Positions 1 to 64,000 of a stretch of DNA of 64,000 nucleotides are shown here, in pieces. The stretch lies in the NCBI GenBank assembly GCA_003602415.1, contig QQSK01000001.1:1353-65352 (forward strand), written 5' to 3'. How positions within the stretch are numbered: the first letter of the stretch is position 1; each line of letters opens with the position of its first letter. This DNA comes from Candidatus Poseidoniales archaeon (GTDB lineage Archaea > Thermoplasmatota > Poseidoniia > Poseidoniales > Poseidoniaceae). The notes under the pieces are model-generated. The model worked only from the letters and a program-made list of their open reading frames with translations. It ran no database searches and had not been told where the DNA came from. The translations under genes and the position numbers were made by a program.

Positions 1-572
1 CGCAGGCTTTCCAGCCCTTCTAGTGCTCTGTTCATCCTTTGTCTTCTCTCAACATGGAATGGAGTGGTTACGATTCCAACAACAAGAGCTCCTGCTTTCT
101 TAGCTTCATCAGCAACGATTGGACAAATCCCGGTTCCAGAACCTCCACCCAATCCACTAGCGATGAAAACCAAATCAGCACCAGTTACAATTCTCTGAAT
201 CATTTCACGACCTGCTTCAGCACATCTCCTTCCAGTTCCAGGATCTCCTCCTGCACCCAGACCTCTTGTGATGTGTCTGCCAACGAGCAATTTTTGTAAT
301 GCTCTGGTATGATCGAGATGTTGCTTATCTGTATTGATTGCAACAGTGATTGCACCTTCAACTCCAAGGTGAGTTATCCGGTTTAGAGTATTGTTTCCTG
401 AACCTCCACAACCGACGATTAAGATACGCGGATTAGGGACTCCAAAGCCACCCATGTCCTCATCTAGTAATGCAGTAGAGCCTTTTCCTATTGCCTCTTG
501 AGCGAGCGAAGCCACCATGTCATTCAACGATTGGTCTGCTGGTCTTGTTGTGCGTGTTGCATCGGGTCCCAT
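1..572 (-). CDS. ftsZ: Cell division GTPase FtsZ (partial, C-terminus outside window)
   Basis: Tubulin-like GTPase that forms the cytokinetic ring. About 190 N-terminal residues are present. The reading frame shows the first nucleotide-binding loop ([16 protein letters not shown]), the segment INTDKQHL, the loop [16 protein letters not shown], and the tubulin signature [18 protein letters not shown], followed by [14 protein letters not shown]. These are the T1 to T5 regions of archaeal FtsZ. I chose the ATG at 572-570 because GGAGG lies about 8 nt upstream on the minus strand; a second in-frame ATG at about 518 would give a shorter N-terminus. The gene runs off the left edge. It is divergent from the tRNA-Tyr gene, and a perfect inverted repeat lies in the gap between them. 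The family assignment is certain; which archaeal FtsZ paralogue it is cannot be told from this part. Confidence 0.95.
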
Positions 573-624
573 CCCTTACGCCTCCGTGAAATGCAAGGCT
601 GTTCATTTCACTATTAACCGTGAT

Positions 625-647
625 GCTCGCGAGACTGTGTCGCGAGC
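625..647. repeat. 8-bp inverted repeat upstream of ftsZ
   Basis: GCTCGCGA, a 7-nt spacer, then TCGCGAGC is a perfect inverted repeat about 53 bp upstream of the ftsZ start and about 75 bp upstream of tRNA-Tyr. CpG-rich palindromes stand out in this AT-leaning sequence. It could be an operator for ftsZ or a hairpin in its leader. The role is unknown. Confidence 0.5.
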
Positions 648-721
648 CTATTTTGCGACCCAATTTTCTGGACCATCTCAGTCTGAAGAATTGATATACG
701 CGAGGCTGGTCGCAGACATTG

Positions 722-825
722 CCTCGCTTAGCTCAGTTGGTAGAGCACCTGGCTGTAGTTGGAAGAATCCAAACGTCTCAGCAGACACCAGGGTGTCCCC
801 AGTTCAAGTCTGGGAGCGGGGACCA
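722..825 (+). tRNA. tRNA-Tyr (GTA) with intron
   Basis: A full cloverleaf can be drawn. The acceptor CCTCGCT (722-728) pairs with AGCGGGG (815-821), followed by discriminator A and an encoded CCA (823-825). T8-A9 precede D-stem GCTC/GAGC. Anticodon stem CCTGG (748-752) pairs with CCAGG (788-792), and the T arm is CCCAG/CTGGG around TTCAAGT. The anticodon GTA is at 755-757. The C1-G72 pair is the identity element of archaeal tRNA-Tyr. The gene is interrupted by a 28-nt intron after position 37. A TATA-like GATATAC at about 693-699 is well placed to be its promoter. A spurious ORF runs across it and was discarded. Confidence 0.95.
759..786 (+). other. tRNA-Tyr intron (28 nt) at position 37/38
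   Basis: The bases between G37 (758) and A38 (787) cannot be fitted into the cloverleaf. Removing them restores a normal 7-nt anticodon loop. Position 37/38 is the canonical site for archaeal introns cut by the tRNA splicing endonuclease at a bulge-helix-bulge. The exact boundaries could slide by a base without experimental data. Confidence 0.85.
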
Positions 826-936
826 CTCAGTTTGCATTAGATTCCATCTTTTCATCTGAAAATTTGAGAAATCACCATGTTTTGTAATAAAAACGAGTGT
901 AGTAATTACTATATCCCATCATTGTATAGGGAATCC

Positions 937-3444
937 ATGAATAAGATTGTAGCATCCATAATTTCTCTGATATTACTAATTCAGATTGCATCGTACTCCT
1001 TGGATGAGGCCCAACCAACAATAGAAAGAACCGAATCGTTTCAAGGCGATGATGACTGGAAGGTTTCAGGGCGCAATAATTCCACAAGTTCAGCACCCGT
1101 GATATCTAATATGAGTATATCACCGAGTAATCCAGTCGTTGGGGATACTCTTTATTGTTCATGGGATTACTATGATCAAGATGGTGACCCAGATCAAACG
1201 ACATACTGGTGGTATGAAAACGGAACATCTCTAGCTGCAAATTGGTCTAACTCGCCACTAGATACTTCATCTCTTCAAGTTGGAAGCCAGATATACTGCG
1301 AGGGTGACGCTTATGATGGATTCAATTGGGGTAACACAATTAACAGTCAAACCGTTACACTAGGAAGCCCTTCTAATTCAACAGGTAATAACAACAATAC
1401 GGGTGGCAATAATACCTCGTGCGGTACCGATCCAACTCTGACTGATTTATGGGCGTCAACTGATTCTTCAACTTGGGGTACTTGGACCAATACTGTATAT
1501 GGATACTACAACGTAAACTGTACTATTGCTGGGAAGAGTTACACCCTTGAAGCCACCTTAATTGAGAGTGGAGGATGGTCCAGCTATTCCTTTTGGAATT
1601 GGACTGAGACTAATGATTATGAGTATATGAGTGAGTCTTGGACTAATTTATCAGCAGGTAGTTATTGTGTCAATGCAACACTCTGGGAAGTCAGTAGTGG
1701 CGTTAGTAATTTCGTCGATTCAGATTATCCTTGTTTCACACTAGCAACCAACAATACTGGTGGAAACAATACTGGTGGAAATAACACCGGTGGAAACAAC
1801 ACTCTTGGATGCGGTGAAAATTCTTCCATGACAGATTTGACCGTAACAATTGACTCATCAATATGGGATGGAGCAGCCTTAGATACTGTTTATTCTCACT
1901 ATGAGGTGGACTGTTCTGTTACAGGATATGATTACCGCCTCGATGTTACGATTGTTGAAATCACTTCTGGAAGTTACAGTAACTATCACTTTTGGAATTG
2001 GACCGAAACAGACACCTCAGAACAATTTTCTTATTCTTGGTCTAATCTTTCAGCAGGAACATATTGTGTTAATGCGACTTTGTGGGGAGCATCTCCGAAT
2101 GCATATCTTGTAGATATGGAATATCCTTGTTTCACTCTATCAACTGAGAACACAGGTGGAAACAGTACCGGAGGAAACAACACAGGTGGAAACAATACTC
2201 TCAATGATTGTACTAATTCTACCCAATCTATTGATGGATGGCTAACCTTCATCGGAATAGACCCTGTCTATGAGATAAATTCGCCATTCGGTGGTGAAAT
2301 GAATACCTGTTGGGCTCCGGGACAAACATCTATGTCTCTAATGGCTTGGTTGAATAGCTCTACAGGAGCTGTTATAGATATTCAAGCGTACAGTGGTTCG
2401 AATTTCTGGACATCATCATCGGGAGCTCAGCCTCTATCAGCAATGGATGGCCATTGGATGTTCCCAATTCACCAAGGAGGTAGTATCTACGGATTGGATT
2501 ATGCTCCTCTTAATATTCCAGTTGGGGATTATTGCTTTGAAGGATTATTGAAGGTCTATGATGGTAATTCATTTGTTCCTGTAGATCATCAAACTGCGTG
2601 CTTTACCGTTGTTGACTTGAGTACAGGGCCGTGTGTTGGAGGTAGTGATGCCTATCCATCCGGTTTGGAATGGATAACTGTTAATCCTGTTCCAACTATG
2701 TCGACAGGTATAGTAGGTAATGGCGATCCTGTGGCTAACCATTTCGAAATTGGCGGATTAAGCAATTACGGAGACTGTAATGCAACATACAAATTTGCAT
2801 TCAATCTAGTAAGGTTGTCTGGAGGTACTGGGGGCAGCGGAATAGACTATGCTTATCCTTCAGACACCTCCATGAGTGCCACAGGTATCTGTGTTGGTAC
2901 AACATCTTGTCAATTTGATATTGTAAAGTACCCAACTGAAGGATGCTATACAGTTCATGCTTCATTGTACAGTTATCCTGCCAATCAATTATTGGTTAAC
3001 GACCAATGGGAATGGTGGCAGGTTGGCAATGTGTCATGTGTTACAACAACAAACACTCCTCCTGAAGTATCTTCGGTGGTAATTAATCCATCATCTCCTT
3101 TGGAAACAGATATTCTTGTTTGTTCATATGTATTCTCAGATGCAGACAATGACCCTGACAATTCATTGTTTACTTGGACAATTAACGGCGTAACAGCGCC
3201 TTCAACCAGTGCGATTTTGGATAATGGATACTCTGCAGGAGATTTCGTTACCTGTGCAGTGTTAGCTCATGATGGAATAGACAATGGAAACATTGGGACA
3301 TCAACTGTACTTATTGCTACAAATAGCACTGGAGGTTCATCGGGAAGTGTACCTTCGATAGGCATTGTTGGAACACTTGCTGCAATTGGAATTGGGTTCG
3401 TGGCTATCACTCGGCGTGAAAGTGAAGACGAAAATTCACTCTGA
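937..3444 (+). CDS. Secreted, Asn/Gly-linker, Ig-like repeat surface protein with C-terminal membrane anchor
   Basis: An 835-aa exported protein. The ATG at 937 gives a clean signal peptide (MNKIVASIISLILLIQIAS); the upstream ATG at 877 would add 20 polar residues. An Ig-like unit near residues 50-120 (PVISNMSISPSNP, DQDGDPD) is echoed at the C-terminus (SSVVINPSSP, DADNDPDN). Between them are two similar Cys-containing repeats of about 120 residues, each ending in YPCFTL and each followed by Gly/Asn/Thr linkers built from NNTGG. These linkers hold many N-X-S/T sequons, so heavy N-glycosylation is likely. A membrane helix near residues 805-825 is followed by a short charged tail (RRESEDENSL). 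No catalytic motif is visible; an adhesin or S-layer-associated role is inference. Confidence 0.8.
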   Translation: MNKIVASIISLILLIQIASYSLDEAQPTIERTESFQGDDDWKVSGRNNSTSSAPVISNMSISPSNPVVGDTLYCSWDYYDQDGDPDQTTYWWYENGTSLAANWSNSPLDTSSLQVGSQIYCEGDAYDGFNWGNTINSQTVTLGSPSNSTGNNNNTGGNNTSCGTDPTLTDLWASTDSSTWGTWTNTVYGYYNVNCTIAGKSYTLEATLIESGGWSSYSFWNWTETNDYEYMSESWTNLSAGSYCVNATLWEVSSGVSNFVDSDYPCFTLATNNTGGNNTGGNNTGGNNTLGCGENSSMTDLTVTIDSSIWDGAALDTVYSHYEVDCSVTGYDYRLDVTIVEITSGSYSNYHFWNWTETDTSEQFSYSWSNLSAGTYCVNATLWGASPNAYLVDMEYPCFTLSTENTGGNSTGGNNTGGNNTLNDCTNSTQSIDGWLTFIGIDPVYEINSPFGGEMNTCWAPGQTSMSLMAWLNSSTGAVIDIQAYSGSNFWTSSSGAQPLSAMDGHWMFPIHQGGSIYGLDYAPLNIPVGDYCFEGLLKVYDGNSFVPVDHQTACFTVVDLSTGPCVGGSDAYPSGLEWITVNPVPTMSTGIVGNGDPVANHFEIGGLSNYGDCNATYKFAFNLVRLSGGTGGSGIDYAYPSDTSMSATGICVGTTSCQFDIVKYPTEGCYTVHASLYSYPANQLLVNDQWEWWQVGNVSCVTTTNTPPEVSSVVINPSSPLETDILVCSYVFSDADNDPDNSLFTWTINGVTAPSTSAILDNGYSAGDFVTCAVLAHDGIDNGNIGTSTVLIATNSTGGSSGSVPSIGIVGTLAAIGIGFVAITRRESEDENSL

Positions 3445-3459
3445 TTGGCGTGTGAGAAA

Positions 3460-3990
3460 TCAAATGTTTTTGATGTAGAGTTTGTACTTGGGTAAGTGTC
3501 TGATTTGATGGAAAATTCGTTTGAAATCTAATGTTAGAAGCATCCAAGTGAACATTGCTGTTCTTGTGACAATCAGATTCATTGTAGCAACAAATCCAGG
3601 AAATTTAGCACTTGAATAACCAGCCTTTACCAATGCAGATTGCAATCTTGAATCTCGTGTGTAGCAAAATACACGACTCTGTTCAATCTTACTCAATAAT
3701 TCATGGGAAATCCCTTTTCCTCGGTGTACAGGGTCTACGAATAAGCTGTTGATTTCATACCCTTGCCACCTATTGCTAAGTGTCACATGACTCGTAGGTT
3801 TCCCCGATTTATTGCGAAGAATGATGCTATTTTTGCCGAGTCGAGCAAGTGATGGAGGACGTAAATCCAACTCCTGTTTCATCATAGACTTCAGCCAAGA
3901 CAAATCTTCTACATCTTCGGCTTTCATGTTCATCCTTCCAGTAAAATCGGCTAGTTTGCCAGTCTGTTTACTAAATCCAGAAGTTTTCAT
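3460..3990 (-). CDS. GNAT-family N-acetyltransferase
   Basis: A 176-aa protein with the acetyl-CoA binding motif A of the Gcn5-related family: the strand INSLFVDP followed by HRGKGISHELL. The segment FCYTRDSRLQSALVKAGY matches motif B and the terminal fold. The N-terminal half (residues 20-80) is the variable substrate side. The substrate cannot be told. A downstream tail of about 40 hydrophobic and basic residues (FTWMLLTLDFKRIFHQIRHL) extends beyond the usual domain end. The start at 3990 has no clear ribosome binding site; Met20 is an alternative. The gene is convergent with the secreted protein upstream and leads a minus-strand group with loose spacing. Confidence 0.75.
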   Translation of the reverse strand: MKTSGFSKQTGKLADFTGRMNMKAEDVEDLSWLKSMMKQELDLRPPSLARLGKNSIILRNKSGKPTSHVTLSNRWQGYEINSLFVDPVHRGKGISHELLSKIEQSRVFCYTRDSRLQSALVKAGYSSAKFPGFVATMNLIVTRTAMFTWMLLTLDFKRIFHQIRHLPKYKLYIKNI

Positions 3991-4067
3991 TATTTTGTTT
4001 GAGCGACCTAATGTATCTAAGGAATAGTGTGTTCAAATTTAGATAAATCATCGACCCATATGAATAA

Positions 4068-4679
4068 TCACAAGGCTACAACCGATTCATAGGCAAACCA
4101 AGCAAGCCAACCCAAAGGCGCTCCTGCTATGACATCCACAAAATAATGTTGTTTTGTCCACATTGCGCTAAATGCGATTAGAACTGGGAATAAGAATGGC
4201 CAATATCCCACCATGTCTCCAACATTGGTCCACATATGTAATGCAACCAATGTTGCCACTGAAACATGCATGCTCGGGAAACAATTGGTATTGTCGTCGT
4301 ATGATTGTACGAACTTCATGAATCTAACACTGAGTGTATTTGATTCTCCAAAATCTCTCCACTCTGGTGGAGTTTCTACTGGATAATATCTGAAGAAAAC
4401 CATCTGCATAAATAGCAGTAAAAAGAATGACATTGCGGTATAATTGTAATGACGCATATCTTCCATAGTTAGTACGATTAAGACGATCATTGGATAGTAA
4501 AGACCTGAATAAATCCAAACCCACCATCCCTTGAATTTGAAGAGATTATCGATTTTCATATTGATTCGTTTTGGTTCCTTAATCATATGATTTTGAGTAA
4601 AGAAATAAAATTGGTATACTCCTACTATCAAAAATATGGTCATAATTATTGCAACAACCAAATCCTGAACCGGCATCAT
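4068..4679 (-). CDS. PAP2-superfamily integral membrane phosphatase/phosphotransferase
   Basis: A 203-aa membrane protein with about five to six helices. It has the two best-conserved PAP2 motifs: FPSMHVSVAT (the PSGH-type motif in the form typical of the Aur1/inositol-phosphorylceramide-synthase branch) and TKQHYFVDVIAG (the SRxxxxxHxxxD-type motif with catalytic His and Asp). The first motif (KxxxxxxRP) is not obvious. Likely substrates are lipid phosphates or phosphoryl head groups at the membrane, possibly archaeal ether-lipid head-group exchange, but this is inference. The start at 4679 has no strong ribosome binding site. Confidence 0.8.
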   Translation of the reverse strand: MMPVQDLVVAIIMTIFLIVGVYQFYFFTQNHMIKEPKRINMKIDNLFKFKGWWVWIYSGLYYPMIVLIVLTMEDMRHYNYTAMSFFLLLFMQMVFFRYYPVETPPEWRDFGESNTLSVRFMKFVQSYDDNTNCFPSMHVSVATLVALHMWTNVGDMVGYWPFLFPVLIAFSAMWTKQHYFVDVIAGAPLGWLAWFAYESVVAL

Positions 4680-4735
4680 AGACTTCGGTTATTTACAAAT
4701 GCCTTGAAGATTGCTCCGGCAACTACTCCAACTTT

Positions 4736-5407
4736 CTAGTTTGAAAGGCGTGTTGCTAATGTTAGAAGCGATTCTTGTTCTTGTTTTAGAGAGCGAATGT
4801 ATTTTGGAATTGTAGTTTCAGAGATTGCCAACTCATCCAGCGTCCCTACCCATTCTAAATCTTCAGCGGGTCTTCCAAATTTTGCGGAATCGGTTGAATG
4901 TACGGACCACACTGAACATCCATCTCCGTCTGCGGAGGCGGTTTGCAAACACCAATTTTGTGGAAGTAGAGATTCTGTACAATCGACGTCATGACGGTTA
5001 CAATATCTAACTAAGCAGTCATCAAACACATAATCCACGCCCATTTCTTCAAGGGCTTCAATTGCCTGGTCGTCTTCAGCACCGTGTTGGAACCAGACCA
5101 ATGGAAACTCTTCCTTACTAATCCGGATAATCAAGTTTCTAACTACTGCTCGAGCTCTTTCTGGTGCTAAAAACAATACAACAATTCGAGGAATTATTCC
5201 AGAATCTAATTCGGGACGAATTGGAAATCCATCGATAGTCGCTCCACCATCTCTAGGGTGAATTGGTGCAATCGCCCATCCGCGTTCTGACAATTCTTTG
5301 ACAGCATTATGTGCCGGCCTGTCTTGGTTTAGGCCGGCTCCATAAATGTGAATAACAGAACTAGAGGTTATGTGTGATGTCAATTCTTGGCCATCACTGA
5401 GACGCAT
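4736..5407 (-). CDS. CoA-binding (Rossmann) domain protein, YccU-like
   Basis: A 223-aa protein. Residues about 10-140 form the CoA-binding Rossmann fold related to the succinyl-CoA synthetase alpha N-terminal domain: SVIHIYGAGLNQDRPAHNAV, AIAPIHPRD, a DGFPI turn, and VWFQHGAEDDQAIEALEEMG near the position where the family has a conserved Gln. The last 85 residues are not recognised and include several Trp and Ser residues. The start at 5407 is supported by GAGGT just upstream. Small proteins of this family bind CoA or nucleotides but have no settled enzymatic role. It lies between a PAP2 protein and an RNA methyltransferase without tight coupling. Confidence 0.75.
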   Translation of the reverse strand: MRLSDGQELTSHITSSSVIHIYGAGLNQDRPAHNAVKELSERGWAIAPIHPRDGGATIDGFPIRPELDSGIIPRIVVLFLAPERARAVVRNLIIRISKEEFPLVWFQHGAEDDQAIEALEEMGVDYVFDDCLVRYCNRHDVDCTESLLPQNWCLQTASADGDGCSVWSVHSTDSAKFGRPAEDLEWVGTLDELAISETTIPKYIRSLKQEQESLLTLATRLSN

Positions 5408-5476
5408 GTTTACCTCTATCAGATTTCTTTTATGAAAACTTGTTTGGTTAAGAGAGAACGGTGTAATATCGGTTAT

Positions 5477-6184
5477 TCATTCAGATTGACGCAATCTTTC
5501 GATTGCTAGAGCGCTAACTGCAACCTGTAGGTTGTAGGAGGGAACGAACCCTGGCATAGGTAATCTGACGATATCATCTGCTGCATCTAGAACTTCCTTT
5601 GATACTCCAGCATTCTCAGCACCTACCACTAGCATAACATTGCCAGTTAGGTCAGAATCCCATGGTGCTTTGTCACCCACATCTTCAGCGACAACGATTC
5701 TGCGGTTGCATGCGGCTAGGATTTCTTCTGTAGATGCATAAACCACAGGAATGAATCTTGTAGCTCTCATTCCTGCTCTACGAATTGTGCGTCTTTCTTC
5801 GTGAGTTTTCTTGACGTTGATGATTACTGCAGTGGCTCCACTTACCTCTGCGGTTCTAACTCCAAAGCCTAGATTTGGAGCATATTCTACTCCATCAAAT
5901 AGCCATATCACGCCGTCTCTTTCAAAGATCTCTTCAAGTGTTCCTTCAGGCTCTCTTCCAATCAAGGCAAGGGCTTTCTGTTGCCCTTTTGCACTCATTC
6001 TCCACAGATCGGTCGAAGAGCCTTCAACAACCTTGATTTCTTTTGATTTACAAAGTTCGATAATCTCTGAACAATCCTCTTCTCTATCGACCAAAACCAA
6101 TTTGATTTCGACTCCATTTTTTAGAGCATCCAGAACATCATCGGCTCCAGTAATTTGAAGGGACACACCCCTCCGATACTCCAC
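5477..6184 (-). CDS. SPOUT-class rRNA/tRNA 2'-O-ribose methyltransferase (TrmH/RlmB type)
   Basis: A 235-aa protein with an N-terminal L30e-like substrate-binding domain (residues about 5-80) and a C-terminal SpoU methyltransferase domain. All three trefoil-knot motifs are visible: motif 1 YAPNLGFGVRTAEVSGA with the catalytic Asn and Arg, motif 2 MLVVGAENAGVSKEVLDAAD, and motif 3 PMPGFVPSYNLQVAVSALA. It transfers methyl from S-adenosylmethionine to a ribose 2'-hydroxyl; the RNA target is not predictable here. The start used is a GTG at 6184. A second GTG six codons in is possible, and the GGAGG between them suits neither perfectly. Divergent from rpl15e, with a G/C hairpin in between. Confidence 0.9.
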   Translation of the reverse strand: MEYRRGVSLQITGADDVLDALKNGVEIKLVLVDREEDCSEIIELCKSKEIKVVEGSSTDLWRMSAKGQQKALALIGREPEGTLEEIFERDGVIWLFDGVEYAPNLGFGVRTAEVSGATAVIINVKKTHEERRTIRRAGMRATRFIPVVYASTEEILAACNRRIVVAEDVGDKAPWDSDLTGNVMLVVGAENAGVSKEVLDAADDIVRLPMPGFVPSYNLQVAVSALAIERLRQSE

Positions 6185-6200
6185 TTACACATGAGTGAAT

Positions 6201-6213
6201 CCCCCGTAGGGGG
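6201..6213. repeat. CCCCC-GTA-GGGGG hairpin
   Basis: A perfect 5-bp G/C stem with a 3-nt loop in the divergent promoter region between the SPOUT methyltransferase and rpl15e. On the minus strand it reads TGACCCCCTACGGGGG, closely matching the hairpin at 23326-23342 and resembling 39474-39484. It lies upstream of both flanking genes, so it is not a simple terminator. Confidence 0.5.
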
Positions 6214-6287
6214 TCACAATTGCGCGTCGCGGTCTTCAAATAGGGGTGGCAAGTCGCCAAACTGCTCCAAGGAGTAGGTGATGTACA

Positions 6288-6878
6288 ATGGCTAAGGGAC
6301 TTTACCAGCATGTACGTGCAACATGGAACAATCCAAAAGCAACTCAATCCCATCAACAGCGTCAGGACAGAATGGTCCAGTGGCGCCGAGATCCAGTCAA
6401 CTGCCGTATCGATAGGCCAACTCGTATCGATGCTGCACGCCGCCTTGGCTACAAAGCTAAGCAGGGCGTAATCATGGTCCGAACTAGAGTTCGCCGTGGT
6501 GGACTTCGTAAGAGCAAGGTTCACATGAAGCGCAAGCCATCCAAGGCTGGTATCAGCAAGATTACCATGGCAAAGAACACACAGCGAATTGCTGAAGAGC
6601 GTGTTAACCGCCACTTCCCTAACCTAGAAGTTCTAAACTCCTATTGGGTTGGTCAAGATGGTAAGCACAAGTATTTCGAAGTAATCATGCTTGATCCAGC
6701 ACACCCTGCAATCAAGTCCGACAAGGACTTGGGATGGATAGCAGATTCTCATCACCGTGGACGTGCATACCGTGGAAAGACCAGCGCTGGCAAGCGTGGA
6801 CGAGGTTTGCACAACAAGGGTAAGGGCGCAGAAAAGTTGCGACCTTCTCTAAAGGCACGTGGAAACATAGGCAAGTAA
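6288..6878 (+). CDS. rpl15e: Ribosomal protein L15e (eL15)
   Basis: A 196-aa large-subunit ribosomal protein found only in archaea and eukaryotes. It begins MAKGLYQHVRATWNNP and carries the characteristic RIDRPTRIDAARRLGYKAKQ segment, the basic stretch MVRTRVRRGGLRKSK and the C-terminal HHRGRAYRGKTSAGKRGRG. Length and composition match the family. The ATG at 6288 follows GGTGATGTACA, a good ribosome binding site. It is the first gene of a plus-strand run with a PRC-barrel protein and RNase Z. Confidence 0.97.
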   Translation: MAKGLYQHVRATWNNPKATQSHQQRQDRMVQWRRDPVNCRIDRPTRIDAARRLGYKAKQGVIMVRTRVRRGGLRKSKVHMKRKPSKAGISKITMAKNTQRIAEERVNRHFPNLEVLNSYWVGQDGKHKYFEVIMLDPAHPAIKSDKDLGWIADSHHRGRAYRGKTSAGKRGRGLHNKGKGAEKLRPSLKARGNIGK

Positions 6879-6978
6879 TCGCTTAAGTGATTTAGACTAG
6901 ATTCTACGAAGAGAGACTGACTTTCTCCGTTGGGTTCATTGAGGGGCGCTTGTCTCGCTCAATCAGGGAGGACTTACT

Positions 6979-7236
6979 TTGGCTGCAGATATGAGTATCT
7001 CACAACTGAATGGTAAGGACATCTATACTCCCGATGGTCGCCGTTTAGGTATGGTTGGAGAAACTGTTGTCGACGGCACTGGTCTTAGAGCAACTCATCT
7101 TTTTGTTGCTGGATGTCCCGAAGAACTTGTTGAAAAGGGAGTTCATCTTACAATTCCATGGCGCTGGGTTCGTTCGATAGGCGATATTGTAATTCTACGC
7201 TGGTTCCCCGAAACTCCGATTCCTTACGAACAATGA
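6979..7236 (+). CDS. PRC-barrel domain protein
   Basis: An 85-aa protein that is essentially one PRC-barrel: LNGKDIYTPDGRRLGMVGETVVDGTG, then ATHLFVAG, then HLTIPWRWVRSIGDIVIL. Stand-alone PRC-barrel proteins are common in archaea and are linked to RNA processing and to cell division (CdpB type). The start is a TTG at 6979, chosen because GGGAGGA sits about 7 nt upstream; the internal ATG would remove the first residues. Only 9 nt separate it from the RNase Z start, so the two are probably co-transcribed. Confidence 0.8.
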   Translation: MAADMSISQLNGKDIYTPDGRRLGMVGETVVDGTGLRATHLFVAGCPEELVEKGVHLTIPWRWVRSIGDIVILRWFPETPIPYEQ

Positions 7237-7245
7237 GGTGATTTT

Positions 7246-8319
7246 TTGGCCCTCGAAGTACATGTCTTAGGAACATCATCTGCCAGGCCGGCTCAAGGTC
7301 GTTCGGTTTCCGGTTCAATTGTTGAAACACCCAATGGGATGTTTGTTGTCGATTGTGGCGAAGGATTTCAAAATCGATTGGTAACCCATCGCTCTCATAT
7401 GAAGAATCATGCAGGTCGACGTTTGAAGGTATCAAAAATTTCAGCAATTCTGCTAACTCACGGTCATCTAGATCATACTTGGGGAGTATTACCATGGATG
7501 CAAACAATGGCACTGGATGGCCGTAAGGACAAGTTGTGGGTAATTGGACCAACAACTTCTGAAGTGATTGACGCACTATTAGGATCCGATGTTGAACCAG
7601 AGGTAACTCCTTCAGATTTGGTAATTCAATATGATATGTGGATGGATCTAGGAGCTAATAGTGAAATGCTAGGCTATGATGTTGAATGGATTCTTGGAGA
7701 CGGTGAAAGATGGGTCAATATGAATGACGGCTCAGAAGTAAAACTTCCTCAACCATTGAAAAATGTGAAAATTTCTGCTCACAAGACTCAACACACTGTC
7801 CCCTCATGTGCTTGGAAGATATCTACAAATGGCAAAAAAGGGAAGTTCAAACGAGAACTGACTCAACAGATACCTGATGAAATTAAAGCATCTTTAGCAT
7901 CTGGAAATGATGTAGAGTTTGAGGGTCAATTATTGCTTGCTAAAAATTATCGTGGCGGCTCAATACCTGGTTTATCAGTAATTGTTTCAGGAGACACAGC
8001 AGAGCAAGCGATCGATGCAGAATGCGACCTTCTTATTCATGAGGCCACTTTTTTGCAATCCCATTCAGATATTGCAAATGAACACTTACACTCAACAGCA
8101 GCTGGAGCAGCACGAACTGCGGTTGAATGCGGGGCCAAACATCTTGCTCTGACTCATTACTCAGGTAGATTAGAAAATCACGAACCTTCTTTATCTGAAG
8201 CTAGAGAAATACATCAGTCAGTGGTAGCATTATCAGACGGTGATAGATTAATTTTGAACGATGATTTTTCTCTCTCACATTTGCATAAATCTTCAGAAGG
8301 TTGGGAACAACAAGATTGA
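7246..8319 (+). CDS. rnz: Ribonuclease Z (tRNA 3'-end endonuclease)
   Basis: A 357-aa metallo-beta-lactamase-fold nuclease that removes the 3' trailer of tRNA precursors. It shows LGTSSARPAQGRSVSG at the N-terminus, the zinc motif LLTHGHLDHTWG, the segment VSGDTAEQAIDAECDLLIHEATF and the final HxxS-type region HLHSTAAGAA with LALTHYSGR. It is longer than the roughly 300-aa norm, with an extra stretch near residues 125-220. The TTG start at 7246 is preceded by GAGGTGAT, the same initiation sequence used across the nuo operon. Near the C-terminus its frame is overlapped only by spurious ORFs; the next gene starts 35 nt downstream. Confidence 0.93.
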   Translation: MALEVHVLGTSSARPAQGRSVSGSIVETPNGMFVVDCGEGFQNRLVTHRSHMKNHAGRRLKVSKISAILLTHGHLDHTWGVLPWMQTMALDGRKDKLWVIGPTTSEVIDALLGSDVEPEVTPSDLVIQYDMWMDLGANSEMLGYDVEWILGDGERWVNMNDGSEVKLPQPLKNVKISAHKTQHTVPSCAWKISTNGKKGKFKRELTQQIPDEIKASLASGNDVEFEGQLLLAKNYRGGSIPGLSVIVSGDTAEQAIDAECDLLIHEATFLQSHSDIANEHLHSTAAGAARTAVECGAKHLALTHYSGRLENHEPSLSEAREIHQSVVALSDGDRLILNDDFSLSHLHKSSEGWEQQD

Positions 8320-8354
8320 GGCAGTTTGAAAACCGAGACACTTGTTTGCAAACC

Positions 8355-10652
8355 ATGGGCAGTCCACGTTTGCTTGTTTTGCTACTGGTCGGCCTCATAC
8401 TTGCTCCTGCAATTTCAGCAACTGAAGGCAGAGCAGCGCCCGAATGTGCTGAATTCGATTTGTCAGATTTGGTTTCTTCAAGTTCAGGTATTGCGGTTGA
8501 ACCCGGAGCATGCTTAATTGTCGACATAGGAGTAAGAAATCATCAAACGACATTAGCCATCGATTACGAAATTTTGGATGATGCAATGGATGTTTTGATG
8601 TTTGATCAAAATGGTATTCAGACATATGAAAACGGCCAGAATTATCGTTCATCATTCAATCCTGAGGCATCTTTTGAATCAATGATTGGAAGTGAATGGT
8701 TTGATTGGGCTCCTCCTCAATCGATAAATGCCAAAAATTGGTATGTGGTTTTCGATAACTCAAATCATGATGGAGATGAGGGTCAAGGTGACCAAGGAGG
8801 AATGACATCTCGCTTCAAGATTCAATTGGCTCCTGCTTCTGTCGAGCAATATCCTTTGATTCATGATACATTCATTCTTCAGCCAGGAGAAGTGGCAAAC
8901 TTAGCGACATTCAACGTAGATTCAGGAACGGAACTATCTTACTGGGTCCACCCCATTTCTGGCACTGGCGATTTGTATGTTCAATCAGACAACCAATTGG
9001 GCGGCAATCTGATTATTGCGGATACAGATATCGAAGATTTCGCAGGTCAAGATACTACACAATTGGATTGGGTAGTACCTTCATACCTTAATTTACAAAA
9101 TCTAAATTTGATGGCAGAAGCGGGGGCTAATCCAGTTCACTTCTCTGTCAAAGCATGGTTCGATCCAGTATTATCTCCTTCAATTGTCGATTATTCTAAT
9201 GCAACAACAACAATCGGTCAAACGGTGACACTTGATGCCAGCGACTCTCCAAACAGTTTGCAACAGATAAAGTCCCTAAATTGGGACTTTGATTCTGACA
9301 TGGTTTTTGATGCAACCGGAGAATTGGTGGAGGCGTCTTGGTCAACACCAGGTCTCAAAACAATAAATTTGACAGCCGAATCTGAATCCGGTTCAACCAC
9401 TATAGCAAGCCATCAAATTCAGGTGTTCGATGTTGAAGACCCAGTCGCAGTCATTGTTGGAACCGGTGGAGTAATGGTTGAGAATGGAGATAGGAGATTG
9501 CTTAGACTATCGGATATGGTTCTACAAGCATCCAATTCATACGATGACCATGCAATCGCATCCGCATCATGGAGTGTTGATGGCGAACTCTCATCTTCGG
9601 CATCACAATTCACTGTTAGTTGGTCGCAGATAGGAACTTATGTTGTTACATTAACAGTCAGTGACCCTTCTGGAAATACTGGCTCCACCAATATTACAAT
9701 CATTGTATATGATTCAACAGAACCAATTCTTGTAACAACAGATATCACAGATATCACTGAAGTTGAGCAAGGAAAAGAAATTGAGTTCAAAGCAAAAGCT
9801 GCGGACGAATGGGATAGTCAAGAATCCCTGATATTTACTTGGGATTTGGATTTGAGTAAAGACACAAATGGTGATGGCGATACTACCAACGATCCCGATT
9901 TCACAGGCGCTGTTCTAACAACCTCATTTGACGAAATTGGAGAAAACAGATTTGCAGTTACTGTTTATGACGAATCAGGAAATTCTGACTTTGAAGTGTT
10001 TGAGATACAAGTTGTTGAACCTCCAAGTGATGAAGGATTATTCGCAATTATTGCAGTGGTATTCTTCGTCGTAGTCATAGTATCCGGTGTTGTTTTATTC
10101 GGCTACAAAGGCATCCAGAGAAGACATGCAATGGAGATGCTGATGGAAGGTGGTTTAAGCCGTGCTGAAGCCGCTGCTCGTATCGAAAGTATCTCTCGAG
10201 GCACAAAACTTCCAATGTTTGCAAAGGCTGTGGATATGGCGGGTATTTCTGGAGGCGGAGAAATAAAATCCTCTCAGCAATTACAATCAGAGGCTAAAAT
10301 ACAAGAGTTCCAGTCGATTTATGGTAACGACCCTCAATCTCAGACAGATCCAAACGCAGGGTTCAGACCCAGCAATCAAGTTAGACAGGTAGACCCTGCA
10401 TTAGCTGAAGCAGCGCTAGCGGCGTTTGCTGACGAGCCTCAAACTAAACCAGTAGCATCCTCCACACCAGTTTCTGGTAAGGTAAAGAGTGGAGGAATCG
10501 CATTACCTCCTGTTTCTAAACCTGCAATCCATACACTGAGAAGCGAATGCACCTCTTGTGGAAAAGCATTCAGTGTAAACATGCCTCCTAATGTTAACAG
10601 CGCAGTAGTGTCATGTCCCTCATGTGGAAGTGACCAATTATTCGAAAGATGA
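8355..10652 (+). CDS. Exported PKD-domain protein with one membrane helix and a cytoplasmic zinc ribbon
   Basis: A 765-aa protein. The ATG at 8355 gives a signal peptide (MGSPRLLVLLLVGLILAPA). The outer part has an N-terminal domain (residues about 25-270) and three PKD/Ig-like domains (about 275-555). The last of these carries a DTNGDGDTTND loop that resembles a calcium site. A membrane helix near residues 560-582 is followed by basic residues, a helical segment (LSRAEAAARIESISRGTKLP), a low-complexity linker and a terminal zinc ribbon with CTSCG (about 732-735) and CPSCG (about 753-756). The topology implies the ribbon is cytoplasmic. The partner is unknown. It begins a run of five large or membrane proteins on the plus strand. 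Confidence 0.8.
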   Translation: MGSPRLLVLLLVGLILAPAISATEGRAAPECAEFDLSDLVSSSSGIAVEPGACLIVDIGVRNHQTTLAIDYEILDDAMDVLMFDQNGIQTYENGQNYRSSFNPEASFESMIGSEWFDWAPPQSINAKNWYVVFDNSNHDGDEGQGDQGGMTSRFKIQLAPASVEQYPLIHDTFILQPGEVANLATFNVDSGTELSYWVHPISGTGDLYVQSDNQLGGNLIIADTDIEDFAGQDTTQLDWVVPSYLNLQNLNLMAEAGANPVHFSVKAWFDPVLSPSIVDYSNATTTIGQTVTLDASDSPNSLQQIKSLNWDFDSDMVFDATGELVEASWSTPGLKTINLTAESESGSTTIASHQIQVFDVEDPVAVIVGTGGVMVENGDRRLLRLSDMVLQASNSYDDHAIASASWSVDGELSSSASQFTVSWSQIGTYVVTLTVSDPSGNTGSTNITIIVYDSTEPILVTTDITDITEVEQGKEIEFKAKAADEWDSQESLIFTWDLDLSKDTNGDGDTTNDPDFTGAVLTTSFDEIGENRFAVTVYDESGNSDFEVFEIQVVEPPSDEGLFAIIAVVFFVVVIVSGVVLFGYKGIQRRHAMEMLMEGGLSRAEAAARIESISRGTKLPMFAKAVDMAGISGGGEIKSSQQLQSEAKIQEFQSIYGNDPQSQTDPNAGFRPSNQVRQVDPALAEAALAAFADEPQTKPVASSTPVSGKVKSGGIALPPVSKPAIHTLRSECTSCGKAFSVNMPPNVNSAVVSCPSCGSDQLFER

Positions 10653-10664
10653 AAAACACAACAT

Positions 10665-10676
10665 TCGCGCTCGCGA
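10665..10676. repeat. TCGCG-CT-CGCGA palindrome
   Basis: A CpG-rich palindrome between two surface-protein genes, about 40 bp upstream of the 1550-aa gene. It shares the core CTCGCGA with the inverted repeat upstream of ftsZ (625-647). It may be a regulator-binding site, but two occurrences do not establish this. Confidence 0.35.
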
Positions 10677-10715
10677 GAGGGATGGTTTCATGTGTGTTGA
10701 GATACTGAATAAGTA

Positions 10716-13700
10716 ATGATGTCAGACCAAGGTGTGCGCATGCTCCATCGCGGAGTGCCGCAATCTCTTGATTCTAGAAAGGTTGCAATACTACTTGTAA
10801 TCGTGATGTTCTTACCTATTTTCAACCCTGTAGCTGCTGATGAATCGGTAGGTAGGGACGATTTTGGAGTACTCGAAGCCATGGCTAATGCACTAACTGA
10901 GCAACGTGATTCTGGTGAAGATGAATTGGCCAAGAATAGTGCTGAAGGGATAATCAGCGCATTAGAGGCCAGAGGAAGAGAAATTGGCGAAGGTGACGCA
11001 TTACTTGCAACTGATGGCGTTCTTGGAGATATTTCGATGCGTCAAACAGACCCATTGGAACCATCTCACCCTCGACCTTATGTTTTCTTGACAGATCCAG
11101 ATTCTCATCCAGATGGTTGGCCAAACAATTTACTCGATACCTTGTTTGAATTACCTCCAAGTTTCAACGACCCTTTGGCGATTGGGGCCAATACTTACTC
11201 GCTTTACGTGAATTATTCTGCCAGAAATAATGGCCCACAATACGAAGCCTGGGATTATGGAACATTTACTGGAGATATACTGAGTTTTGAAGGCGCAGGA
11301 ATATTCGAAAATGCCATAGATATCGACGGAGATGGTAGTAGCGATGTGGCAGTTGGCCTGTCAATTGTTGGCCTAGGAAATCAAGGAGAAGGCTGGGATG
11401 TCGAGTTTGGAGGAGGATTAATTCCTTCGATTGAGTCAATCTGGATACGTCCAAATTTCCAATGGAAAGTTAGAGTCTTGGATTATTCAGACCCTCTTTG
11501 GGACGACATGGCAAGCATGGAAGTAGCATTGATGAAAGGTGTTGCTTATGATTTGAGTTTGACAACAGAAGGAGAATCATATGCTCTGGTAATCGATTCA
11601 AGATTTACTCAACCACCAAATGATTTCCAAGTTAGAGTTGGATTGGATAAAATGACTCTAAATGTCACAGACACTTTCACAAATATCATTGATGTATTGA
11701 ACATTTTCAATGGTGGAGATGATTCAGGTCTCGAGGTTACTTCGGTCAGCGCACCTTATTCGATTTCGATTTCCAATCCAAATAGAAACTCTGCTAATGA
11801 ACAAACAGATTGTGAGGATTCATCATATTATGACCCGATTGTTGACCATGATGAAGAAAGTAGAATTCACAAATGTGGTTATTCAATAGGAATTGGTTTC
11901 GTACACTTTGATGAACCGGATTTAGATGGCTTTAGGCCATTGGATGAATTAGGATATATCGATGTTGGATTGCATCCTATCGAAGGCAGCACCCTGATTC
12001 CTCAAGAGGTTGATTTGGTTATTCGTAATGACAATGCAGGTGAGAACTCCTTCGATAATATCGAGATTTTCAGTGATACAGATGCAGATTTGTGGTTCCA
12101 TTATTTCGAAGATCGTTCTGCTCACATTGAGGAAGGCGGCCAATTTGGAAACATCACAGATTCAAGGGGCTGGGTTAGAGACATGCCCAAGGGGACACTG
12201 CCTCAAGAGGAAATAGATGCGATTTTCACACTGATTGGAGAGGCACCTGGCTCGAGTAATTTCCCTGGTCAAATGCCTAACAGATTATCATTGATTATTT
12301 CGATTAAGAATTACACAGCCGACACATCATCTAATGTTGCAGACAATACTCAGATTTTCGATCCAAGCGACAATCGCTGGAACAGTCTGATTTTGATTGC
12401 GGGAACAGAAAGAATTTCCTCAATCGAGTATGTTTCAACTTTCCAAAGACATGGTTATGATTCAGACGCTTCTTCCATGGAAGTTGAATTTGTCGACATC
12501 CCTGAAGTAATTGCTGTTTTTGGTACCTTTGAAATTCCAGCATCGAATCGTGTAAGAGTCGAATTTGGCACGGCTCCAGATTTATTGAGTGAAGTTCTTG
12601 ATAACGTGATTTTAAATTTGGTGGAAATCGTATTAGATTTGGGAACTATCTTGAATGGTTTACCTGAAGCAATTGTTGGAACTGCAGGAGAATCTAGCGG
12701 AGAGATTATTGTTCAATTTTACAATCAAGTTAGAGAATCATGGGCCGAAGGTTCCACGCGTCAAGAGATGACGGCGGGTAGTCTGCAGCTTGCGATAGGA
12801 AGTAGTCCTCATCCAGTGATGGATAGAAACCATATTCTGTTGGCAGAAGATGTAGATTATACCGATTCAAATGGAAAAGTCGATGGTAAATATGGCAGAA
12901 TAAATGACCCACTGGTTCCGGTTGGAATGAGTTTAGCAATCACTAATTTGTCTGGAGTATCTTATTCTTACAATCAAGTTACAGATTTGCGAACAATTTC
13001 TCTTTCAGGATTATCCGGTGAAGAATTGATTATTGGTCATTTGATTCATAATTCCAATACTACGGATGGTGAAGTGAGGCAGTTCGCTTCGATATCTAAC
13101 CGACCTGAAAACCTCACAATATCTCAACAAGGAACTGATATTTCCTACTCTGCAACCGGAGAAATCGGTACAATTACTTACAGTGGTGAAGGCAACGGAC
13201 AATACAATGCTATGCGATTGAATGACCTCCCTTCACAATTTGATTTGCAACTTGGAGATACGCTTTCATTCTCAGCTCCAGATGGTGTTGGATCTGTTGA
13301 AGTCCAAATCTCCAATGCAACAACTCCTCTAACCATGGATGGAGATCATGCCAGATTCTGGACGGACCAGAATTCTGGAGAAGCGAGCATGTCATTGAAA
13401 TTATCTAATCTGACTTCTGTTGTTCTCTATCCTCCTGAAGAGCAAGGGGCAGAGGGCCCTAGAGGAAATAGTCAGATGGTGATGAACCGAACCGGTTCAT
13501 CTCCTTTCAGTGTATTACTAGACGACGTGAGTGATAGAGATGACAAATTCCTTGGTTTAACCGGAAGGGTCTATCTTGACCCACTACCTGCAAACGTTAC
13601 TCTGTCTCTTCCTTCTTCTGAAAACTCAGAGATTATTTCTGTGCCTGAATTCGGTGAAGCAGATGGCGTCCTCTCTCTCTCGTTCTTCCTTTCCGGAATG

Positions 13701-15368
13701 ATTGATTTCGGTTCTTCGGTCAATGATTTTGCAGTTGAGAGCATGGTTGATTTAGGCGATGCATCAAACATTCAGAGTAACATGAGTCTTGGCTTGGATT
13801 TGATTACAGGCGAAGAGTTCGATATCACTCTGGATGTGCGTAAAGGTGTCAACATCGCCGATGAACCCGAATGGGTTCACGGTCTATCAGGTGAAGTTTT
13901 GGAAGCCACGGAGTTAGTTTTCAATTTCTCTAGGATGCCTGACTTCACTCAAAGTTCAAGAGAAATTGTCAAAGAGGCGTTAGCGGATTTGAAAATCACT
14001 GAAGAAGAATCAATTCAAGTTATGCAGGCCCTTGAATGGGGTGGATTGAGTAATGTTTCAAAATTGCTAGAAGTTCTTGAAGATGGTTTCATCTCGCCAA
14101 GAGAGATGACTATGCTGGATGAAGAAACACTCTCTGAAGAAGGAATTGAATTTGAGCAAAGGCGCTCTTGGCATAGTAGAATTTGGATGCCACAATTACC
14201 GGCAGGAAGAATCCAGTTGTCTTATTCGGTTACGATTACAGATGAAATTCCAACATTCGAGATTTTGGCTTCATTGAAGGGATGGACGCCTTACAGACCA
14301 GTCCTCACAATCCAGTTAAACGGCTTAGCAGGTACTGATTCACTTCTAATCTTATCAGGCCTGAACACTACTTTGGAGAGAGATGTATCAATTGAAATGT
14401 CAACGACGACCGAGTCTGAATTAATCATTCCGCGAAATACCATCGATATGACTTATGATATCGGAGAGCGAATTGATAATGCCAGAGTGTTGCAACTCAA
14501 TCATTTACGAGGCATCAGAACTGAAATGATGATGTTCAATGTTCCAGCAAGTGCAGATCTTTATTCCAAGATTGGAGATATTTTGCAGGCTGATTTGAAT
14601 GTTGACCCTCAGGACAGAATAGGTTTGAAATCTGCAGATTCTTTGATGCTACAACAACTCCGAAAAGTAGACGGATTATGGTGGCCTTCTACAATGTTCA
14701 TTCGAGATGTGCCTGGAGAAATGCATCTATTAGCAGCACCAGCTGATAATTTCGATATTCATGAAGAACGTTCATTCCAAGGCATGTTCGAAATGGATTA
14801 TTCATCCAACAGTGATGACATGGACTTATTTATTGAAACCAAAGGTAAAGCCCAAAATGTTCGAGGAGATACTCTGATGTTGGCTGAAAACCTACCTGAT
14901 AGATTCGAATTAGCAGTTACTGAAGACTTCGGTGCAAAAATCTCAGCATCTGGAAACGGCGTTGAGAAGTTATACATTCGTAGAACAAATGTCATGTTCC
15001 AGGAAAATGTAAACATCGTCTCTTCAGAACTGGTTGGTGAAAATCTCCAAGGCGCTGAAGTTCACATCTACCGTCCAATTGGATACCCGGTGATTGTTGT
15101 TGACGGCATTACAGGTGGAAGAATAGTTGCAACATCAAATACCGAAGTTACGGTACTTGGCTACGATATAGATGCTAGAGGAGCATTACTCGATGCTCAA
15201 TTTACAGGCGGAATACCCACTGCATCGAGTGTTGGAATTAATGGAGTGAATAGTGATCTCTCCCTAATCAGTAGTTTAACCGGTGGGAAAATAGAGACTA
15301 CGCATGTAATGATTGGCGACCCATTCTCATCATTGTTGGCCACAGCAGTAGCGGCGGTGGTTGGATGA
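10716..15368 (+). CDS. Giant exported protein of unknown function (1550 aa)
   Basis: A signal peptide lies at residues about 22-42 (RKVAILLVIVMFLPIFNPVAA) after a basic N-terminus; the ATG at 10719 or 10740 is equally possible as start. The rest is acidic and beta-rich. A calcium-loop-like DIDGDGSSD lies near residue 202, and Cys residues are few. No enzyme motif, PKD or CARDB array was recognised with confidence. There is no clear C-terminal membrane helix: the protein ends in a short hydrophobic stretch (SSLLATAVAAVVG). The stop overlaps the ATG of the next gene by 4 nt (ATGA), so the two are translationally coupled, and that gene in turn overlaps a subtilase. A large surface or secreted structural component is an inference from context. 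Confidence 0.75.
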   Translation: MMSDQGVRMLHRGVPQSLDSRKVAILLVIVMFLPIFNPVAADESVGRDDFGVLEAMANALTEQRDSGEDELAKNSAEGIISALEARGREIGEGDALLATDGVLGDISMRQTDPLEPSHPRPYVFLTDPDSHPDGWPNNLLDTLFELPPSFNDPLAIGANTYSLYVNYSARNNGPQYEAWDYGTFTGDILSFEGAGIFENAIDIDGDGSSDVAVGLSIVGLGNQGEGWDVEFGGGLIPSIESIWIRPNFQWKVRVLDYSDPLWDDMASMEVALMKGVAYDLSLTTEGESYALVIDSRFTQPPNDFQVRVGLDKMTLNVTDTFTNIIDVLNIFNGGDDSGLEVTSVSAPYSISISNPNRNSANEQTDCEDSSYYDPIVDHDEESRIHKCGYSIGIGFVHFDEPDLDGFRPLDELGYIDVGLHPIEGSTLIPQEVDLVIRNDNAGENSFDNIEIFSDTDADLWFHYFEDRSAHIEEGGQFGNITDSRGWVRDMPKGTLPQEEIDAIFTLIGEAPGSSNFPGQMPNRLSLIISIKNYTADTSSNVADNTQIFDPSDNRWNSLILIAGTERISSIEYVSTFQRHGYDSDASSMEVEFVDIPEVIAVFGTFEIPASNRVRVEFGTAPDLLSEVLDNVILNLVEIVLDLGTILNGLPEAIVGTAGESSGEIIVQFYNQVRESWAEGSTRQEMTAGSLQLAIGSSPHPVMDRNHILLAEDVDYTDSNGKVDGKYGRINDPLVPVGMSLAITNLSGVSYSYNQVTDLRTISLSGLSGEELIIGHLIHNSNTTDGEVRQFASISNRPENLTISQQGTDISYSATGEIGTITYSGEGNGQYNAMRLNDLPSQFDLQLGDTLSFSAPDGVGSVEVQISNATTPLTMDGDHARFWTDQNSGEASMSLKLSNLTSVVLYPPEEQGAEGPRGNSQMVMNRTGSSPFSVLLDDVSDRDDKFLGLTGRVYLDPLPANVTLSLPSSENSEIISVPEFGEADGVLSLSFFLSGMIDFGSSVNDFAVESMVDLGDASNIQSNMSLGLDLITGEEFDITLDVRKGVNIADEPEWVHGLSGEVLEATELVFNFSRMPDFTQSSREIVKEALADLKITEEESIQVMQALEWGGLSNVSKLLEVLEDGFISPREMTMLDEETLSEEGIEFEQRRSWHSRIWMPQLPAGRIQLSYSVTITDEIPTFEILASLKGWTPYRPVLTIQLNGLAGTDSLLILSGLNTTLERDVSIEMSTTTESELIIPRNTIDMTYDIGERIDNARVLQLNHLRGIRTEMMMFNVPASADLYSKIGDILQADLNVDPQDRIGLKSADSLMLQQLRKVDGLWWPSTMFIRDVPGEMHLLAAPADNFDIHEERSFQGMFEMDYSSNSDDMDLFIETKGKAQNVRGDTLMLAENLPDRFELAVTEDFGAKISASGNGVEKLYIRRTNVMFQENVNIVSSELVGENLQGAEVHIYRPIGYPVIVVDGITGGRIVATSNTEVTVLGYDIDARGALLDAQFTGGIPTASSVGINGVNSDLSLISSLTGGKIETTHVMIGDPFSSLLATAVAAVVG

Positions 15369-15913
15369 GTGATGATTTCGATGACCAAGATGACGAACTC
15401 CACGAGTTGTCTCAAGAAATCGGTGAAAAAATTGTTGAACTTGCAGAGAAGGTTCATCCTCTGAGAGTAGCATTAGCAGGTGTAATCTTGCTGATGTTGT
15501 TAGGTGCATTAGCATCGACTTGGTATTGGGTCATTCCTAGGGACGATGTCGAAGTCAAGATCGTATATCTTCAAAGAAATGGCCACATAGTTATGGCGGA
15601 ACTATTCAATGATGGTAGCAGAGAAATCTCAGATGTAACTTTGAAAGTTGAGTTTATGGATGAGGACGAAGAGGTCTTAGCAAAGTTACAGGTCTCATTT
15701 GACCAACTTCCCAGTCATACAAGCGTATCCGGCGACCAGATGGAATTAGATGTTCGAGGATATACTGTATGGGCAGAATATACAATTGTAATTGATATCA
15801 CGTGGACTAATTTCAAAGGTGTTGAAAATAAGGAAACAACTTCATTCCAAGTTTCTGAAACCCAAACCGCTATTTTCAATCATGACTGTGAAGAAGTAAC
15901 ATGGTTCCTGTGA
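15365..15913 (+). CDS. Single-pass membrane protein, unknown function
   Basis: A 182-aa protein with an acidic N-terminus (DDFDDQDDELHELSQE), a membrane helix near residues 34-56 (LAGVILLMLLGALASTWYWV) and an outer beta-rich domain that looks like one Ig/FxLYD-like module (VKIVYLQRNGHIVMAELFND, ISDVTLKVEF). It overlaps the preceding giant protein by 4 nt and the following subtilase by 13 nt. Tight coupling suggests that the three act together, perhaps with this protein tethering or chaperoning one of them. I recognise no named family with certainty. Confidence 0.75.
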   Translation: MSDDFDDQDDELHELSQEIGEKIVELAEKVHPLRVALAGVILLMLLGALASTWYWVIPRDDVEVKIVYLQRNGHIVMAELFNDGSREISDVTLKVEFMDEDEEVLAKLQVSFDQLPSHTSVSGDQMELDVRGYTVWAEYTIVIDITWTNFKGVENKETTSFQVSETQTAIFNHDCEEVTWFL

Positions 15914-18900
15914 GACTATTGGTGACAACTCCTAAAACGGACTTTCGTCGGCCTAGACATGTGCGTCGAGTCGTTCTAATCCTCCTCGTATTTCTTCTAT
16001 CGGGGATTCCGATTGTAAATCAATCTGAACCTTTCGAAGAAGATGCGGAGGTAGAATGGATTAGATTTGATCTACCCGATGATTCAATTCGTAATCTCGT
16101 CGGGCATTTAGACGAGGCTCTTTCTCTGGAAGAAAGGCCATTACTTGCCCATTCCAGACTAGGAGTTCATGACTCATCTGGAGTGTTGTTTGAGCATGAT
16201 ATACCTGAAGAATTATTGGTTTCTCGTCCTGACTTGTCATTAGTTCTCATCTCTACTGATTTCCGTTTATCCGAAGTCAGGGAATCATTAGCTGACCATC
16301 CAGGTGTTGAAGTTAGAGAGTTCATAGCTCCTTCAGGCCTTCTAGTCCAAGGCACTCAAAATGGTCTGACATCTATGAAAAATATCCCGGGAGTAGCAGT
16401 TGTTCAACCGGTACCACTTGCTATGTTGGTTGATTTTTCAGTTATGGATATTGAAGATACTATTCCTGTGCGCATAGAATCATGGAGAGCAGAGACTTTG
16501 CTTCCAGGAGTCGACATCTCAGATAATTGGGGTATGCGTTTACATCAAGATATTGATTCAGTTGCAAATGTATTCCTGAGTGATTCCTATCTGGCTGAGA
16601 CTGGACGTTATGATGGATTCACGACTACTTCGATTGCAAAGATTGCTTCAGAACCATCTGTTGCATGGGTGGGCAGCCAACCTAGTTTGACTATTTGGAA
16701 CGACCAGGCTAGAAATCACATGAATGTAAACGCAATGAAATCTTACTACACCACCGACTTAGATGGCTCAGGACAGATTATTGCTGTAGCAGATTCGGGT
16801 CTAGATCATGACCATGGAGATTTTGGAAATCGAATAATCGGTAATGTTGACATCATTGGTGACGGCTCTACGGCCGACGCTCACTCTGGTCACGGCACTC
16901 ACGTCGCCTGCACCGTTTTAGGAGATGGTACTAGAGGAAATTATGCTGGAATTGCCCCTGAGGCAGAATTGTATTTCCAAGCGATGGAGAATGACAATAA
17001 TGGAAATTTCCAATGGTCTAGTATCAACAATATGCTGAATACTGCATACAATAACGGTGCACGTACTCATACGAACTCTTGGGGTTCATCCTCATCATCC
17101 GATTGGGGAGTATACACTTCTTCTTCAGAAGATGTGGATGACAGAACCCGTTATTATGACCAATATTACAGCGGTAGAGAAGGCCTTGCAGTATTATTTG
17201 CAGCAGGTAACGATGGGCCTGACAGCGACACAATTGGAGCACCAGCTACGGCAAAGAATACTATTACAGTAGGTAATTCACAAAATAGATATCAAGGCTC
17301 ACCTAACTCAATTATGGATGGTTCCAGTCGCGGTCCAGTAGATGATGGTCGCATCAAACCAGACATCATTGCTCCAGGTGGATATGTTCGTTCTTGTCGC
17401 GCGCAGGAAGCGACTGATACTGCGGGAGCGACATGGACTAGCACTTGGTATCTGGAGTATACTGGAACAAGTATGGCAACACCAAACGCAGCAGGAACAG
17501 CCGCTCTTATTCGAGAATACATTACTGAAGTTGCTCAAAGACCAGAACCCCAAGGTGCATTGGTGAAAGCACTGATGATTCTAGGGGCTCGAGATGTTGG
17601 AACTCGTGATATTCCAAACATGGATGAAGGCTGGGGAAGAGTCGACCTCAAAGCGACATTAGCTCCAAACAATGGCAGAGGCATATGGGTCGATGATCGT
17701 TCTATACTATCCTCAACTGGAAACTCAAAGAGTTACTCTTTCAACATAACAACTCCTAATCAACCATTCAAAGCAGTTGTAGCTTGGTCTGATGAAAGAG
17801 GTTCAAGATTCTCAAACACTCAATTGGTTAACAACCTCAATTTACTGGTAACAACCCCAAGTGGAGTTGAATACAAAGGCAACGAGTTTTCACAAGGGCG
17901 CTCAATCCAAGGTGGGACTTACGATACCCTGAACAATGTCGAAGTCGTATTGGTCGACTCCGCAGAAATGGGGCTTTGGACTGTGAAAATATCTGATGCA
18001 GCCCATGCTGGTTCTAGGGCACAACCCTTCGCAGTAGCAGTTTCAGGAGTGGGAGTAAACGATTTGCGTCCAGACCCTGCGCCAATCCCTTCATCTTTCA
18101 AAACCGATATTTCAATCCCTCAAGTTGGCGATGATGTTTTGGTGGAAATGGAAGTATCTAATCTCGGAAATGTCGAAGCAGAAAACGTCGAAGTGATATT
18201 CCAAGAAGAAGGAATCTCTCTAGATTCACAATCCTTTGATTTGGGCCCAGGTGGTTCCAAGATTCTGTTTTGGGATTGGCAACCTCAAACCGCTGGTGGA
18301 AGAACTTTGACATTCTTGTTAGATTCAGATGATTCGATTGATGAAATCAACGAAGGGAATAATCGAATGGATATTTTGGTTAATGTAACGACACCCGGAG
18401 TTAGAATAGAATCTGAGAATCCAACTTACGTCTTAGATGATATCAATGCGACTACTTCTTCTTGGCAAATCACCCTAACAAATACAGCGTTGCTCGCTAC
18501 CAATGCCTCAATTTCACCAACTAATGTCATCAATCCTAATGGAAATACGGAATCTTGGTATGTTGGTTTGGATGAAATCGATTTTGAATTAGAGGGTCAA
18601 GAAGGTGCTCTCATCAACGTCACATTAGTACATCCTGCTGGCCCAGACCCAGGGATATACATGGTGAATCTATTAGGTTTGGATGAGGATAACGATGTTA
18701 GTAGTCCTTACACATTATTACTGGATGTACCTGTATTATCAGAAACCCGTGTTGAGTACGATTACACTACAATCCCAGTGCATCCTACAGATGTAACTTC
18801 AATCGATATTCGATTACTAAATCTTGGCAATGGAGATGTTGGATATGATTTGTTCTTGGAGTCTCCCCCGGGATGGTATGCTGGATTTGATGATTTGTCC

Positions 18901-20382
18901 TCACAAGGCGGTGCTAATTCAGCATCAACTGGACTCATGCTCGAAGATGGACAGATGAATATTGGAATCTCTTTCACTCCTCCTCAAGTGATGACCCTTG
19001 CAGGTGCTGAACTTACAGTTGTTCTGAAAGTGGTTTCTCAAACCGAAGAAGCACGCATGATGGAATACAATTTACCACTGGTTGTAGAGGAAATTTCTCA
19101 TGTAACCGTAGATCTTGAATCTTCATTCTCTACCGTTACTCCAGGCAATACTCTATCCTTACAATACACCATCGAGAATCGAGGTAACGTCGATTTAATA
19201 CTAAATCCGAGATTACAATTACCTACGGGTTGGATTCAAAATACGATTCTTGAAGAAATTGATTTATCTTGGACTCAATCTCGAAATATTATTATTTCAA
19301 TTACTGCAGATATAGATGCCAAAAGTGGAGAAATAAAATTGATTATGGATTCAAATCAGAATTCGTGGAGCCATGTTGAAGATGTTGATGTTACAATCCT
19401 AGCAGAACCTCAAATGACCTTTGCTTCTGTTGAGATTAATGGAGAAACATGGTCGAACATATTCGGACCAGGGCAACATCCAACGGGAGTAGCGATAAAT
19501 TACACATGGTTGGTAGAAAATTCTGCGGACACTTCTTGGGAGCCGTCTGTGTCACTGCAGCTGGAAAATAATATGCTAGGTGATTGTACATCTCCTGGAA
19601 TTATTTCTAAGAATGATGTAAAGCCTGTTACTTGTACAATCATTATCTCTGCAATGGCAGAACCAGCATCTGAACCAGAGTTCAAAGTGACATTAACCGG
19701 AGACTTGGTTTCAGTTAACCAAACAGTATCGATGCTGGTTGCAACTTCCAAGGAAGTGAGTTGGAAAATTGATGGAACTAGCGTTCTTACCACTGGCCAA
19801 GAATCAACAGTAGAATTGACAATTACCAATACGGGTAATACTCTTGTTTCAGGAGCCATCATGACAACTCCTCCTTCAGGGTGGAGTGTGATAATCGACG
19901 GTTCGGATTCGGTCAATTTAGAAGCTGGGCAATCTCAAGATGTTGTGTTGAGGATTAAGTCTAATCAGCCGGGAACAGGTAGTATTGGAGTTTCAATATC
20001 GGGAGATAGCGATGTGATTGGCTCGAAATATGATCTACAACTTACGAGTGAGGGAGATATTGTTGAAGATGACTCATCTGCAACATCAACTCTGGTTTGG
20101 ACAGGTTCGGCTATTTTCTTGGTTGCAATCTTTGCTGGCCTATTCATTGTGCTAAACAAAAAGAAGCCGGCTCAAGTTCCTGTGGGGGCGCCTGCCAGTG
20201 CAGTTTTCCAATCAAATGCTCATCAATCCAATGCAACTCCGTGCTTCTCCTGCAGACAACCGATTCTTTCTATGATGCAGGGCTGTCCTTCATGTGGAGC
20301 AAGATATCATGCGGTTTGTAATGTACCGAATTGTGTAAACTGTGGTGCAGAATCTTCTACATTTGTAAACGTAGAATCATAA
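15901..20382 (+). CDS. Membrane-anchored subtilisin-like serine protease with CARDB/NEW3 repeats and cytoplasmic RING-like zinc finger
   Basis: A 1493-aa protein. A basic N-terminus and signal helix (VVLILLVFLLSGIPIV) precede a propeptide-like region (residues about 45-280). The peptidase S8 triad is complete: Asp298 (AVADSGLDHDHGDF), His331 (HSGHGTHVA) and Ser524 (GTSMATPNAAG), with oxyanion Asn437 (AAGNDGP). A P-domain-like region follows, then several CARDB/NEW3-type beta domains up to about residue 1390. A membrane helix near 1396-1418 leads to a Lys-rich segment and a Cys-rich tail from C1448 (CFSC, CPSCGARYHAVC, CVNCG), resembling prokaryotic RING-type treble clefs. The protease should act outside the cell with the zinc finger inside. 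It overlaps the preceding gene by 13 nt. Subtilases are common in these archaea; the tail is unusual. Confidence 0.9.
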   Translation: MVPVRLLVTTPKTDFRRPRHVRRVVLILLVFLLSGIPIVNQSEPFEEDAEVEWIRFDLPDDSIRNLVGHLDEALSLEERPLLAHSRLGVHDSSGVLFEHDIPEELLVSRPDLSLVLISTDFRLSEVRESLADHPGVEVREFIAPSGLLVQGTQNGLTSMKNIPGVAVVQPVPLAMLVDFSVMDIEDTIPVRIESWRAETLLPGVDISDNWGMRLHQDIDSVANVFLSDSYLAETGRYDGFTTTSIAKIASEPSVAWVGSQPSLTIWNDQARNHMNVNAMKSYYTTDLDGSGQIIAVADSGLDHDHGDFGNRIIGNVDIIGDGSTADAHSGHGTHVACTVLGDGTRGNYAGIAPEAELYFQAMENDNNGNFQWSSINNMLNTAYNNGARTHTNSWGSSSSSDWGVYTSSSEDVDDRTRYYDQYYSGREGLAVLFAAGNDGPDSDTIGAPATAKNTITVGNSQNRYQGSPNSIMDGSSRGPVDDGRIKPDIIAPGGYVRSCRAQEATDTAGATWTSTWYLEYTGTSMATPNAAGTAALIREYITEVAQRPEPQGALVKALMILGARDVGTRDIPNMDEGWGRVDLKATLAPNNGRGIWVDDRSILSSTGNSKSYSFNITTPNQPFKAVVAWSDERGSRFSNTQLVNNLNLLVTTPSGVEYKGNEFSQGRSIQGGTYDTLNNVEVVLVDSAEMGLWTVKISDAAHAGSRAQPFAVAVSGVGVNDLRPDPAPIPSSFKTDISIPQVGDDVLVEMEVSNLGNVEAENVEVIFQEEGISLDSQSFDLGPGGSKILFWDWQPQTAGGRTLTFLLDSDDSIDEINEGNNRMDILVNVTTPGVRIESENPTYVLDDINATTSSWQITLTNTALLATNASISPTNVINPNGNTESWYVGLDEIDFELEGQEGALINVTLVHPAGPDPGIYMVNLLGLDEDNDVSSPYTLLLDVPVLSETRVEYDYTTIPVHPTDVTSIDIRLLNLGNGDVGYDLFLESPPGWYAGFDDLSSQGGANSASTGLMLEDGQMNIGISFTPPQVMTLAGAELTVVLKVVSQTEEARMMEYNLPLVVEEISHVTVDLESSFSTVTPGNTLSLQYTIENRGNVDLILNPRLQLPTGWIQNTILEEIDLSWTQSRNIIISITADIDAKSGEIKLIMDSNQNSWSHVEDVDVTILAEPQMTFASVEINGETWSNIFGPGQHPTGVAINYTWLVENSADTSWEPSVSLQLENNMLGDCTSPGIISKNDVKPVTCTIIISAMAEPASEPEFKVTLTGDLVSVNQTVSMLVATSKEVSWKIDGTSVLTTGQESTVELTITNTGNTLVSGAIMTTPPSGWSVIIDGSDSVNLEAGQSQDVVLRIKSNQPGTGSIGVSISGDSDVIGSKYDLQLTSEGDIVEDDSSATSTLVWTGSAIFLVAIFAGLFIVLNKKKPAQVPVGAPASAVFQSNAHQSNATPCFSCRQPILSMMQGCPSCGARYHAVCNVPNCVNCGAESSTFVNVES

Positions 20383-20430
20383 TGAGCATCTTTGCATAGG
20401 CTTTTCATGTGAGCACTCTGACCGGGGTTC

Positions 20431-23328
20431 ATGGAACCCCGTCTAAAAGACCCAGCCCGAGGTCAGCACATAGCTAGTATTCTACTGGTTTCACTGATGT
20501 TATTTTCATTGGTTCCAACTATTGCTAATCCAGTAACTGCGGATGATTCTGGCCGTGATGCAAACATCTCACTTTCAATAAGCCCAAGCGCCCAAACAGT
20601 AAATCCAGGTGAGACCGCAGAGTATACGGTTCGTGTCTACAACAATGGTGCGAACTCGGTTTCGATTAATTTAGCAGCAGCAAACGAACAAGATTGTACG
20701 GGATATTCCGCAACCATCGGCCAAATCGGCCAACCGATAGAATCGGGTTCTTATGAGGAAACTTTCCTGAATGTCACTCTTGCTCAAAACGCTGAAGGCT
20801 CGTGTATTACAACCGTTACCGCTAACGCTCAAGAGCAAGTTACTCCACCGGATCAGCCAGGTGCACCAGCTCAAGAATCTCAAGACGTTGAAACAACTGC
20901 TGGCGATGGAGCGGGTTCAGAACTATTCGGTGTCGATTTAACCGTAGAATCCCCAAACAGACAATGGGGAGGACAAACAACAGTCGAATGGGATGTTGAA
21001 GTCGAAAACACCGGAAGAGTACAGGCAACGGTCGACCTTACAGTAGACCCAGTGGGTGGTTCAGGATGCACTTCAGATGGCAGCCTATCCATTAGCGTAG
21101 AGCCGAGTCAAGTCCAAGTCGACAACGAATCATCTGAGTGGGTAACTGTTACTCTCGAAGTACCTGAAGGCCAACCAAGTGAGAAATTCTGCTGGGAAAT
21201 TGAAGGGGTTGTATCAAACGACCAAAACCCAGATGGTAGCGCTTCAGATGTTGAACAATTTAGTTTGAATGTCCCAGAACTCAAAGAATGTGAATTGGAG
21301 TTGTCCAAGACCAGCATGAGCATAGAACCTGGAGAAACAGGCACTCTAGTCGCTACATTCTCCAATGAAGGTAACACCGATTGGTCAGTCAATGTTGGCT
21401 TCCAAGGCAGCCATTCTATGTGGGCTAGTGTTGATGGTGCATCCAGTGGGATGTTGCCATACAATAACGGTGATGGAGAGAAGGAATTCACAATAGAGGT
21501 CACTCCTGATGACTCCATAGAAGCAAACTCTCAGAAGACGATTACAATTCAAGGTAAAGATGGTGCTATATCAAAATGTGATGCAGATATCTCGATCACA
21601 GTTGGCCAATCTCGTGGTGCATCAATGTCTCTAGGAAACACAGCTCTATACAACATCGAGCCAGGCCAAGACGCAACTACCACCTTGACAGTTACCAATC
21701 AAGGAAATGGCCCAGACACATTCAGAGTTTCAGTATCTTCTCCACCAACAGGGTGGTCGGTATCACTTGAGGCTTCAACAATCTCAACTCAATCCCGTCA
21801 TAGTAACGAGGATACTGGAACAATCGATGTAGTAATCTCACTACCTCTCAATGCACTTGCTACCGAAGAAGTGACTCTCACATTCTCGGTGATGCCTACT
21901 TCTAGCGGCGGGGCATACGATACTCAGGAATTGACTGTAACAGTCAAGGCGGTTCATGGAATGAGCGGAGGCGCTCCAGCTGAAGACCAAACCGGACGCT
22001 CGGACACAACAGTACAGTTCCCAATCTCAATCACAAATGATGGAAATACATTGGATAGATTCAGGTTTTCAGTAATATCCCAAACCGCTCAACCTGGCTG
22101 GGGTAAGCATTTCGAAACAGAGGATGGTACAGTAGTTACTGAAATCGACATAGATGCTCGTTCAACAGCAATCATGTATCTTGTCGTTTCAATCGATGGT
22201 GAAGAAGAGTTGGAAAGCACTAGACTGACAGTTCGAATTACTAACCTTGGCGACAATAACAATGGAGATGAGAACGATGATGGCGTTCCGGATAACCAAC
22301 TCGAGTTTGTGTTTAGGGCAATATTGTCTGATCGTGATTTTGCAATGGATGCAATCATCATGAATTCCGCAGATGATTTGACAAGGAATGCTATGATTAT
22401 TCTTCCACCAGGTGGGAGTCAAACATTCAACATCAAAGTCATCAATACAGGTGACATGACCGATGAAGCACTCTTTGATTTCTCTGGATTGACAGGAACT
22501 GCAACTAGAACTCTGTCTTTCCGTGGAATGCCAATTGATGGACCAATAACCGTTCCTAAGGGCTGGGGCGCATTCAACGAATCAACCGGTACTTTCTACT
22601 TCGATGGCACTTCACCTCTTATCGGTTCTAATGAAGACAAAATATTCGAGAAAATCGTTTCAAATGATATTGTAGATTCACATATTCCTATGCCATATTA
22701 TGCAATTGTGATTCTTGAAATCGAAGTCAATTCAGGTTCAGAGAATGGTGATGGAGGATTACTTGAGATGGTTGTAACTTCTGTTTCAAATGCAGCTAAT
22801 AGAAGCGGCAGAATCACATTTTCATTATCTGTGGAGACTGTTCTTGATGTCGAAATGACATTGGACGGCGAAGTTGAAAGAGATATAACATTTGGAGAAA
22901 TTGGTAATACTCCTAAATTCGAAGTTGATTTGACGAATACTGGAAATGTCGAGTCCGAGTTCAAGATTTTCTCTAGCGGAGGCATGAGGGGCTGGAATGT
23001 AATCCTAGGATTCAGTGCAGGTGCTGATTGTGATAACAATGGAGATCATTTGTTGTGCACTCTTGAAGAAGGTGAAACGATTACAATTACTGCCAAGGTA
23101 ACTCCTCCTGGCGGAGAAAGTTCTGAAGTTGAGGACTCTTTCAAATTCACACTTTCAGCTGAGCCAACCGATATTGGATTGGTCGGTCGTGAAAACATTG
23201 AACTGACCGTAAACGGACAACCTGATGAGTTTGGCTTCAATTCTCTAATTACTCCCGATGTATTGATTGGAATGGGTGCCTTAGTTCTTGTCGGACTAGC
23301 AATGCTTACTCTAAAACGTCGTAACTGA
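20431..23328 (+). CDS. Exported NEW3/CARDB-repeat protein with C-terminal membrane anchor
   Basis: A 965-aa protein with a signal peptide (residues about 14-38), then tandem beta-sandwich domains of the NEW3/CARDB kind. Recurring phrases are NPGETAEYTVRVYNNG, EPGETGTLVATFSNEGNTDW, EPGQDATTTLTVTNQGNG and FPISITNDGNTLDRF, each the start of one repeat. An EF-hand-like NNGDENDDGVPD occurs near residue 610. The C-terminus is a single membrane helix (about 941-960) ending in KRRN. Unlike its neighbours it has no cytoplasmic zinc tail. It probably serves as a cell-surface scaffold or adhesin. A stable hairpin starts at its stop codon, so transcription probably ends here, before the nuo operon. Confidence 0.8.
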   Translation: MEPRLKDPARGQHIASILLVSLMLFSLVPTIANPVTADDSGRDANISLSISPSAQTVNPGETAEYTVRVYNNGANSVSINLAAANEQDCTGYSATIGQIGQPIESGSYEETFLNVTLAQNAEGSCITTVTANAQEQVTPPDQPGAPAQESQDVETTAGDGAGSELFGVDLTVESPNRQWGGQTTVEWDVEVENTGRVQATVDLTVDPVGGSGCTSDGSLSISVEPSQVQVDNESSEWVTVTLEVPEGQPSEKFCWEIEGVVSNDQNPDGSASDVEQFSLNVPELKECELELSKTSMSIEPGETGTLVATFSNEGNTDWSVNVGFQGSHSMWASVDGASSGMLPYNNGDGEKEFTIEVTPDDSIEANSQKTITIQGKDGAISKCDADISITVGQSRGASMSLGNTALYNIEPGQDATTTLTVTNQGNGPDTFRVSVSSPPTGWSVSLEASTISTQSRHSNEDTGTIDVVISLPLNALATEEVTLTFSVMPTSSGGAYDTQELTVTVKAVHGMSGGAPAEDQTGRSDTTVQFPISITNDGNTLDRFRFSVISQTAQPGWGKHFETEDGTVVTEIDIDARSTAIMYLVVSIDGEEELESTRLTVRITNLGDNNNGDENDDGVPDNQLEFVFRAILSDRDFAMDAIIMNSADDLTRNAMIILPPGGSQTFNIKVINTGDMTDEALFDFSGLTGTATRTLSFRGMPIDGPITVPKGWGAFNESTGTFYFDGTSPLIGSNEDKIFEKIVSNDIVDSHIPMPYYAIVILEIEVNSGSENGDGGLLEMVVTSVSNAANRSGRITFSLSVETVLDVEMTLDGEVERDITFGEIGNTPKFEVDLTNTGNVESEFKIFSSGGMRGWNVILGFSAGADCDNNGDHLLCTLEEGETITITAKVTPPGGESSEVEDSFKFTLSAEPTDIGLVGRENIELTVNGQPDEFGFNSLITPDVLIGMGALVLVGLAMLTLKRRN

Positions 23329-23342
23329 CCCCTACGGGGTCA
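23326..23342 (+). terminator. TGACCCC-TAC-GGGGTCA hairpin
   Basis: A perfect 7-bp stem with a 3-nt loop, overlapping the stop codon of the preceding gene. It is followed by no long T-run, so an intrinsic archaeal terminator is only one option; it could be a binding site or an RNA-stabilising hairpin. A near copy is present at 6201-6213. Confidence 0.5.
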
Positions 23343-23447
23343 TGGCCATTTGAGGTCAATATCTGCCTTGGCTATGAGACAACGCTTATGGACGGTTGTC
23401 GAGTGGGCGTGACAAGAGAGTGTCAACGCTCTCAGTTGGTGGCATAG

Positions 23448-23918
23448 TTGGTCGGCGCAGAAACGGTAACAGGCACCTATCTTTCGATGGCTTTGATGAC
23501 CCTAATTGGTATTGGAATGCCATTGGGTGCTTTCATCACTCAATACTTCGTAATGCCGAAGGTTGATCCATCAAGACCTCACATGACCAAATCATGGCTA
23601 TTGGAAGGCCATGAAAGAGACCACAGCCTGTATCCTCGACGCCTTTCTACCTACGAATGTGGTTCTGAACCTGTTGGAGATGCAATGATTCAATTCCACT
23701 TCCAGTATTACTGGTATGCAATTATTTTCTTGGTATTCGATGTTGCATTCATGTTCATGGCATTAGGTGGATTACTGGCAGTAGATGCCACTGGAACCGC
23801 AGGCTCTGACCCAATCGATTTGGTCGGAACCGAAATGGTCATTCTGACAATCTTCTTTGCAACAATGGTTTTGGGAGTATGGCACGTATTCCGCAAGAGA
23901 GGTCGCATTTACATCTGA
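23448..23918 (+). CDS. nuoA: Complex I subunit NuoA (FpoA-like)
   Basis: A 156-aa membrane subunit of the respiratory complex, three helices. It shows the conserved loop YECGSEPVGDAMIQFHFQYYWYAIIFLVFD, shortened here as YECGSEP and FHFQYYWYAI, which lines the quinone-site region. A segment of about 30 residues before YECG (KSWLLEGHERDHSLYPRRLS) is longer than in bacterial NuoA. The start is a TTG at 23448 preceded by GGTGG. It opens an operon of twelve genes, with 9 nt to nuoB. No ATG is available near the N-terminal helix in this frame. Confidence 0.92.
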   Translation: MVGAETVTGTYLSMALMTLIGIGMPLGAFITQYFVMPKVDPSRPHMTKSWLLEGHERDHSLYPRRLSTYECGSEPVGDAMIQFHFQYYWYAIIFLVFDVAFMFMALGGLLAVDATGTAGSDPIDLVGTEMVILTIFFATMVLGVWHVFRKRGRIYI

Positions 23919-23927
23919 GGTGATATG

Positions 23928-24521
23928 ATGAGTGATACTGGGGAAAATTATACCACGTTCAACAGCAGAGCATTGGTTGAAGTTGTTGGAGATGTTACCG
24001 ACGAGGCATTGAAGGCGACTAAGATCAAACAACTCTTGAGCGTATTAGCGGGCCGTTTCTTTAATTGGGCAGGCAGAAAATCTCTGTTTACACTTCACTT
24101 GGGTATCAAGTGTTGCGCTATTGAGATGGCCGCTTCAGCAACTCCTAGATTTGATGGAGACAGGTTCGGGGTTCTATTCCGTTCAAGTCCTCGCCAATCC
24201 GACGTACTGTTGGTAAACGGGCCAATTTCTAAGAAATTCGCAGACCCAATCGTAAGACTATGGGAGCAAATGCCTGAGCCAAAGTACTGCATTGCAATGG
24301 GAGAATGCGCAATTTCAGGCGGCCCATATTACCAATCTTACAACATTCTTGAAGGAGTAGATACAGTCATTCCAGTAGATGTTTACATCCCAGGATGCCC
24401 TCCAAGACCAGAAGCATTGATCGATGGTTTTGGCAAACTTCGTGAGAAAATCATCCGAATTGGAGGTGCTCCTTCAACCGGCCGTGATGGCGACAAGCCA
24501 ATTATCGTAGGAGATGACTGA
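23928..24521 (+). CDS. nuoB: Complex I subunit NuoB (4Fe-4S cluster N2)
   Basis: A 197-aa peripheral subunit that carries the terminal iron-sulfur cluster N2 and passes electrons to quinone. The ligand pattern is intact: the adjacent Cys62-Cys63 (GIKCCAIEM), Cys127 (MGECAISGG) and Cys157 (YIPGCPPRPEAL). I chose the ATG at 23928 rather than 23925 because GAGGTG-N5-ATG is the spacing used elsewhere in this operon. The N-terminal 40 residues are longer than in many homologues. It overlaps the reading frame of nuoC at its end. Confidence 0.95.
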   Translation: MSDTGENYTTFNSRALVEVVGDVTDEALKATKIKQLLSVLAGRFFNWAGRKSLFTLHLGIKCCAIEMAASATPRFDGDRFGVLFRSSPRQSDVLLVNGPISKKFADPIVRLWEQMPEPKYCIAMGECAISGGPYYQSYNILEGVDTVIPVDVYIPGCPPRPEALIDGFGKLREKIIRIGGAPSTGRDGDKPIIVGDD

Positions 24522-24522
24522 G

Positions 24523-25176
24523 ATGGGAATGACAATTACTCAAGAGCAGAATTCAGAAGCTGCGAAAGCGGCGGTTGAAAATCTCGATGAAAGATTTTCA
24601 GATGCAGGAGTTTCATCCGAAGTGGTCGCACATTCATCTGGCAAGAAGCAGGAATTTGTTCGAATCACTTGTTCCCCTGAACAGTGGAGAGCTGTTGCAA
24701 AACATCTCAAGCATGAAATGGGAGTAAATCACTGTGCAATGGTTACAGGAACTCATTATCCCTCTGGTAGTGATGAAAGAGGATGGGAAGTTGCATATCA
24801 TCTACACAGATGGCCAATTCAGAATGTAGAAGCACACACTATGATTGTGCACGAAGGTGAGAAATTACAAGGCGCCGATATTCCAATGGAGTTTGAAATC
24901 TTCATCCCGCTACCTGCAGGAGATTCACCATCTGTTCCTACCATTCAAGACATCTGGGAAGGTGCAGATTGGAACGAGAAAGAAACTTGGGATTTGGTTG
25001 GAATCGATTTCGAAGGTCATGTAAACATGCACCGTGTATTGAATCCTCACGATTCACCAGTTGGATTCCATCCATTGCAGAGACAGCACAAAATTCGCTA
25101 TCACGATTTCAATGAAATGTACGATGACCCACAAGGATTTGGGCGTAAACCGGTTGATGAGGGCCGCGTAAAGTGA
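24523..25176 (+). CDS. nuoC: Complex I subunit NuoC
   Basis: A 217-aa peripheral-arm subunit (30-kDa type). The family signature ETWDLVGIDFEGHVNMHRVL, followed by PVGFHPLQRQHKI, is present. The N-terminal 40 residues are not typical. Three in-frame ATGs (24514, 24523, 24529) are possible. I use 24523 because GGAG lies 9 nt upstream; starting at 24514 would overlap nuoB by 8 nt. It is a separate gene from nuoD, as in most archaea, not fused as in Escherichia coli. Confidence 0.92.
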   Translation: MGMTITQEQNSEAAKAAVENLDERFSDAGVSSEVVAHSSGKKQEFVRITCSPEQWRAVAKHLKHEMGVNHCAMVTGTHYPSGSDERGWEVAYHLHRWPIQNVEAHTMIVHEGEKLQGADIPMEFEIFIPLPAGDSPSVPTIQDIWEGADWNEKETWDLVGIDFEGHVNMHRVLNPHDSPVGFHPLQRQHKIRYHDFNEMYDDPQGFGRKPVDEGRVK

Positions 25177-25185
25177 GGTGTTATC

Positions 25186-26325
25186 ATGGCAGAAATGTGG
25201 ATTACAATGGGACCTCAGCACCCGATGACTCACGGATTGTGGACACTTCGTGTGAAAGTAGACGGTGAAACAGTAACTGATACCGAAGCAGAATTAGGAT
25301 ACATCCATCGTGGAGTTGAGAAAATCTGTGAAGCCAGAGACTTCACACAAATTACACCTTACTGTGACAGACTTTGCTATGTTAGTGCAATGACTTGGGC
25401 TCATTCCTACATCATGGCTGCTGAAGATCTATTGGAAGCAGAAGTTCCTGAAAGAGCAGAATACATTCGCTTGATGGCTGCCGAAGTACAACGTCTTGCA
25501 AGCCATTTGATGTGGCTTGGAGCATTTGGACCAGATATTGGAAATCTGACTTTGATGACATGGTGTCTACGTGACAGAGAAATGTTCCTAGATTTGTTAC
25601 AGGAACTTGGCGGTTCTCGTATGCACTACAATTACCCTAGAGTGGGCGGTGTCAAGCGAGACATTCCTATTGGATGGGCTAATCGCTTGAAGGCTAAGGT
25701 CAAGCTATTTGAAAACAGAATCAAGGAGTATGAGATGCTTCTGGACGAATCTACAATTTGGCTCGTTAGACTACAAGGTGTAGGATATGCTACTGCTGAA
25801 GACCAAATCGATGCAGGGGTTACTGGACCTAATATTCGTGCTGCTGGAGTAAATACCGATGCGCGATGGACAAACCCATATTCTGTATACGACCAAGTTG
25901 ATTGGGAACCTGCGGTTGAGAAACCTACCAGCGTCAAAGGTGCGGATTGCTATGACCGCTATCGTGTCCGAATGGAGGAGATGAGGCAATCATGCAGAAT
26001 GCTACTAGATGCGATTGAAAAGATTCCAGGTGGTGCAAATACTCACTACCAGCCAGGCGATGAGATGTTGATCACCAAGGCACCAACCCGTGCTCCAGAA
26101 GGAGCTACTGGATTCAGCACTTACGAATGTACTAGAGGTGTATCCAACTTCTACATTCAGGGTGGCGGCGATGGCCGTGGAAAGCATCCATACAGAGTTT
26201 CGATTAGATCTCCTATGTTCATCACAATTCCGTATGTGGCTAAGACAATGATTGGATACAAGGTTGCTGACATCCCTGCAATTATGGGAAGTTTCGACCC
26301 TTGTATAGGGGAGACTGACCGTTGA
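25186..26325 (+). CDS. nuoD: Complex I subunit NuoD (49-kDa quinone-site subunit)
   Basis: A 379-aa subunit related to the large subunit of NiFe hydrogenases. It starts WITMGPQHPMTHGLWTL and has the conserved AELGYIHRGVEKICEARD, ITPYCDRLCYVSAMTW and the C-terminal DIPAIMGSFDPCIGETDR. With NuoB it forms the quinone-reduction site. The hydrogenase nickel ligands are absent, as expected for complex I. The ATG at 25186 follows GAGGTGTTATC. Length is normal. Confidence 0.95.
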   Translation: MAEMWITMGPQHPMTHGLWTLRVKVDGETVTDTEAELGYIHRGVEKICEARDFTQITPYCDRLCYVSAMTWAHSYIMAAEDLLEAEVPERAEYIRLMAAEVQRLASHLMWLGAFGPDIGNLTLMTWCLRDREMFLDLLQELGGSRMHYNYPRVGGVKRDIPIGWANRLKAKVKLFENRIKEYEMLLDESTIWLVRLQGVGYATAEDQIDAGVTGPNIRAAGVNTDARWTNPYSVYDQVDWEPAVEKPTSVKGADCYDRYRVRMEEMRQSCRMLLDAIEKIPGGANTHYQPGDEMLITKAPTRAPEGATGFSTYECTRGVSNFYIQGGGDGRGKHPYRVSIRSPMFITIPYVAKTMIGYKVADIPAIMGSFDPCIGETDR

Positions 26326-26335
26326 GGTGATTATC

Positions 26336-27850
26336 ATGGATGACTGGCTAGGACTTCACGATTTCATTTACTACCGCACCCGCGAAGGTGCGAACTGGCT
26401 ACTTGAGGACACATTCTTGGAATCCTCAGCAAATGATATTGCATTCTTTACTTACACAATGCTTACTTGTTTGATTACCTTTGCAGGAATTATGCTTTCC
26501 ATGTTCATGATTTTGTGGATTGAAAGGAAATTCTACGCACGTGTAAACGACCGTCGTGGAGCAACAACCGCTCTGCGTTCATTATGGGTTGGAGAAAATG
26601 GCGTTACTGCTGGCGAATGGTGGAATATGATTCCATACGGACTCGGAAAGCCAGTTGGCGCAATCAATAGATGGCTAAACAAAGTAGCAGGCAACTCTGG
26701 ACACAAGCAAGAAATGGTCAACAGAGTTGGCAATCGTTCATGGTACGGTGTAACAATTTTCCCAGGTTTCTTCCAGAATATTGCAGACGGTATGAAGTTC
26801 CTAACCAAGGAGCACATGGTACCTTCTAGAGCTGACAAAGTAATCTTTGAGTTGGCTCCTTTCCTCGTAATTTCTTCTACGATTATGATTTTAGGAATGA
26901 TTCCTCTTTCAAGTGGAATCTATGGCGCAAACCCTGAACTTTCAGTTCTATTCGCCTTCGCAATCTTTGGAATTGCTCCTCTGGGAGTATTCTTTGCAGG
27001 CTGGTCTTCCAACAACAAGTATACGCTTCTTGGTGGAATCAGAAGTGCAGCACAATTGACAGCATACGAGATTCCTCTTCTACTCTCCATTCTTGGAGTG
27101 TGTGTTATGGCAGGTTCTTTCAATTTCCTTGAGATAGTACACTTCCAGCACTCTTCTGGTGCGTGGCTCTTCTTCCTAATGCCATTAGGTGGAGTACTAT
27201 TCTTGGTCAGTATGATCGCAGAAGTAGAAAGAATTCCTTTCGATATGCCAGAGGCTGAGGCTGAACTTGTAGAAGGTTGGTGGACAGAATACGGTGGCAT
27301 GAGATTCGGTCTACTATTCGCAGCAGAATACATGCGTGTATATGCAGCAAGTATTCTCTTTGCGCACTTCTTCATGGGAGGATGGCATGCTCCATTCGCA
27401 GGCACCATAGGTTCAATTCCATATCTAGGAGCAGCATGGTTGGCAATACCTGGAATCATTTGGACACTGCTGAAGGCTTGGTTCATTTTCACAGTAGTAT
27501 TCGTTTGGGCTAGAACAGCTCTACCAAGAATTAGAACGGACCAAATTCTAGAATTTGGATGGAGGATGTTACTTCCATTAGCAGTTCTACAAGTTGTCCT
27601 ATCCATGGTTTACAGACTATACTTCTTCGACGCAGCATCGATGTCTGATACAATTGCAGGCGGATGGGCGTGGGACCTAACTATTCAAGACTTCACAATA
27701 CCTTGGGGATTGCCGATTTTGACAACTGTATTCTGGTTGGTAGTATTCGTGGTCATGATGAAAGATGAGAACATCGAAGAGAATGAGGAACGTATGTACC
27801 ACATCCGAACGATGACGCCTGCGGGAACGCACACGGCAGGAAAGGAGTGA
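26336..27850 (+). CDS. nuoH: Complex I subunit NuoH, with enlarged first cytoplasmic loop
   Basis: A 504-aa membrane subunit, well above the usual 320-350 aa. The start at 26336 follows GAGGTGATTATC; a GTG nine bases upstream belongs to this binding site. The core motifs are present: WIERKFYARVNDRRGA, then after an insertion FFQNIADGMKFLTKE, PSRADKVIFELAP, and the quinone-site loop AEVERIPFDMPEAEAELVEGWWTEYGG. The insertion of about 70 residues (residues roughly 78-150, containing AGEWWNMIPYGLGKP and SWYGVTIFPG) falls in the first cytoplasmic loop beside the quinone channel. The C-terminus after the last helix is also extended and ends in a charged tail. Confidence 0.93.
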   Translation: MDDWLGLHDFIYYRTREGANWLLEDTFLESSANDIAFFTYTMLTCLITFAGIMLSMFMILWIERKFYARVNDRRGATTALRSLWVGENGVTAGEWWNMIPYGLGKPVGAINRWLNKVAGNSGHKQEMVNRVGNRSWYGVTIFPGFFQNIADGMKFLTKEHMVPSRADKVIFELAPFLVISSTIMILGMIPLSSGIYGANPELSVLFAFAIFGIAPLGVFFAGWSSNNKYTLLGGIRSAAQLTAYEIPLLLSILGVCVMAGSFNFLEIVHFQHSSGAWLFFLMPLGGVLFLVSMIAEVERIPFDMPEAEAELVEGWWTEYGGMRFGLLFAAEYMRVYAASILFAHFFMGGWHAPFAGTIGSIPYLGAAWLAIPGIIWTLLKAWFIFTVVFVWARTALPRIRTDQILEFGWRMLLPLAVLQVVLSMVYRLYFFDAASMSDTIAGGWAWDLTIQDFTIPWGLPILTTVFWLVVFVVMMKDENIEENEERMYHIRTMTPAGTHTAGKE

Positions 27851-27859
27851 GGTGAAAAC

Positions 27860-28819
27860 ATGGCATCACATCCACATGGCAAACCAAATTTCAGAAACTT
27901 ATTCTGGTACCCATTTAAGATAACAGGATTGACCGTTTTGAGAACTTACGAATTTATTGGTAAGAGATTCTCAAGCGGATACCACAACACAACACATCCA
28001 GAATTTATCGACGATGGAGATATTGCTCGCTCTGAGAAAACTAAGCATCTCAATGACATTACTGCACACCATTACACGCCAGACCGTGCAGGAACTGACC
28101 TAACTCCAACCATTTGGAAACCTCAAACTGTTAACTATCCTTATGAGAGGATTGAAGAAATCGAGCCATGGTTGTTCGTACCAGGAAATTACAATGGTAG
28201 AATCGGTGTAATCTGGGAGACCTGTACTGCATGTAAGATGTGTGTAAATGTCTGTCCTAACGCCTGTCTTCACATGACAACTGAACTAAGAGTCGACGTA
28301 CTTGATAGTGCAGAAGGAGAATGGGAAGGATACGGTGCTGAAATCGAAGTTGGTAAATTTGCGGCAGTAGAGAAACCAGAAGTCGTGGAGACACTTTCAG
28401 AATTCAATCTTGCCACAGCACACACCGATGCTCCCGACGAATGGAGATTTGGTGAAGTCCTAGACTTGACTGGAGATAGCGCAAGAATGCGTTGGAATGA
28501 CAGCGGAGAAGTCGACGAAGTACCACTTTCCACTCTATATCCTGCAGACGACCAAATTGTTTCTGGTAGAATTGATCTAGGAAGATGCATGTTCTGCGGA
28601 TTGTGTATGGAAGCATGTAATTTCACATCCTTCTTCATGACCAATGAGTATGATGGAATGTCAGGATTCACTCGTCAAGAACTATGGATGGATGCAAGTA
28701 GAACCAGAGTCCTAATCGGCGACCACCAAGAAGCTGTAGATTCAGAGTTGGCAAAGAGAGCCAGCAAAGAACGAGATAAGCGAGCCAAGAAAGCGGCTAA
28801 GGCTGCAGGGGAGGCTTGA
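27860..28819 (+). CDS. nuoI: Complex I subunit NuoI (two 4Fe-4S clusters) with an inserted domain
   Basis: A 319-aa ferredoxin-like subunit, about twice the usual size. Cluster motifs are CTACKMCVNVCPNAC (Cys122, 125, 128, 132) and CMFCGLCMEACNF (Cys243, 246, 249, 253). The second lacks the usual Pro after the fourth Cys. About 110 residues separate the two motifs, where the family normally has about 30-40. The extra part contains a small beta-rich, SH3-like stretch (FGEVLDLTGDSARMRWND, EVPLSTLYPADD). The C-terminus is a Lys/Ala-rich helix. The ATG at 27860 follows GAGGTGAAAAC. Confidence 0.93.
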   Translation: MASHPHGKPNFRNLFWYPFKITGLTVLRTYEFIGKRFSSGYHNTTHPEFIDDGDIARSEKTKHLNDITAHHYTPDRAGTDLTPTIWKPQTVNYPYERIEEIEPWLFVPGNYNGRIGVIWETCTACKMCVNVCPNACLHMTTELRVDVLDSAEGEWEGYGAEIEVGKFAAVEKPEVVETLSEFNLATAHTDAPDEWRFGEVLDLTGDSARMRWNDSGEVDEVPLSTLYPADDQIVSGRIDLGRCMFCGLCMEACNFTSFFMTNEYDGMSGFTRQELWMDASRTRVLIGDHQEAVDSELAKRASKERDKRAKKAAKAAGEA

Positions 28820-28821
28820 GT

Positions 28822-29097
28822 ATGGACCTTGCAATGTATCTTGAAGTTGGAATGTTCTTCTTGATGAGTACAATCGTAATCGGTGGTGCCCTGGGCCTAG
28901 TTTACATGCAAAGAGTTGCACATTCAATGATGTGCTTGATTTTCTGTTTCATGGGAGTTGCAGGAATATTCATCTTAATGGGTGCAGAATTCCTAGCAGT
29001 CATTCAAATCCTTGTTTATCTGGCGAGCGTAATGCTGGTTGTATTATTCGGTATTATGCTGACTAGAAGACAAATCTTGGAGGAGGATTTCGAATGA
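28822..29097 (+). CDS. nuoJ: Complex I subunit NuoJ, N-terminal half
   Basis: A 91-aa membrane protein of three helices corresponding to the first half of NuoJ, including the conserved stretch MGAEFLAVIQILVYLASVMLV with the membrane glutamate. I use the ATG at 28822, 7 nt after GGGGAGG; a TTG two codons earlier is less likely. It overlaps the second half by 4 nt. Split NuoJ genes also occur in haloarchaea, so this is a lineage trait and not a frameshift. Confidence 0.9.
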   Translation: MDLAMYLEVGMFFLMSTIVIGGALGLVYMQRVAHSMMCLIFCFMGVAGIFILMGAEFLAVIQILVYLASVMLVVLFGIMLTRRQILEEDFE

Positions 29098-29366
29098 GAC
29101 TACTATCCATTCTATCTAGGGTTGGTCTGATTTTCTTAGGCGCAGTCATCATTACTGCAGTATCTGCAGACGTAGTCTGGGAAGATTCTTCAGAAGAAGA
29201 AATCACCACTAGCGACCTAGCCTCTTCACTATTTGGAGAATGGGCTTTACCTCTTCTTGCACTTGGCTTCTTGATGGCTATGGCAATGGTAGGAGCAGCA
29301 TATCTTGTTCGTGACGAGAGATTGGTTAATCTCGAGTGGGAATTAACTGGAGGTGAAAAGAAATGA
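29094..29366 (+). CDS. Complex I subunit NuoJ, C-terminal half
   Basis: A 90-aa membrane protein with two helices (LLSILSRVGLIFLGAVIITA and WALPLLALGFLMAMAMVGAAYL) separated by an acidic outer loop, then a charged tail ending in GGEKK. The position between the NuoJ N-terminal part and nuoK, the 4-nt overlaps on both sides and the topology identify it as the missing half of NuoJ. Sequence alone would be too weak for this call. Confidence 0.8.
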   Translation: MRLLSILSRVGLIFLGAVIITAVSADVVWEDSSEEEITTSDLASSLFGEWALPLLALGFLMAMAMVGAAYLVRDERLVNLEWELTGGEKK

Positions 29367-29665
29367 TTGATCCAGCATGGGTATCAGGACTTGCCGCCAT
29401 TCTATTCATCATAGGACTGTGGGGTGCATTCAGTAGAAAGAATGCAATCGTTGTCCTGATGTGTATTGAATTAATGTTGAATGCAGTGAATTTACAATTC
29501 GTTGCTGCAGCAACTCACTGGGGAGATGTAACCGGTTGGGTTTACGCAGTATTCGCAATTGCAATCGCAGCAGCGGAAGTTGCCATTGGTTTGGCGATCT
29601 TCCTGTCAATGTATGGACAACACGAGACCATATCTCTAGATGAGGTAAATCTCTTGAAGAATTGA
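29363..29665 (+). CDS. nuoK: Complex I subunit NuoK
   Basis: A 100-aa, three-helix membrane subunit. It has the conserved RKNAIVVLMCIELMLNAVNLQFV, with the membrane glutamate in helix 2, and FAIAIAAAEVAIGLAIFLSM, with the glutamate of helix 3. Both acidic residues belong to the proton pathway. Length is standard. The ATG overlaps the previous stop (ATGA) and is preceded by GGAGGTG. Confidence 0.95.
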   Translation: MIDPAWVSGLAAILFIIGLWGAFSRKNAIVVLMCIELMLNAVNLQFVAAATHWGDVTGWVYAVFAIAIAAAEVAIGLAIFLSMYGQHETISLDEVNLLKN

Positions 29666-29674
29666 GGTGATATC

Positions 29675-31867
29675 ATGAGTGACTCCGGAATCATCGATTA
29701 TGCTGTACTAATCCCTCTAATGCCAATGTTGGCATTCCCAGTTATCCTTTTCTTGGGTAGGTTGTTCAATGGAACTCCTACTTGGGTCAAGAATGTCAAG
29801 GAAGGAGGAATCATCGCCCTTACCGTTATGGGTGCAAGCTTAGTTCTTGCACTTGCAGTAATCAAAGAACACATGCATCATGTAGGGACTGCCAATGTTT
29901 TCACTTGGTTTGAATCTTCATGGTGGAACTCTGAAACAGGTGCTATCACCACCAAAGTGTTTGGAGTGGGAATACACATCGATCACCTAACAGTGATGTT
30001 GCTATTCGTGGCGGCTTTCCTATGTTTCTTGATTAACATATTCTCAATTGGTTACATGAATACCGACCCGATTAATGACAATAGAAATCATCGATTCTAT
30101 GCGGAATTCGTACTATTCTGTAGCGGAATGCTTGGAATGGTGCTTGCAGATTCCTTCCTTTGGTTGTTCATCTTCTGGGAGTTAATGGGTCTGTGTTCCT
30201 ATCTTCTAATCGGCTTTTACTACGAGCGTCCAAGTGCTGCATATGCGGCCAAGAAAGCATTCCTAACCACACGTGTTGGTGACGTTTTCCTTGTAATTGG
30301 TCTAGTTATGCTGTGGAACTTATTCGATGGTCACCTGGATTATGCATACGTCTTCAACAAAGAAAATATTGCAGCAGTTGATTCAGGAGACCTTCAACTC
30401 GCTCTAGGAATGATGTTCATTGGAGCGGTTGGAAAGTCAGCGCAATTCCCGCTTCACGTTTGGTTGCCTGATGCTATGGAAGGTCCTACGCCGGTTTCTG
30501 CACTTATTCACGCAGCAACAATGGTTAACGCAGGATTGTATCTTGTGGCAAGAATGTTCCCATTCTTTGGTGGAGCAGAGTTAGGAGCCCTCTCGACATT
30601 AGCGATAGTAATCGCTTGTATTGGTGGAATCACAGCGGTAATGGCTGCATTAATCGCATTCGTTCAAATGGATTTGAAGAAGGTTCTCGCTTATTCTACA
30701 ATGAGCCAGTTAGCATATATCTTCACAGGACTAGGTTCTGCACTTTGGTTTGCCAACAATGGTTACGACGAATTAGCGGCATTCGCAATGGGTGCATCTC
30801 TATTCCATCTATTCAATCACGCAATGGCAAAAGGAATGCTGTTCATGGCATCCGGTTCCGTTATTCACGAAATGCATCACGCACATCACGAAGTAGCTCA
30901 TCACGATGATGACCATCATGATGACCACCATGACGACCACTTTGATGCACAATCCATGGAAAACATGGGTGGTTTAGCAAGCAGGATGCCAATCACAGCA
31001 ACTGCAATGTTCGTTGGTAGTATGTCAATCATAGGAATTCCATTGATCGGTGGATTCTGGTCCAAGGAAGGAATTATCGCAAGTGCTTGGCAAGTTGCAT
31101 TGAAAGAACCGATTTTCCTATTGCCTGCAATATTGATTCTAATCGGTGCAGGAATGACAGGATTCTACATGTCTAGAATGTGGTTCATGACATTTGCTGG
31201 TAAACCAAAGACCGAGGTTGCTGAACATGTTCATGAACAAACAGCCTGGATCCCAATCCCGTTGGTTACTCTAACCTTCATGACACTTGGAGCAATTGTA
31301 TTCGCTGGAATGCATGCTGGTCACTGGTTAGGAGACTTCGAATCAGGACACTACACCAATTTCTTTGACGGAATTGGTTACGAATTGGAACATGTTTTCC
31401 TTAACCATGATACATTCTTACTTGTTTTGACCTATGTTGCAATCGGCTTGTCTCTTGTACTAGGGCCATCCTTTGCAATGGCATTGTATGGTGGTAGTCT
31501 AGATGATGGCCAGAAAGCAAAACCTTGGATGCAGTGGGCTATTAATCTCTCAGCGAAGGTCAACAGCAGGTCAAAGTTCGACAATACAGAATGGGCGAAT
31601 TCAAGCTTATCTAACTCCTTACACAAGAGATTGCACTTTGACGATGTTTATGATGCTGCAATGATGAAAATTGTAGTTGGATTCTCCAACTTGGCTGCTA
31701 TCTTCGATACCAAGTTTATCGATGGAGTAATCAAGACAATTGAATCTACAAGTCAGCAAGCATCACAAAGAGTTCGTGCGCTTACAACAGGTAGCGCAAG
31801 AGATTACATCATGATGACAGCATTGGGAACTTTGGCTATTTTCATGTTACTATGGGGGGTGGCTTGA
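29675..31867 (+). CDS. nuoL: Complex I antiporter-like subunit NuoL, with His/Asp-rich loop
   Basis: A 730-aa polytopic subunit. Key motifs are FWELMGLCSYLLIGFYYE with the functional Glu, GKSAQFPLHVWLPDAMEGPTP around the central Lys, and VSALIHAATMVNAGLYLVAR. The long amphipathic C-terminal region typical of NuoL follows. Near residues 398-425 a loop is very rich in His and Asp (EMHHAHHEVAHHDDDHHDDH), possibly a metal-binding surface. The start at 29675 follows GAGGTGATATC. It overlaps nothing, with 9 nt after nuoK. Confidence 0.95.
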   Translation: MSDSGIIDYAVLIPLMPMLAFPVILFLGRLFNGTPTWVKNVKEGGIIALTVMGASLVLALAVIKEHMHHVGTANVFTWFESSWWNSETGAITTKVFGVGIHIDHLTVMLLFVAAFLCFLINIFSIGYMNTDPINDNRNHRFYAEFVLFCSGMLGMVLADSFLWLFIFWELMGLCSYLLIGFYYERPSAAYAAKKAFLTTRVGDVFLVIGLVMLWNLFDGHLDYAYVFNKENIAAVDSGDLQLALGMMFIGAVGKSAQFPLHVWLPDAMEGPTPVSALIHAATMVNAGLYLVARMFPFFGGAELGALSTLAIVIACIGGITAVMAALIAFVQMDLKKVLAYSTMSQLAYIFTGLGSALWFANNGYDELAAFAMGASLFHLFNHAMAKGMLFMASGSVIHEMHHAHHEVAHHDDDHHDDHHDDHFDAQSMENMGGLASRMPITATAMFVGSMSIIGIPLIGGFWSKEGIIASAWQVALKEPIFLLPAILILIGAGMTGFYMSRMWFMTFAGKPKTEVAEHVHEQTAWIPIPLVTLTFMTLGAIVFAGMHAGHWLGDFESGHYTNFFDGIGYELEHVFLNHDTFLLVLTYVAIGLSLVLGPSFAMALYGGSLDDGQKAKPWMQWAINLSAKVNSRSKFDNTEWANSSLSNSLHKRLHFDDVYDAAMMKIVVGFSNLAAIFDTKFIDGVIKTIESTSQQASQRVRALTTGSARDYIMMTALGTLAIFMLLWGVA

Positions 31868-33583
31868 TTGAGTAGCAACCAAGCATTGGATATCAAGAAC
31901 AAGGAGTTCATGCTAGTCGGAGGCCTGTTGATTATAGTTGCAGGCCTGATGGCATTCTTCCCTTCGATGAGTGAATCAGATTCCGCAGTCGATTGGATCA
32001 GCATACCTCTAGTTGGATTCCCTATCATTGTAAGTTGTATTCTTCTTGCATTCGCTAGTCAGGAAACCCGTGAAAGAAAAGAATTGCTAGCAGTCCCTAT
32101 CCGCTTGTTTACTCTTGCAGCATCATTAATTCCGCTTGCAATTTCCACAGCGTTATTCTTCGATTGGCTAATTATGGTCGATTGGGATTTGATGTATAAC
32201 GAGTATGCATTGGAGAAAGAATATGTTTGGATAGAAACCATTGGAGTTTCATGGCACGTCGGTATGGACGGTCTATCCTTCCCTATGGTCTGGCTTACAA
32301 CATTCTTGATTCCAGTTACCATCATCACAACTTGGAATGAAAAAGATGGTGCAACCTATCACCCTCTTCTATTGATGATGGGTGGTGCATTGATTGGAGT
32401 ATTCGTAGCATTGGACCTATTCTTGTTCTATGTGTTCTGGGAATTGACATTGATTCCAATGTTCTTCCTCATCCTAAAATGGGGTGGAAAGGATAGAAGA
32501 TATGCAGCTCAGAAGTTCTTCATCTACACATTCTGTGCATCTGTAATTATGCTTCTAGGACTGATTACTCTTTACTTCCTTCAACCTGAAGGAAATGGTT
32601 CACAATATGGAACATTGACTGGCAGAACTTTCGATATGACTGTTCTATTCGCAAATGCAACAGCATACAATGTTGGAGACAATGTATTCCTAGGCGAAGA
32701 CATGCAAAACATTCTGTTCGCAATGCTAATGATTGGATTCCTGGTCAAACTACCAGCAGTACCTTTCCACACTTGGCTTCCAGATGCGCACGTACAAGCA
32801 CCTACTGGTGGTTCTATGCTACTAGCTGGTGTAATGTTGAAGATGGGAGCATATGGAATGCTAAGGATTCCAATTGCGATATTCCCTGATGCGGTAATTT
32901 ACTATCAAGATGTAATTATGGCCATAGGTCTGATTTCGCTTGTTTGGGGAGCAGTAGTATGTTTAGGACAAACCAACCTGAAGAGAATGGTTGCTTATTC
33001 GTCAGTATCTCACATGGGAGTAATTCTTCTTGGAATAGCTAGTATGCAACCGATTGGATATGCTGCAGCATTGTTCATGATGTTCGCTCACGGAATCATT
33101 TCTCCAATGCTGTTCGCAGTGTGTGGTGCATTCAAACACCACTACCATTCAATGGAAATTGGTTCCATGCGAGGAATGGCCAAGTGGTCGCCTTACCTAT
33201 CGGTTTACATGATGTTTGCATGGATGGCAAGCCTTGGTTTACCTCTACTAGCAGGATTCGTTGCCGAATTGATGGTACTGATCGCATATTGGCCTGAGTA
33301 TGGATGGTGGATTTTACTGCCTGGATTTGTTCTAGCAATTACAGCAGCATACTACCTTTGGTCTATGCAAAGAACAATTTTCGAAGGTGGAGACGAAGGA
33401 CAACCTCCTGAATCATTGAACGGTGAAACACCACCTGACATTACTTTACCAGAAAATATCGGTATGATTATCCTTGCAATATTTACGGTAATTTTCGGAA
33501 TCTTCCCATTCATTGCATTGGGAATGATGGACCAATGGACTGTAGCATTCTTCGAGGGTGTTTTCAATAGCGGGGGTATCTGA
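31868..33583 (+). CDS. nuoM: Complex I antiporter-like subunit NuoM
   Basis: A 571-aa antiporter-like subunit of the proton-pumping arm. It has FYVFWELTLIPMFFLILKWGG with the conserved Glu, VKLPAVPFHTWLPDAHVQAPT with the central Lys, and VSHMGVILLGI. Length is slightly above the usual 500 aa because of a longer first loop (residues about 85-120). The TTG start lies directly after the nuoL stop, with a G-rich binding site inside the end of nuoL. Its own stop abuts the ATG of nuoN. Confidence 0.95.
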   Translation: MSSNQALDIKNKEFMLVGGLLIIVAGLMAFFPSMSESDSAVDWISIPLVGFPIIVSCILLAFASQETRERKELLAVPIRLFTLAASLIPLAISTALFFDWLIMVDWDLMYNEYALEKEYVWIETIGVSWHVGMDGLSFPMVWLTTFLIPVTIITTWNEKDGATYHPLLLMMGGALIGVFVALDLFLFYVFWELTLIPMFFLILKWGGKDRRYAAQKFFIYTFCASVIMLLGLITLYFLQPEGNGSQYGTLTGRTFDMTVLFANATAYNVGDNVFLGEDMQNILFAMLMIGFLVKLPAVPFHTWLPDAHVQAPTGGSMLLAGVMLKMGAYGMLRIPIAIFPDAVIYYQDVIMAIGLISLVWGAVVCLGQTNLKRMVAYSSVSHMGVILLGIASMQPIGYAAALFMMFAHGIISPMLFAVCGAFKHHYHSMEIGSMRGMAKWSPYLSVYMMFAWMASLGLPLLAGFVAELMVLIAYWPEYGWWILLPGFVLAITAAYYLWSMQRTIFEGGDEGQPPESLNGETPPDITLPENIGMIILAIFTVIFGIFPFIALGMMDQWTVAFFEGVFNSGGI

Positions 33584-35272
33584 ATGACCACTGAAGTATT
33601 CTCCACAGAATTCTGGACTGCATTTGCTCCTGAATCCATTCTAGTTGTAGGACTATTACTGATATTCATAATTCCAAATCTGGGTAATTCTAAGTTTAGA
33701 ATTCCATTGACTAAGGTTCACGTACCATGGTTCTTGGGTGGACGCAGATTCAAGTTGACCGGCTCACCAGCAATTCCTGGAATGTTGGCAACTGCAACTC
33801 TGTTCACTGCTCTAGGTATGATGATTATCGAGACTATTGATGGTAATATGGACACGACCACTGTAACCAGTGGCGGGATTGTGATTTTGCAAATTGATAA
33901 TTTCTCTAGGTACTTTGAGATCCTATTCTTGTCAGCAGCATTACTTGCATCTATGGCCAGCCTTGACCGTATTCCTGCACACACTTTCCAAGGAAAGAAG
34001 AGTTTGGAAGAGATGTATGATAATCGTCGCCAAGCGGACTTCTACATCCTAATGCTAACCACAGCAGTAGGAATGTGTATGGTAGCATTAGCACAGGACC
34101 TATTCGTACTGTTTGTAGGATTGGAACTTGCAAGCCTTGCAACATATGTCTTGGTTGGTTTCCACAAGGAATCCAAGGCAGGTGCAGAATCTGGTGTCAA
34201 GTATTTCATCGTAGGTTCAGTTGCTAGCGGTGTAGGCCTGTATGGTCTTTCGCTATTGTATCTCGAATTTGGTAGTCTACAACTTACCACACTAGCTGCA
34301 AACTGGGCAGATGCTAGCATCTTAGGAACAATCGCTCTTGGTCTAGTACTAGTTGGATTTGGATTCAAGGTTAGTGCAGCACCATTCCACTTTGCAGCAC
34401 CAGATGCATATGCTGGAGCAAACTCACCTGTTGCAGGTGTATTAGCTACCGCTTCTAAGGCAATGGGAATGATTGGTTTAATCAGAGTACTATTGGTAAT
34501 TGCATTACCTGAGGCTAACTCAGAGGGAAGCGCAGTTTGGTTGTATGCATTGGCAATCCTTTCTGTAGTCACTATGACTTGGGGTAACATTGCTGCCTTA
34601 GGTTCTAAGAATCCTAAGCGCATGTTAGCATACTCATCGGTCGCTCATGCAGGTTACATGATGGCAGCACTAACTGCAGTCGGTGCATGGCGATGGGGAG
34701 AGATTGAAGCACCAGGCGATTACGCTGAAGCGATTGTCGCCGCAGTACTATTCCACCTATTCGTTCTAGTCGCTTTCAAACTTGGAGCGTTCTTGGTTCT
34801 CGGATTATTGGAGATGGAAGGTGGAGCTAGTAGACTCTCCGCATTAGCGGGACTTGCTAGAAGAGACCCATTGATTGGAACTGCAATGTTCATCTTCATG
34901 TTGGCCCTTGCAGGTGTTCCACCTCTTGCAGGATTCATGTCAAAGTTCCTAGTGATCGCAGGTATCGTTTCTGCTAGTATCGGTGAACTTTGGATGAATG
35001 GAACAGTATCATTCTCGGATATTCACTGGATATGGTGGCTTGCATTAGCCATGTTCCTCAACAGTGCAATATCGGTATTCTACTATCTGAGAATAGGTGT
35101 TGTGATGTTCCTAGATGTACCTGAAGAAGGACGCCGCAAGCCTCTCCCATATGGTGCATCGATCAGGATGGCTATTTGGGTCTGTTTGGTAGCAACTGTA
35201 ATTCTAGGATTGTCCGGAGATACTCTCATCGATATGTGTTATCGAGCCGCAGAGAGCCTAAACCTATCTTGA
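33584..35272 (+). CDS. nuoN: Complex I antiporter-like subunit NuoN
   Basis: A 562-aa antiporter-like subunit. It shows LFVLFVGLELASLATYVLVGF with the conserved Glu, FGFKVSAAPFHFAAPDAYAGA around the central Lys, and MLAYSSVAHAGYMM. An extra segment near residues 25-90 precedes the core. It is the last gene of the operon; after its stop there is a 43-nt gap to aIF1A with no obvious terminator hairpin. No nuoE, nuoF or nuoG lies nearby. Confidence 0.95.
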   Translation: MTTEVFSTEFWTAFAPESILVVGLLLIFIIPNLGNSKFRIPLTKVHVPWFLGGRRFKLTGSPAIPGMLATATLFTALGMMIIETIDGNMDTTTVTSGGIVILQIDNFSRYFEILFLSAALLASMASLDRIPAHTFQGKKSLEEMYDNRRQADFYILMLTTAVGMCMVALAQDLFVLFVGLELASLATYVLVGFHKESKAGAESGVKYFIVGSVASGVGLYGLSLLYLEFGSLQLTTLAANWADASILGTIALGLVLVGFGFKVSAAPFHFAAPDAYAGANSPVAGVLATASKAMGMIGLIRVLLVIALPEANSEGSAVWLYALAILSVVTMTWGNIAALGSKNPKRMLAYSSVAHAGYMMAALTAVGAWRWGEIEAPGDYAEAIVAAVLFHLFVLVAFKLGAFLVLGLLEMEGGASRLSALAGLARRDPLIGTAMFIFMLALAGVPPLAGFMSKFLVIAGIVSASIGELWMNGTVSFSDIHWIWWLALAMFLNSAISVFYYLRIGVVMFLDVPEEGRRKPLPYGASIRMAIWVCLVATVILGLSGDTLIDMCYRAAESLNLS

Positions 35273-35315
35273 ATAGAGTCTCAGCCTTCAAGTAGGAAGG
35301 GCTTTTGGCATTGTT

Positions 35316-35834
35316 ATGGGCCGTAGGCGTGAAGAGAAAGTTGACGAGGAAGAATTAGCTCGTCTTATGGGGTCTGTAGAGGGAGAATCCTCTAAGATTC
35401 GTGTCAAGATGCCTAATACAAAGGTCAACGAAATGTTTGCTATTGCAGAACAAATTCTTGGCGGAAGAAGAGTTACCGTCCTTTGCGCAGATGGTGAAAC
35501 CAGAATGGCAAGAATCCCTGGTAAAATGCGCCGCAGGCAATGGGTTAGAGATGGTGATTTGATTATTGTATGGCCATGGGATTTCCAAGATTCTAAGGCT
35601 GATGTTAAGCACCGATATACCAAAACTCAGGCACTCTATTTATCTCGAAAGGGAGTTCTACCACCAGAGGTTGATATCTTTGGAATGAATACTCAAGTTG
35701 ATGACTTTGATGATGAGGATGGTCTGTTCGCTTCAAGTGACACAAGTGCTGCTGAAGAAGAACCTGAGCAAGAAGCCGTTGAAGAAATGGAAGACGACGA
35801 TGACGATGATGAGATCAACGATCTCTTTGGTTGA
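35316..35834 (+). CDS. Translation initiation factor aIF1A with acidic C-terminal extension
   Basis: A 172-aa protein. Residues about 28-105 form the OB fold that binds the small-subunit A site (KVNEMFAIAEQILGGRRVTVLCADGETRMARIPGKM and RRRQWVRDGDLIIVWPWDF, seen as one continuous match). The N-terminus is basic and acidic by turns (MGRRREEKVDEEE). Most archaeal homologues end near residue 110; here a further 55 residues follow, extremely acidic, ending DDDDDDEINDLFG. Eukaryotic eIF1A also has an acidic tail, ending DIDDI, that contacts eIF5B. It heads a cluster with RIO1 and a KH protein that is conserved in archaea. Confidence 0.93.
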   Translation: MGRRREEKVDEEELARLMGSVEGESSKIRVKMPNTKVNEMFAIAEQILGGRRVTVLCADGETRMARIPGKMRRRQWVRDGDLIIVWPWDFQDSKADVKHRYTKTQALYLSRKGVLPPEVDIFGMNTQVDDFDDEDGLFASSDTSAAEEEPEQEAVEEMEDDDDDDEINDLFG

Positions 35835-35871
35835 ATAAGTTCTATGCCTCAACAAAAATGGAGGCTGAAAC

Positions 35872-36840
35872 ATGGTACGTCGAACCGATTGGGAAAACGA
35901 ACTGTCCAAGAATACCAAGCAGCGACGTAATAATCGCAAGCGTCGAAAAATGAATGCAGATGAAGAATTCATGGATGGCGAATCCTCTGAATTCATCAAG
36001 AGTTTGGATAACAGCAAAGGCACTGGCTGGATGGCTGAAAAAAAGTACAAGCGCATGTTCACTGAAATCGAAGAAGGCCTATCTGGAGTAATGGGAGATG
36101 GTCCCTTTGAATGGGTTGACAGAAGAGTTTTCGACGCAGTTTTCGACCGATTGACCTTGATGAGTTTGTATAAACTAATGAAATCGGGTCTAATCGATAC
36201 TCTAGACTTTCCAATTGCAAGAGGTAAGGAAGCACATGTATTCCATGGAACTGGTGAAAATGGGCCTATTGCGGTAAAGATATTCCATACCTCAAATGCT
36301 GTGTTCAAGAATTTGGTTCAATATATCGAAGGAGACCCTAGATTCGGAGGTCTAAAGCGAAGACATCGTGATTTGGTAGATATCTGGGTACGCAAAGAAT
36401 TCAGAAACTTATCACGATTAGCAAAGTGGGGGCTTTCTGTTCCTAAACCCTTAGGAGTTCATCGTAATGTCTTGGTCATGGAATATTTGGGTACTGAAAA
36501 TGCTCCTTCTCCAAGATTAAGGGACGTTCAAGTGATTGAGCCTCAAGCGGTGTATGAAGAGTTACTAGAGTTCCTTGCAATAACATGGCAGAAAGCAAAA
36601 ATGGTGCACGGGGACTTTTCTCCCTACAACATAATGTGGCATGGGGATAGGCCCGTGGTTATCGATGTTGGACAAGCGGTAGTTGAATCTCATCCTCGAA
36701 GTCAGGAATTCCTTGTTAGGGACGTGACTAGATTGGTTGAATGGGCCAACAAAGCAGGTCTGGAAATCGATTTAGCAGAAGCAATGTTCGATGTTTTGGA
36801 TATGGATTTGTCTCATATTGACCTAAAAGAAGAGGAATAA
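35872..36840 (+). CDS. rio1: RIO1-family serine/threonine kinase
   Basis: A 322-aa atypical kinase of ribosome small-subunit maturation. It has the RIO1 nucleotide loop ARGKEAHVFHGTG, the strand IAVKIFHTS with the ATP-binding Lys, the flexible-loop region EGDPRFGGLKRR, the catalytic loop MVHGDFSPYNIMW (Asp247, Asn252) and the metal-binding VVIDVGQAV (Asp265, the DFG equivalent). The N-terminal 90 residues are basic and helical with an added winged-helix-like part (FDRLTLMSLYKLMKSG). The ATG at 35872 follows GGAGGCTGAAAC. Neighbours aIF1A and the KH protein act in the same process. Confidence 0.95.
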   Translation: MVRRTDWENELSKNTKQRRNNRKRRKMNADEEFMDGESSEFIKSLDNSKGTGWMAEKKYKRMFTEIEEGLSGVMGDGPFEWVDRRVFDAVFDRLTLMSLYKLMKSGLIDTLDFPIARGKEAHVFHGTGENGPIAVKIFHTSNAVFKNLVQYIEGDPRFGGLKRRHRDLVDIWVRKEFRNLSRLAKWGLSVPKPLGVHRNVLVMEYLGTENAPSPRLRDVQVIEPQAVYEELLEFLAITWQKAKMVHGDFSPYNIMWHGDRPVVIDVGQAVVESHPRSQEFLVRDVTRLVEWANKAGLEIDLAEAMFDVLDMDLSHIDLKEEE

Positions 36841-36855
36841 GCACCTCTACATATC

Positions 36856-37629
36856 TTGAAGAAGGACAGGCTTCCCGCTTTGAATATGCGTCAGCCATTA
36901 CCTAGGGTCCCAAGAGACCGCATCGCAGTGCTTATCGGCGCTAAAGGTGCTACTAGGAAAGAATTGGAGAAAGCGGCTGGATGCAAACACATTCAGATCG
37001 ATTCATCAACTGGTGAAATCGAAGTTACTTGGCCAGCACCTGGTGAATTTGACCCAGTTAAGGCTCTGAAGTTACCAGATGTAATCAAAGCGGTTGGAAG
37101 AGGAATGGCACCAACTCGAGCAATTCAGTTACTACAAGATGATTGGTTTTTTGAAATGGTTGATTTGAGGGACCATGTTGGTAAGCGCTCCAATCAACAG
37201 AGAAGAATAAGAGCTAGAATCATTGGTTCTGAAGGGAAGATTCGCAAGATGATTGAGCAGCATACCGGTGCTGAAATTTCGATTTACAAATCCACCGTCG
37301 TTTTAGTCGGAGATGGAGATGGATTAGGAAGTGCTAGACAGGCAATTGAGATGTTGGCTAGCGGCAGTGAACATGGTACAGTCATGAAATTCTTAGAACG
37401 AGAAAGAAAGAAATCACGACTTGATGCACGTTCATTAGACTACATTATAGAAAAGGAATCACCTACTGATACGGAAGATTTCCAAGACTTAGTTCCTGGA
37501 TTAGCAGCGGTAGCAGATCGCAGAAACCGACGTCTCAAAGCAGCCCAAGTGGACCCTGAAAATGAAGAAGAAGTTCTAGAGATGATGGAACTTTCAGAAG
37601 ACGAAGAGGTCAGTTGGGAGGAAGAGTGA
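36856..37629 (+). CDS. KH-domain ribosome-assembly protein (Dim2/Pno1-like)
   Basis: A 257-aa protein with two KH domains. The first has VPRDRIAVLIGAKGATRKEL and the second RRIRARIIGSEGKIRKMIEQ, each with a GxxG loop (GAKG, GSEG) that grips single-stranded RNA. Archaeal Dim2 binds aIF2-alpha and small-subunit rRNA and works with RIO1, its upstream neighbour. The C-terminal 60 residues are acidic and not part of a KH domain. The start is uncertain: a TTG at 36856 has no good binding site, and an ATG at 36886 would begin just before the first KH domain. The 3' end overlaps the convergent gene by 20 nt. Confidence 0.9.
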   Translation: MKKDRLPALNMRQPLPRVPRDRIAVLIGAKGATRKELEKAAGCKHIQIDSSTGEIEVTWPAPGEFDPVKALKLPDVIKAVGRGMAPTRAIQLLQDDWFFEMVDLRDHVGKRSNQQRRIRARIIGSEGKIRKMIEQHTGAEISIYKSTVVLVGDGDGLGSARQAIEMLASGSEHGTVMKFLERERKKSRLDARSLDYIIEKESPTDTEDFQDLVPGLAAVADRRNRRLKAAQVDPENEEEVLEMMELSEDEEVSWEEE

Positions 37630-39424
37630 CCTTCCTTCTCTGATACCAAGCAATTGCAATTCCAGCTACAATTAGTGCAATTACTCCCGGTGCAAACGAA
37701 GTTACAACTCCAACGCCAGATACACTTGCTCCTGTAACCATCATGTGATGATTATTGTTCGACTCATCTCTTTCATCGATCACATTGCTTGGGTCGATAA
37801 CAAGCCGTAAATCCCACTGTCCAGTATTTGGAACAACATAATCCCACACAATCAATTCACATCTACATTCGTCAGATAGATTCCCACCTTCAACAACTAC
37901 GGTTTGCATAGTTGTCCATTCAACATTAGCAGTTCTATCGGCAGGAGCTGCTTGAAGGTAAACTGTAACTGCCCCACCATGGCCCTGATTTGCCTCAAGC
38001 ATACTAGTGATGACAATGTCTCCATTAGTGTCTCCAGGTCTTACGACCAATCTGTCAACATTGGTTTGACTTGCATTCCAGGATAGGTCTAATCCTGGCA
38101 AAATTTGGAACGCATTTGGAATTGTAACCAATTCATTTCCTGCATTATCAGTAACTACTGCCCTCAACATTAGGTATTGTCGAGACTTAGTAGCCCAAGA
38201 TGCTAATCCCATAGTGCCATCCAATCCAGTTACACCGATGTCAATCCATCTGCCTGATTGGTCGGGTGTTGCACCCACACCATTCAAGTCAAAGCCATAC
38301 TGTATTTTCGAATTAGCCAAATCTATTCCAGAACCTAGGTCTTGTGCAGAGAATGAGATGTTGACGGAGCCAACCAAACTTGTTGTTAACTCATCAACAG
38401 TCCAACCAATTCCTTCAGGTTCGCTGACATCAACCTTGACATCGATTTCGATGGAATCGCCGATGTTTCCAACAATATCTACTGCTCGTAATTTGATTTG
38501 ATGTTCTCCTTCTGAGAATGAAATAGTGGTGCTATCTCCTGATACATCACTCCAAACTCCATCTTTTTGGATTTGTACATAATCGACTCCTGAACCGCTT
38601 CCATCATCAGCCGCAGTGTCCAGGTCAGAAATTATTACTTCAGTAGAATCGCTCCACTCTCCACCATTTCCGATGGTCGGGCTAGACATTACTGGAGCGG
38701 TTCTATCGATTCCAATGAACATTGTTTTACTTACTGAAAGACCGGAATTATCCCAAACAGTAAGCCTTGGATTGTATGTTCCTTCCGCAATGGAACCAGT
38801 GTTCCAATCCCATCCATATGCGATTGTTCCAGGTCCATCATCAGATGGACTACCAGGGCCAGGAACATTTGCTAGGCTTGCATGGGTAAGATCATCATCA
38901 TTTGCAGACCAAGTGAATGCCAAAGTCCCGTTCGCATCTAGCGCATACCATGCTCTATCGATTGCAGTTGTGCCGCTACCGAATCCCGAATTAGTCAAAT
39001 CGAATGATGTAATTACGGGTACTTGGTTAACAATATTGAATTGACCACTAGTGAACCAAGTTGTGAAATTTTGTGCTAGAGAATCCCACGCTCTTGCTCT
39101 GAATGTCCATGTTCCATTGGCGTATTCGGTTGTATCAACATGTTTTAGCCAAGGGGTCGTTGTCAGATTGGCTACACTTGTCCAACTTGATCCATCCGAA
39201 GAAATTTCTAGCTCGATGCTAGAAATAGTTCCATTGCCAGTAGATGTCAAACTTAGAGTGAACAAACCTTTGACATCTTGATTTTCAGAAGGTCCATTTG
39301 CAAATACTAGACTTAATTCACTATCTGCGAATTTGATTTGCTTGGAATCTGCCAAAAGAATATCTCCACTTTGACCAATAGTCATGATTAACACGACCAA
39401 AAGAGCGGAGATGACTCGCCTCAT
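37610..39424 (-). CDS. Exported Ig-like/CARDB protein with C-terminal membrane anchor
   Basis: A 604-aa protein; the start at 39424 gives a signal peptide (MRRVISALLVVLIMTIGQ), while the longer frame would add 16 polar residues. Several beta-sandwich domains follow. Ig-like or cadherin-like segments recur as TSTGNGTISSIELEISSDGS, DRTAPVMSSPTIGNGG and DVSEPEGIGWTVDEL, typical of bacterial Ig-like domains in large surface proteins. The last outer domain is CARDB-like (LRLVIDPSNVIDERDESNNNH). A membrane helix (FAPGVIALIVAGIAIAWY) and a short basic tail close the protein. No catalytic motif is visible. Confidence 0.8.
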   Translation of the reverse strand: MRRVISALLVVLIMTIGQSGDILLADSKQIKFADSELSLVFANGPSENQDVKGLFTLSLTSTGNGTISSIELEISSDGSSWTSVANLTTTPWLKHVDTTEYANGTWTFRARAWDSLAQNFTTWFTSGQFNIVNQVPVITSFDLTNSGFGSGTTAIDRAWYALDANGTLAFTWSANDDDLTHASLANVPGPGSPSDDGPGTIAYGWDWNTGSIAEGTYNPRLTVWDNSGLSVSKTMFIGIDRTAPVMSSPTIGNGGEWSDSTEVIISDLDTAADDGSGSGVDYVQIQKDGVWSDVSGDSTTISFSEGEHQIKLRAVDIVGNIGDSIEIDVKVDVSEPEGIGWTVDELTTSLVGSVNISFSAQDLGSGIDLANSKIQYGFDLNGVGATPDQSGRWIDIGVTGLDGTMGLASWATKSRQYLMLRAVVTDNAGNELVTIPNAFQILPGLDLSWNASQTNVDRLVVRPGDTNGDIVITSMLEANQGHGGAVTVYLQAAPADRTANVEWTTMQTVVVEGGNLSDECRCELIVWDYVVPNTGQWDLRLVIDPSNVIDERDESNNNHHMMVTGASVSGVGVVTSFAPGVIALIVAGIAIAWYQRRKVTLPPN

Positions 39425-39469
39425 CAAGTGCCTGACATAACCACTCGCCCTTGAATGCTCGCATTGCAA

Positions 39470-39486
39470 CACCCCCCTATGGGGTG
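39470..39486. repeat. CACCCC/GGGGTG hairpin
   Basis: A 6-bp G/C stem with a 5-nt loop between two divergent exported-protein genes. Its core CCCC-TAT-GGGG (39474-39484) resembles the hairpins at 6201-6213 and 23326-23342. It lies upstream of both genes. Confidence 0.4.
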
Positions 39487-39565
39487 TGTTGAAGATGAAA
39501 AATATGTAGCCGTCAGAGTTTTTTGAGTCGGTTGTTTCAAGTGCTACCCTCTCTCTCTTGTATTC

Positions 39566-42331
39566 ATGGCAAGAGCATCGGTGACCACTTTAGTCCTCGC
39601 GATGATGATTTTAGCCGTTGTTCCACTATCTGCGCAAGCAGAAGACAGTGGAGGTGTTCAAGCTTCAGAATCTACCGTGGCAATCTCACCTTCTAATCCC
39701 GTTGAGGGCGGTTCCATTACCATCACATTGACCTTGTTTAATTCAAACAATTTTGAAGCCGAGGATGTGTTATACAAGTTCTATTGGAATGGCGTTTCCT
39801 CTTCGCAGTTAATCTCGGCGAATACCGTTGATATTGCAGCAGAATCCACTGCGGATGTTCAAATTGTAAAATCAGGATTAACCGTTGGTGAACACAAAGT
39901 ATGGGTCGCTTTCGAATATGCAGGTGGCGGTGAGCAAATTTTCTTCTCTGACATAATTGTCAGTGGGTTAGCAGATTTGGAAGCGACTTCGATTTCAACA
40001 AGCCCATCAGATATTGAATCAGGTGATTCTGTAACGATTTCGACTGAAGTCTCCAACACAGGTTCACAAGATGCAGCAGCAAGTCGCCTTCAAATCAATC
40101 TGGAAGACCAAAGCGAAATTTTTGATGTACCTTCTATACTAGCCGGAGAAAGTGTTTGGATAAATGAAACAATGACTGCACCTTCTTCCGGAACCTATGA
40201 TTTCGATGTGATTGTAGATTTGGATGACGCTGTCGTAGAAGCGGATGAAAGTAATACTTTCACTTCTTCAATAACTGTGGATGCTAGAATGGATATAGCC
40301 CATCAAGGAGAACTTTCAATCGATGTAGATGAAGGCGCTCTACAAGGCCCATGGACTGTTTCGGGTACGATAACAAGAACCGGCGGCAGCGGTGTAACCG
40401 AAGTTCCAATGCGTTTGGAAATTAAGGATGATGTAGGAGTCAATGTTCCATTACCTACTTTTTATGTTAACATCAGTGGTGGTGAAAACGCACAACAAGT
40501 TTGGTCATTCCCTCTCCTCTACAATTACATCTCAACATTATCTGCTGGAAATCACGAAGTTAGTGCAGTCATCGACCCGTACGGAACTGCATCTTTCATC
40601 CAAGAGACTACTGACAATGATCGCATAAGTGCTTACTTTGACAAGTACGATGTCCCTGATGTTTCAGTTGACCCTTATGCAATTCCATCAAAAAACACCG
40701 TCACAAGTGGTAGCAATGTCGATTGGACGGTCGCCATTACAAATTCAGGAGAAGTAGATGTTTCTGGTAGACTAATCTACACTTGGGAAGGTCAAACAGT
40801 AGAGGAAAACTCTCAACCAATAATCAACATTCAGCCTGGAGAAACTCATATCTGGACCGAGACTCTTCCTACAGAGAGTGGGTCACATGATGCAGACTTC
40901 GAAGCACAATGGATTCCAACCGCTGGGTCATTTGATGCTAATCCATTGAATTCCTTTGCAAACGGAAGTGTCGAGGTCACAGCTCAACTAAGGCTAACAT
41001 GGTCTAGAGCATCCATGTCATTGGTAGATTCTAGTCAAGAACCTGCAAATTTCCCATTGATCGCTGGGCAGGAATACACTGTTTCAATTAAACAGGGCTC
41101 TCAAGAAACAGGGTCAGTAAATTACTCCTGTGAAAACGAATTGGGAGAAGTATTTGGAGAGATTCAAATCGATGTAACCACAGGTGGGCAAATAGTAACG
41201 GTAGAATGCACATTTACTGCATCTGCGCCATTTACTAACATCAATTTGATTCCAGATGACAAAGCGGTTTGCGATACACAAACATGGAATTGGGACTCGA
41301 AAGAATCCAGTAGCAACGTGGCGGATGAAGCCGGTAGCATGAATTTCAAGACTGCAGGATTAATCGCAGTCATTTGTGTTGTTCTCATCGCCGTACTTAT
41401 CGCAGCCGTAATCTTGACCAGAGAAGTAGAAGAAGAAGTCGAGAGAGATATCTTTGATTATTGTCCTGCTTGTGATGGTGAATTAGAAGGCAATGAAGAC
41501 CGTTGTCCGTATTGTACATTCAATCTCAAGAAAGCAAGAAAGCAATTCCACGATTGTGAATCATGTGGTGAATCAATTCCAGATTTATTGTCGAATTGTC
41601 CATATTGTGGTGCTAATCAAGATGTATCGAAATACTTTGAGAGACGTGAACGCAGAGTCGTTGAAAAGGAAACAATTGCTCTTCAAGATGAAGAAGAAGT
41701 TGATCCTGAAACAATTCACGCAGCAGGATATGAAGGATTCGAAGAGGCTGTCAAAGAATTCGGTTACGATGCTGATGACCTTGAAGGTCATTGGGATGAA
41801 AATATCGCCAAGGCTGAGCAAGAAGTCGAGGCCGCTTATGATAGAAGAGTCGCAGCTGAAGAAGAATTCGACCTTGATGATGAAGAGGCAGTTAACACTG
41901 TAACAACCACGTTAAAGAGTATCAAAGAAACATTCGAAGGCCATGATATTGATGCGATTTTGAAAGATAAAGAAATCAAATCTCACGTTGATGACGGTGG
42001 CGAATTATCTGCTAGCGATGCAGATATTCGTGAAAGATTGTTCGAGATTACTGGCGAAGAGGGCGTATTACCTGGAGACGAAGTGAATATTGGAATGGGT
42101 ATTCAAGACCGATCTCTAGCAGGAAATGTACTTCCAGAAGATGCAATGGACTTCTCATTCGATGAGGAAGCAGACGAAGTAAACCCTGTCGCAGCAGCAG
42201 CCGCAGAAAGTAAGAGAAGGCGCGGTGTTAGAAGGAAGTCTAAGGTGAAAACCGCAGAATGTGGAGCATGTGGCGCAGATATTGCAGCTGATGCAAACGA
42301 GTGCTCTACATGCGGTGCTAAATTCGAATGA
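39566..42331 (+). CDS. Exported CARDB-repeat protein with large cytoplasmic multi-zinc-ribbon region
   Basis: A 921-aa protein. A signal peptide (residues 1-25, ending SAQAED) is followed by about five CARDB-like domains; the phrases SPSNPVEGGSITITLTLFN and SPSDIESGDSVTISTEVSN start two of them. A membrane helix lies at about residues 597-618. The cytoplasmic part of about 300 residues has two zinc ribbons directly after the membrane (CPACDGELEGNEDRCPYC near 633 and CESCGESIPDLLSNCPYC near 662), then an acidic helical region, a basic patch (SKRRRGVRRKSK) and a third ribbon at the very end (CGACGADIAADANECSTCG). The layout suggests transmembrane linkage of surface binding to a cytoplasmic partner; no enzyme domain is seen. 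Confidence 0.82.
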   Translation: MARASVTTLVLAMMILAVVPLSAQAEDSGGVQASESTVAISPSNPVEGGSITITLTLFNSNNFEAEDVLYKFYWNGVSSSQLISANTVDIAAESTADVQIVKSGLTVGEHKVWVAFEYAGGGEQIFFSDIIVSGLADLEATSISTSPSDIESGDSVTISTEVSNTGSQDAAASRLQINLEDQSEIFDVPSILAGESVWINETMTAPSSGTYDFDVIVDLDDAVVEADESNTFTSSITVDARMDIAHQGELSIDVDEGALQGPWTVSGTITRTGGSGVTEVPMRLEIKDDVGVNVPLPTFYVNISGGENAQQVWSFPLLYNYISTLSAGNHEVSAVIDPYGTASFIQETTDNDRISAYFDKYDVPDVSVDPYAIPSKNTVTSGSNVDWTVAITNSGEVDVSGRLIYTWEGQTVEENSQPIINIQPGETHIWTETLPTESGSHDADFEAQWIPTAGSFDANPLNSFANGSVEVTAQLRLTWSRASMSLVDSSQEPANFPLIAGQEYTVSIKQGSQETGSVNYSCENELGEVFGEIQIDVTTGGQIVTVECTFTASAPFTNINLIPDDKAVCDTQTWNWDSKESSSNVADEAGSMNFKTAGLIAVICVVLIAVLIAAVILTREVEEEVERDIFDYCPACDGELEGNEDRCPYCTFNLKKARKQFHDCESCGESIPDLLSNCPYCGANQDVSKYFERRERRVVEKETIALQDEEEVDPETIHAAGYEGFEEAVKEFGYDADDLEGHWDENIAKAEQEVEAAYDRRVAAEEEFDLDDEEAVNTVTTTLKSIKETFEGHDIDAILKDKEIKSHVDDGGELSASDADIRERLFEITGEEGVLPGDEVNIGMGIQDRSLAGNVLPEDAMDFSFDEEADEVNPVAAAAAESKRRRGVRRKSKVKTAECGACGADIAADANECSTCGAKFE

Positions 42332-42478
42332 AGATGCCTGTCAGTACTCACAGGGTTCGTCATCGCGTAAGCTCGGCTGACCCTCTTGACTTCATTCAGG
42401 CAGACATGCCAAGCACAGGCCACGCTTCAAACCATCGAGGGGTGTCATTGATACATTGGTTCCTCTTCGGCAAGTACG

Positions 42479-43042
42479 ATGAGGGCAAAACCAGCGATGT
42501 CTGCATTCATCATGCTCGCAATATTGCTAGCCTCGAGTATGGGATGCATCGGACTTGTTCCTGCTCGCGAATTTATGGAGGATTTGAGAGACCCTCCAAA
42601 GATGGTCGATGTTACAGAGAAAATCAATGCATCTCACGTTTTTACAACCGACATAACCAATGTTCAAGGCTCAACTAGTTATTCTACTTCTCAAACTTTT
42701 GATGTAGATGCAAATGTCAAGGAGATCAGTGCTTACATTTCTACCCAGATGCCTTTGGAATTGGTACTCCCAGGTATTCCTACTGAAGTTAGGTACGTTA
42801 CGGCGACTTTAACCGATGCAGATGGCAATCAAGTTTGGTTCGCAGAAGTTACAGAGACTGAGAGAAAGATGGTCGAAACTTTCCAGCAACCATTAGCAGA
42901 AGGGGAATGGACTTTGAATGTAGAAGCCAGAGGTTATGGGGAAGAATTAGCAAACCTGTACAAGGACTCATTCCAGGTTTTGGTTAAGATTGAGAGTGAG
43001 TGTTGGAAATATCCAAACGAAGATGTATGTTCATTCGATTAG
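42479..43042 (+). CDS. Putative archaeal lipoprotein
   Basis: A 187-aa protein with a lipoprotein-type signal: hydrophobic stretch SAFIMLAILLASSMGC with the lipobox Cys at residue 23. The mature part is a compact beta-rich domain with no motif I recognise. Its last six residues contain one Cys and are acidic. The ATG at 42479 is not preceded by a strong binding site; Met7 is an alternative. The 147-nt gap before it holds nothing I can support beyond a possible promoter. Its end overlaps the convergent nuclease gene by 4 nt. Confidence 0.7.
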   Translation: MRAKPAMSAFIMLAILLASSMGCIGLVPAREFMEDLRDPPKMVDVTEKINASHVFTTDITNVQGSTSYSTSQTFDVDANVKEISAYISTQMPLELVLPGIPTEVRYVTATLTDADGNQVWFAEVTETERKMVETFQQPLAEGEWTLNVEARGYGEELANLYKDSFQVLVKIESECWKYPNEDVCSFD

Positions 43043-44238
43043 ACCAAGCTTGAATCACAGGCATATCTTCTCGAGCAACTCTGACACTTCCCTTTCCGAT
43101 TGTGGTTTCTTTCAGCACCACCTTCAACCATTAGACGTTGAACTTCTTTGATTGCCGAAAATAGAGTATGCTTACTTTCATCGTTCCAATCAATACTGTG
43201 AAGGTTTTCTGAACCATACTTCAGCACTCCATATGGGGGGGTTCTTCCAGTTGTAGATTCTACCAAGTGGATATATGCCAGTAATTGCATGCGGTGAGAT
43301 TTGTGAGGCTTATCTGGTATTTTGCCAGTTTTCTGTTCGACGGGTATGAACTCTCCATCCACAATCACAATTTGGTCAGGTTTCCCTCTAACCCCTGTAT
43401 GGTCATCGACCAACAAACCTGCGGTCGAATCATCATCTGAATAAGCGAGTTCCATATTTTCATCAATACCTGCATCGATTCTTGCGGTTTCTACTGCGCT
43501 ATCTGCAAGTAGCGCTCGTTGTAATTGCCAAGACGCCATTAGTGTCCAAACCATTGCAACAGTAACAAGAATAAACCCTGCTTGCTCTTTATCTTCAGCC
43601 CACATTAATGCTATTGCGTGTAATCCAAAGATGGTAGCACCAATTAACAAACCAGCCTCAACTTTACCACCTTGACCCCATCCTCCAATGAATCCGAATG
43701 GCTGAAAAGTGAAGGGAATAATCTCATCTTCAAGCGTACTAATTTCTTGAATCTCGTCGAGTTCACTGATTTGGGAATCGGTCCACCTTCGCCAAGGTAG
43801 ATAGATTGCAATCAAACCTAACACTAGCCAAATTAGAGATAGGATGGTCAGATATCTTGCAAAATCAACCGGGGCATTAGTATCTGTAATATTTGTAAAA
43901 ATTAGAGCATCTGTGATAAAAATAATTACAATTGTAAACCACCAAGACCAAATGATTAGCGCCTTTTTCAGATCATTTTGTTTTTGTTTGAACAAATTCA
44001 TTTTTTCATGAATTTCAGCATGCTTCTTTCTTCCAGCATCAATTGCTTCACCCTTCCCACTTTTTCCTTCTCTTGCCAATGACCAGGACAATGGACAGTA
44101 GGTGTGACGTTCCAAATCACTTGCAGAAACATGCAATGCATTACCGGAATCATCTCTCCAGAATCCATCATCACTTTCTACTGCGATTATTGGATTGCTT
44201 GAGCCTGCATCTGCGATATTTCCACCTCCGGTAGCCAT
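43039..44238 (-). CDS. Cas4/RecB-like PD-(D/E)XK nuclease with four inserted transmembrane helices
   Basis: A 399-aa protein carrying the complete Cas4-type set. Cys48 (HTYCPLSW) and the C-terminal Cys385, Cys388 and Cys394 (CQSCSRRYAC) would hold a 4Fe-4S cluster. His73 (GRKKHAEIH), Asp288 (GVRGKPDQI), Glu301 and Lys303 (PVEQKTG) form the nuclease centre. Gln318-x3-Tyr322 (MQLLAYIHL) is the QxxxY motif. Between His73 and Asp288 about 150 residues are inserted, with four strongly hydrophobic helices (about 93-114, 126-147, 195-214, 219-240). The expected reaction is cleavage of DNA, but here at the membrane face. No cas1, cas2 or CRISPR repeat lies in the window. The first 35 residues are low-complexity and the start codon is uncertain. 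Confidence 0.85.
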   Translation of the reverse strand: MATGGGNIADAGSSNPIIAVESDDGFWRDDSGNALHVSASDLERHTYCPLSWSLAREGKSGKGEAIDAGRKKHAEIHEKMNLFKQKQNDLKKALIIWSWWFTIVIIFITDALIFTNITDTNAPVDFARYLTILSLIWLVLGLIAIYLPWRRWTDSQISELDEIQEISTLEDEIIPFTFQPFGFIGGWGQGGKVEAGLLIGATIFGLHAIALMWAEDKEQAGFILVTVAMVWTLMASWQLQRALLADSAVETARIDAGIDENMELAYSDDDSTAGLLVDDHTGVRGKPDQIVIVDGEFIPVEQKTGKIPDKPHKSHRMQLLAYIHLVESTTGRTPPYGVLKYGSENLHSIDWNDESKHTLFSAIKEVQRLMVEGGAERNHNRKGKCQSCSRRYACDSSLV

Positions 44239-44376
44239 CGGCTAACATGAGTTGAAATCAAGGTTGTGCCTACTAGTGTTAGTCCAGATTCGCATTACTG
44301 TGTCATAATTCGAAATTTTGCTGGACGAAGCGGTTATTTAGGGGGGGATGGTGGCCCGAATGCTGGAGTCTATACT

Positions 44377-44976
44377 ATGACTGAACTTCTCATCGACCGT
44401 GAGACCTACGAGACACATGCTGTTCACATTGGAACACAGCAGAAAAGCGCTGATATGGCACAGTTTATTCAAGAGGTTCGCTCTGATGGATTGTACTTGA
44501 TAGACATCGAAATTACAGATGGCAGAATCCGAGCAATCTCTCAATTCTTGAATCGTTACAATCCAGCAAATATCATGGTTGTTAGTGCAAGACAATACGG
44601 ACAACGCCCAGCACGAAAGTTTGCTGAAGCTATCGGTGCTAATGCTAGTGTAGGCCGCTTTATTCCTGGAAGCCTAACAAATCCTGCTCTTCGTTCCTAT
44701 GTAGAGCCTGATATGCTATTCGTTACAGACCCTGCTGCAGACCAGCAGGCACTTAGAGAGGCAGTCAATTCAGGACTTCCGATTGTTGGAATTTGTGATG
44801 CAAACAATAACCTAAGAAATGTCGATCTTGCTCTACCTGCAAATAATAAGGGTAGAAAGTCTCTATCTCTACTATACTGGATTTTAGCCCGTGAAGTCTT
44901 GAAGGCTCGTGGAGAAACAACCGATGAAGCTTGGGCTGAAGCACAAGACCTTGAAGACTGGGAATCTACTTTCTGA
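44377..44976 (+). CDS. rps2: Ribosomal protein S2 (uS2)
   Basis: A 199-aa small-subunit protein. It has HAVHIGTQQKSADMAQF, ANIMVVSARQYGQRPARKFAEAIGA in two pieces (IMVVSARQYGQRPARKFAEA), GRFIPGSLTNP, LFVTDPAADQQALREA and PIVGICDANNNLRNVDLALP, all typical of archaeal uS2. I chose the ATG at 44377 because GGAG lies 8 nt upstream and because homologues begin near here; the open frame continues upstream to 44266 without family similarity. A TATA-like TTATTTA near 44333 fits as promoter. Confidence 0.95.
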   Translation: MTELLIDRETYETHAVHIGTQQKSADMAQFIQEVRSDGLYLIDIEITDGRIRAISQFLNRYNPANIMVVSARQYGQRPARKFAEAIGANASVGRFIPGSLTNPALRSYVEPDMLFVTDPAADQQALREAVNSGLPIVGICDANNNLRNVDLALPANNKGRKSLSLLYWILAREVLKARGETTDEAWAEAQDLEDWESTF

Positions 44977-44984
44977 GCAGATAC

Positions 44985-45000
44985 TCACCCCAGTGGGTGA
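44985..45000 (+). repeat. TCACCC-CAGT-GGGTGA hairpin
   Basis: A 6-bp inverted repeat with a 4-nt loop between rps2 and the dihydrouridine synthase gene. The right arm includes the GGTGA that would be the ribosome binding site of the next gene, so folding could hide that site. It may equally be a weak rps2 terminator. Confidence 0.4.
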
Positions 45001-45005
45001 TGAAG

Positions 45006-46031
45006 ATGAGCGATTTCATCTTGCCAAAACCAAGTGAATGGGACGGTGAACAACGTCCACTATTCCTAGCTCCAATGTCTGGAGTTACAGATTTACCTTA
45101 TCGATTGCTTGCTAAGGAATGTGGAGCAGATTATACGATAACAGAGTTCACTAATTCGACAGCCCTTACCAGAGATGCGGCGATGTCTTGGAGAAAGATG
45201 GAAACATGTGATGATGAAAATCCGTTTATTCCTCAAATCTTTGGAGGAGTATCGGCAGATATGGCATTGGCAGCAGAATTGCTGCAAGATAGTGCAGACA
45301 TTATCGATCTGAATTTTGGTTGTCCTGCTCCAAAGGTCACCAAAATATGTGCGGGCGCTGCATTGATGGGGGAGCCAGAGAATCTAATTTCGATGTGCGA
45401 AGAAGTGGTGAATCGTGTTGATATTCCTGTAACTGCAAAAATGCGACTAGGTACTGGACAAGGAAATTTCAATGCCAAAGAAATCTGTCAAGAACTAGAA
45501 CAGGTAGGGATTCAACGCCTTTGCGTTCATGGTCGAACTCTTAGACAACGTTACTCCGGAATTGCGGATTGGGAATATATTACAGAAGTTGTTGACTCAG
45601 TTGATTTACCAGTAATTGCAAATGGAGACGTTGTAGATACAAAATCAGCAACTGATTGCTTGAATCAAACTCATGCTGCAGGATTGATGATAGGCAGAGG
45701 GGCAATTGGTCGCCCCTCCGTTTTTGGTGAGATCAAAGTAGGGCTTGGTTGGATGGAAGAAGATGAACTTCCATGGATAAAAGCCCATGAAGGAGATTGG
45801 CACTCACAATCAGATGTTGCTAGACAATTTGCAACTAGACGCTGGTGTTGGAATAGATATATTGAACTGGCTCGACAAACTACTGGATTAGATATCAAAT
45901 CGATGAGAGGTCATGCGGTTTCATTTACCAAAGGCCTTCCTAGCGCCAAGAAAATTCGTAGTATAATGCATGGTAAACAAAGCAGGGAAGAGTTTGCACA
46001 AGCAACTAGTGATTTTCTTGCAACACATTGA
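45006..46031 (+). CDS. tRNA-dihydrouridine synthase (Dus family)
   Basis: A 341-aa FMN-dependent TIM-barrel enzyme reducing uridines in tRNA. It starts with PLFLAPMSGVTDLPYRLLAKECGA (APMSGVTD is the FMN-binding start), has IDLNFGCPAPKVTKICAGAALM around the catalytic Cys region, VTAKMRLG, CVHGRTLRQRYSGIADW and the phosphate site VIANGDV followed by GLMIGRGAIGRPS. The C-terminal helical domain contacts tRNA. I use the ATG at 45006 after GGTGATGAAG; GTG at 44997 and ATG at 45000 are in frame. It follows rps2 closely. Confidence 0.93.
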   Translation: MSDFILPKPSEWDGEQRPLFLAPMSGVTDLPYRLLAKECGADYTITEFTNSTALTRDAAMSWRKMETCDDENPFIPQIFGGVSADMALAAELLQDSADIIDLNFGCPAPKVTKICAGAALMGEPENLISMCEEVVNRVDIPVTAKMRLGTGQGNFNAKEICQELEQVGIQRLCVHGRTLRQRYSGIADWEYITEVVDSVDLPVIANGDVVDTKSATDCLNQTHAAGLMIGRGAIGRPSVFGEIKVGLGWMEEDELPWIKAHEGDWHSQSDVARQFATRRWCWNRYIELARQTTGLDIKSMRGHAVSFTKGLPSAKKIRSIMHGKQSREEFAQATSDFLATH

Positions 46032-46056
46032 AATCAAAACCTAATGTGGGAAAAAT

Positions 46057-46677
46057 ATGAACCCACAATTGCAGAACATTTTGATGCAGGATGCCATTAT
46101 TGTACAACAGGCTATAGAAATGGTTAATGTAATTGTTAATATTGATACTGCAAACAACTACGATTTATTCGCAACAACAGGTCACAAGCTAGGAACTGTC
46201 TCCGAAGTTGGCGGCGGTGCAGGTGGATTTATTCTGCGCCAACTATTCAATAACGCTCGTGCTTGCACTTTGCACATTGCTGATAATCATGGCCAAGTAG
46301 TTGGAACGGCTAAGAAACCATTTCGCCTATTCTTCTCTGAGATGGTTGCAGTCGACGGTAATGCCGAGGTAGGTCGTGCCAAAAGAGTCAGTTTTTTGAA
46401 AAGAAATTATGTCATTTCAGTAGGTGGAGTTGGAGGCTCAGTGTTCCAAATCGAAAGCAGTTGGTTCCAATTCAAAAGATTTAGTTTCAATGTCAAAAGA
46501 AATGGAATTGTGGTTGCATCTATCAATAAAAAATTCGAAGGATTCATGAAAATGGCTTTCACTCAAGCGGATAACTTTTCAATTCAATTTATTGATAAGA
46601 ACTTGACTTTAGAAGAGCGATACACATTATTCGCAACATTATTCCTCATCGACTTTGATGTCTTTGAACAAATGTGA
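46057..46677 (+). CDS. Scramblase/LURP-one-related (Tubby-like fold) protein
   Basis: A 206-aa protein with the beta-barrel pattern of the phospholipid-scramblase/LOR family: YDLFATTGHKLGTVSEVGGG, then LHIADNHGQVVGTAKKPFR, then FQIESSWFQFKRFSFNV and VVASINKKFEG. A final hydrophobic helix (TLFATLFLIDFDVF) matches the buried C-terminal helix of the fold. The function of prokaryotic members is unknown; lipid transfer should not be assumed. A Gly-rich segment near residues 48-57 is unusual. It starts 25 nt after the dihydrouridine synthase and may be co-transcribed. Confidence 0.7.
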   Translation: MNPQLQNILMQDAIIVQQAIEMVNVIVNIDTANNYDLFATTGHKLGTVSEVGGGAGGFILRQLFNNARACTLHIADNHGQVVGTAKKPFRLFFSEMVAVDGNAEVGRAKRVSFLKRNYVISVGGVGGSVFQIESSWFQFKRFSFNVKRNGIVVASINKKFEGFMKMAFTQADNFSIQFIDKNLTLEERYTLFATLFLIDFDVFEQM

Positions 46678-46679
46678 AA

Positions 46680-47771
46680 TCAAGAATTGGCAGATTCTAA
46701 ATTCGAGCCAATCTTTTCGATTCTTCTCAAGATTCGATCTAAGTCATCCATCGATTTTTGTTTCATCATAGTAACGTCCATGCCGACTAAGCGATGACCC
46801 AATGGCAGACGGCCTCCAAGTAAATTCAGAAGTAACATCTGGTCTTTAGCAGACATATTCTTCAACGCCTTCTCAATAGTTTCAGGCTTGCAATTACCCT
46901 TCTTGAGATTTTTCAAAATCGAGTTGGGAACAGATAATCTCTCAAACCCGCCTTTCTTTAACAACCAGTCTTCTCCTCTTCTCATATGTTGGGTAGTCAT
47001 CGCTGACCAAAGTGCAGTGGATAGCCGGTCGGTTCTAGCGATACGCTCAACCAATCCAGTAGCTCTGAATCTCTCGAGTATTCTACCCACACGAGGTTTA
47101 GGCCCTCCTAGTTCTTTGGCTGCTTCATCTATGGAAATTGGTGGTCCAGATTTTAGTAACAATTCAAACAATTTGACAGATAGAGAATCAGGATTATTCT
47201 CCTTACCAGGTCTTTCACCTAACAAACCCGAATCTGCCATAAATCGAGAGAGTTCGTTTTCTTCATTTTCCAAAGGACCCCATTCTTTGATACGAAGTAA
47301 TGCCTTTGGTTTACCATCTGGTGGCAATTCAATTTTCATTGCCACTTTTTTGCCTCTATTCCAAACTTCATCTAATAATTCTAAGCGTTGAGAATGAATA
47401 AGTTTAGCACGTATCTTCATATTATCAATTGCCTTAGAAATCGAGCCACCTGTGAGGTAATAGTTTTTCCAACCTTTACCTGATGAAGTAGATACCAAAC
47501 CTGCAGATACTAGACGAGCAAAGTGATGATGAATAGCAGCGGGCGTGAGTCCCAAATTTTCAGCCAATTCTCGGGTTTCATATCCCTTAGATGGATCTTT
47601 GAACAGGTGTTCAGATAGTACTCGATGGATTGGAGAAAAACTTCCATCGTCAGCAGCGTTTTCACTACGTCTACGATGTAGACAGAGAGTATCTATTATC
47701 CAAGATATCAAATTCTCTCTGTCTTTTTTACTCGCCGGTAATGGAATTTCATCTAGGCGAAGGTCGAACAT
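46680..47771 (-). CDS. Winged-helix transcriptional regulator-like protein
   Basis: A 363-aa protein with an ArsR-type winged helix near residues 45-110 (YETRELAENLGLTPAAIHHHFARL, with recognition helix TPAAIHHHF) and a second helix-turn-helix near 200-245 (PISIDEAAKELGGPKPRVGRIL). The C-terminal third is helical and basic, not recognised. No ligand domain is obvious. I prefer the ATG at 47771; a TTG at 47804 would add 11 residues. It is one of three neighbouring DNA-binding proteins on this strand, which suggests a small regulatory island. Confidence 0.75.
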   Translation of the reverse strand: MFDLRLDEIPLPASKKDRENLISWIIDTLCLHRRRSENAADDGSFSPIHRVLSEHLFKDPSKGYETRELAENLGLTPAAIHHHFARLVSAGLVSTSSGKGWKNYYLTGGSISKAIDNMKIRAKLIHSQRLELLDEVWNRGKKVAMKIELPPDGKPKALLRIKEWGPLENEENELSRFMADSGLLGERPGKENNPDSLSVKLFELLLKSGPPISIDEAAKELGGPKPRVGRILERFRATGLVERIARTDRLSTALWSAMTTQHMRRGEDWLLKKGGFERLSVPNSILKNLKKGNCKPETIEKALKNMSAKDQMLLLNLLGGRLPLGHRLVGMDVTMMKQKSMDDLDRILRRIEKIGSNLESANS

Positions 47772-47840
47772 ACTACCGACCGATTGACTAGAGGTCTTGA
47801 ACAATGCGCAACAAACGTCGCCTGAGAGACGATTACTGAA

Positions 47841-48488
47841 TCATCTTCGCTCATCGGACCATTCATAATCCGGGCTCTTTGATGGCTTCCACTCTTCAAC
47901 ATCAACCAAATGTGGTGCCATTTCAAGACGGTCTTCACGCAGAATCCCACGCCTTCGTAATACTTTGACAGCCGAATGAACCGTAGCACGAGACCTACCA
48001 ATTCTTCTTGCTAGTGAGGCTTGAGAACGAGGGATTCCATTGATTCTAATGTCGTCAATAATTGTTCGCTGAACTAAAGATAAACCAATTGGCATTTTTC
48101 TAGCAGCCTCATGCTCTCCCACAGACATCCCTCTTAGCACTTCAACTTGTGATGGTGCGCCAGCAAAGTAGCAAGTTCTTCCATTAACAGATATGATCGT
48201 AATCGCTTTTCGGCTAGACAAAACATCGAGGTGATGTCTCAAAGTTCCATTGGCTGCAGAAAGAGTTGCTTGTAATTCACGATAACATAATCCTGGAGAT
48301 TTATCCAATGTTCTAAGAATTCTCTGACGCAAAGGGTGTTCGTAATCACTAATCCTTGCTTTGACTCCTCCTCTAGCAAACGCTAGAGAAGAGATACTGG
48401 ACCCAATTCCTAGAAGTCCACCAGTAGCACCAGCTAGACCTGCAGCAAGCCAAGGCCGCTGAGAAATCCACTGTCTGAGGAGTGCCAT
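47841..48488 (-). CDS. Membrane-anchored double winged-helix regulator
   Basis: A 215-aa protein. A hydrophobic, Gly-rich helix at residues about 13-36 (WLAAGLAGATGGLLGIGSSI) is followed by two winged helices: residues about 50-110 (LRQRILRTLDKSPGLCYREL, SAANGTLRHHLDVL) and about 140-190 (RIGRSRATVHSAVKVLRRRG). The arrangement of an N-terminal membrane segment plus two MarR/ArsR-like domains suggests that DNA is bound at the membrane, for example in response to an envelope signal. The target is unknown. It may be co-transcribed with the neighbouring winged-helix gene, 69 nt away. Confidence 0.75.
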   Translation of the reverse strand: MALLRQWISQRPWLAAGLAGATGGLLGIGSSISSLAFARGGVKARISDYEHPLRQRILRTLDKSPGLCYRELQATLSAANGTLRHHLDVLSSRKAITIISVNGRTCYFAGAPSQVEVLRGMSVGEHEAARKMPIGLSLVQRTIIDDIRINGIPRSQASLARRIGRSRATVHSAVKVLRRRGILREDRLEMAPHLVDVEEWKPSKSPDYEWSDERR

Positions 48489-48535
48489 ATACTCGTTTTA
48501 GAGCCGCTCACTTGTAATGGATTCGGTTTCATGTC

Positions 48536-48994
48536 TCATTTAGAGGATTTCAGAGAACCGTTACGAATCTTGAGATGAGCGACAAGAGGTGATAGTAATC
48601 GGCCACAGGTTATTCCATGCTCAGAGAGGATGTAATCTACACGAACAGGAGGACCATCGTCAACTTGGCGAATAACAAGTTCTTCTTCTACCAAGAAACG
48701 TAGTTTATCTGACAAAGTTCGACTGGATATTCCTGCAAGTAAGGTCTTCAGTTGGTTGAATCTTCTTGGACCTGCAATATACAATGTCGAGAGGATTTCA
48801 ATCGTCCATCGGCTTCCAAAAACGTGTAATGCCTCAACAGCAGCATCAACTTCCCAAGTAGTATTCCAAGGGCCTTTATTTGAATGACCAGCAAGTACAC
48901 TCCGAATGTGAGTTCCACTAGAAATTGTATTTTGGATGTGATTTTCAACATCCGTTAGAACAGGGTCTGGCAGAGCAAGAGGAGGCTCGGGCAT
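48536..48994 (-). CDS. HxlR-family winged-helix regulator
   Basis: A 152-aa protein. The central 95 residues match HxlR: ALHVFGSRWTIEILSTLYIAG with the conserved Trp, FNQLKTLLAGISSRTLSDKLRFL as recognition region, and a wing followed by VDYILSEHGI. HxlR proteins are usually dimeric and respond to small molecules or redox state. There is no conserved N-terminal Cys. The start at 48994 follows AGGAG by 5 nt; the open frame continues 18 codons upstream without support. The acyl-CoA dehydrogenase fusion lies 50 nt further and in the same direction, so it may be the regulated neighbour. Confidence 0.85.
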   Translation of the reverse strand: MPEPPLALPDPVLTDVENHIQNTISSGTHIRSVLAGHSNKGPWNTTWEVDAAVEALHVFGSRWTIEILSTLYIAGPRRFNQLKTLLAGISSRTLSDKLRFLVEEELVIRQVDDGPPVRVDYILSEHGITCGRLLSPLVAHLKIRNGSLKSSK

Positions 48995-49044
48995 AAGTCT
49001 CCTAAACGGTGTCTGAAATAAAACATAGTGTAACTGTAACACCA

Positions 49045-51102
49045 TCACAGATTTTGATATGTTGGCTTTCTACCTTCAATCAATGCGCTTAATCCTTCTA
49101 GAGCATCAGAGGTTGAGAAAATCCCTTCTAGGTTTTCCAATTCCTTGGCTAATCCATCACCTAGTTCTGTTTGTCCAGCAGCATCGATCAAATCACTAGC
49201 CATACGCAGTGCGATAGGAGCGGTTCTTGATAATGATTTGATTTGACGAGACACATTCCTGTCTTCCAAATCAAACCCTTCTGGACACTTACCAGAAAGA
49301 ATGGCTGGCATGTTTTTGTCACTGTAGAAAGATTCTGCAAATTGAGCAACCTTTGAATCTGGATTCGTAGGCTTGCTAGGATATTTGTTATCCGGTTTAC
49401 CGGTTGAATTTATTTCTAAAATTGTAGAATCTACTTCGGTCACATCGACTAAATGAGTTACTAATCCAAGATCAGTTGCGGTTTTGGCATCCATGAAATT
49501 ACCAGCCAAAACAGCCCATCGAGCAGCAGGAATTCCAGAAATCCTTGCAGGGCGTTGTGTTCCTCCCAATCCAGGGAAAATACCTATGCTTGTTTCTGGG
49601 AACCTAAACTGAGTCTTTCTTGTGCCAACTCTGTAGTCACAAGATAGAGCCAATTCTAAACCGCCTCCTAAAGATAGACCAGTTGTCAGGGCTATCGTAG
49701 TTTTACTCGAAGATTCTAATTTTCCTAATACATCATGTCCATCAGCGGTGAAATCGTAGATGTCAGGGAATGAATCAGCTCTTATCTTGTCGACGAAGAA
49801 CTTCACATCGGCTCCAGCAACAAACGCTTTACCAGCACCATCTAGAACAATCGTCTTGACCGAGTCGTTCGAATTAGCAGCATCTATTGCTTTGCCCAAT
49901 TGTCCTACAACTGTTTCGTTCAGAGCGTTCATTGCTTCAGGACGATTAATCGTAATCGTTGCAATAGAGTCCCTGATATCGAGGTCTACATAATTGAAAT
50001 CAAATACGTCTTCTCTGTTCCAAACACTTGGTAGTGGGAAGTTTGCAAGTTCGCAATAATCCTCAGCCATTACTTTAGCCTCATCAATACCTAGGCGATT
50101 AGCTAATTCAAATGGACCTCTAGCCCATCTTAATCCTACTTTTGCGCCTCTATCTACGTCTTCTAATGAACAAATTTCTTCATCTACAATTTGTCCTGCA
50201 ACTGCAAATACTTGACCTAATAATCTGGTACGAATAGTCTGTGCCGCATCTTCGCTACACTCAATATCTTCACCAATATCCCATTGATTACCTGCCTCTA
50301 CCATTTCACGTAGATTCTCGGCACCAACATATCTTGGAGTTTCTAATTGCTCTGCAAGATAATCGGTTGAATGTAAGGCAATTGGAGGTCCAGTGAGATT
50401 CATCAAAGCGAAAGGACCCATTCCTATTCTGAATGCTTTCATTGCAACAGCATCTATTGCAGCAGCGCTTGCAATACCTTCCTGTAATAGTAAACATGCT
50501 TCATTTAGCCATGGAACGAAGAACCGGTTTACTACAAAACCAGGACGATCTTTACACAGGATTACTACCTTACCGAGTCCACGACAATATTGTACAGTCC
50601 TAGCGATTGTTTCATCTGAGGAATCTTCTCCAGGAATAACTTCTACCAATCGGTTTTTTGCTGGGTGATAAAAGAAATGCAATCCTACAAACCTGTCAGG
50701 TCTTCCCGATGCTTTAGCTAAGTCATTTACAGACAGCGAAGATGTATTGGATGCTAGAATTGTATTCTGACCACATACTTCATTCAAGGTATTGAAAACC
50801 GCAGTTTTGATATCAAAGTCTTCGAAAACGGCTTCGATAACCAAATCGGTATCTTTAGCAGTATTTTCGGTTCCAACAACACCGGCGATTCTTCCTTGAA
50901 TATCTTCGACTTGTTGCGGAGAGAAAATTCTTCTTTCTACCGCTTCAGAAAGGAAATTTGCAATAATTGACTGACCTCTCTCAACCCATTGTGCTTCTCT
51001 ATCCACCATTTGGACATCGAATTCTTCTTGAGCAGTTTTTTGCGCGATACCGGACCCCATGTTTCCAGCGCCGATGATTGCCACACTCTGAACAGGCTGC
51101 AT
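49045..51102 (-). CDS. 3-hydroxyacyl-CoA dehydrogenase / enoyl-CoA hydratase fusion
   Basis: A 685-aa bifunctional beta-oxidation enzyme, with the dehydrogenase first and the hydratase last (reverse of bacterial FadB). The N-terminal Rossmann domain has SVAIIGAGNMGSGIAQ, and GLHFFYHPAKNRLVEVIPG carries the catalytic His. The dehydrogenase C-terminal domain (about 175-365) is duplicated in the usual way. The crotonase part (about 375-640) has the oxyanion segment AFVAGADVKF, and both catalytic Glu residues, in SLGGGLELALSCDYR and FRFPETSIGIFPGLGG. It would convert enoyl-CoA to 3-oxoacyl-CoA with NAD. Start codons at 51153, 51129 and 51102 are all in frame; 51102 fits homologues best. Confidence 0.93.
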   Translation of the reverse strand: MQPVQSVAIIGAGNMGSGIAQKTAQEEFDVQMVDREAQWVERGQSIIANFLSEAVERRIFSPQQVEDIQGRIAGVVGTENTAKDTDLVIEAVFEDFDIKTAVFNTLNEVCGQNTILASNTSSLSVNDLAKASGRPDRFVGLHFFYHPAKNRLVEVIPGEDSSDETIARTVQYCRGLGKVVILCKDRPGFVVNRFFVPWLNEACLLLQEGIASAAAIDAVAMKAFRIGMGPFALMNLTGPPIALHSTDYLAEQLETPRYVGAENLREMVEAGNQWDIGEDIECSEDAAQTIRTRLLGQVFAVAGQIVDEEICSLEDVDRGAKVGLRWARGPFELANRLGIDEAKVMAEDYCELANFPLPSVWNREDVFDFNYVDLDIRDSIATITINRPEAMNALNETVVGQLGKAIDAANSNDSVKTIVLDGAGKAFVAGADVKFFVDKIRADSFPDIYDFTADGHDVLGKLESSSKTTIALTTGLSLGGGLELALSCDYRVGTRKTQFRFPETSIGIFPGLGGTQRPARISGIPAARWAVLAGNFMDAKTATDLGLVTHLVDVTEVDSTILEINSTGKPDNKYPSKPTNPDSKVAQFAESFYSDKNMPAILSGKCPEGFDLEDRNVSRQIKSLSRTAPIALRMASDLIDAAGQTELGDGLAKELENLEGIFSTSDALEGLSALIEGRKPTYQNL

Positions 51103-51153
51103 GAATAGCCCCAAATCAAACCCCTCCATGAACTCAACGGCTGGAGAAATCAA

Positions 51154-52197
51154 TCAGAAAAGAGAATCATATGCTTCTTTGAGCCTTCCAGCCCAATTTT
51201 CGATTGAGAAATCTTTTGCTCTTGCTTGAACTACAGAACTTTCATCGCTTAATTCACGAATAGCAGTTCTCCACATTTCAATATCTTCTGGTGGTAAGAT
51301 ATGATGTTCTAGAGGAATCTCATTGTGTGCTGGAGCATCTGCAACCAAAGCGACAGTACCAGCGGCGTATGCTTCTAAGGGAGGTAGCCCAAACCCTTCC
51401 GCTACAGATGGGAACAATAGTGCGTCTGCATGTTGCAATGCAGCGACCATTTCTTGTTGCTCAACTCTGCCTACCCAATTCAATTTGCATCCAACCTCTT
51501 CGGCTAATTTGGTTAATTTTATTCTAGATTCTTTAGAGGACTCAGCGCCGATCTTATGCAATGTAATGTCCATCCCAGCACAGACCTTTATCGCAAAATC
51601 AACACGCTTTCTTGGCTCTTCACTTCCAATGATTAGCAGATTCACTCCATTGCTAAACCAAGATGGTTTTGTGGTTTTTTGTTGATATTTTTCCAAATCA
51701 ATAGCATGTGGAATCCATGTGGTAGGAACTCCTGGGAATCTCATTTCACATTCTTGTTGTGTATCTTTTGAGACACATATTAGCAAACCGGCTCGACTCA
51801 AACCTTTCTTGATTCTAGCCAAATCTTTTCGGCGAATGTATGTTGGTTTTTGCTCCCCTACCTCAATGCCATTTCTTGAATTTGGGAATAGGTGAAATAA
51901 ATCATGAACAGTAACAACAGATTTTCCAGAAACGGGTACTAAGCCAGCTTGTTCTTGGTCGGTAACATGAACAATATCATGACTTTTAGATTGAAGTTTA
52001 ACTTTCGAAGGTCCTGCTTTCCATCTTTTCCATAATCTTTTGATGGGGTTTTTACTAATGTCATATTCGTGTACCAAACCCAACTCATATCCTTCAATCA
52101 ATCCGGTTTCCAGCCGTTCCGACAATGCTGCATGTGTGCTACCTAAGCCCGAAAAAGGAGACAATGCTCCTCCTCTTGCTAACATAACCCTTCGCAA
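51154..52197 (-). CDS. Family 4 glycosyltransferase
   Basis: A 347-aa GT-B fold enzyme. The N-terminal domain has VTVHDLFHLFPNSRNG and LLICVSKDTQQECEMRFPG. The C-terminal nucleotide-sugar domain has LLIIGSEEPRKRVDFAIKV and the EX7E signature in SVAEGFGLPPLEAYAAG. It transfers a sugar with retention of configuration. The acceptor could be a lipid, a glycan or a protein; the abundance of sequon-rich surface proteins makes N-glycan assembly plausible, but this is inference. It sits between the acyl-CoA fusion enzyme and taw1, with short gaps. Confidence 0.9.
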   Translation of the reverse strand: MRRVMLARGGALSPFSGLGSTHAALSERLETGLIEGYELGLVHEYDISKNPIKRLWKRWKAGPSKVKLQSKSHDIVHVTDQEQAGLVPVSGKSVVTVHDLFHLFPNSRNGIEVGEQKPTYIRRKDLARIKKGLSRAGLLICVSKDTQQECEMRFPGVPTTWIPHAIDLEKYQQKTTKPSWFSNGVNLLIIGSEEPRKRVDFAIKVCAGMDITLHKIGAESSKESRIKLTKLAEEVGCKLNWVGRVEQQEMVAALQHADALLFPSVAEGFGLPPLEAYAAGTVALVADAPAHNEIPLEHHILPPEDIEMWRTAIRELSDESSVVQARAKDFSIENWAGRLKEAYDSLF

Positions 52198-52206
52198 AAA
52201 TATCCC

Positions 52207-53208
52207 TCATTGTACAATTTTTAGATGTTTGATAGATTCTGCAATTCCAAGATCTTCAGGGAAATGCATCGATGCTTCTGGAATTGGAATAGGAACGATT
52301 TCTCTGCCGACCAAAGCTACCCTGCTAGGAGGTGAATCATCGAGTAATTTTCTATCTGTTAGGGGCGCTAAAGCATTTGAGAATTCTAAGATGTCATCAT
52401 GGAATGGCATATTCTCTGCGGTCAAATTTTCTCTTGAATTTCCTACATGGACATATCCTTTACATTCAATCCAATCAGGGTCAGCACGATTATCTAATGC
52501 TGCATACTGAGGGATATGTTCTGGTTTCATATTTTTTCCTTTAATCAGGGTATGGCGGCAAACAATTCTAGTGTCTAAGCTAGGTAGAAGGTCAATGGTT
52601 TCATCGAATTTATCCCATGCAGCAGAATTCCATTTCGGCCTGCAGATTTCATCGAAAACTTCCTTGTTTGGAGCATCTACTGAAACATATAACTGAGTTG
52701 GTAAAGTATCGAGATTTTCTAGGACTTTAGGAAGAGTTCCATTTGTTACTAGCATCGTAGTCATTCCGTGTGAGTGACACAATTCCATGTATTCTGAAAG
52801 ACGGGTGTATAATGTCGGCTCTCCATTCAGAGATATAGCAACATGTTTGGGGTTTTGGGCATCTAGGAATTTTTCTTGTGGTACCTTAGGATTTCCACCG
52901 AATCCAGAAAGTAGTCTACGTTGAGCTCTAACCGATTCATACAACATCTCTAACGGATCTTGGTCTGTTAGTTCTAAGGAATCCATGTGAGGCTCTCTCC
53001 AGCAATACGAACAAGCAAGATTACATTGGTCAACAACTGGTGACATTTGCATACAATTATGGCTCGCAATACCGTAGAATCGGCCTTTGTAGCATTGCCT
53101 ATCTCTCAGCAAGGATTCTTTGGTCCAATGACAAATTTTGACACCGCCATGCTCACCAACAATATGGTAACGTTGCTTTTGCAACTTCGCCTTTAGTAGC
53201 GGGTCCAT
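52207..53208 (-). CDS. taw1: tRNA wybutosine-synthesis radical SAM enzyme Taw1 (TYW1)
   Basis: A 333-aa enzyme that condenses N1-methylguanosine 37 of tRNA-Phe with pyruvate to form the tricyclic imG-14 base. It has the radical-SAM motif CNLACSYCW (Cys62, 66, 69) and three further cysteines at 26, 39 and 52, the pattern that binds the second 4Fe-4S cluster in archaeal TYW1. HVAISLNGEPTLYTRL, MLVTNGTLP and QLYVSVDAPNKE are family signatures. No flavodoxin domain is present, as usual for archaea. The start at 53208 gives the standard N-terminus. Confidence 0.95.
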   Translation of the reverse strand: MDPLLKAKLQKQRYHIVGEHGGVKICHWTKESLLRDRQCYKGRFYGIASHNCMQMSPVVDQCNLACSYCWREPHMDSLELTDQDPLEMLYESVRAQRRLLSGFGGNPKVPQEKFLDAQNPKHVAISLNGEPTLYTRLSEYMELCHSHGMTTMLVTNGTLPKVLENLDTLPTQLYVSVDAPNKEVFDEICRPKWNSAAWDKFDETIDLLPSLDTRIVCRHTLIKGKNMKPEHIPQYAALDNRADPDWIECKGYVHVGNSRENLTAENMPFHDDILEFSNALAPLTDRKLLDDSPPSRVALVGREIVPIPIPEASMHFPEDLGIAESIKHLKIVQ

Positions 53209-53274
53209 GTTGAAGCGGACAAGTCATGCTGATTTCAAACCCACGCTTATGAGTGAGTTATACTTCGGCCAATC

Positions 53275-54276
53275 ATGGAGGAAACCCAAGAAACATGGTT
53301 ACCTCATCTTTTAGGCTTTATTTTGCCTATTGTTACCATCTCAGGTATTTACCTTGGTGGTTGGTGGTCATTTTCTGGTTTCGTGTATGCAGTAGGTCTT
53401 TGCCCCATATTCGATTTACTCTCTCCAGAAAGGGCTCCCACCCGTGGTGAGATGTCCTCTGTTCCATGGAATGCTCTATTATTTGCACATGGATTATTCA
53501 TGTATTCATCGATAGGAATCCTCCTGTGGAAAGCGAATCTTGATGGGTTTGGATTACCCATAATCTTGGGTGCTCTTTCTGTTGGTGTAGTGGGTGGAAT
53601 ATCTGGAATAATCAACGCTCATGAAGCGGGTCATCGCAAGAAAGGAAGTTTGATTTGGAGAATCGCAAGACTGAATCTGTTTTTGGTCTTGTATTCACAT
53701 TTTACAACCGAACATAATCATGGTCATCATCGAAACTATGCTACTGAATTAGATCCAGCATCATCACCCGAAGGTCGAGGTTTGTGGACTCAAATTCTAA
53801 TGACGGTTCCTCTTCAATACATCTCAGCGTGGAAAACTCATTCAGATAAAGGGAAGAAGATGTTCAACAATCCAATACTTCACGGAATATTGTTGCAACT
53901 TATCTTACTGGCGACACTCTGGTATTACTCAATAGCAATGCTTGGAGCATTCCTGATACAGGCTGGTTTGGCCATTATTTTGCTTGAATATGTAAATTAC
54001 ATGCAACACTATGGTCTACGAAGAGAAGTCGGTGAAAGGCACACAGAGATGCATTCATGGGAACATAGAGGAGTTTGGTCAAGATGGACTCTACTAGAAT
54101 TACCCCTACATCCTGCCCATCATCTGAAAGCAAGTAGCCCCATGTGGGAATTAAGAGCTTATGAAAAATCTCCACAATTACCAGGAGGATATTATCTGTG
54201 TTTCTTGATGTCCTTGTTTCCTCCACTTTGGAAACGAGTAATGGCAAAAAGGCTTGAGATGTTCAATCAAAATTGA
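53275..54276 (+). CDS. AlkB-type membrane di-iron hydroxylase (alkane 1-monooxygenase-like)
   Basis: A 333-aa membrane protein with about six helices. All AlkB-type histidine boxes are visible: HEAGH (His116, His120), EHNHGHH (146-152), and LPLHPAHH (276-283). Between boxes 2 and 3 there is the NYMQHYGLRR form of the HYG motif that separates alkane hydroxylases from desaturases. The family inserts oxygen at a terminal methyl of alkanes or fatty acyl chains, using rubredoxin as electron donor. No rubredoxin gene is adjacent; the Rieske protein at 63.2 kb is far. The ATG at 53275 is not preceded by a strong binding site. Related hydroxylases act on other hydrophobic substrates, so alkane as substrate is not proven. 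Confidence 0.85.
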   Translation: MEETQETWLPHLLGFILPIVTISGIYLGGWWSFSGFVYAVGLCPIFDLLSPERAPTRGEMSSVPWNALLFAHGLFMYSSIGILLWKANLDGFGLPIILGALSVGVVGGISGIINAHEAGHRKKGSLIWRIARLNLFLVLYSHFTTEHNHGHHRNYATELDPASSPEGRGLWTQILMTVPLQYISAWKTHSDKGKKMFNNPILHGILLQLILLATLWYYSIAMLGAFLIQAGLAIILLEYVNYMQHYGLRREVGERHTEMHSWEHRGVWSRWTLLELPLHPAHHLKASSPMWELRAYEKSPQLPGGYYLCFLMSLFPPLWKRVMAKRLEMFNQN

Positions 54277-54298
54277 GGCCAATATCGCTTCAAATCTA

Positions 54299-54334
54299 GG
54301 TGTTATCTAAAACACTTAGTTTAAACATAACACC
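54299..54334. promoter_or_regulatory. Inverted repeat GGTGTTAT...ATAACACC
   Basis: Perfect 8-bp arms (54299-54306 and 54327-54334) are separated by 20 nt, which hold a smaller inverted repeat (CTAA, 5 nt, TTAG). It lies 22 bp after the hydroxylase stop and about 50 bp before a small ORF. It looks like a dyad operator or a long hairpin ending the hydroxylase transcript. Confidence 0.5.
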
Positions 54335-54381
54335 CAAAACGCATTATAGGGCCGGTTCCAAAAGTAAACTGAGGCAATAGT

Positions 54382-54504
54382 ATGGACCGCGAGCTAGACA
54401 CATGGGTTGAAGAAGTAATGTCGAAACAAGAATACCGAAACGGTATCTTTTCAGGGAGTGGAATTATCCACTGGCTTAGAAAGAAGACCTTCGGGACCAA
54501 GTAA
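54382..54504 (+). CDS. Small protein, 40 aa, unknown
   Basis: The frame reads MDRELDTWVEEVMSK then QEYRNGIFSGSGIIHWLRKKT and ends FGTK. GAGG lies 7 nt before the ATG, and a run of six T follows 8 nt after the stop, so it is laid out like a complete small gene. The first half could form an acidic amphipathic helix and the end is basic. I recognise no family. It lies between the hydroxylase and the ABC transporter operon, in what would otherwise be a 308-nt gap. Confidence 0.55.
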   Translation: MDRELDTWVEEVMSKQEYRNGIFSGSGIIHWLRKKTFGTK

Positions 54505-54520
54505 ATTGTAAATTTTTTAT
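54505..54520 (+). terminator. T-rich putative terminator
   Basis: Six consecutive T (54513-54518) follow the stop of the 40-aa ORF. Archaeal polymerase stops at such U-runs without needing a hairpin. The separate TATA-like CATATAGCAT at 54541 would then serve the ABC operon. Confidence 0.35.
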
Positions 54521-54584
54521 GGGCAAATCAAACACTACTTCATATAGCATAACTTCATGATGCTGATTAGTAGTGTGAGTTGTT

Positions 54585-55307
54585 ATGCTGAATGTCAGTG
54601 GATTAACCAAATCATTTGGATCTGGAGATAACAAATTACAGGTGCTAAAAGGCATCGAGATGGAGATTAAGAGTGGCGAGTTAGTTGCCTTAATGGGTCC
54701 TTCTGGATGTGGAAAATCCACTTTGTTGAATATTATCGGTGGCTTGCTACCAGGAGATTCTGGTAGCATCGAATTGAATGGTCGCAATTATGGTTTGAAA
54801 AATCCATCATCCGTAGTGGATGTCAGAAGGAGCCTTGTAGGGTGGATTTTCCAAGATTTCCATCTTCTCGACCATCTTTCTGCTCTCGATAATGTCGCTA
54901 TGGCACTCGAAATCTCAGGTGTTCCAAGTAAAGAGGCTGAAAAAAGAGCGATGTTAGCTCTTGAAAAAGTCAATCTTGCTGACAGAATGCACCATATTCC
55001 AGATCAATTATCTGGTGGACAACAGCAAAGGGTAGCCATTGCAAGAGCAATTGCAGGGCACCGTCCAATTTTGTTAGCGGATGAGCCTACAGGAAATCTC
55101 GATATTTCTTCGGGCGCAGAAGTTTTGCAACTTTTCAAAGATCTTTGTCACGACAAAGAAAATCCAATTTCGATTCTAATGGTTACTCACGACCCAGAAT
55201 TAGCATCTAACGCAGATAGAATGCTATTGCTTAGAGATGGTAAAACAGAGGCTTCTGATATCCGTTCTGCATGGGGCCTAGATGAAGAAGGAGGCGAGGA
55301 AGAATGA
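54585..55307 (+). CDS. ABC transporter ATPase (MacB/LolD family)
   Basis: A 240-aa ATPase. Walker A GPSGCGKST (residues 38-46), Q-loop in WIFQDFHLL, signature LSGGQQQR (about 142-149), Walker B ILLADEP (about 162-168) with catalytic Glu, and the H-loop in MVTHDPE are all intact. The family powers MacB-like mechanotransmission complexes or lipoprotein release, not classical import. The stop overlaps the permease ATG (ATGA), so the two are coupled. A TATA-like element near 54541 lies 40 nt upstream of the ATG. Confidence 0.93.
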   Translation: MLNVSGLTKSFGSGDNKLQVLKGIEMEIKSGELVALMGPSGCGKSTLLNIIGGLLPGDSGSIELNGRNYGLKNPSSVVDVRRSLVGWIFQDFHLLDHLSALDNVAMALEISGVPSKEAEKRAMLALEKVNLADRMHHIPDQLSGGQQQRVAIARAIAGHRPILLADEPTGNLDISSGAEVLQLFKDLCHDKENPISILMVTHDPELASNADRMLLLRDGKTEASDIRSAWGLDEEGGEEE

Positions 55308-58300
55308 GTGACGATGTCAAAGACCTAACTCCTGAGGACTTTTCAAAAGATAGAGGAAGAATTAGTCGCCTCAAGCACAAAGTCGTCGAATTGCCTAGCA
55401 GACTACGATTGGCTAGTGTAGGTGCATGGAGAGGTAAAGAAAGAGGCCTTGCAGTTATTGCAGGTGTATTTCTAGCCTCTCTGGTAATCACGACTGTATT
55501 GGCATATGGTGTTGGGCTATCTCAGTTATTCTTTGAAGAATCTCTCGATTCTGAGCCATTCGATGCTAAGATTGAGTATGCTCGAACCCCTGTTGAAAAT
55601 TCAACTGGTTGGTCTAACAATACCACTACTATGACCAGTGTGTGTGATGAATTATTGGATGAATTTTCTGAATTCAATGATTGTACCTTAGTTCTAGGTA
55701 GACAGGGGATTCACAGTGGTGGATTTTTCAATCGTGAATTCGTAGTTGCACAACCACTTGAAATGCGTGCGATTACTGATGATGCTAATCCATATTGGTC
55801 CAATGTAACATTCGATTATCCCGAAGCAGATGCAAACGGCCCTCCTATCTCAGACATGCGAGCAATTCGTTTCTTGGGACCAAACGCATTTGATGGAGAG
55901 CTAGCAGATCGTTTGGGTGCAAATATTATCCCTGGTCTAGGAGAATGGCCTTCTCCTGAAAATATGACTGCGAATAGAGGAATTATTCTTCCTTCGACAA
56001 TTGCTAGTGAAGCACAGGCTAATGTTGGAGATGTATTAGATTCGCTAACCTTTGTCTATGTTGTTGACGAATCTACATTGGTTGAAGGCACGATTACAGA
56101 AGAAAATTGTGCTGGTGAAATCACTCCCGAAAACAATGAGATGTTGTACTGTAGGATGTCGATGACAGTTGAAAATCTTACAGTGATGGGAATTTATGAG
56201 CCATGGGATTTCGGAAACCCAACACTACCTTTCAATCCTATTTTTGCAACTTGGACCGCTCTTGATGAAACCGATAGAGGTATCTTGATGGATAACGATC
56301 ACATGTATCTTGGCGTAACTATCGATAGAGGTCAGTTACCCACATCTTCAACGGCAGATGCTGAAGATTGGTTAGAAGATTTAGGAACTCGAGTACAAGA
56401 TGGAAATTATACCGATGAAGGTGTAGAATTGTATTATACAGATATCGTATCTGGAACGATAACTTTCCTGAATATCTTCCTTGGGCTGATTCAGATATTT
56501 GATTACATAATCATGATTCCAATCGTTTTCCTTTCTATCGCTGTACTAATCTACGGCCTTGTACTATCTCTGGAACAAAGAAGAAGAGAAGTTAGCATCC
56601 ATCGAGTAATAGGAGCAGATGCCAAAACACTGCAGGGCATGGTGTTACTGGAATTATTTGTGATGTCTACTGTAGCATGGTTAATCGGATATTTACTTGC
56701 TCTTGCAGCGGTACCAATTGTTCTTTCAGCAGTTGGATTTATGGAGTTTAGAACAGGTGATTTCGATGTCACTCCGACACTTGGAATTGGTGAGACATTA
56801 TTCACAGCGGTAACAACTCTTGGTCTAGCCCTTCTATTTGGTCGAAGTCGCGCACGTGACTTCATCGAACTTGAAATTGAAGAAGGGGTCAAGAAAACAA
56901 CAACAAAATCCCGACCAAAGCGTTGGTTGCATTGGGTTGCATTCTTGTTTGGAATGTTGGCTGTTACAGACGCTTGGCTAGAGATGAATGGTAGTGAAGA
57001 TGGAATTATCTCCAACTTCTTTTTGGAAGGTCTAATCGCAATTTTTGGTCCATTTGCATTATGGATTGGAGGGGCATTACTACTCGGAGTAATAGGTGCC
57101 AAAGGCCCACAAATTATGCAACTAATCTTCGGCAGATCACCTTTGCTAAATGATGTAAAGAGAGGACTCAAAGGTTCAGGTTCCACAGAATCTGTCAATA
57201 GATTAGCGGTAATTATGATCTTAACATTGTCAATTGTAACTCTAGCTGCCGTGCAAGGATATACAGGGACATTGGTCGATGAGAAAACAGTGGATGCAAC
57301 AGTAGGTTCTGATTTGCAGATTACTTTCGAGCAAAATTTCAATGAATCCGAATTGATTTCTATCGTTAATGAATTCTCAGACGACGATGTGATTCCAATC
57401 GCAACAAGTGTGCCTCAAATTGCAATTGCAGATTCGCGAGGCGGAGATAGTTTGCAGACATTTGTTCTGTTTGACAATAATGATGACGTGTTGAAGTGGA
57501 GCGAGCAAGCATTGCCAGGAGATGATATTTCAGATGCATTAACAGCTTATCGAAACGGTGGATTCAGTGCAGGTCCTGATGCAGCATATTCTCTTGACCT
57601 TCCTGGTTCTGATCGTGGCGGAGATGAAAACAGGTTAGACGATGTACTACTCAAAGAATCTGATGATAAATCAGAAACTATTACTTTCGTTTGGGAAAGC
57701 ATTGAGTTTAATTTCACAACAGGAGGCTCAACTGAAAGCGACCCTCTCGCTCTATTCAATTCCTACGCCCTTTTGATGGAAGGAGACTGGTCTGGACTCA
57801 ATTTATCTGGGCAGGACTTGAACGAACGTGATTTGGGGCGTGTGGACTTAACAGGTTCTAATTTCTCAGGTGCAGACCTATCTGGAGTCAACTTCAGTGA
57901 ATCAATTTTGGTTGGGGTAGATTTGAGTGGAGCCGATTTGAGTGGAGCAAATCTTGAAAACGCAATCATCGTCAATTTCGGTGGCGGTTCTCTCGAAAAC
58001 GCAAACTTCACAGATGCTAATTTGGCAGGAGCGTTCGGATTATTCGACCTAAATTCATCTATTGTGAACAACGCGACTTGTCCTGATAGATCTAACGGCA
58101 ATGACACATTGTGTTCATCTGGTCCTAGTTTGATACCTCCTCCTCTAGCAGGAGATTTGTTCTTGGAAGGTACCAAAGTAACAATCATTGTAACACCATA
58201 TTTGACACAGATGTATTACATGGGAGTTCACGAATACTTACCAGGAGTTAGTTCTCCAACAATCGAGAATACATTGATAATTGGTGAATCAAATTGGCGG

Positions 58301-58924
58301 CAGTTGATAGGCCAAGATGCGGCAGACAACTATTCTTCAACAACTTGGATTGTTCGTGTAGATGGAGTTTCAGGAGATGATTTGGAATCTCTAGCCTCTC
58401 AACTTGAGGCTGATTCGCGTGTTTCTACCGTTATTGATTGGTCGAGTAGCCACAAAGAAGTTGAGAGAAATGGCGGTTTGATTTTCGGAACACCTGGGCT
58501 ACTATCGCTCCAATTCGTTGTTGCTAGTGTTGCTGCGATTGCTTCCAGTTTCGTATTCTTGTCTTTGGTGCTAAATCAAAGACAGAAGGAATTAGCTGTG
58601 CTTCAAGCAATAGGTGCTTCTCCAAATCAGATATATCGATTAGTTCTATTCGAAATCTTATCCATTGTAATCGTTTCAATGGCTTTAGGAATTGTATTGG
58701 GTGTGGGACTTGCTCTTTCATTCAATGGATTCTTTGACGTATTTGGATTCATTTTCCAGATATTCATAGGTTCTAGCACAACAATAGATAGAACTCTAGT
58801 CTATCCGTGGACCCAGATTATTTTGGTTTCATTTGCTGTATTCTCAGCGGTTGTTCTGTCACTATTGCTGACGACCAGACGTGCCTTGACTTCAGACTTA
58901 GCAAGTGTTCTAAAGGGGGAGTAA
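55304..58924 (+). CDS. Giant FtsX/MacB-like ABC permease with an extracytoplasmic pentapeptide-repeat insert
   Basis: A 1206-aa protein. Helix 1 lies near residues 45-68 (VIAGVFLASLVITTVLAYGVG) and is followed by a large outer domain (about 70-380) with several Cys. A three-helix FtsX core follows (about 388-520; VSIHRVIGADAKTLQGMVLL is the coupling segment), then two extra helices, and a second half with helix LAVIMILTLSIVTLAAVQGY, a second outer domain and a terminal three-helix FtsX core (VLQAIGASPNQIYRLVLFE). The second outer domain contains tandem pentapeptide repeats (about 832-912: DLTGSNFSGADLSGVNFS, DLSGADLSGANLENA). Such repeats fold as a right-handed square helix. Overlaps the ATPase gene by 4 nt, and a second ATPase follows directly. 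Substrate unknown; lipoprotein or peptide handling is possible. Confidence 0.9.
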   Translation: MSDDVKDLTPEDFSKDRGRISRLKHKVVELPSRLRLASVGAWRGKERGLAVIAGVFLASLVITTVLAYGVGLSQLFFEESLDSEPFDAKIEYARTPVENSTGWSNNTTTMTSVCDELLDEFSEFNDCTLVLGRQGIHSGGFFNREFVVAQPLEMRAITDDANPYWSNVTFDYPEADANGPPISDMRAIRFLGPNAFDGELADRLGANIIPGLGEWPSPENMTANRGIILPSTIASEAQANVGDVLDSLTFVYVVDESTLVEGTITEENCAGEITPENNEMLYCRMSMTVENLTVMGIYEPWDFGNPTLPFNPIFATWTALDETDRGILMDNDHMYLGVTIDRGQLPTSSTADAEDWLEDLGTRVQDGNYTDEGVELYYTDIVSGTITFLNIFLGLIQIFDYIIMIPIVFLSIAVLIYGLVLSLEQRRREVSIHRVIGADAKTLQGMVLLELFVMSTVAWLIGYLLALAAVPIVLSAVGFMEFRTGDFDVTPTLGIGETLFTAVTTLGLALLFGRSRARDFIELEIEEGVKKTTTKSRPKRWLHWVAFLFGMLAVTDAWLEMNGSEDGIISNFFLEGLIAIFGPFALWIGGALLLGVIGAKGPQIMQLIFGRSPLLNDVKRGLKGSGSTESVNRLAVIMILTLSIVTLAAVQGYTGTLVDEKTVDATVGSDLQITFEQNFNESELISIVNEFSDDDVIPIATSVPQIAIADSRGGDSLQTFVLFDNNDDVLKWSEQALPGDDISDALTAYRNGGFSAGPDAAYSLDLPGSDRGGDENRLDDVLLKESDDKSETITFVWESIEFNFTTGGSTESDPLALFNSYALLMEGDWSGLNLSGQDLNERDLGRVDLTGSNFSGADLSGVNFSESILVGVDLSGADLSGANLENAIIVNFGGGSLENANFTDANLAGAFGLFDLNSSIVNNATCPDRSNGNDTLCSSGPSLIPPPLAGDLFLEGTKVTIIVTPYLTQMYYMGVHEYLPGVSSPTIENTLIIGESNWRQLIGQDAADNYSSTTWIVRVDGVSGDDLESLASQLEADSRVSTVIDWSSSHKEVERNGGLIFGTPGLLSLQFVVASVAAIASSFVFLSLVLNQRQKELAVLQAIGASPNQIYRLVLFEILSIVIVSMALGIVLGVGLALSFNGFFDVFGFIFQIFIGSSTTIDRTLVYPWTQIILVSFAVFSAVVLSLLLTTRRALTSDLASVLKGE

Positions 58925-58926
58925 GT

Positions 58927-59901
58927 ATGAATGATATGATTTTAGAAGCAGATGGAATATATCATGTGTATGAATCCAAGGCTGAAGATGGAAATGTAGT
59001 TGCCCTGCGTGGCCTACATATCAGTATGAAAGCGGGTGAAGCAATCGCAGTTGTTGGCCCCTCAGGTTCAGGTAAATCCACCCTGATGAAATGTTTAGGT
59101 GGACTGATGAAAGCTAGCGCAGGCTCAGTGAGTTTGGATGGCAAAAATATGACTAGATTAACCGGACAAGAATTGGTCGAACTTCGTCAGAAAACAGTAT
59201 CGTTCATTTTCCAAGAAGGTAACCTGTTGCCTGACCTCAATGCTAGAGATAATGTTGCTCAACCTTTACGCCATCAAGGTGTTTCTTCAAAGAAAGCCCT
59301 CGCTATTGCTGATAAGATGCTAGAAAGATTGGGTATGGGCCATCGTGGTCATGCAATCCCTGCATTACTTAGTGGTGGTGAACAACAAAGAGTAGCAATC
59401 GCACGTGCACTTATCACTCAGCCACGATTAATATTGGCAGACGAACCAACAGGAGCTTTAGATCCAGTTACTAGTCGAGAAGTTTTAGCCCTGTTCAAAG
59501 ATTTACACGAAAATGATGGAGTGTCTTTCCTAATCGTAACTCATTCCAAAGAAGTTGCAGCATTTGCAGATCGTTCTTTAGAGTTACGCGATGGAAGATT
59601 TGTTGCAGAGCATGGAACAAATGTGGACGTTGAAGACCTGAGTAAAGATAGAGAGTTGATTATCGACGAAACTGGGACGGTCACATTGCCACCTGATTTG
59701 TTAATCCGATTAGGAGGCGCAGGAAGGTATACTGTAGGAAATATCAACAGCGGATATATTTCTTTGCAGGGAGAGTCTGTAGATTCAATCGGTAAGATGG
59801 AATTAGCCTCAAATTGCCCAGCATGTAAACACGATTACGGAGATAGCGATGATCAGTTATGCCCGTCCTGTGGTTCATCTAGGCCGATGGTGGAGGTCTG
59901 A
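58927..59901 (+). CDS. ABC transporter ATPase (MacB/LolD family) with C-terminal zinc ribbon
   Basis: A 324-aa ATPase. The start at 58927, 2 nt after the permease stop, removes a spurious 40-residue upstream extension. Walker A GPSGSGKST (45-53), Q-loop FIFQEGNLL, signature LSGGEQQR (about 147-154), Walker B LILADEP and the H-loop IVTHSKE are intact. After the ATPase domain there is an extra domain of about 90 residues, ending in a zinc ribbon CPACKHDYG...CPSCGSS near residues 297-320. The two ATPases of this operon probably pair as a heterodimer on the single large permease; the added domain could be a regulatory dock. Confidence 0.92.
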   Translation: MNDMILEADGIYHVYESKAEDGNVVALRGLHISMKAGEAIAVVGPSGSGKSTLMKCLGGLMKASAGSVSLDGKNMTRLTGQELVELRQKTVSFIFQEGNLLPDLNARDNVAQPLRHQGVSSKKALAIADKMLERLGMGHRGHAIPALLSGGEQQRVAIARALITQPRLILADEPTGALDPVTSREVLALFKDLHENDGVSFLIVTHSKEVAAFADRSLELRDGRFVAEHGTNVDVEDLSKDRELIIDETGTVTLPPDLLIRLGGAGRYTVGNINSGYISLQGESVDSIGKMELASNCPACKHDYGDSDDQLCPSCGSSRPMVEV

Positions 59902-59903
59902 GT

Positions 59904-60191
59904 TTGAGATTTTTCCAAATTTCTGGAATTCTAGAAACGATATCTACAATTTCCCTTTTCTTTATTGCAATGCCAATGAAGTACATTGGCGGTGATGAAA
60001 CGTTGGTCAAAATTATTGGGCCAATACATGGTGGATTATTCATCCTGTACATCGCCTTAGTCTGGTGGGAACAGCGTCAAGGTAGAATGAATTTCAGTTT
60101 GTCCCTAAAGGCTATGCTTGCTGCTATACCTCCAGGCGGCCCGATTTGGTTTGATAGGAAATACCTCAATAATTCAGAAGCGAAATCGTGA
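59904..60191 (+). CDS. DUF3817-family membrane protein
   Basis: A 95-aa protein with about three helices. It shows the pattern of DUF3817 proteins: LETISTISLFFIAMPMKYIGG, then GPIHGGLFILYIALVWW, then a Pro/Gly-rich end PPGGPIWFDRKY. Its function is unknown; members occur beside transporters in many bacteria. The start is a TTG at 59904 with GGAGG upstream inside the end of the ATPase gene, so it is translated with the ABC operon. Confidence 0.75.
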   Translation: MRFFQISGILETISTISLFFIAMPMKYIGGDETLVKIIGPIHGGLFILYIALVWWEQRQGRMNFSLSLKAMLAAIPPGGPIWFDRKYLNNSEAKS

Positions 60192-60236
60192 AAATATAGG
60201 CGGTAAAACAAACTAATAGTTCCCTAAACCAGTTTC

Positions 60237-62162
60237 ATGGCCAACGTATGGGTAGTCGATTCTAACTGTTTCATTCACGTTGGTTCAATGGCAAGAGAAG
60301 GATTTCTCAATGACGTTGAGAAGGTTCTCGAATCCGAAAATTCAGGGCTGTATGTCACTCCTGGTGTACATGGAGAAATCAAGACAGTCAGATTTCAAAG
60401 ATGGCCAGGTCAGCCCAACCTTCTGGATGAGATTAGAGAATTGGTCATTACAGTACCTGTCGATGAAGCAGAGGTAAAGGCGCTGGCTCAACATATTGGG
60501 GAAAAAGCATCACCTCAAGATGTGGATTTATCATTGATGATTCTAGGCTCGAAACTTGCTCATGAAGGCCACAAAGTAACTCTAGTATCAGACGATTACA
60601 AAATGACAACCACTGGAGAAAAAGTAAACCTCAATTTTGAAACCTGTCCACCTTCAACGTTCTTACAACGTCTAGCAGATATGGGTAACAATAGCCAAAG
60701 ATCCAGATTGCGCAGTCTTTCTAGAAGGGTTAGAGCAGCTGAAATGAAGTATGCAATTAGTCGAGCAGGACAATATGATATTCAGAAGAAATTGACTTGG
60801 ATGGTCGACTCATTATTGTCTACTAGAATTGCTTTAGCGGAAGAGGTTGATGACAATTCAGAGCCAGATGAAGGAAGGTTAATTTCTGCACTTATTCGCT
60901 CGATTAGAGGAGAGAAGGTGAAGAAATCTTCTCTCAACAAGTTAGGTTCATTGCCCGATGTTTGCGCACCGGTTTCAAAACTTGATGAGCACCTTTCAAC
61001 ATTAACTTCATCTGGGAATTTGGATGACATTAAATTGACTTACGACCAATCTACTGAATTGCTAAGTGAAATATTGGAAACCACAGGGTTGGGTCTTTCA
61101 CCACTCGGAGAGGAATTAGCTGAAATCGCTCATAGAGCCATGGCAGGTTATCTTTATCGAATGGAATCTGCATTAGGAATGCTTGCAAGGATGTCTGGTA
61201 ATTTGAAATTATCACGCCTTCATCTGTCGAGAGCGTTATACAATGCGACATTGGTCAATGACATCGGTGCAGAAATGCGAGCAATGCATCAACTTGGTCT
61301 ATTGGCGCTTGCTGCAAAGAATTGGAACCGTGCGGCTAAATTATTCGAAGCAGCAGATCGCCAATCTCAGACAATCGACAGCAATAGATTATCTCACCTT
61401 GTTTTAGCAAGTGTTGCACGTCATATCGATGGAGACGAAGAACTTGCTAAGTCACATCTAAAAGCAGCAAATTCAATTGTTTCTTCAAACAAACCAATGG
61501 CTACAGAAATTCTTACTTCGGTAGGAAATTCATTATTGGCGATCGATTGTCCAGGACTCGCAATTGAAATTATTGACGAAGCGATGGAGTGCGCTATTGA
61601 AGTTGGTTTGAATGATGAGTTGGAATTATTGGCAGAAACTCTCCTTCTTGCTAATACTGCTTTGACCATTAAACAGCAATCGCAATACAAAGGATTACGA
61701 CTTCTACTGGATGATTTGAATACGATTTCAAAAGAGGTGGCCGAGGAGTTTGAATCAAAGATTTCAGACATCGATGAGAAAGCAGAATCACTTTCCAAAC
61801 CTTTAGATGAAACATGGAAAGAATGGCAAGATGCATCCAAATTGGTTCCAACCAATTCATCACTAACGGTAGTTAGAATAGATGAAGATGATAATGGGAG
61901 GGCACTCATTATTTCGCATCATCCCGATATTGGCTCAATTGGTCTATGGCTTCCAGACGGAGGCATTGAAGCGGCTCCTGGTAACACGATTGAAATACAT
62001 GGAAGTAGAATTAAGGTGGCTCCTCCAACCAAGGAATTCCAAGAGTCTCACAACATCAGGGGAATCGTTGCAGTAGAAAACCCAGAAGCGATTTCTTTCA
62101 TTGCTAAGGCAAATGAAATTCTAGACGATGAAGATGAAAATGAAATCTCAACTAATCAGTAG
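60237..62162 (+). CDS. PIN-domain protein fused to helical (TPR-like) repeats
   Basis: A 641-aa protein. Residues 1-140 form a PIN nuclease fold: VWVVDSNCFIHVG with the first Asp, EIKTVRF with an acidic residue, ASPQDVDLSLMILGSKL and VTLVSDDYKM with further Asp residues. The middle (about 150-510) is alpha-helical with TPR-like pairs (LGLLALAAKNWNRAAKLFEAADRQS). The C-terminal 100 residues are a beta-rich domain not recognised. PIN domains cleave RNA; here no antitoxin partner is adjacent, so a processing or quality-control role is more likely. AAAATATA about 45 nt upstream of the ATG fits a promoter. Confidence 0.85.
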   Translation: MANVWVVDSNCFIHVGSMAREGFLNDVEKVLESENSGLYVTPGVHGEIKTVRFQRWPGQPNLLDEIRELVITVPVDEAEVKALAQHIGEKASPQDVDLSLMILGSKLAHEGHKVTLVSDDYKMTTTGEKVNLNFETCPPSTFLQRLADMGNNSQRSRLRSLSRRVRAAEMKYAISRAGQYDIQKKLTWMVDSLLSTRIALAEEVDDNSEPDEGRLISALIRSIRGEKVKKSSLNKLGSLPDVCAPVSKLDEHLSTLTSSGNLDDIKLTYDQSTELLSEILETTGLGLSPLGEELAEIAHRAMAGYLYRMESALGMLARMSGNLKLSRLHLSRALYNATLVNDIGAEMRAMHQLGLLALAAKNWNRAAKLFEAADRQSQTIDSNRLSHLVLASVARHIDGDEELAKSHLKAANSIVSSNKPMATEILTSVGNSLLAIDCPGLAIEIIDEAMECAIEVGLNDELELLAETLLLANTALTIKQQSQYKGLRLLLDDLNTISKEVAEEFESKISDIDEKAESLSKPLDETWKEWQDASKLVPTNSSLTVVRIDEDDNGRALIISHHPDIGSIGLWLPDGGIEAAPGNTIEIHGSRIKVAPPTKEFQESHNIRGIVAVENPEAISFIAKANEILDDEDENEISTNQ

Positions 62163-62376
62163 ATTCAGCATCTTCTTTCAGTTTGAAACTTGCAGGACAG
62201 GTATTAACTCCAAACACTTTGTAAAACGGACACCATCCAAATACTGAGGTTGTTACGCTCCATACTCCGAAAATCAAGAAGATGATTTCCCAATTTGCAC
62301 TTGCAATATAGTCAAACAGAACCACTCCCAAACCTGTGAGTAATCTGACAACTCTATCAATAATGCCGATATTCAG
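62152..62376 (-). CDS. DUF2892 (YgaP-type) membrane protein with a non-standard start
   Basis: A 74-residue frame, too short for most ORF lists. It begins at a CTG (62376-62374) and reads NIGIIDRVVRLLTGLGVV, then NWEIIFLIFGVWSVTTSVFG, then WCPFYKVFGVNTC. This is the two-helix DUF2892/YgaP transmembrane domain with its conserved Cys-Pro and terminal Cys. No ATG, GTG or TTG exists between the upstream stop and the first helix; GAGGGA sits 5 nt before the CTG. The 3' end overlaps the convergent PIN gene by 11 nt. It fills what would otherwise be a 333-nt gap. Confidence 0.75.
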   Translation of the reverse strand: MNIGIIDRVVRLLTGLGVVLFDYIASANWEIIFLIFGVWSVTTSVFGWCPFYKVFGVNTCPASFKLKEDAESTD

Positions 62377-62463
62377 AGTCTTCCCTCACTGCGATTTTAT
62401 CAACCTCACTTATGAATCAATGTTATTTCCCACGGTGAAATGCTCTCAATTGAATACGAACAG

Positions 62464-62475
62464 TAGTATAAATAC
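62464..62475 (+). promoter_or_regulatory. TATA box (TAGTATAAATAC) of the SDR gene
   Basis: A strong archaeal TATA box centred about 26 nt before the ATG at 62496, with purine-rich bases (GAACAG) just upstream as a possible B-recognition element. At that distance the transcript would start at or next to the ATG, giving a leaderless mRNA, which agrees with the lack of a ribosome binding site. Confidence 0.65.
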
Positions 62476-62495
62476 AAACAAATCGACGAAATTCT

Positions 62496-63227
62496 ATGAG
62501 TAAGTCATTTTTGATTATTGGAGGCAGTAGTGATATTGCAATGTCTGTTACAGAACTGCTATTGTCTGATGGACACAAGGTAACTATGTTGGTAAGAGAC
62601 ATCTCAAGAGTTGAAGAATTAAAATCCAAGGGAGTAAAAATTGTTCAAGGAGATGCCCTAGATCAAGAAGTGATGTCTGAAGCGATATCTCTCGCTTTAG
62701 AGTCCGGAGGAGGTGCCATTTCAGGGGTATCTCATCTAGTTGGTTCTATCTCGATAAGACCCCCACATGCACTCGCTCTTGACGCGTTCAATGAGGTAAT
62801 TACAACCAATCTATCCAGTGCCTTCCTCACTCTTTCCATGTGTGGAAAAGCCATGCTGAAAATGGGGGGAGGCAGGATGGTATTCACCTCAAGCGTTGCA
62901 GGTAGCCTTGGTTTGGTAAATCATGAAGCGATTGCAGCAGCAAAAGGTGGAGTCGAGTCAATGGTTCGCTCCGCTGCAGCAACATATGCAAAGAGGGGAA
63001 TAAGGGTCAATGCGGTTGCACCTGGGCTAACCGATACTAGACTCGCAGCAACCATTCTTCGCTCTGATGCAATGAGAGAAGCATCAGCAAATATGATCCC
63101 ACTGAAGAGGATAAACGAAGCTGAAGAGATTGCAACTAGCATTCATTGGCTTCTGACCGGTGCTCCAGACAACTTCACAGGACAGGTAATGCACCTCGAT
63201 GGTGGAATGTCTCAAATTTTAGCTTGA
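62496..63227 (+). CDS. Short-chain dehydrogenase/reductase family protein with altered active site
   Basis: A 243-aa Rossmann protein. The nucleotide loop is GGSSDIAMS, Asn is present in ITTNLSSAF, and the catalytic Ser in FTSSVAGS. The usual YxxxK is replaced by IAAAK within NHEAIAAAKGG, so the catalytic Tyr is Ile. The end APGLTDTRLA and GQVMHLDGGMS are typical. It may therefore bind NAD(P) without classical carbonyl reduction or use another acid. The stop is 8 nt from the Rieske gene ATG, which suggests a joint function. Confidence 0.88.
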   Translation: MSKSFLIIGGSSDIAMSVTELLLSDGHKVTMLVRDISRVEELKSKGVKIVQGDALDQEVMSEAISLALESGGGAISGVSHLVGSISIRPPHALALDAFNEVITTNLSSAFLTLSMCGKAMLKMGGGRMVFTSSVAGSLGLVNHEAIAAAKGGVESMVRSAAATYAKRGIRVNAVAPGLTDTRLAATILRSDAMREASANMIPLKRINEAEEIATSIHWLLTGAPDNFTGQVMHLDGGMSQILA

Positions 63228-63235
63228 GTGATAAC

Positions 63236-63595
63236 ATGACTTGGCACGTAGCAATCAAACAATCCAAACTAAAGTCAGGTAAGAAGAAAATGCGTACAGT
63301 AGCCAAGAAATTGGTTCTTATCGGCCAAACCGATGACTCTTATTTTGCTACTGAAGCACTCTGCAGACACATGCGCTGGCCTCTGGCATACGGTGCTAAA
63401 GTCAAGGATGATTGTATCAGGTGTCCACTTCACCAAACCACTCACAAAATCGACACCGGTGAACTGGTCGAGTGGTCTCCATTCCCCCTATGGCCGGCAT
63501 ATGGAAAACTTGTAGGAAAAATGAGTAAGCAGAAGGACCTCAAAATCTACGAGACAAGAGTCAAAGACGGTAACATCGAGATAAAAATCGATTGA
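63236..63595 (+). CDS. Rieske-type [2Fe-2S] protein
   Basis: A 119-aa protein. Cluster motifs are CRHMRWPL (Cys-x-His) and CPLHQTTH (Cys-x2-His), 18 residues apart, as in Rieske ferredoxins of dioxygenase type. The N-terminal 25 residues are basic. The start at 63236 follows GAGTGATAAC; the open frame upstream overlaps the SDR gene. It could serve as electron carrier for the SDR-like protein or for an oxygenase elsewhere, including the AlkB-type hydroxylase, but there is no direct evidence. Confidence 0.88.
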   Translation: MTWHVAIKQSKLKSGKKKMRTVAKKLVLIGQTDDSYFATEALCRHMRWPLAYGAKVKDDCIRCPLHQTTHKIDTGELVEWSPFPLWPAYGKLVGKMSKQKDLKIYETRVKDGNIEIKID

Positions 63596-63635
63596 TGGGC
63601 CAAAATTTTATCCGTAACACTTCTTGGAAATCTCC

Positions 63636-63785
63636 ATGAACCCACGAACGTCGCAGAATCAGCGTAAGGTCCGTATCCCCAAAATTTCAAAGAGAAAACC
63701 TCCGAAGGTTAAGCCTCCGGAAGTAATAACTGAGGTCAAAGAGGAAGAGTCCTGTCAAATCAGTGGTTGCGGCTGTGGAAACTGA
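63636..63785 (+). CDS. Small Lys/Pro-rich protein with Cys cluster, 49 aa
   Basis: The frame starts MNPRTSQNQRKVRIPKISKR, continues with KPPKVKPPE, becomes acidic (TEVKEEES) and ends CQISGCGCGN. The basic-to-acidic-to-Cys layout is unlikely in random sequence, but there is only a weak binding site. The three terminal Cys could bind a metal. Its end lies directly next to the stop of the convergent partial gene. No family is recognised. Confidence 0.5.
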   Translation: MNPRTSQNQRKVRIPKISKRKPPKVKPPEVITEVKEEESCQISGCGCGN

Positions 63786-64000
63786 TCAAACTCTGGCCAT
63801 CAATCCGATTTCCATTGGGATTGGAGAAACGAAGTTCTTGTGAATCGGATTTTCGGCATCGTGTCGATTGATGTGATGGCTCAGTAGAATTAGAGCAGCT
63901 GACCTTGGAAGAAGACCTTTCCTGAAACTATGGATTACTTCAAGCAATTCATGCTTATCGGATTTGGAAATCTCTGGAAGCCTTCCAACAATTCTTTCCA
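63786..64000 (-). CDS. C-terminal part of a DUF1722-like protein (partial)
   Basis: The last 71 residues of a gene entering from the right edge. HELLEVIHSFRKGLLPRSAA, then LILLSHHINRH, then FVSPIPMEIGLMARV resembles the end of DUF1722 (YbgA-type) proteins, which have a helical region followed by a Pro-rich terminus. The match is from memory of the pattern and is not certain. The gene is convergent with the 49-aa ORF, with the two stops adjacent. Confidence 0.5.
   Translation of the reverse strand, partial: ERIVGRLPEISKSDKHELLEVIHSFRKGLLPRSAALILLSHHINRHDAENPIHKNFVSPIPMEIGLMARV

Follow-up and report, generated by a model that had tools for sequence, protein, structure and literature searches.

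The window, a stretch of 64,000 nucleotides from a Candidatus Poseidoniales archaeon, carries on its minus strand a gene (TM-Cas4) whose product is predicted to combine a PD-(D/E)XK nuclease core with four transmembrane helices. The gene is flanked by a convergent lipoprotein-like gene and by the divergent gene of ribosomal protein uS2 (rpsB), the conserved part of which begins at ~44341. The features of the locus are the following.

42479..43042, plus strand: neighbouring lipoprotein-like gene, convergent; the 3' ends overlap by 4 bases
43039..44238, minus strand: TM-Cas4 gene, ATG start, 399 aa
43042..43452, minus strand: C-terminal nuclease core, residues 263-399, PD-(D/E)XK; Pfam PF12705/PF01930, Foldseek Dna2/Cas4
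43057..43086, minus strand: putative C-terminal Fe-S ligands C385, C388, C394; pair with Pcal_0546 Cys200/203/209, invariant
43273..43377, minus strand: catalytic motifs D288, E301/K303, H315, Q318xxxY322; one-to-one with Pcal_0546 residues
43522..43578, minus strand: predicted transmembrane helix 4, residues 221-239; mean hydropathy peak 1.66, model helix 217-256
43600..43656, minus strand: predicted transmembrane helix 3, residues 195-213; mean hydropathy peak 1.91
43798..43854, minus strand: predicted transmembrane helix 2, residues 129-147; mean hydropathy peak 2.35
43888..43944, minus strand: predicted transmembrane helix 1, residues 99-117; mean hydropathy peak 1.88, continuous model helix 64-116
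43963..44133, minus strand: N-terminal part of the nuclease fold, residues 36-92; SASDLERxxYCPLSW and GxxxH motifs
44020-44022, minus strand: putative metal-site residue H73; aligned to Pcal_0546 His94, invariant
44095-44097, minus strand: putative Fe-S ligand C48; aligned to Pcal_0546 Cys64, invariant
44266..44976, plus strand: neighbouring uS2 gene (rpsB), divergent; Pfam Ribosomal_S2 8e-22

The Cas4-type nuclease core

The window protein matches PDDEXK_1 (PF12705) over residues 263-395 (E=1.4e-10, 41.9 bits against a gathering cut-off of 22) and Cas_Cas4 (PF01930) over residues 284-394 (E=4.4e-10, 40.3 bits against a gathering cut-off of 22.7). Among the aligned family members, PDDEXK_1 is found in 52/52 and Cas_Cas4 in 50/52. 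In the 52-sequence homologue alignment, the invariant columns include S38, E43, Y47, C48, H73, G285, and P287 as well as K303, H315, Y322, C385, C388, and C394, while the conservation of D288, E301, and Q318 is at least 90%.

Two blocks of the family profile align with Pcal_0546, a Cas4 of solved structure (4r5q); the N-terminal block is weak alone (3.7 bits), yet in register. In this pairing, which is read off the alignment by eye and in which chain positions of 4r5q run 3 ahead of those in the paper, C48 corresponds to Cys64 and C385, C388, and C394 correspond to Cys200, Cys203, and Cys209, whereas H73, D288, E301, K303, H315, and Q318 correspond to His94, Asp123, Glu136, Lys138, His146, and Gln149, respectively. 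In Pcal_0546, these counterparts bind the cluster or the metal or belong to the nuclease motifs (PMC4176176). The original prediction that the full Cas4 residue set is present is thus borne out, its cysteines and D-ExK residues being conserved in the alignment; invariant H315, the partner of metal ligand His146, is an addition to its list.

In a Foldseek search with the full-length AlphaFold model of the window protein (pLDDT 83.8, pTM 0.77), the core matches Dna2, Cas4, MGME1, and AdnAB. The model contains long helices at residues 64-116, 123-146, 192-213, and 217-256, and its linker at residues 158-188 is poorly predicted. A relative with a single hairpin (L137, 278 aa) is modelled with pLDDT 91.8 and pTM 0.86. 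Its helices 36-93 and 96-134 form one long continuous hairpin extending out of the nuclease, and the whole chain matches Cas4 8d3l_J over 281 columns with a TM-score of 0.68 on Cas4 length. Therefore, the insert appears to leave the Cas4 fold intact. By superposition and homology, Cys48 would also lie close to the C-terminal cysteines, in line with the original prediction. In the models of both the window protein and the one-hairpin relative, the His-bearing helix of the nuclease runs on into a membrane helix.

These profile matches and models support the assignment of the window protein as a probable member of the Cas4-type Fe-S PD-(D/E)XK nucleases, with Fe-S cluster binding and nuclease activity as predicted properties. 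Like Cas4 (PF01930; Pcal_0546, SSO0001; type I-C 8d3l), it has a PD-(D/E)XK core, a four-Cys Fe-S staple, and the His and QhxxY motifs, and the one-hairpin form is predicted to share the Cas4 fold along the whole chain. Unlike Cas4, members of the family have roughly 90-185 extra residues of predicted membrane hairpin placed after the His helix and ahead of the first catalytic strand, occur without cas1/cas2, and exist in a two-gene form in three families. The RecB-like nuclease fold is also shared with MGME1 and with the nuclease domains of Dna2, AddB, and AdnAB, but MGME1 is mitochondrial, the others are helicase-linked, and all are without a transmembrane insert. AddB also shares the iron-staple layout (PMC3466216). 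The nuclease core gives weak family-level or fold matches to TIGR03491/ACE1 (the Argonaute-associated Cas4 family) and to DruK, which differ in having other partners. TIGR03491/ACE1 and DruK nucleases are not known to have membrane hairpins. Cas4, Dna2, and AddB nucleases are known as soluble or helicase-linked enzymes.

The predicted membrane insert and its topology

The insert with the four hydrophobic helices sits between the metal-site His and the catalytic Asp. These two residues are 215 residues apart in the window protein and 29 in Pcal_0546, so the insert comprises ~186 residues. Averaged over the Poseidoniales alignment rows, its hydropathy shows exactly four peaks (1.66-2.35), in agreement with the four helices proposed originally from the single sequence. 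When a simple hydropathy threshold is applied to individual sequences, the fourth helix is sometimes missed, and helix-count parity is therefore left out as a formal test. In non-Poseidoniales members, the K/R content per residue is 0.20-0.21 in the presumed inside segments, as against 0.05-0.09 in the outside loops, a contrast that is weaker among Poseidoniales. This positive-inside pattern supports the predicted location of the nuclease on the cytoplasmic side of the membrane, where the original prediction had also put it. The helices are predicted to be transmembrane from their hydropathy and conservation, from the AlphaFold model, and from the positive-inside pattern.

Could the protein be an ordinary soluble solo-Cas4 with a hydrophobic insert that is not embedded, or a dead pseudo-nuclease? 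The score of TIGR00372 (cas4) on the window protein, 58.1 bits, is short of the 65-bit equivalog cut-off, and the topology evidence is indirect. However, the four hydropathy peaks are conserved and accompanied by the positive-inside pattern, the catalytic residues are at least 90% conserved, and, as described below, the hairpins duplicate and the natural splits fall between hairpin helices. We therefore regard a soluble or dead protein as highly improbable.

Our preferred reading, which we consider quite likely on the profile, conservation, and model evidence, is that the window protein belongs to the solo Cas4-type Fe-S nucleases and is integral to the cytoplasmic membrane. The chain would begin the nuclease fold in the cytoplasm with the Fe-S ligand Cys48 and the metal-site His73, cross the membrane in two hairpins, and come back to the cytoplasm, where it would complete the fold with D-ExK-H-QxxxY and three Cys. 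Because the membrane helices continue the His-bearing nuclease helix, the active site would be fixed at the inner membrane face. Homology predicts a Mg2+- or Mn2+-dependent enzyme that starts at free ends and degrades single-stranded DNA (PMC4176176, PMC3466216); its direction is probably 5' to 3'.

Distribution, hairpin number and natural two-gene versions

A homologue is present in 41/61 relatives and in 188/293 genomes sampled across the phylum Thermoplasmatota, indicating that the feature is far beyond chance. The gene is found in nearly all Poseidoniaceae examined and in some genera of the sister family. A chance or mis-framed ORF is ruled out by the conserved family, and a gene peculiar to the window's genome by its homologues across the phylum. 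The arrangement, a possible one-off when first noticed, thus belongs to a phylum-wide family with a variable number of hairpins and natural two-gene versions. One genome has a second, apparently broken gene copy with internal stop codons (G141:C6:85816-86948) and an intact copy elsewhere.

Homologues have 2 hydrophobic helices (one hairpin; for example L137, L148, and L153), 4 (two hairpins, as in most), or expansions to 6-8 (L150, L151, L161, and L170). Among members outside the Poseidoniales, HHalign finds hairpin 1 homologous to hairpin 2 (97.65%, E=2.5e-12). The controls, one reversed and 30 with shuffled columns, reach at most 7.9%, which rules out mere hydrophobicity as the source of the likeness. 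Within the Poseidoniales themselves, no likeness between hairpins 1 and 2 is detectable. The homology indicates that the hairpin is the unit that duplicates.

The hairpins may also sense the state of the membrane or a ligand and switch the nuclease on, in the manner of an effector. The variation of the hairpins (2 to 8 helices) beside a constant nuclease is consistent with such gating, as is the continuation of the catalytic-His helix into the membrane. However, neutral duplication could equally give the hairpin variation, and the analysis identified neither a partner nor a ligand pocket or sensor domain. A nuclease gated by a membrane signal is therefore improbable.

In families f16, f27, and f6, the nuclease is encoded by two adjacent ORFs that overlap or abut. 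In ORF1 (about 85-120 aa), the SASE--Y-YC--W and G---H motifs are followed by one terminal hydrophobic helix. ORF2 starts with one hydrophobic helix, followed by the D-ExK-QxxxY core and three Cys. The split point in all three families is exactly between both helices of a single hairpin. Families f16 and f27 together show the same split point at 22 loci and f6 at three, a recurrence that rules out sequencing frameshifts. Single-contig genomes account for some of the split versions. In a 73-row tree, which rests on few columns and in which the f6 branch is long, f16 and f27 group together (98/91) beside the one-hairpin forms, and f6 lies elsewhere, indicating at least two independent split events.

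As the split falls between the hairpin helices, the nuclease would need rebuilding from two membrane-anchored halves. A split at this position is understandable only if each half is held by the membrane and finds the other within it, and it is the strongest independent evidence for membrane hairpins. In such natural split nucleases, two membrane proteins would need to complete the Fe-S cluster and the active site. We tentatively suggest, at somewhat less than even confidence, a class of membrane-assembled Fe-S nucleases, in which the bilayer and the hairpin scaffold would unite two active-site halves around one shared Fe-S cluster. Most Thermoplasmatota would make this enzyme as one chain, in three families it would function only as a pair of proteins, and the amplified hairpins might gate it.

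ORF2 of f27 and f6 has an ordinary ATG/GTG/TTG start. In f16 (L166, L167, L173-L175, and L213-L222), the start of ORF2 overlaps the ORF1 stop, appears to be ATA in 12/15 loci and TTG in 2, and lies 5 nt after a conserved Shine-Dalgarno-like GRGGTGRT; in L167 and L173, there is no ATG/GTG/TTG within 75 nt. The f16 ORF2 could be translated either by AUA initiation, by coupled re-initiation, or by a frameshift.

Genomic context and possible roles

In the Poseidoniales, the gene lies in strong synteny between the lipoprotein-like gene and rpsB. It is cleanly absent from genera g12, g16, and g20 of family f2, where the lipoprotein-like gene directly adjoins rpsB, and from two members of the window's own genus (G001 and G010; clean-absence loci L238-L243, L226, and L227). 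Therefore, the gene is dispensable. These losses fit an accessory role, in defence or maintenance alike.

Cas1 is found in 0/61 Poseidoniales genomes, including that of the window, while the positive control gives a match in 9/14 genomes. Together with the TIGR00372 score below cut-off, this rules out a CRISPR Cas4 identity in the Poseidoniales and agrees with the original observation that no CRISPR genes are nearby. The window gene lies outside CRISPR and mobile-element context, as expected of a solo-Cas4. The solo-Cas4 proteins of archaea surveyed by Hudaiberdiev et al. 2017 (PMC5704561) are likewise encoded outside CRISPR loci; their inheritance is mostly vertical. The main text of that survey makes no mention of membrane, transmembrane, or split forms (PMC5704561), and we found no description of a membrane Cas4 in the open-access literature. 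We file the window protein as a putative solo Cas4-type Fe-S nuclease in a new membrane-embedded variant, distinct from CRISPR Cas4. It looks like one member of an overlooked family of membrane-bound nucleases across an archaeal phylum, a family that would offer a testable entry to the role of solo-Cas4.

The original prediction favoured a solo Cas4-like protein of defence or DNA uptake. The solo status holds, but a specific defence role finds no support, given the absence of defence neighbours, the apparently mostly vertical inheritance, and the clean losses. As a front-line innate defence, the nuclease would degrade viral or plasmid DNA entering at the inner face of the membrane. Its dispensability and the lack of Cas1 in the 61 Poseidoniales genomes are compatible with this, and the occurrence of solo-Cas4 beside restriction-modification genes in some DPANN archaea has been taken as a hint of defence (PMC5704561). 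However, no defence gene adjoins it in the window, where the defence models match the neighbours only through weak Csa3-like matches of HTH regulators, and its neighbours elsewhere are housekeeping genes. Signs of mobility are few as well: no relative was found in viral contigs or phage records, and plasmids matched only with distant Cas4s. We regard a defence role as rather unlikely. The same searches speak against a viral or plasmid origin of the gene. The two HTH regulators lie at 46680-47804 and 47841-48488 of the window on the minus strand, with Csa3-like matches of 1.8e-12 and 5e-6, respectively.

DNA is a nutrient for marine heterotrophs, and a membrane nuclease could act in DNA uptake or nucleotide scavenging. 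The membrane location is compatible with such a function, but no ComEC-type channel is found in the 61 Poseidoniales genomes, the nuclease is predicted to be on the cytoplasmic side, and the gene family is present in many other families of the phylum too. Uptake or scavenging is thus very unlikely, and that part of the original prediction is not upheld.

Alternatively, the protein may serve genome maintenance as a membrane-docked end-resection nuclease of the Dna2/AddB type, with broken or stalled host DNA as its substrate. Its closest folds are Dna2, Cas4, MGME1, and AdnAB, and NurA, the usual archaeal resection nuclease, is found in 0/61 Poseidoniales genomes, with the controls matched. It is not an obligatory replacement of NurA, since several f2 genera are without both NurA and the membrane Cas4. 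No helicase partner of the membrane Cas4 was found. A TPD-family gene (PF14811) immediately precedes the membrane Cas4 gene, in the same orientation, at nine loci from five families, f42, f30, f37, f17, and f38 (L138, L141, L142, L152, L156, L158, L163, L164, and L169); the PF14811 match is 1.2e-45 in one tested TPD gene, and the remaining loci are assigned by clustering. We take PF14811 (TPD) to be a PD-(D/E)XK-type nuclease. The TPD protein is a candidate functional partner of the membrane Cas4. In the Poseidoniales, however, TPD lies elsewhere in the genome and is kept in genomes without the membrane Cas4 as well as in those with it. An end-resection role is possible, though somewhat doubtful.

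In the 73-row tree, rows of one family mostly cluster together. This clustering points somewhat towards DNA maintenance, as do the housekeeping neighbours and the link with TPD. For the membrane-embedded solo Cas4-type nuclease, we propose, tentatively, the role of a non-essential surveillance or clean-up nuclease that would trim DNA ends at the membrane, with either invading DNA or broken host DNA as its possible target. If such a membrane-threaded version exists phylum-wide, archaea would have an enzyme dedicated to processing DNA at their membrane.

Two further genes of the window encode proteins of interest. An archaeal scramblase-family protein (PF03803, 1.2e-34) at 46057-46677 on the plus strand adjoins rpsB and a tRNA-dihydrouridine synthase-like gene. 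A CARDB-domain surface protein of 921 aa at 39566-42331 on the plus strand has one apparent membrane helix and a zinc-ribbon tail, and its relatives are encoded near the membrane Cas4 gene in 85/91 Poseidoniales loci that hold the Cas4 gene.
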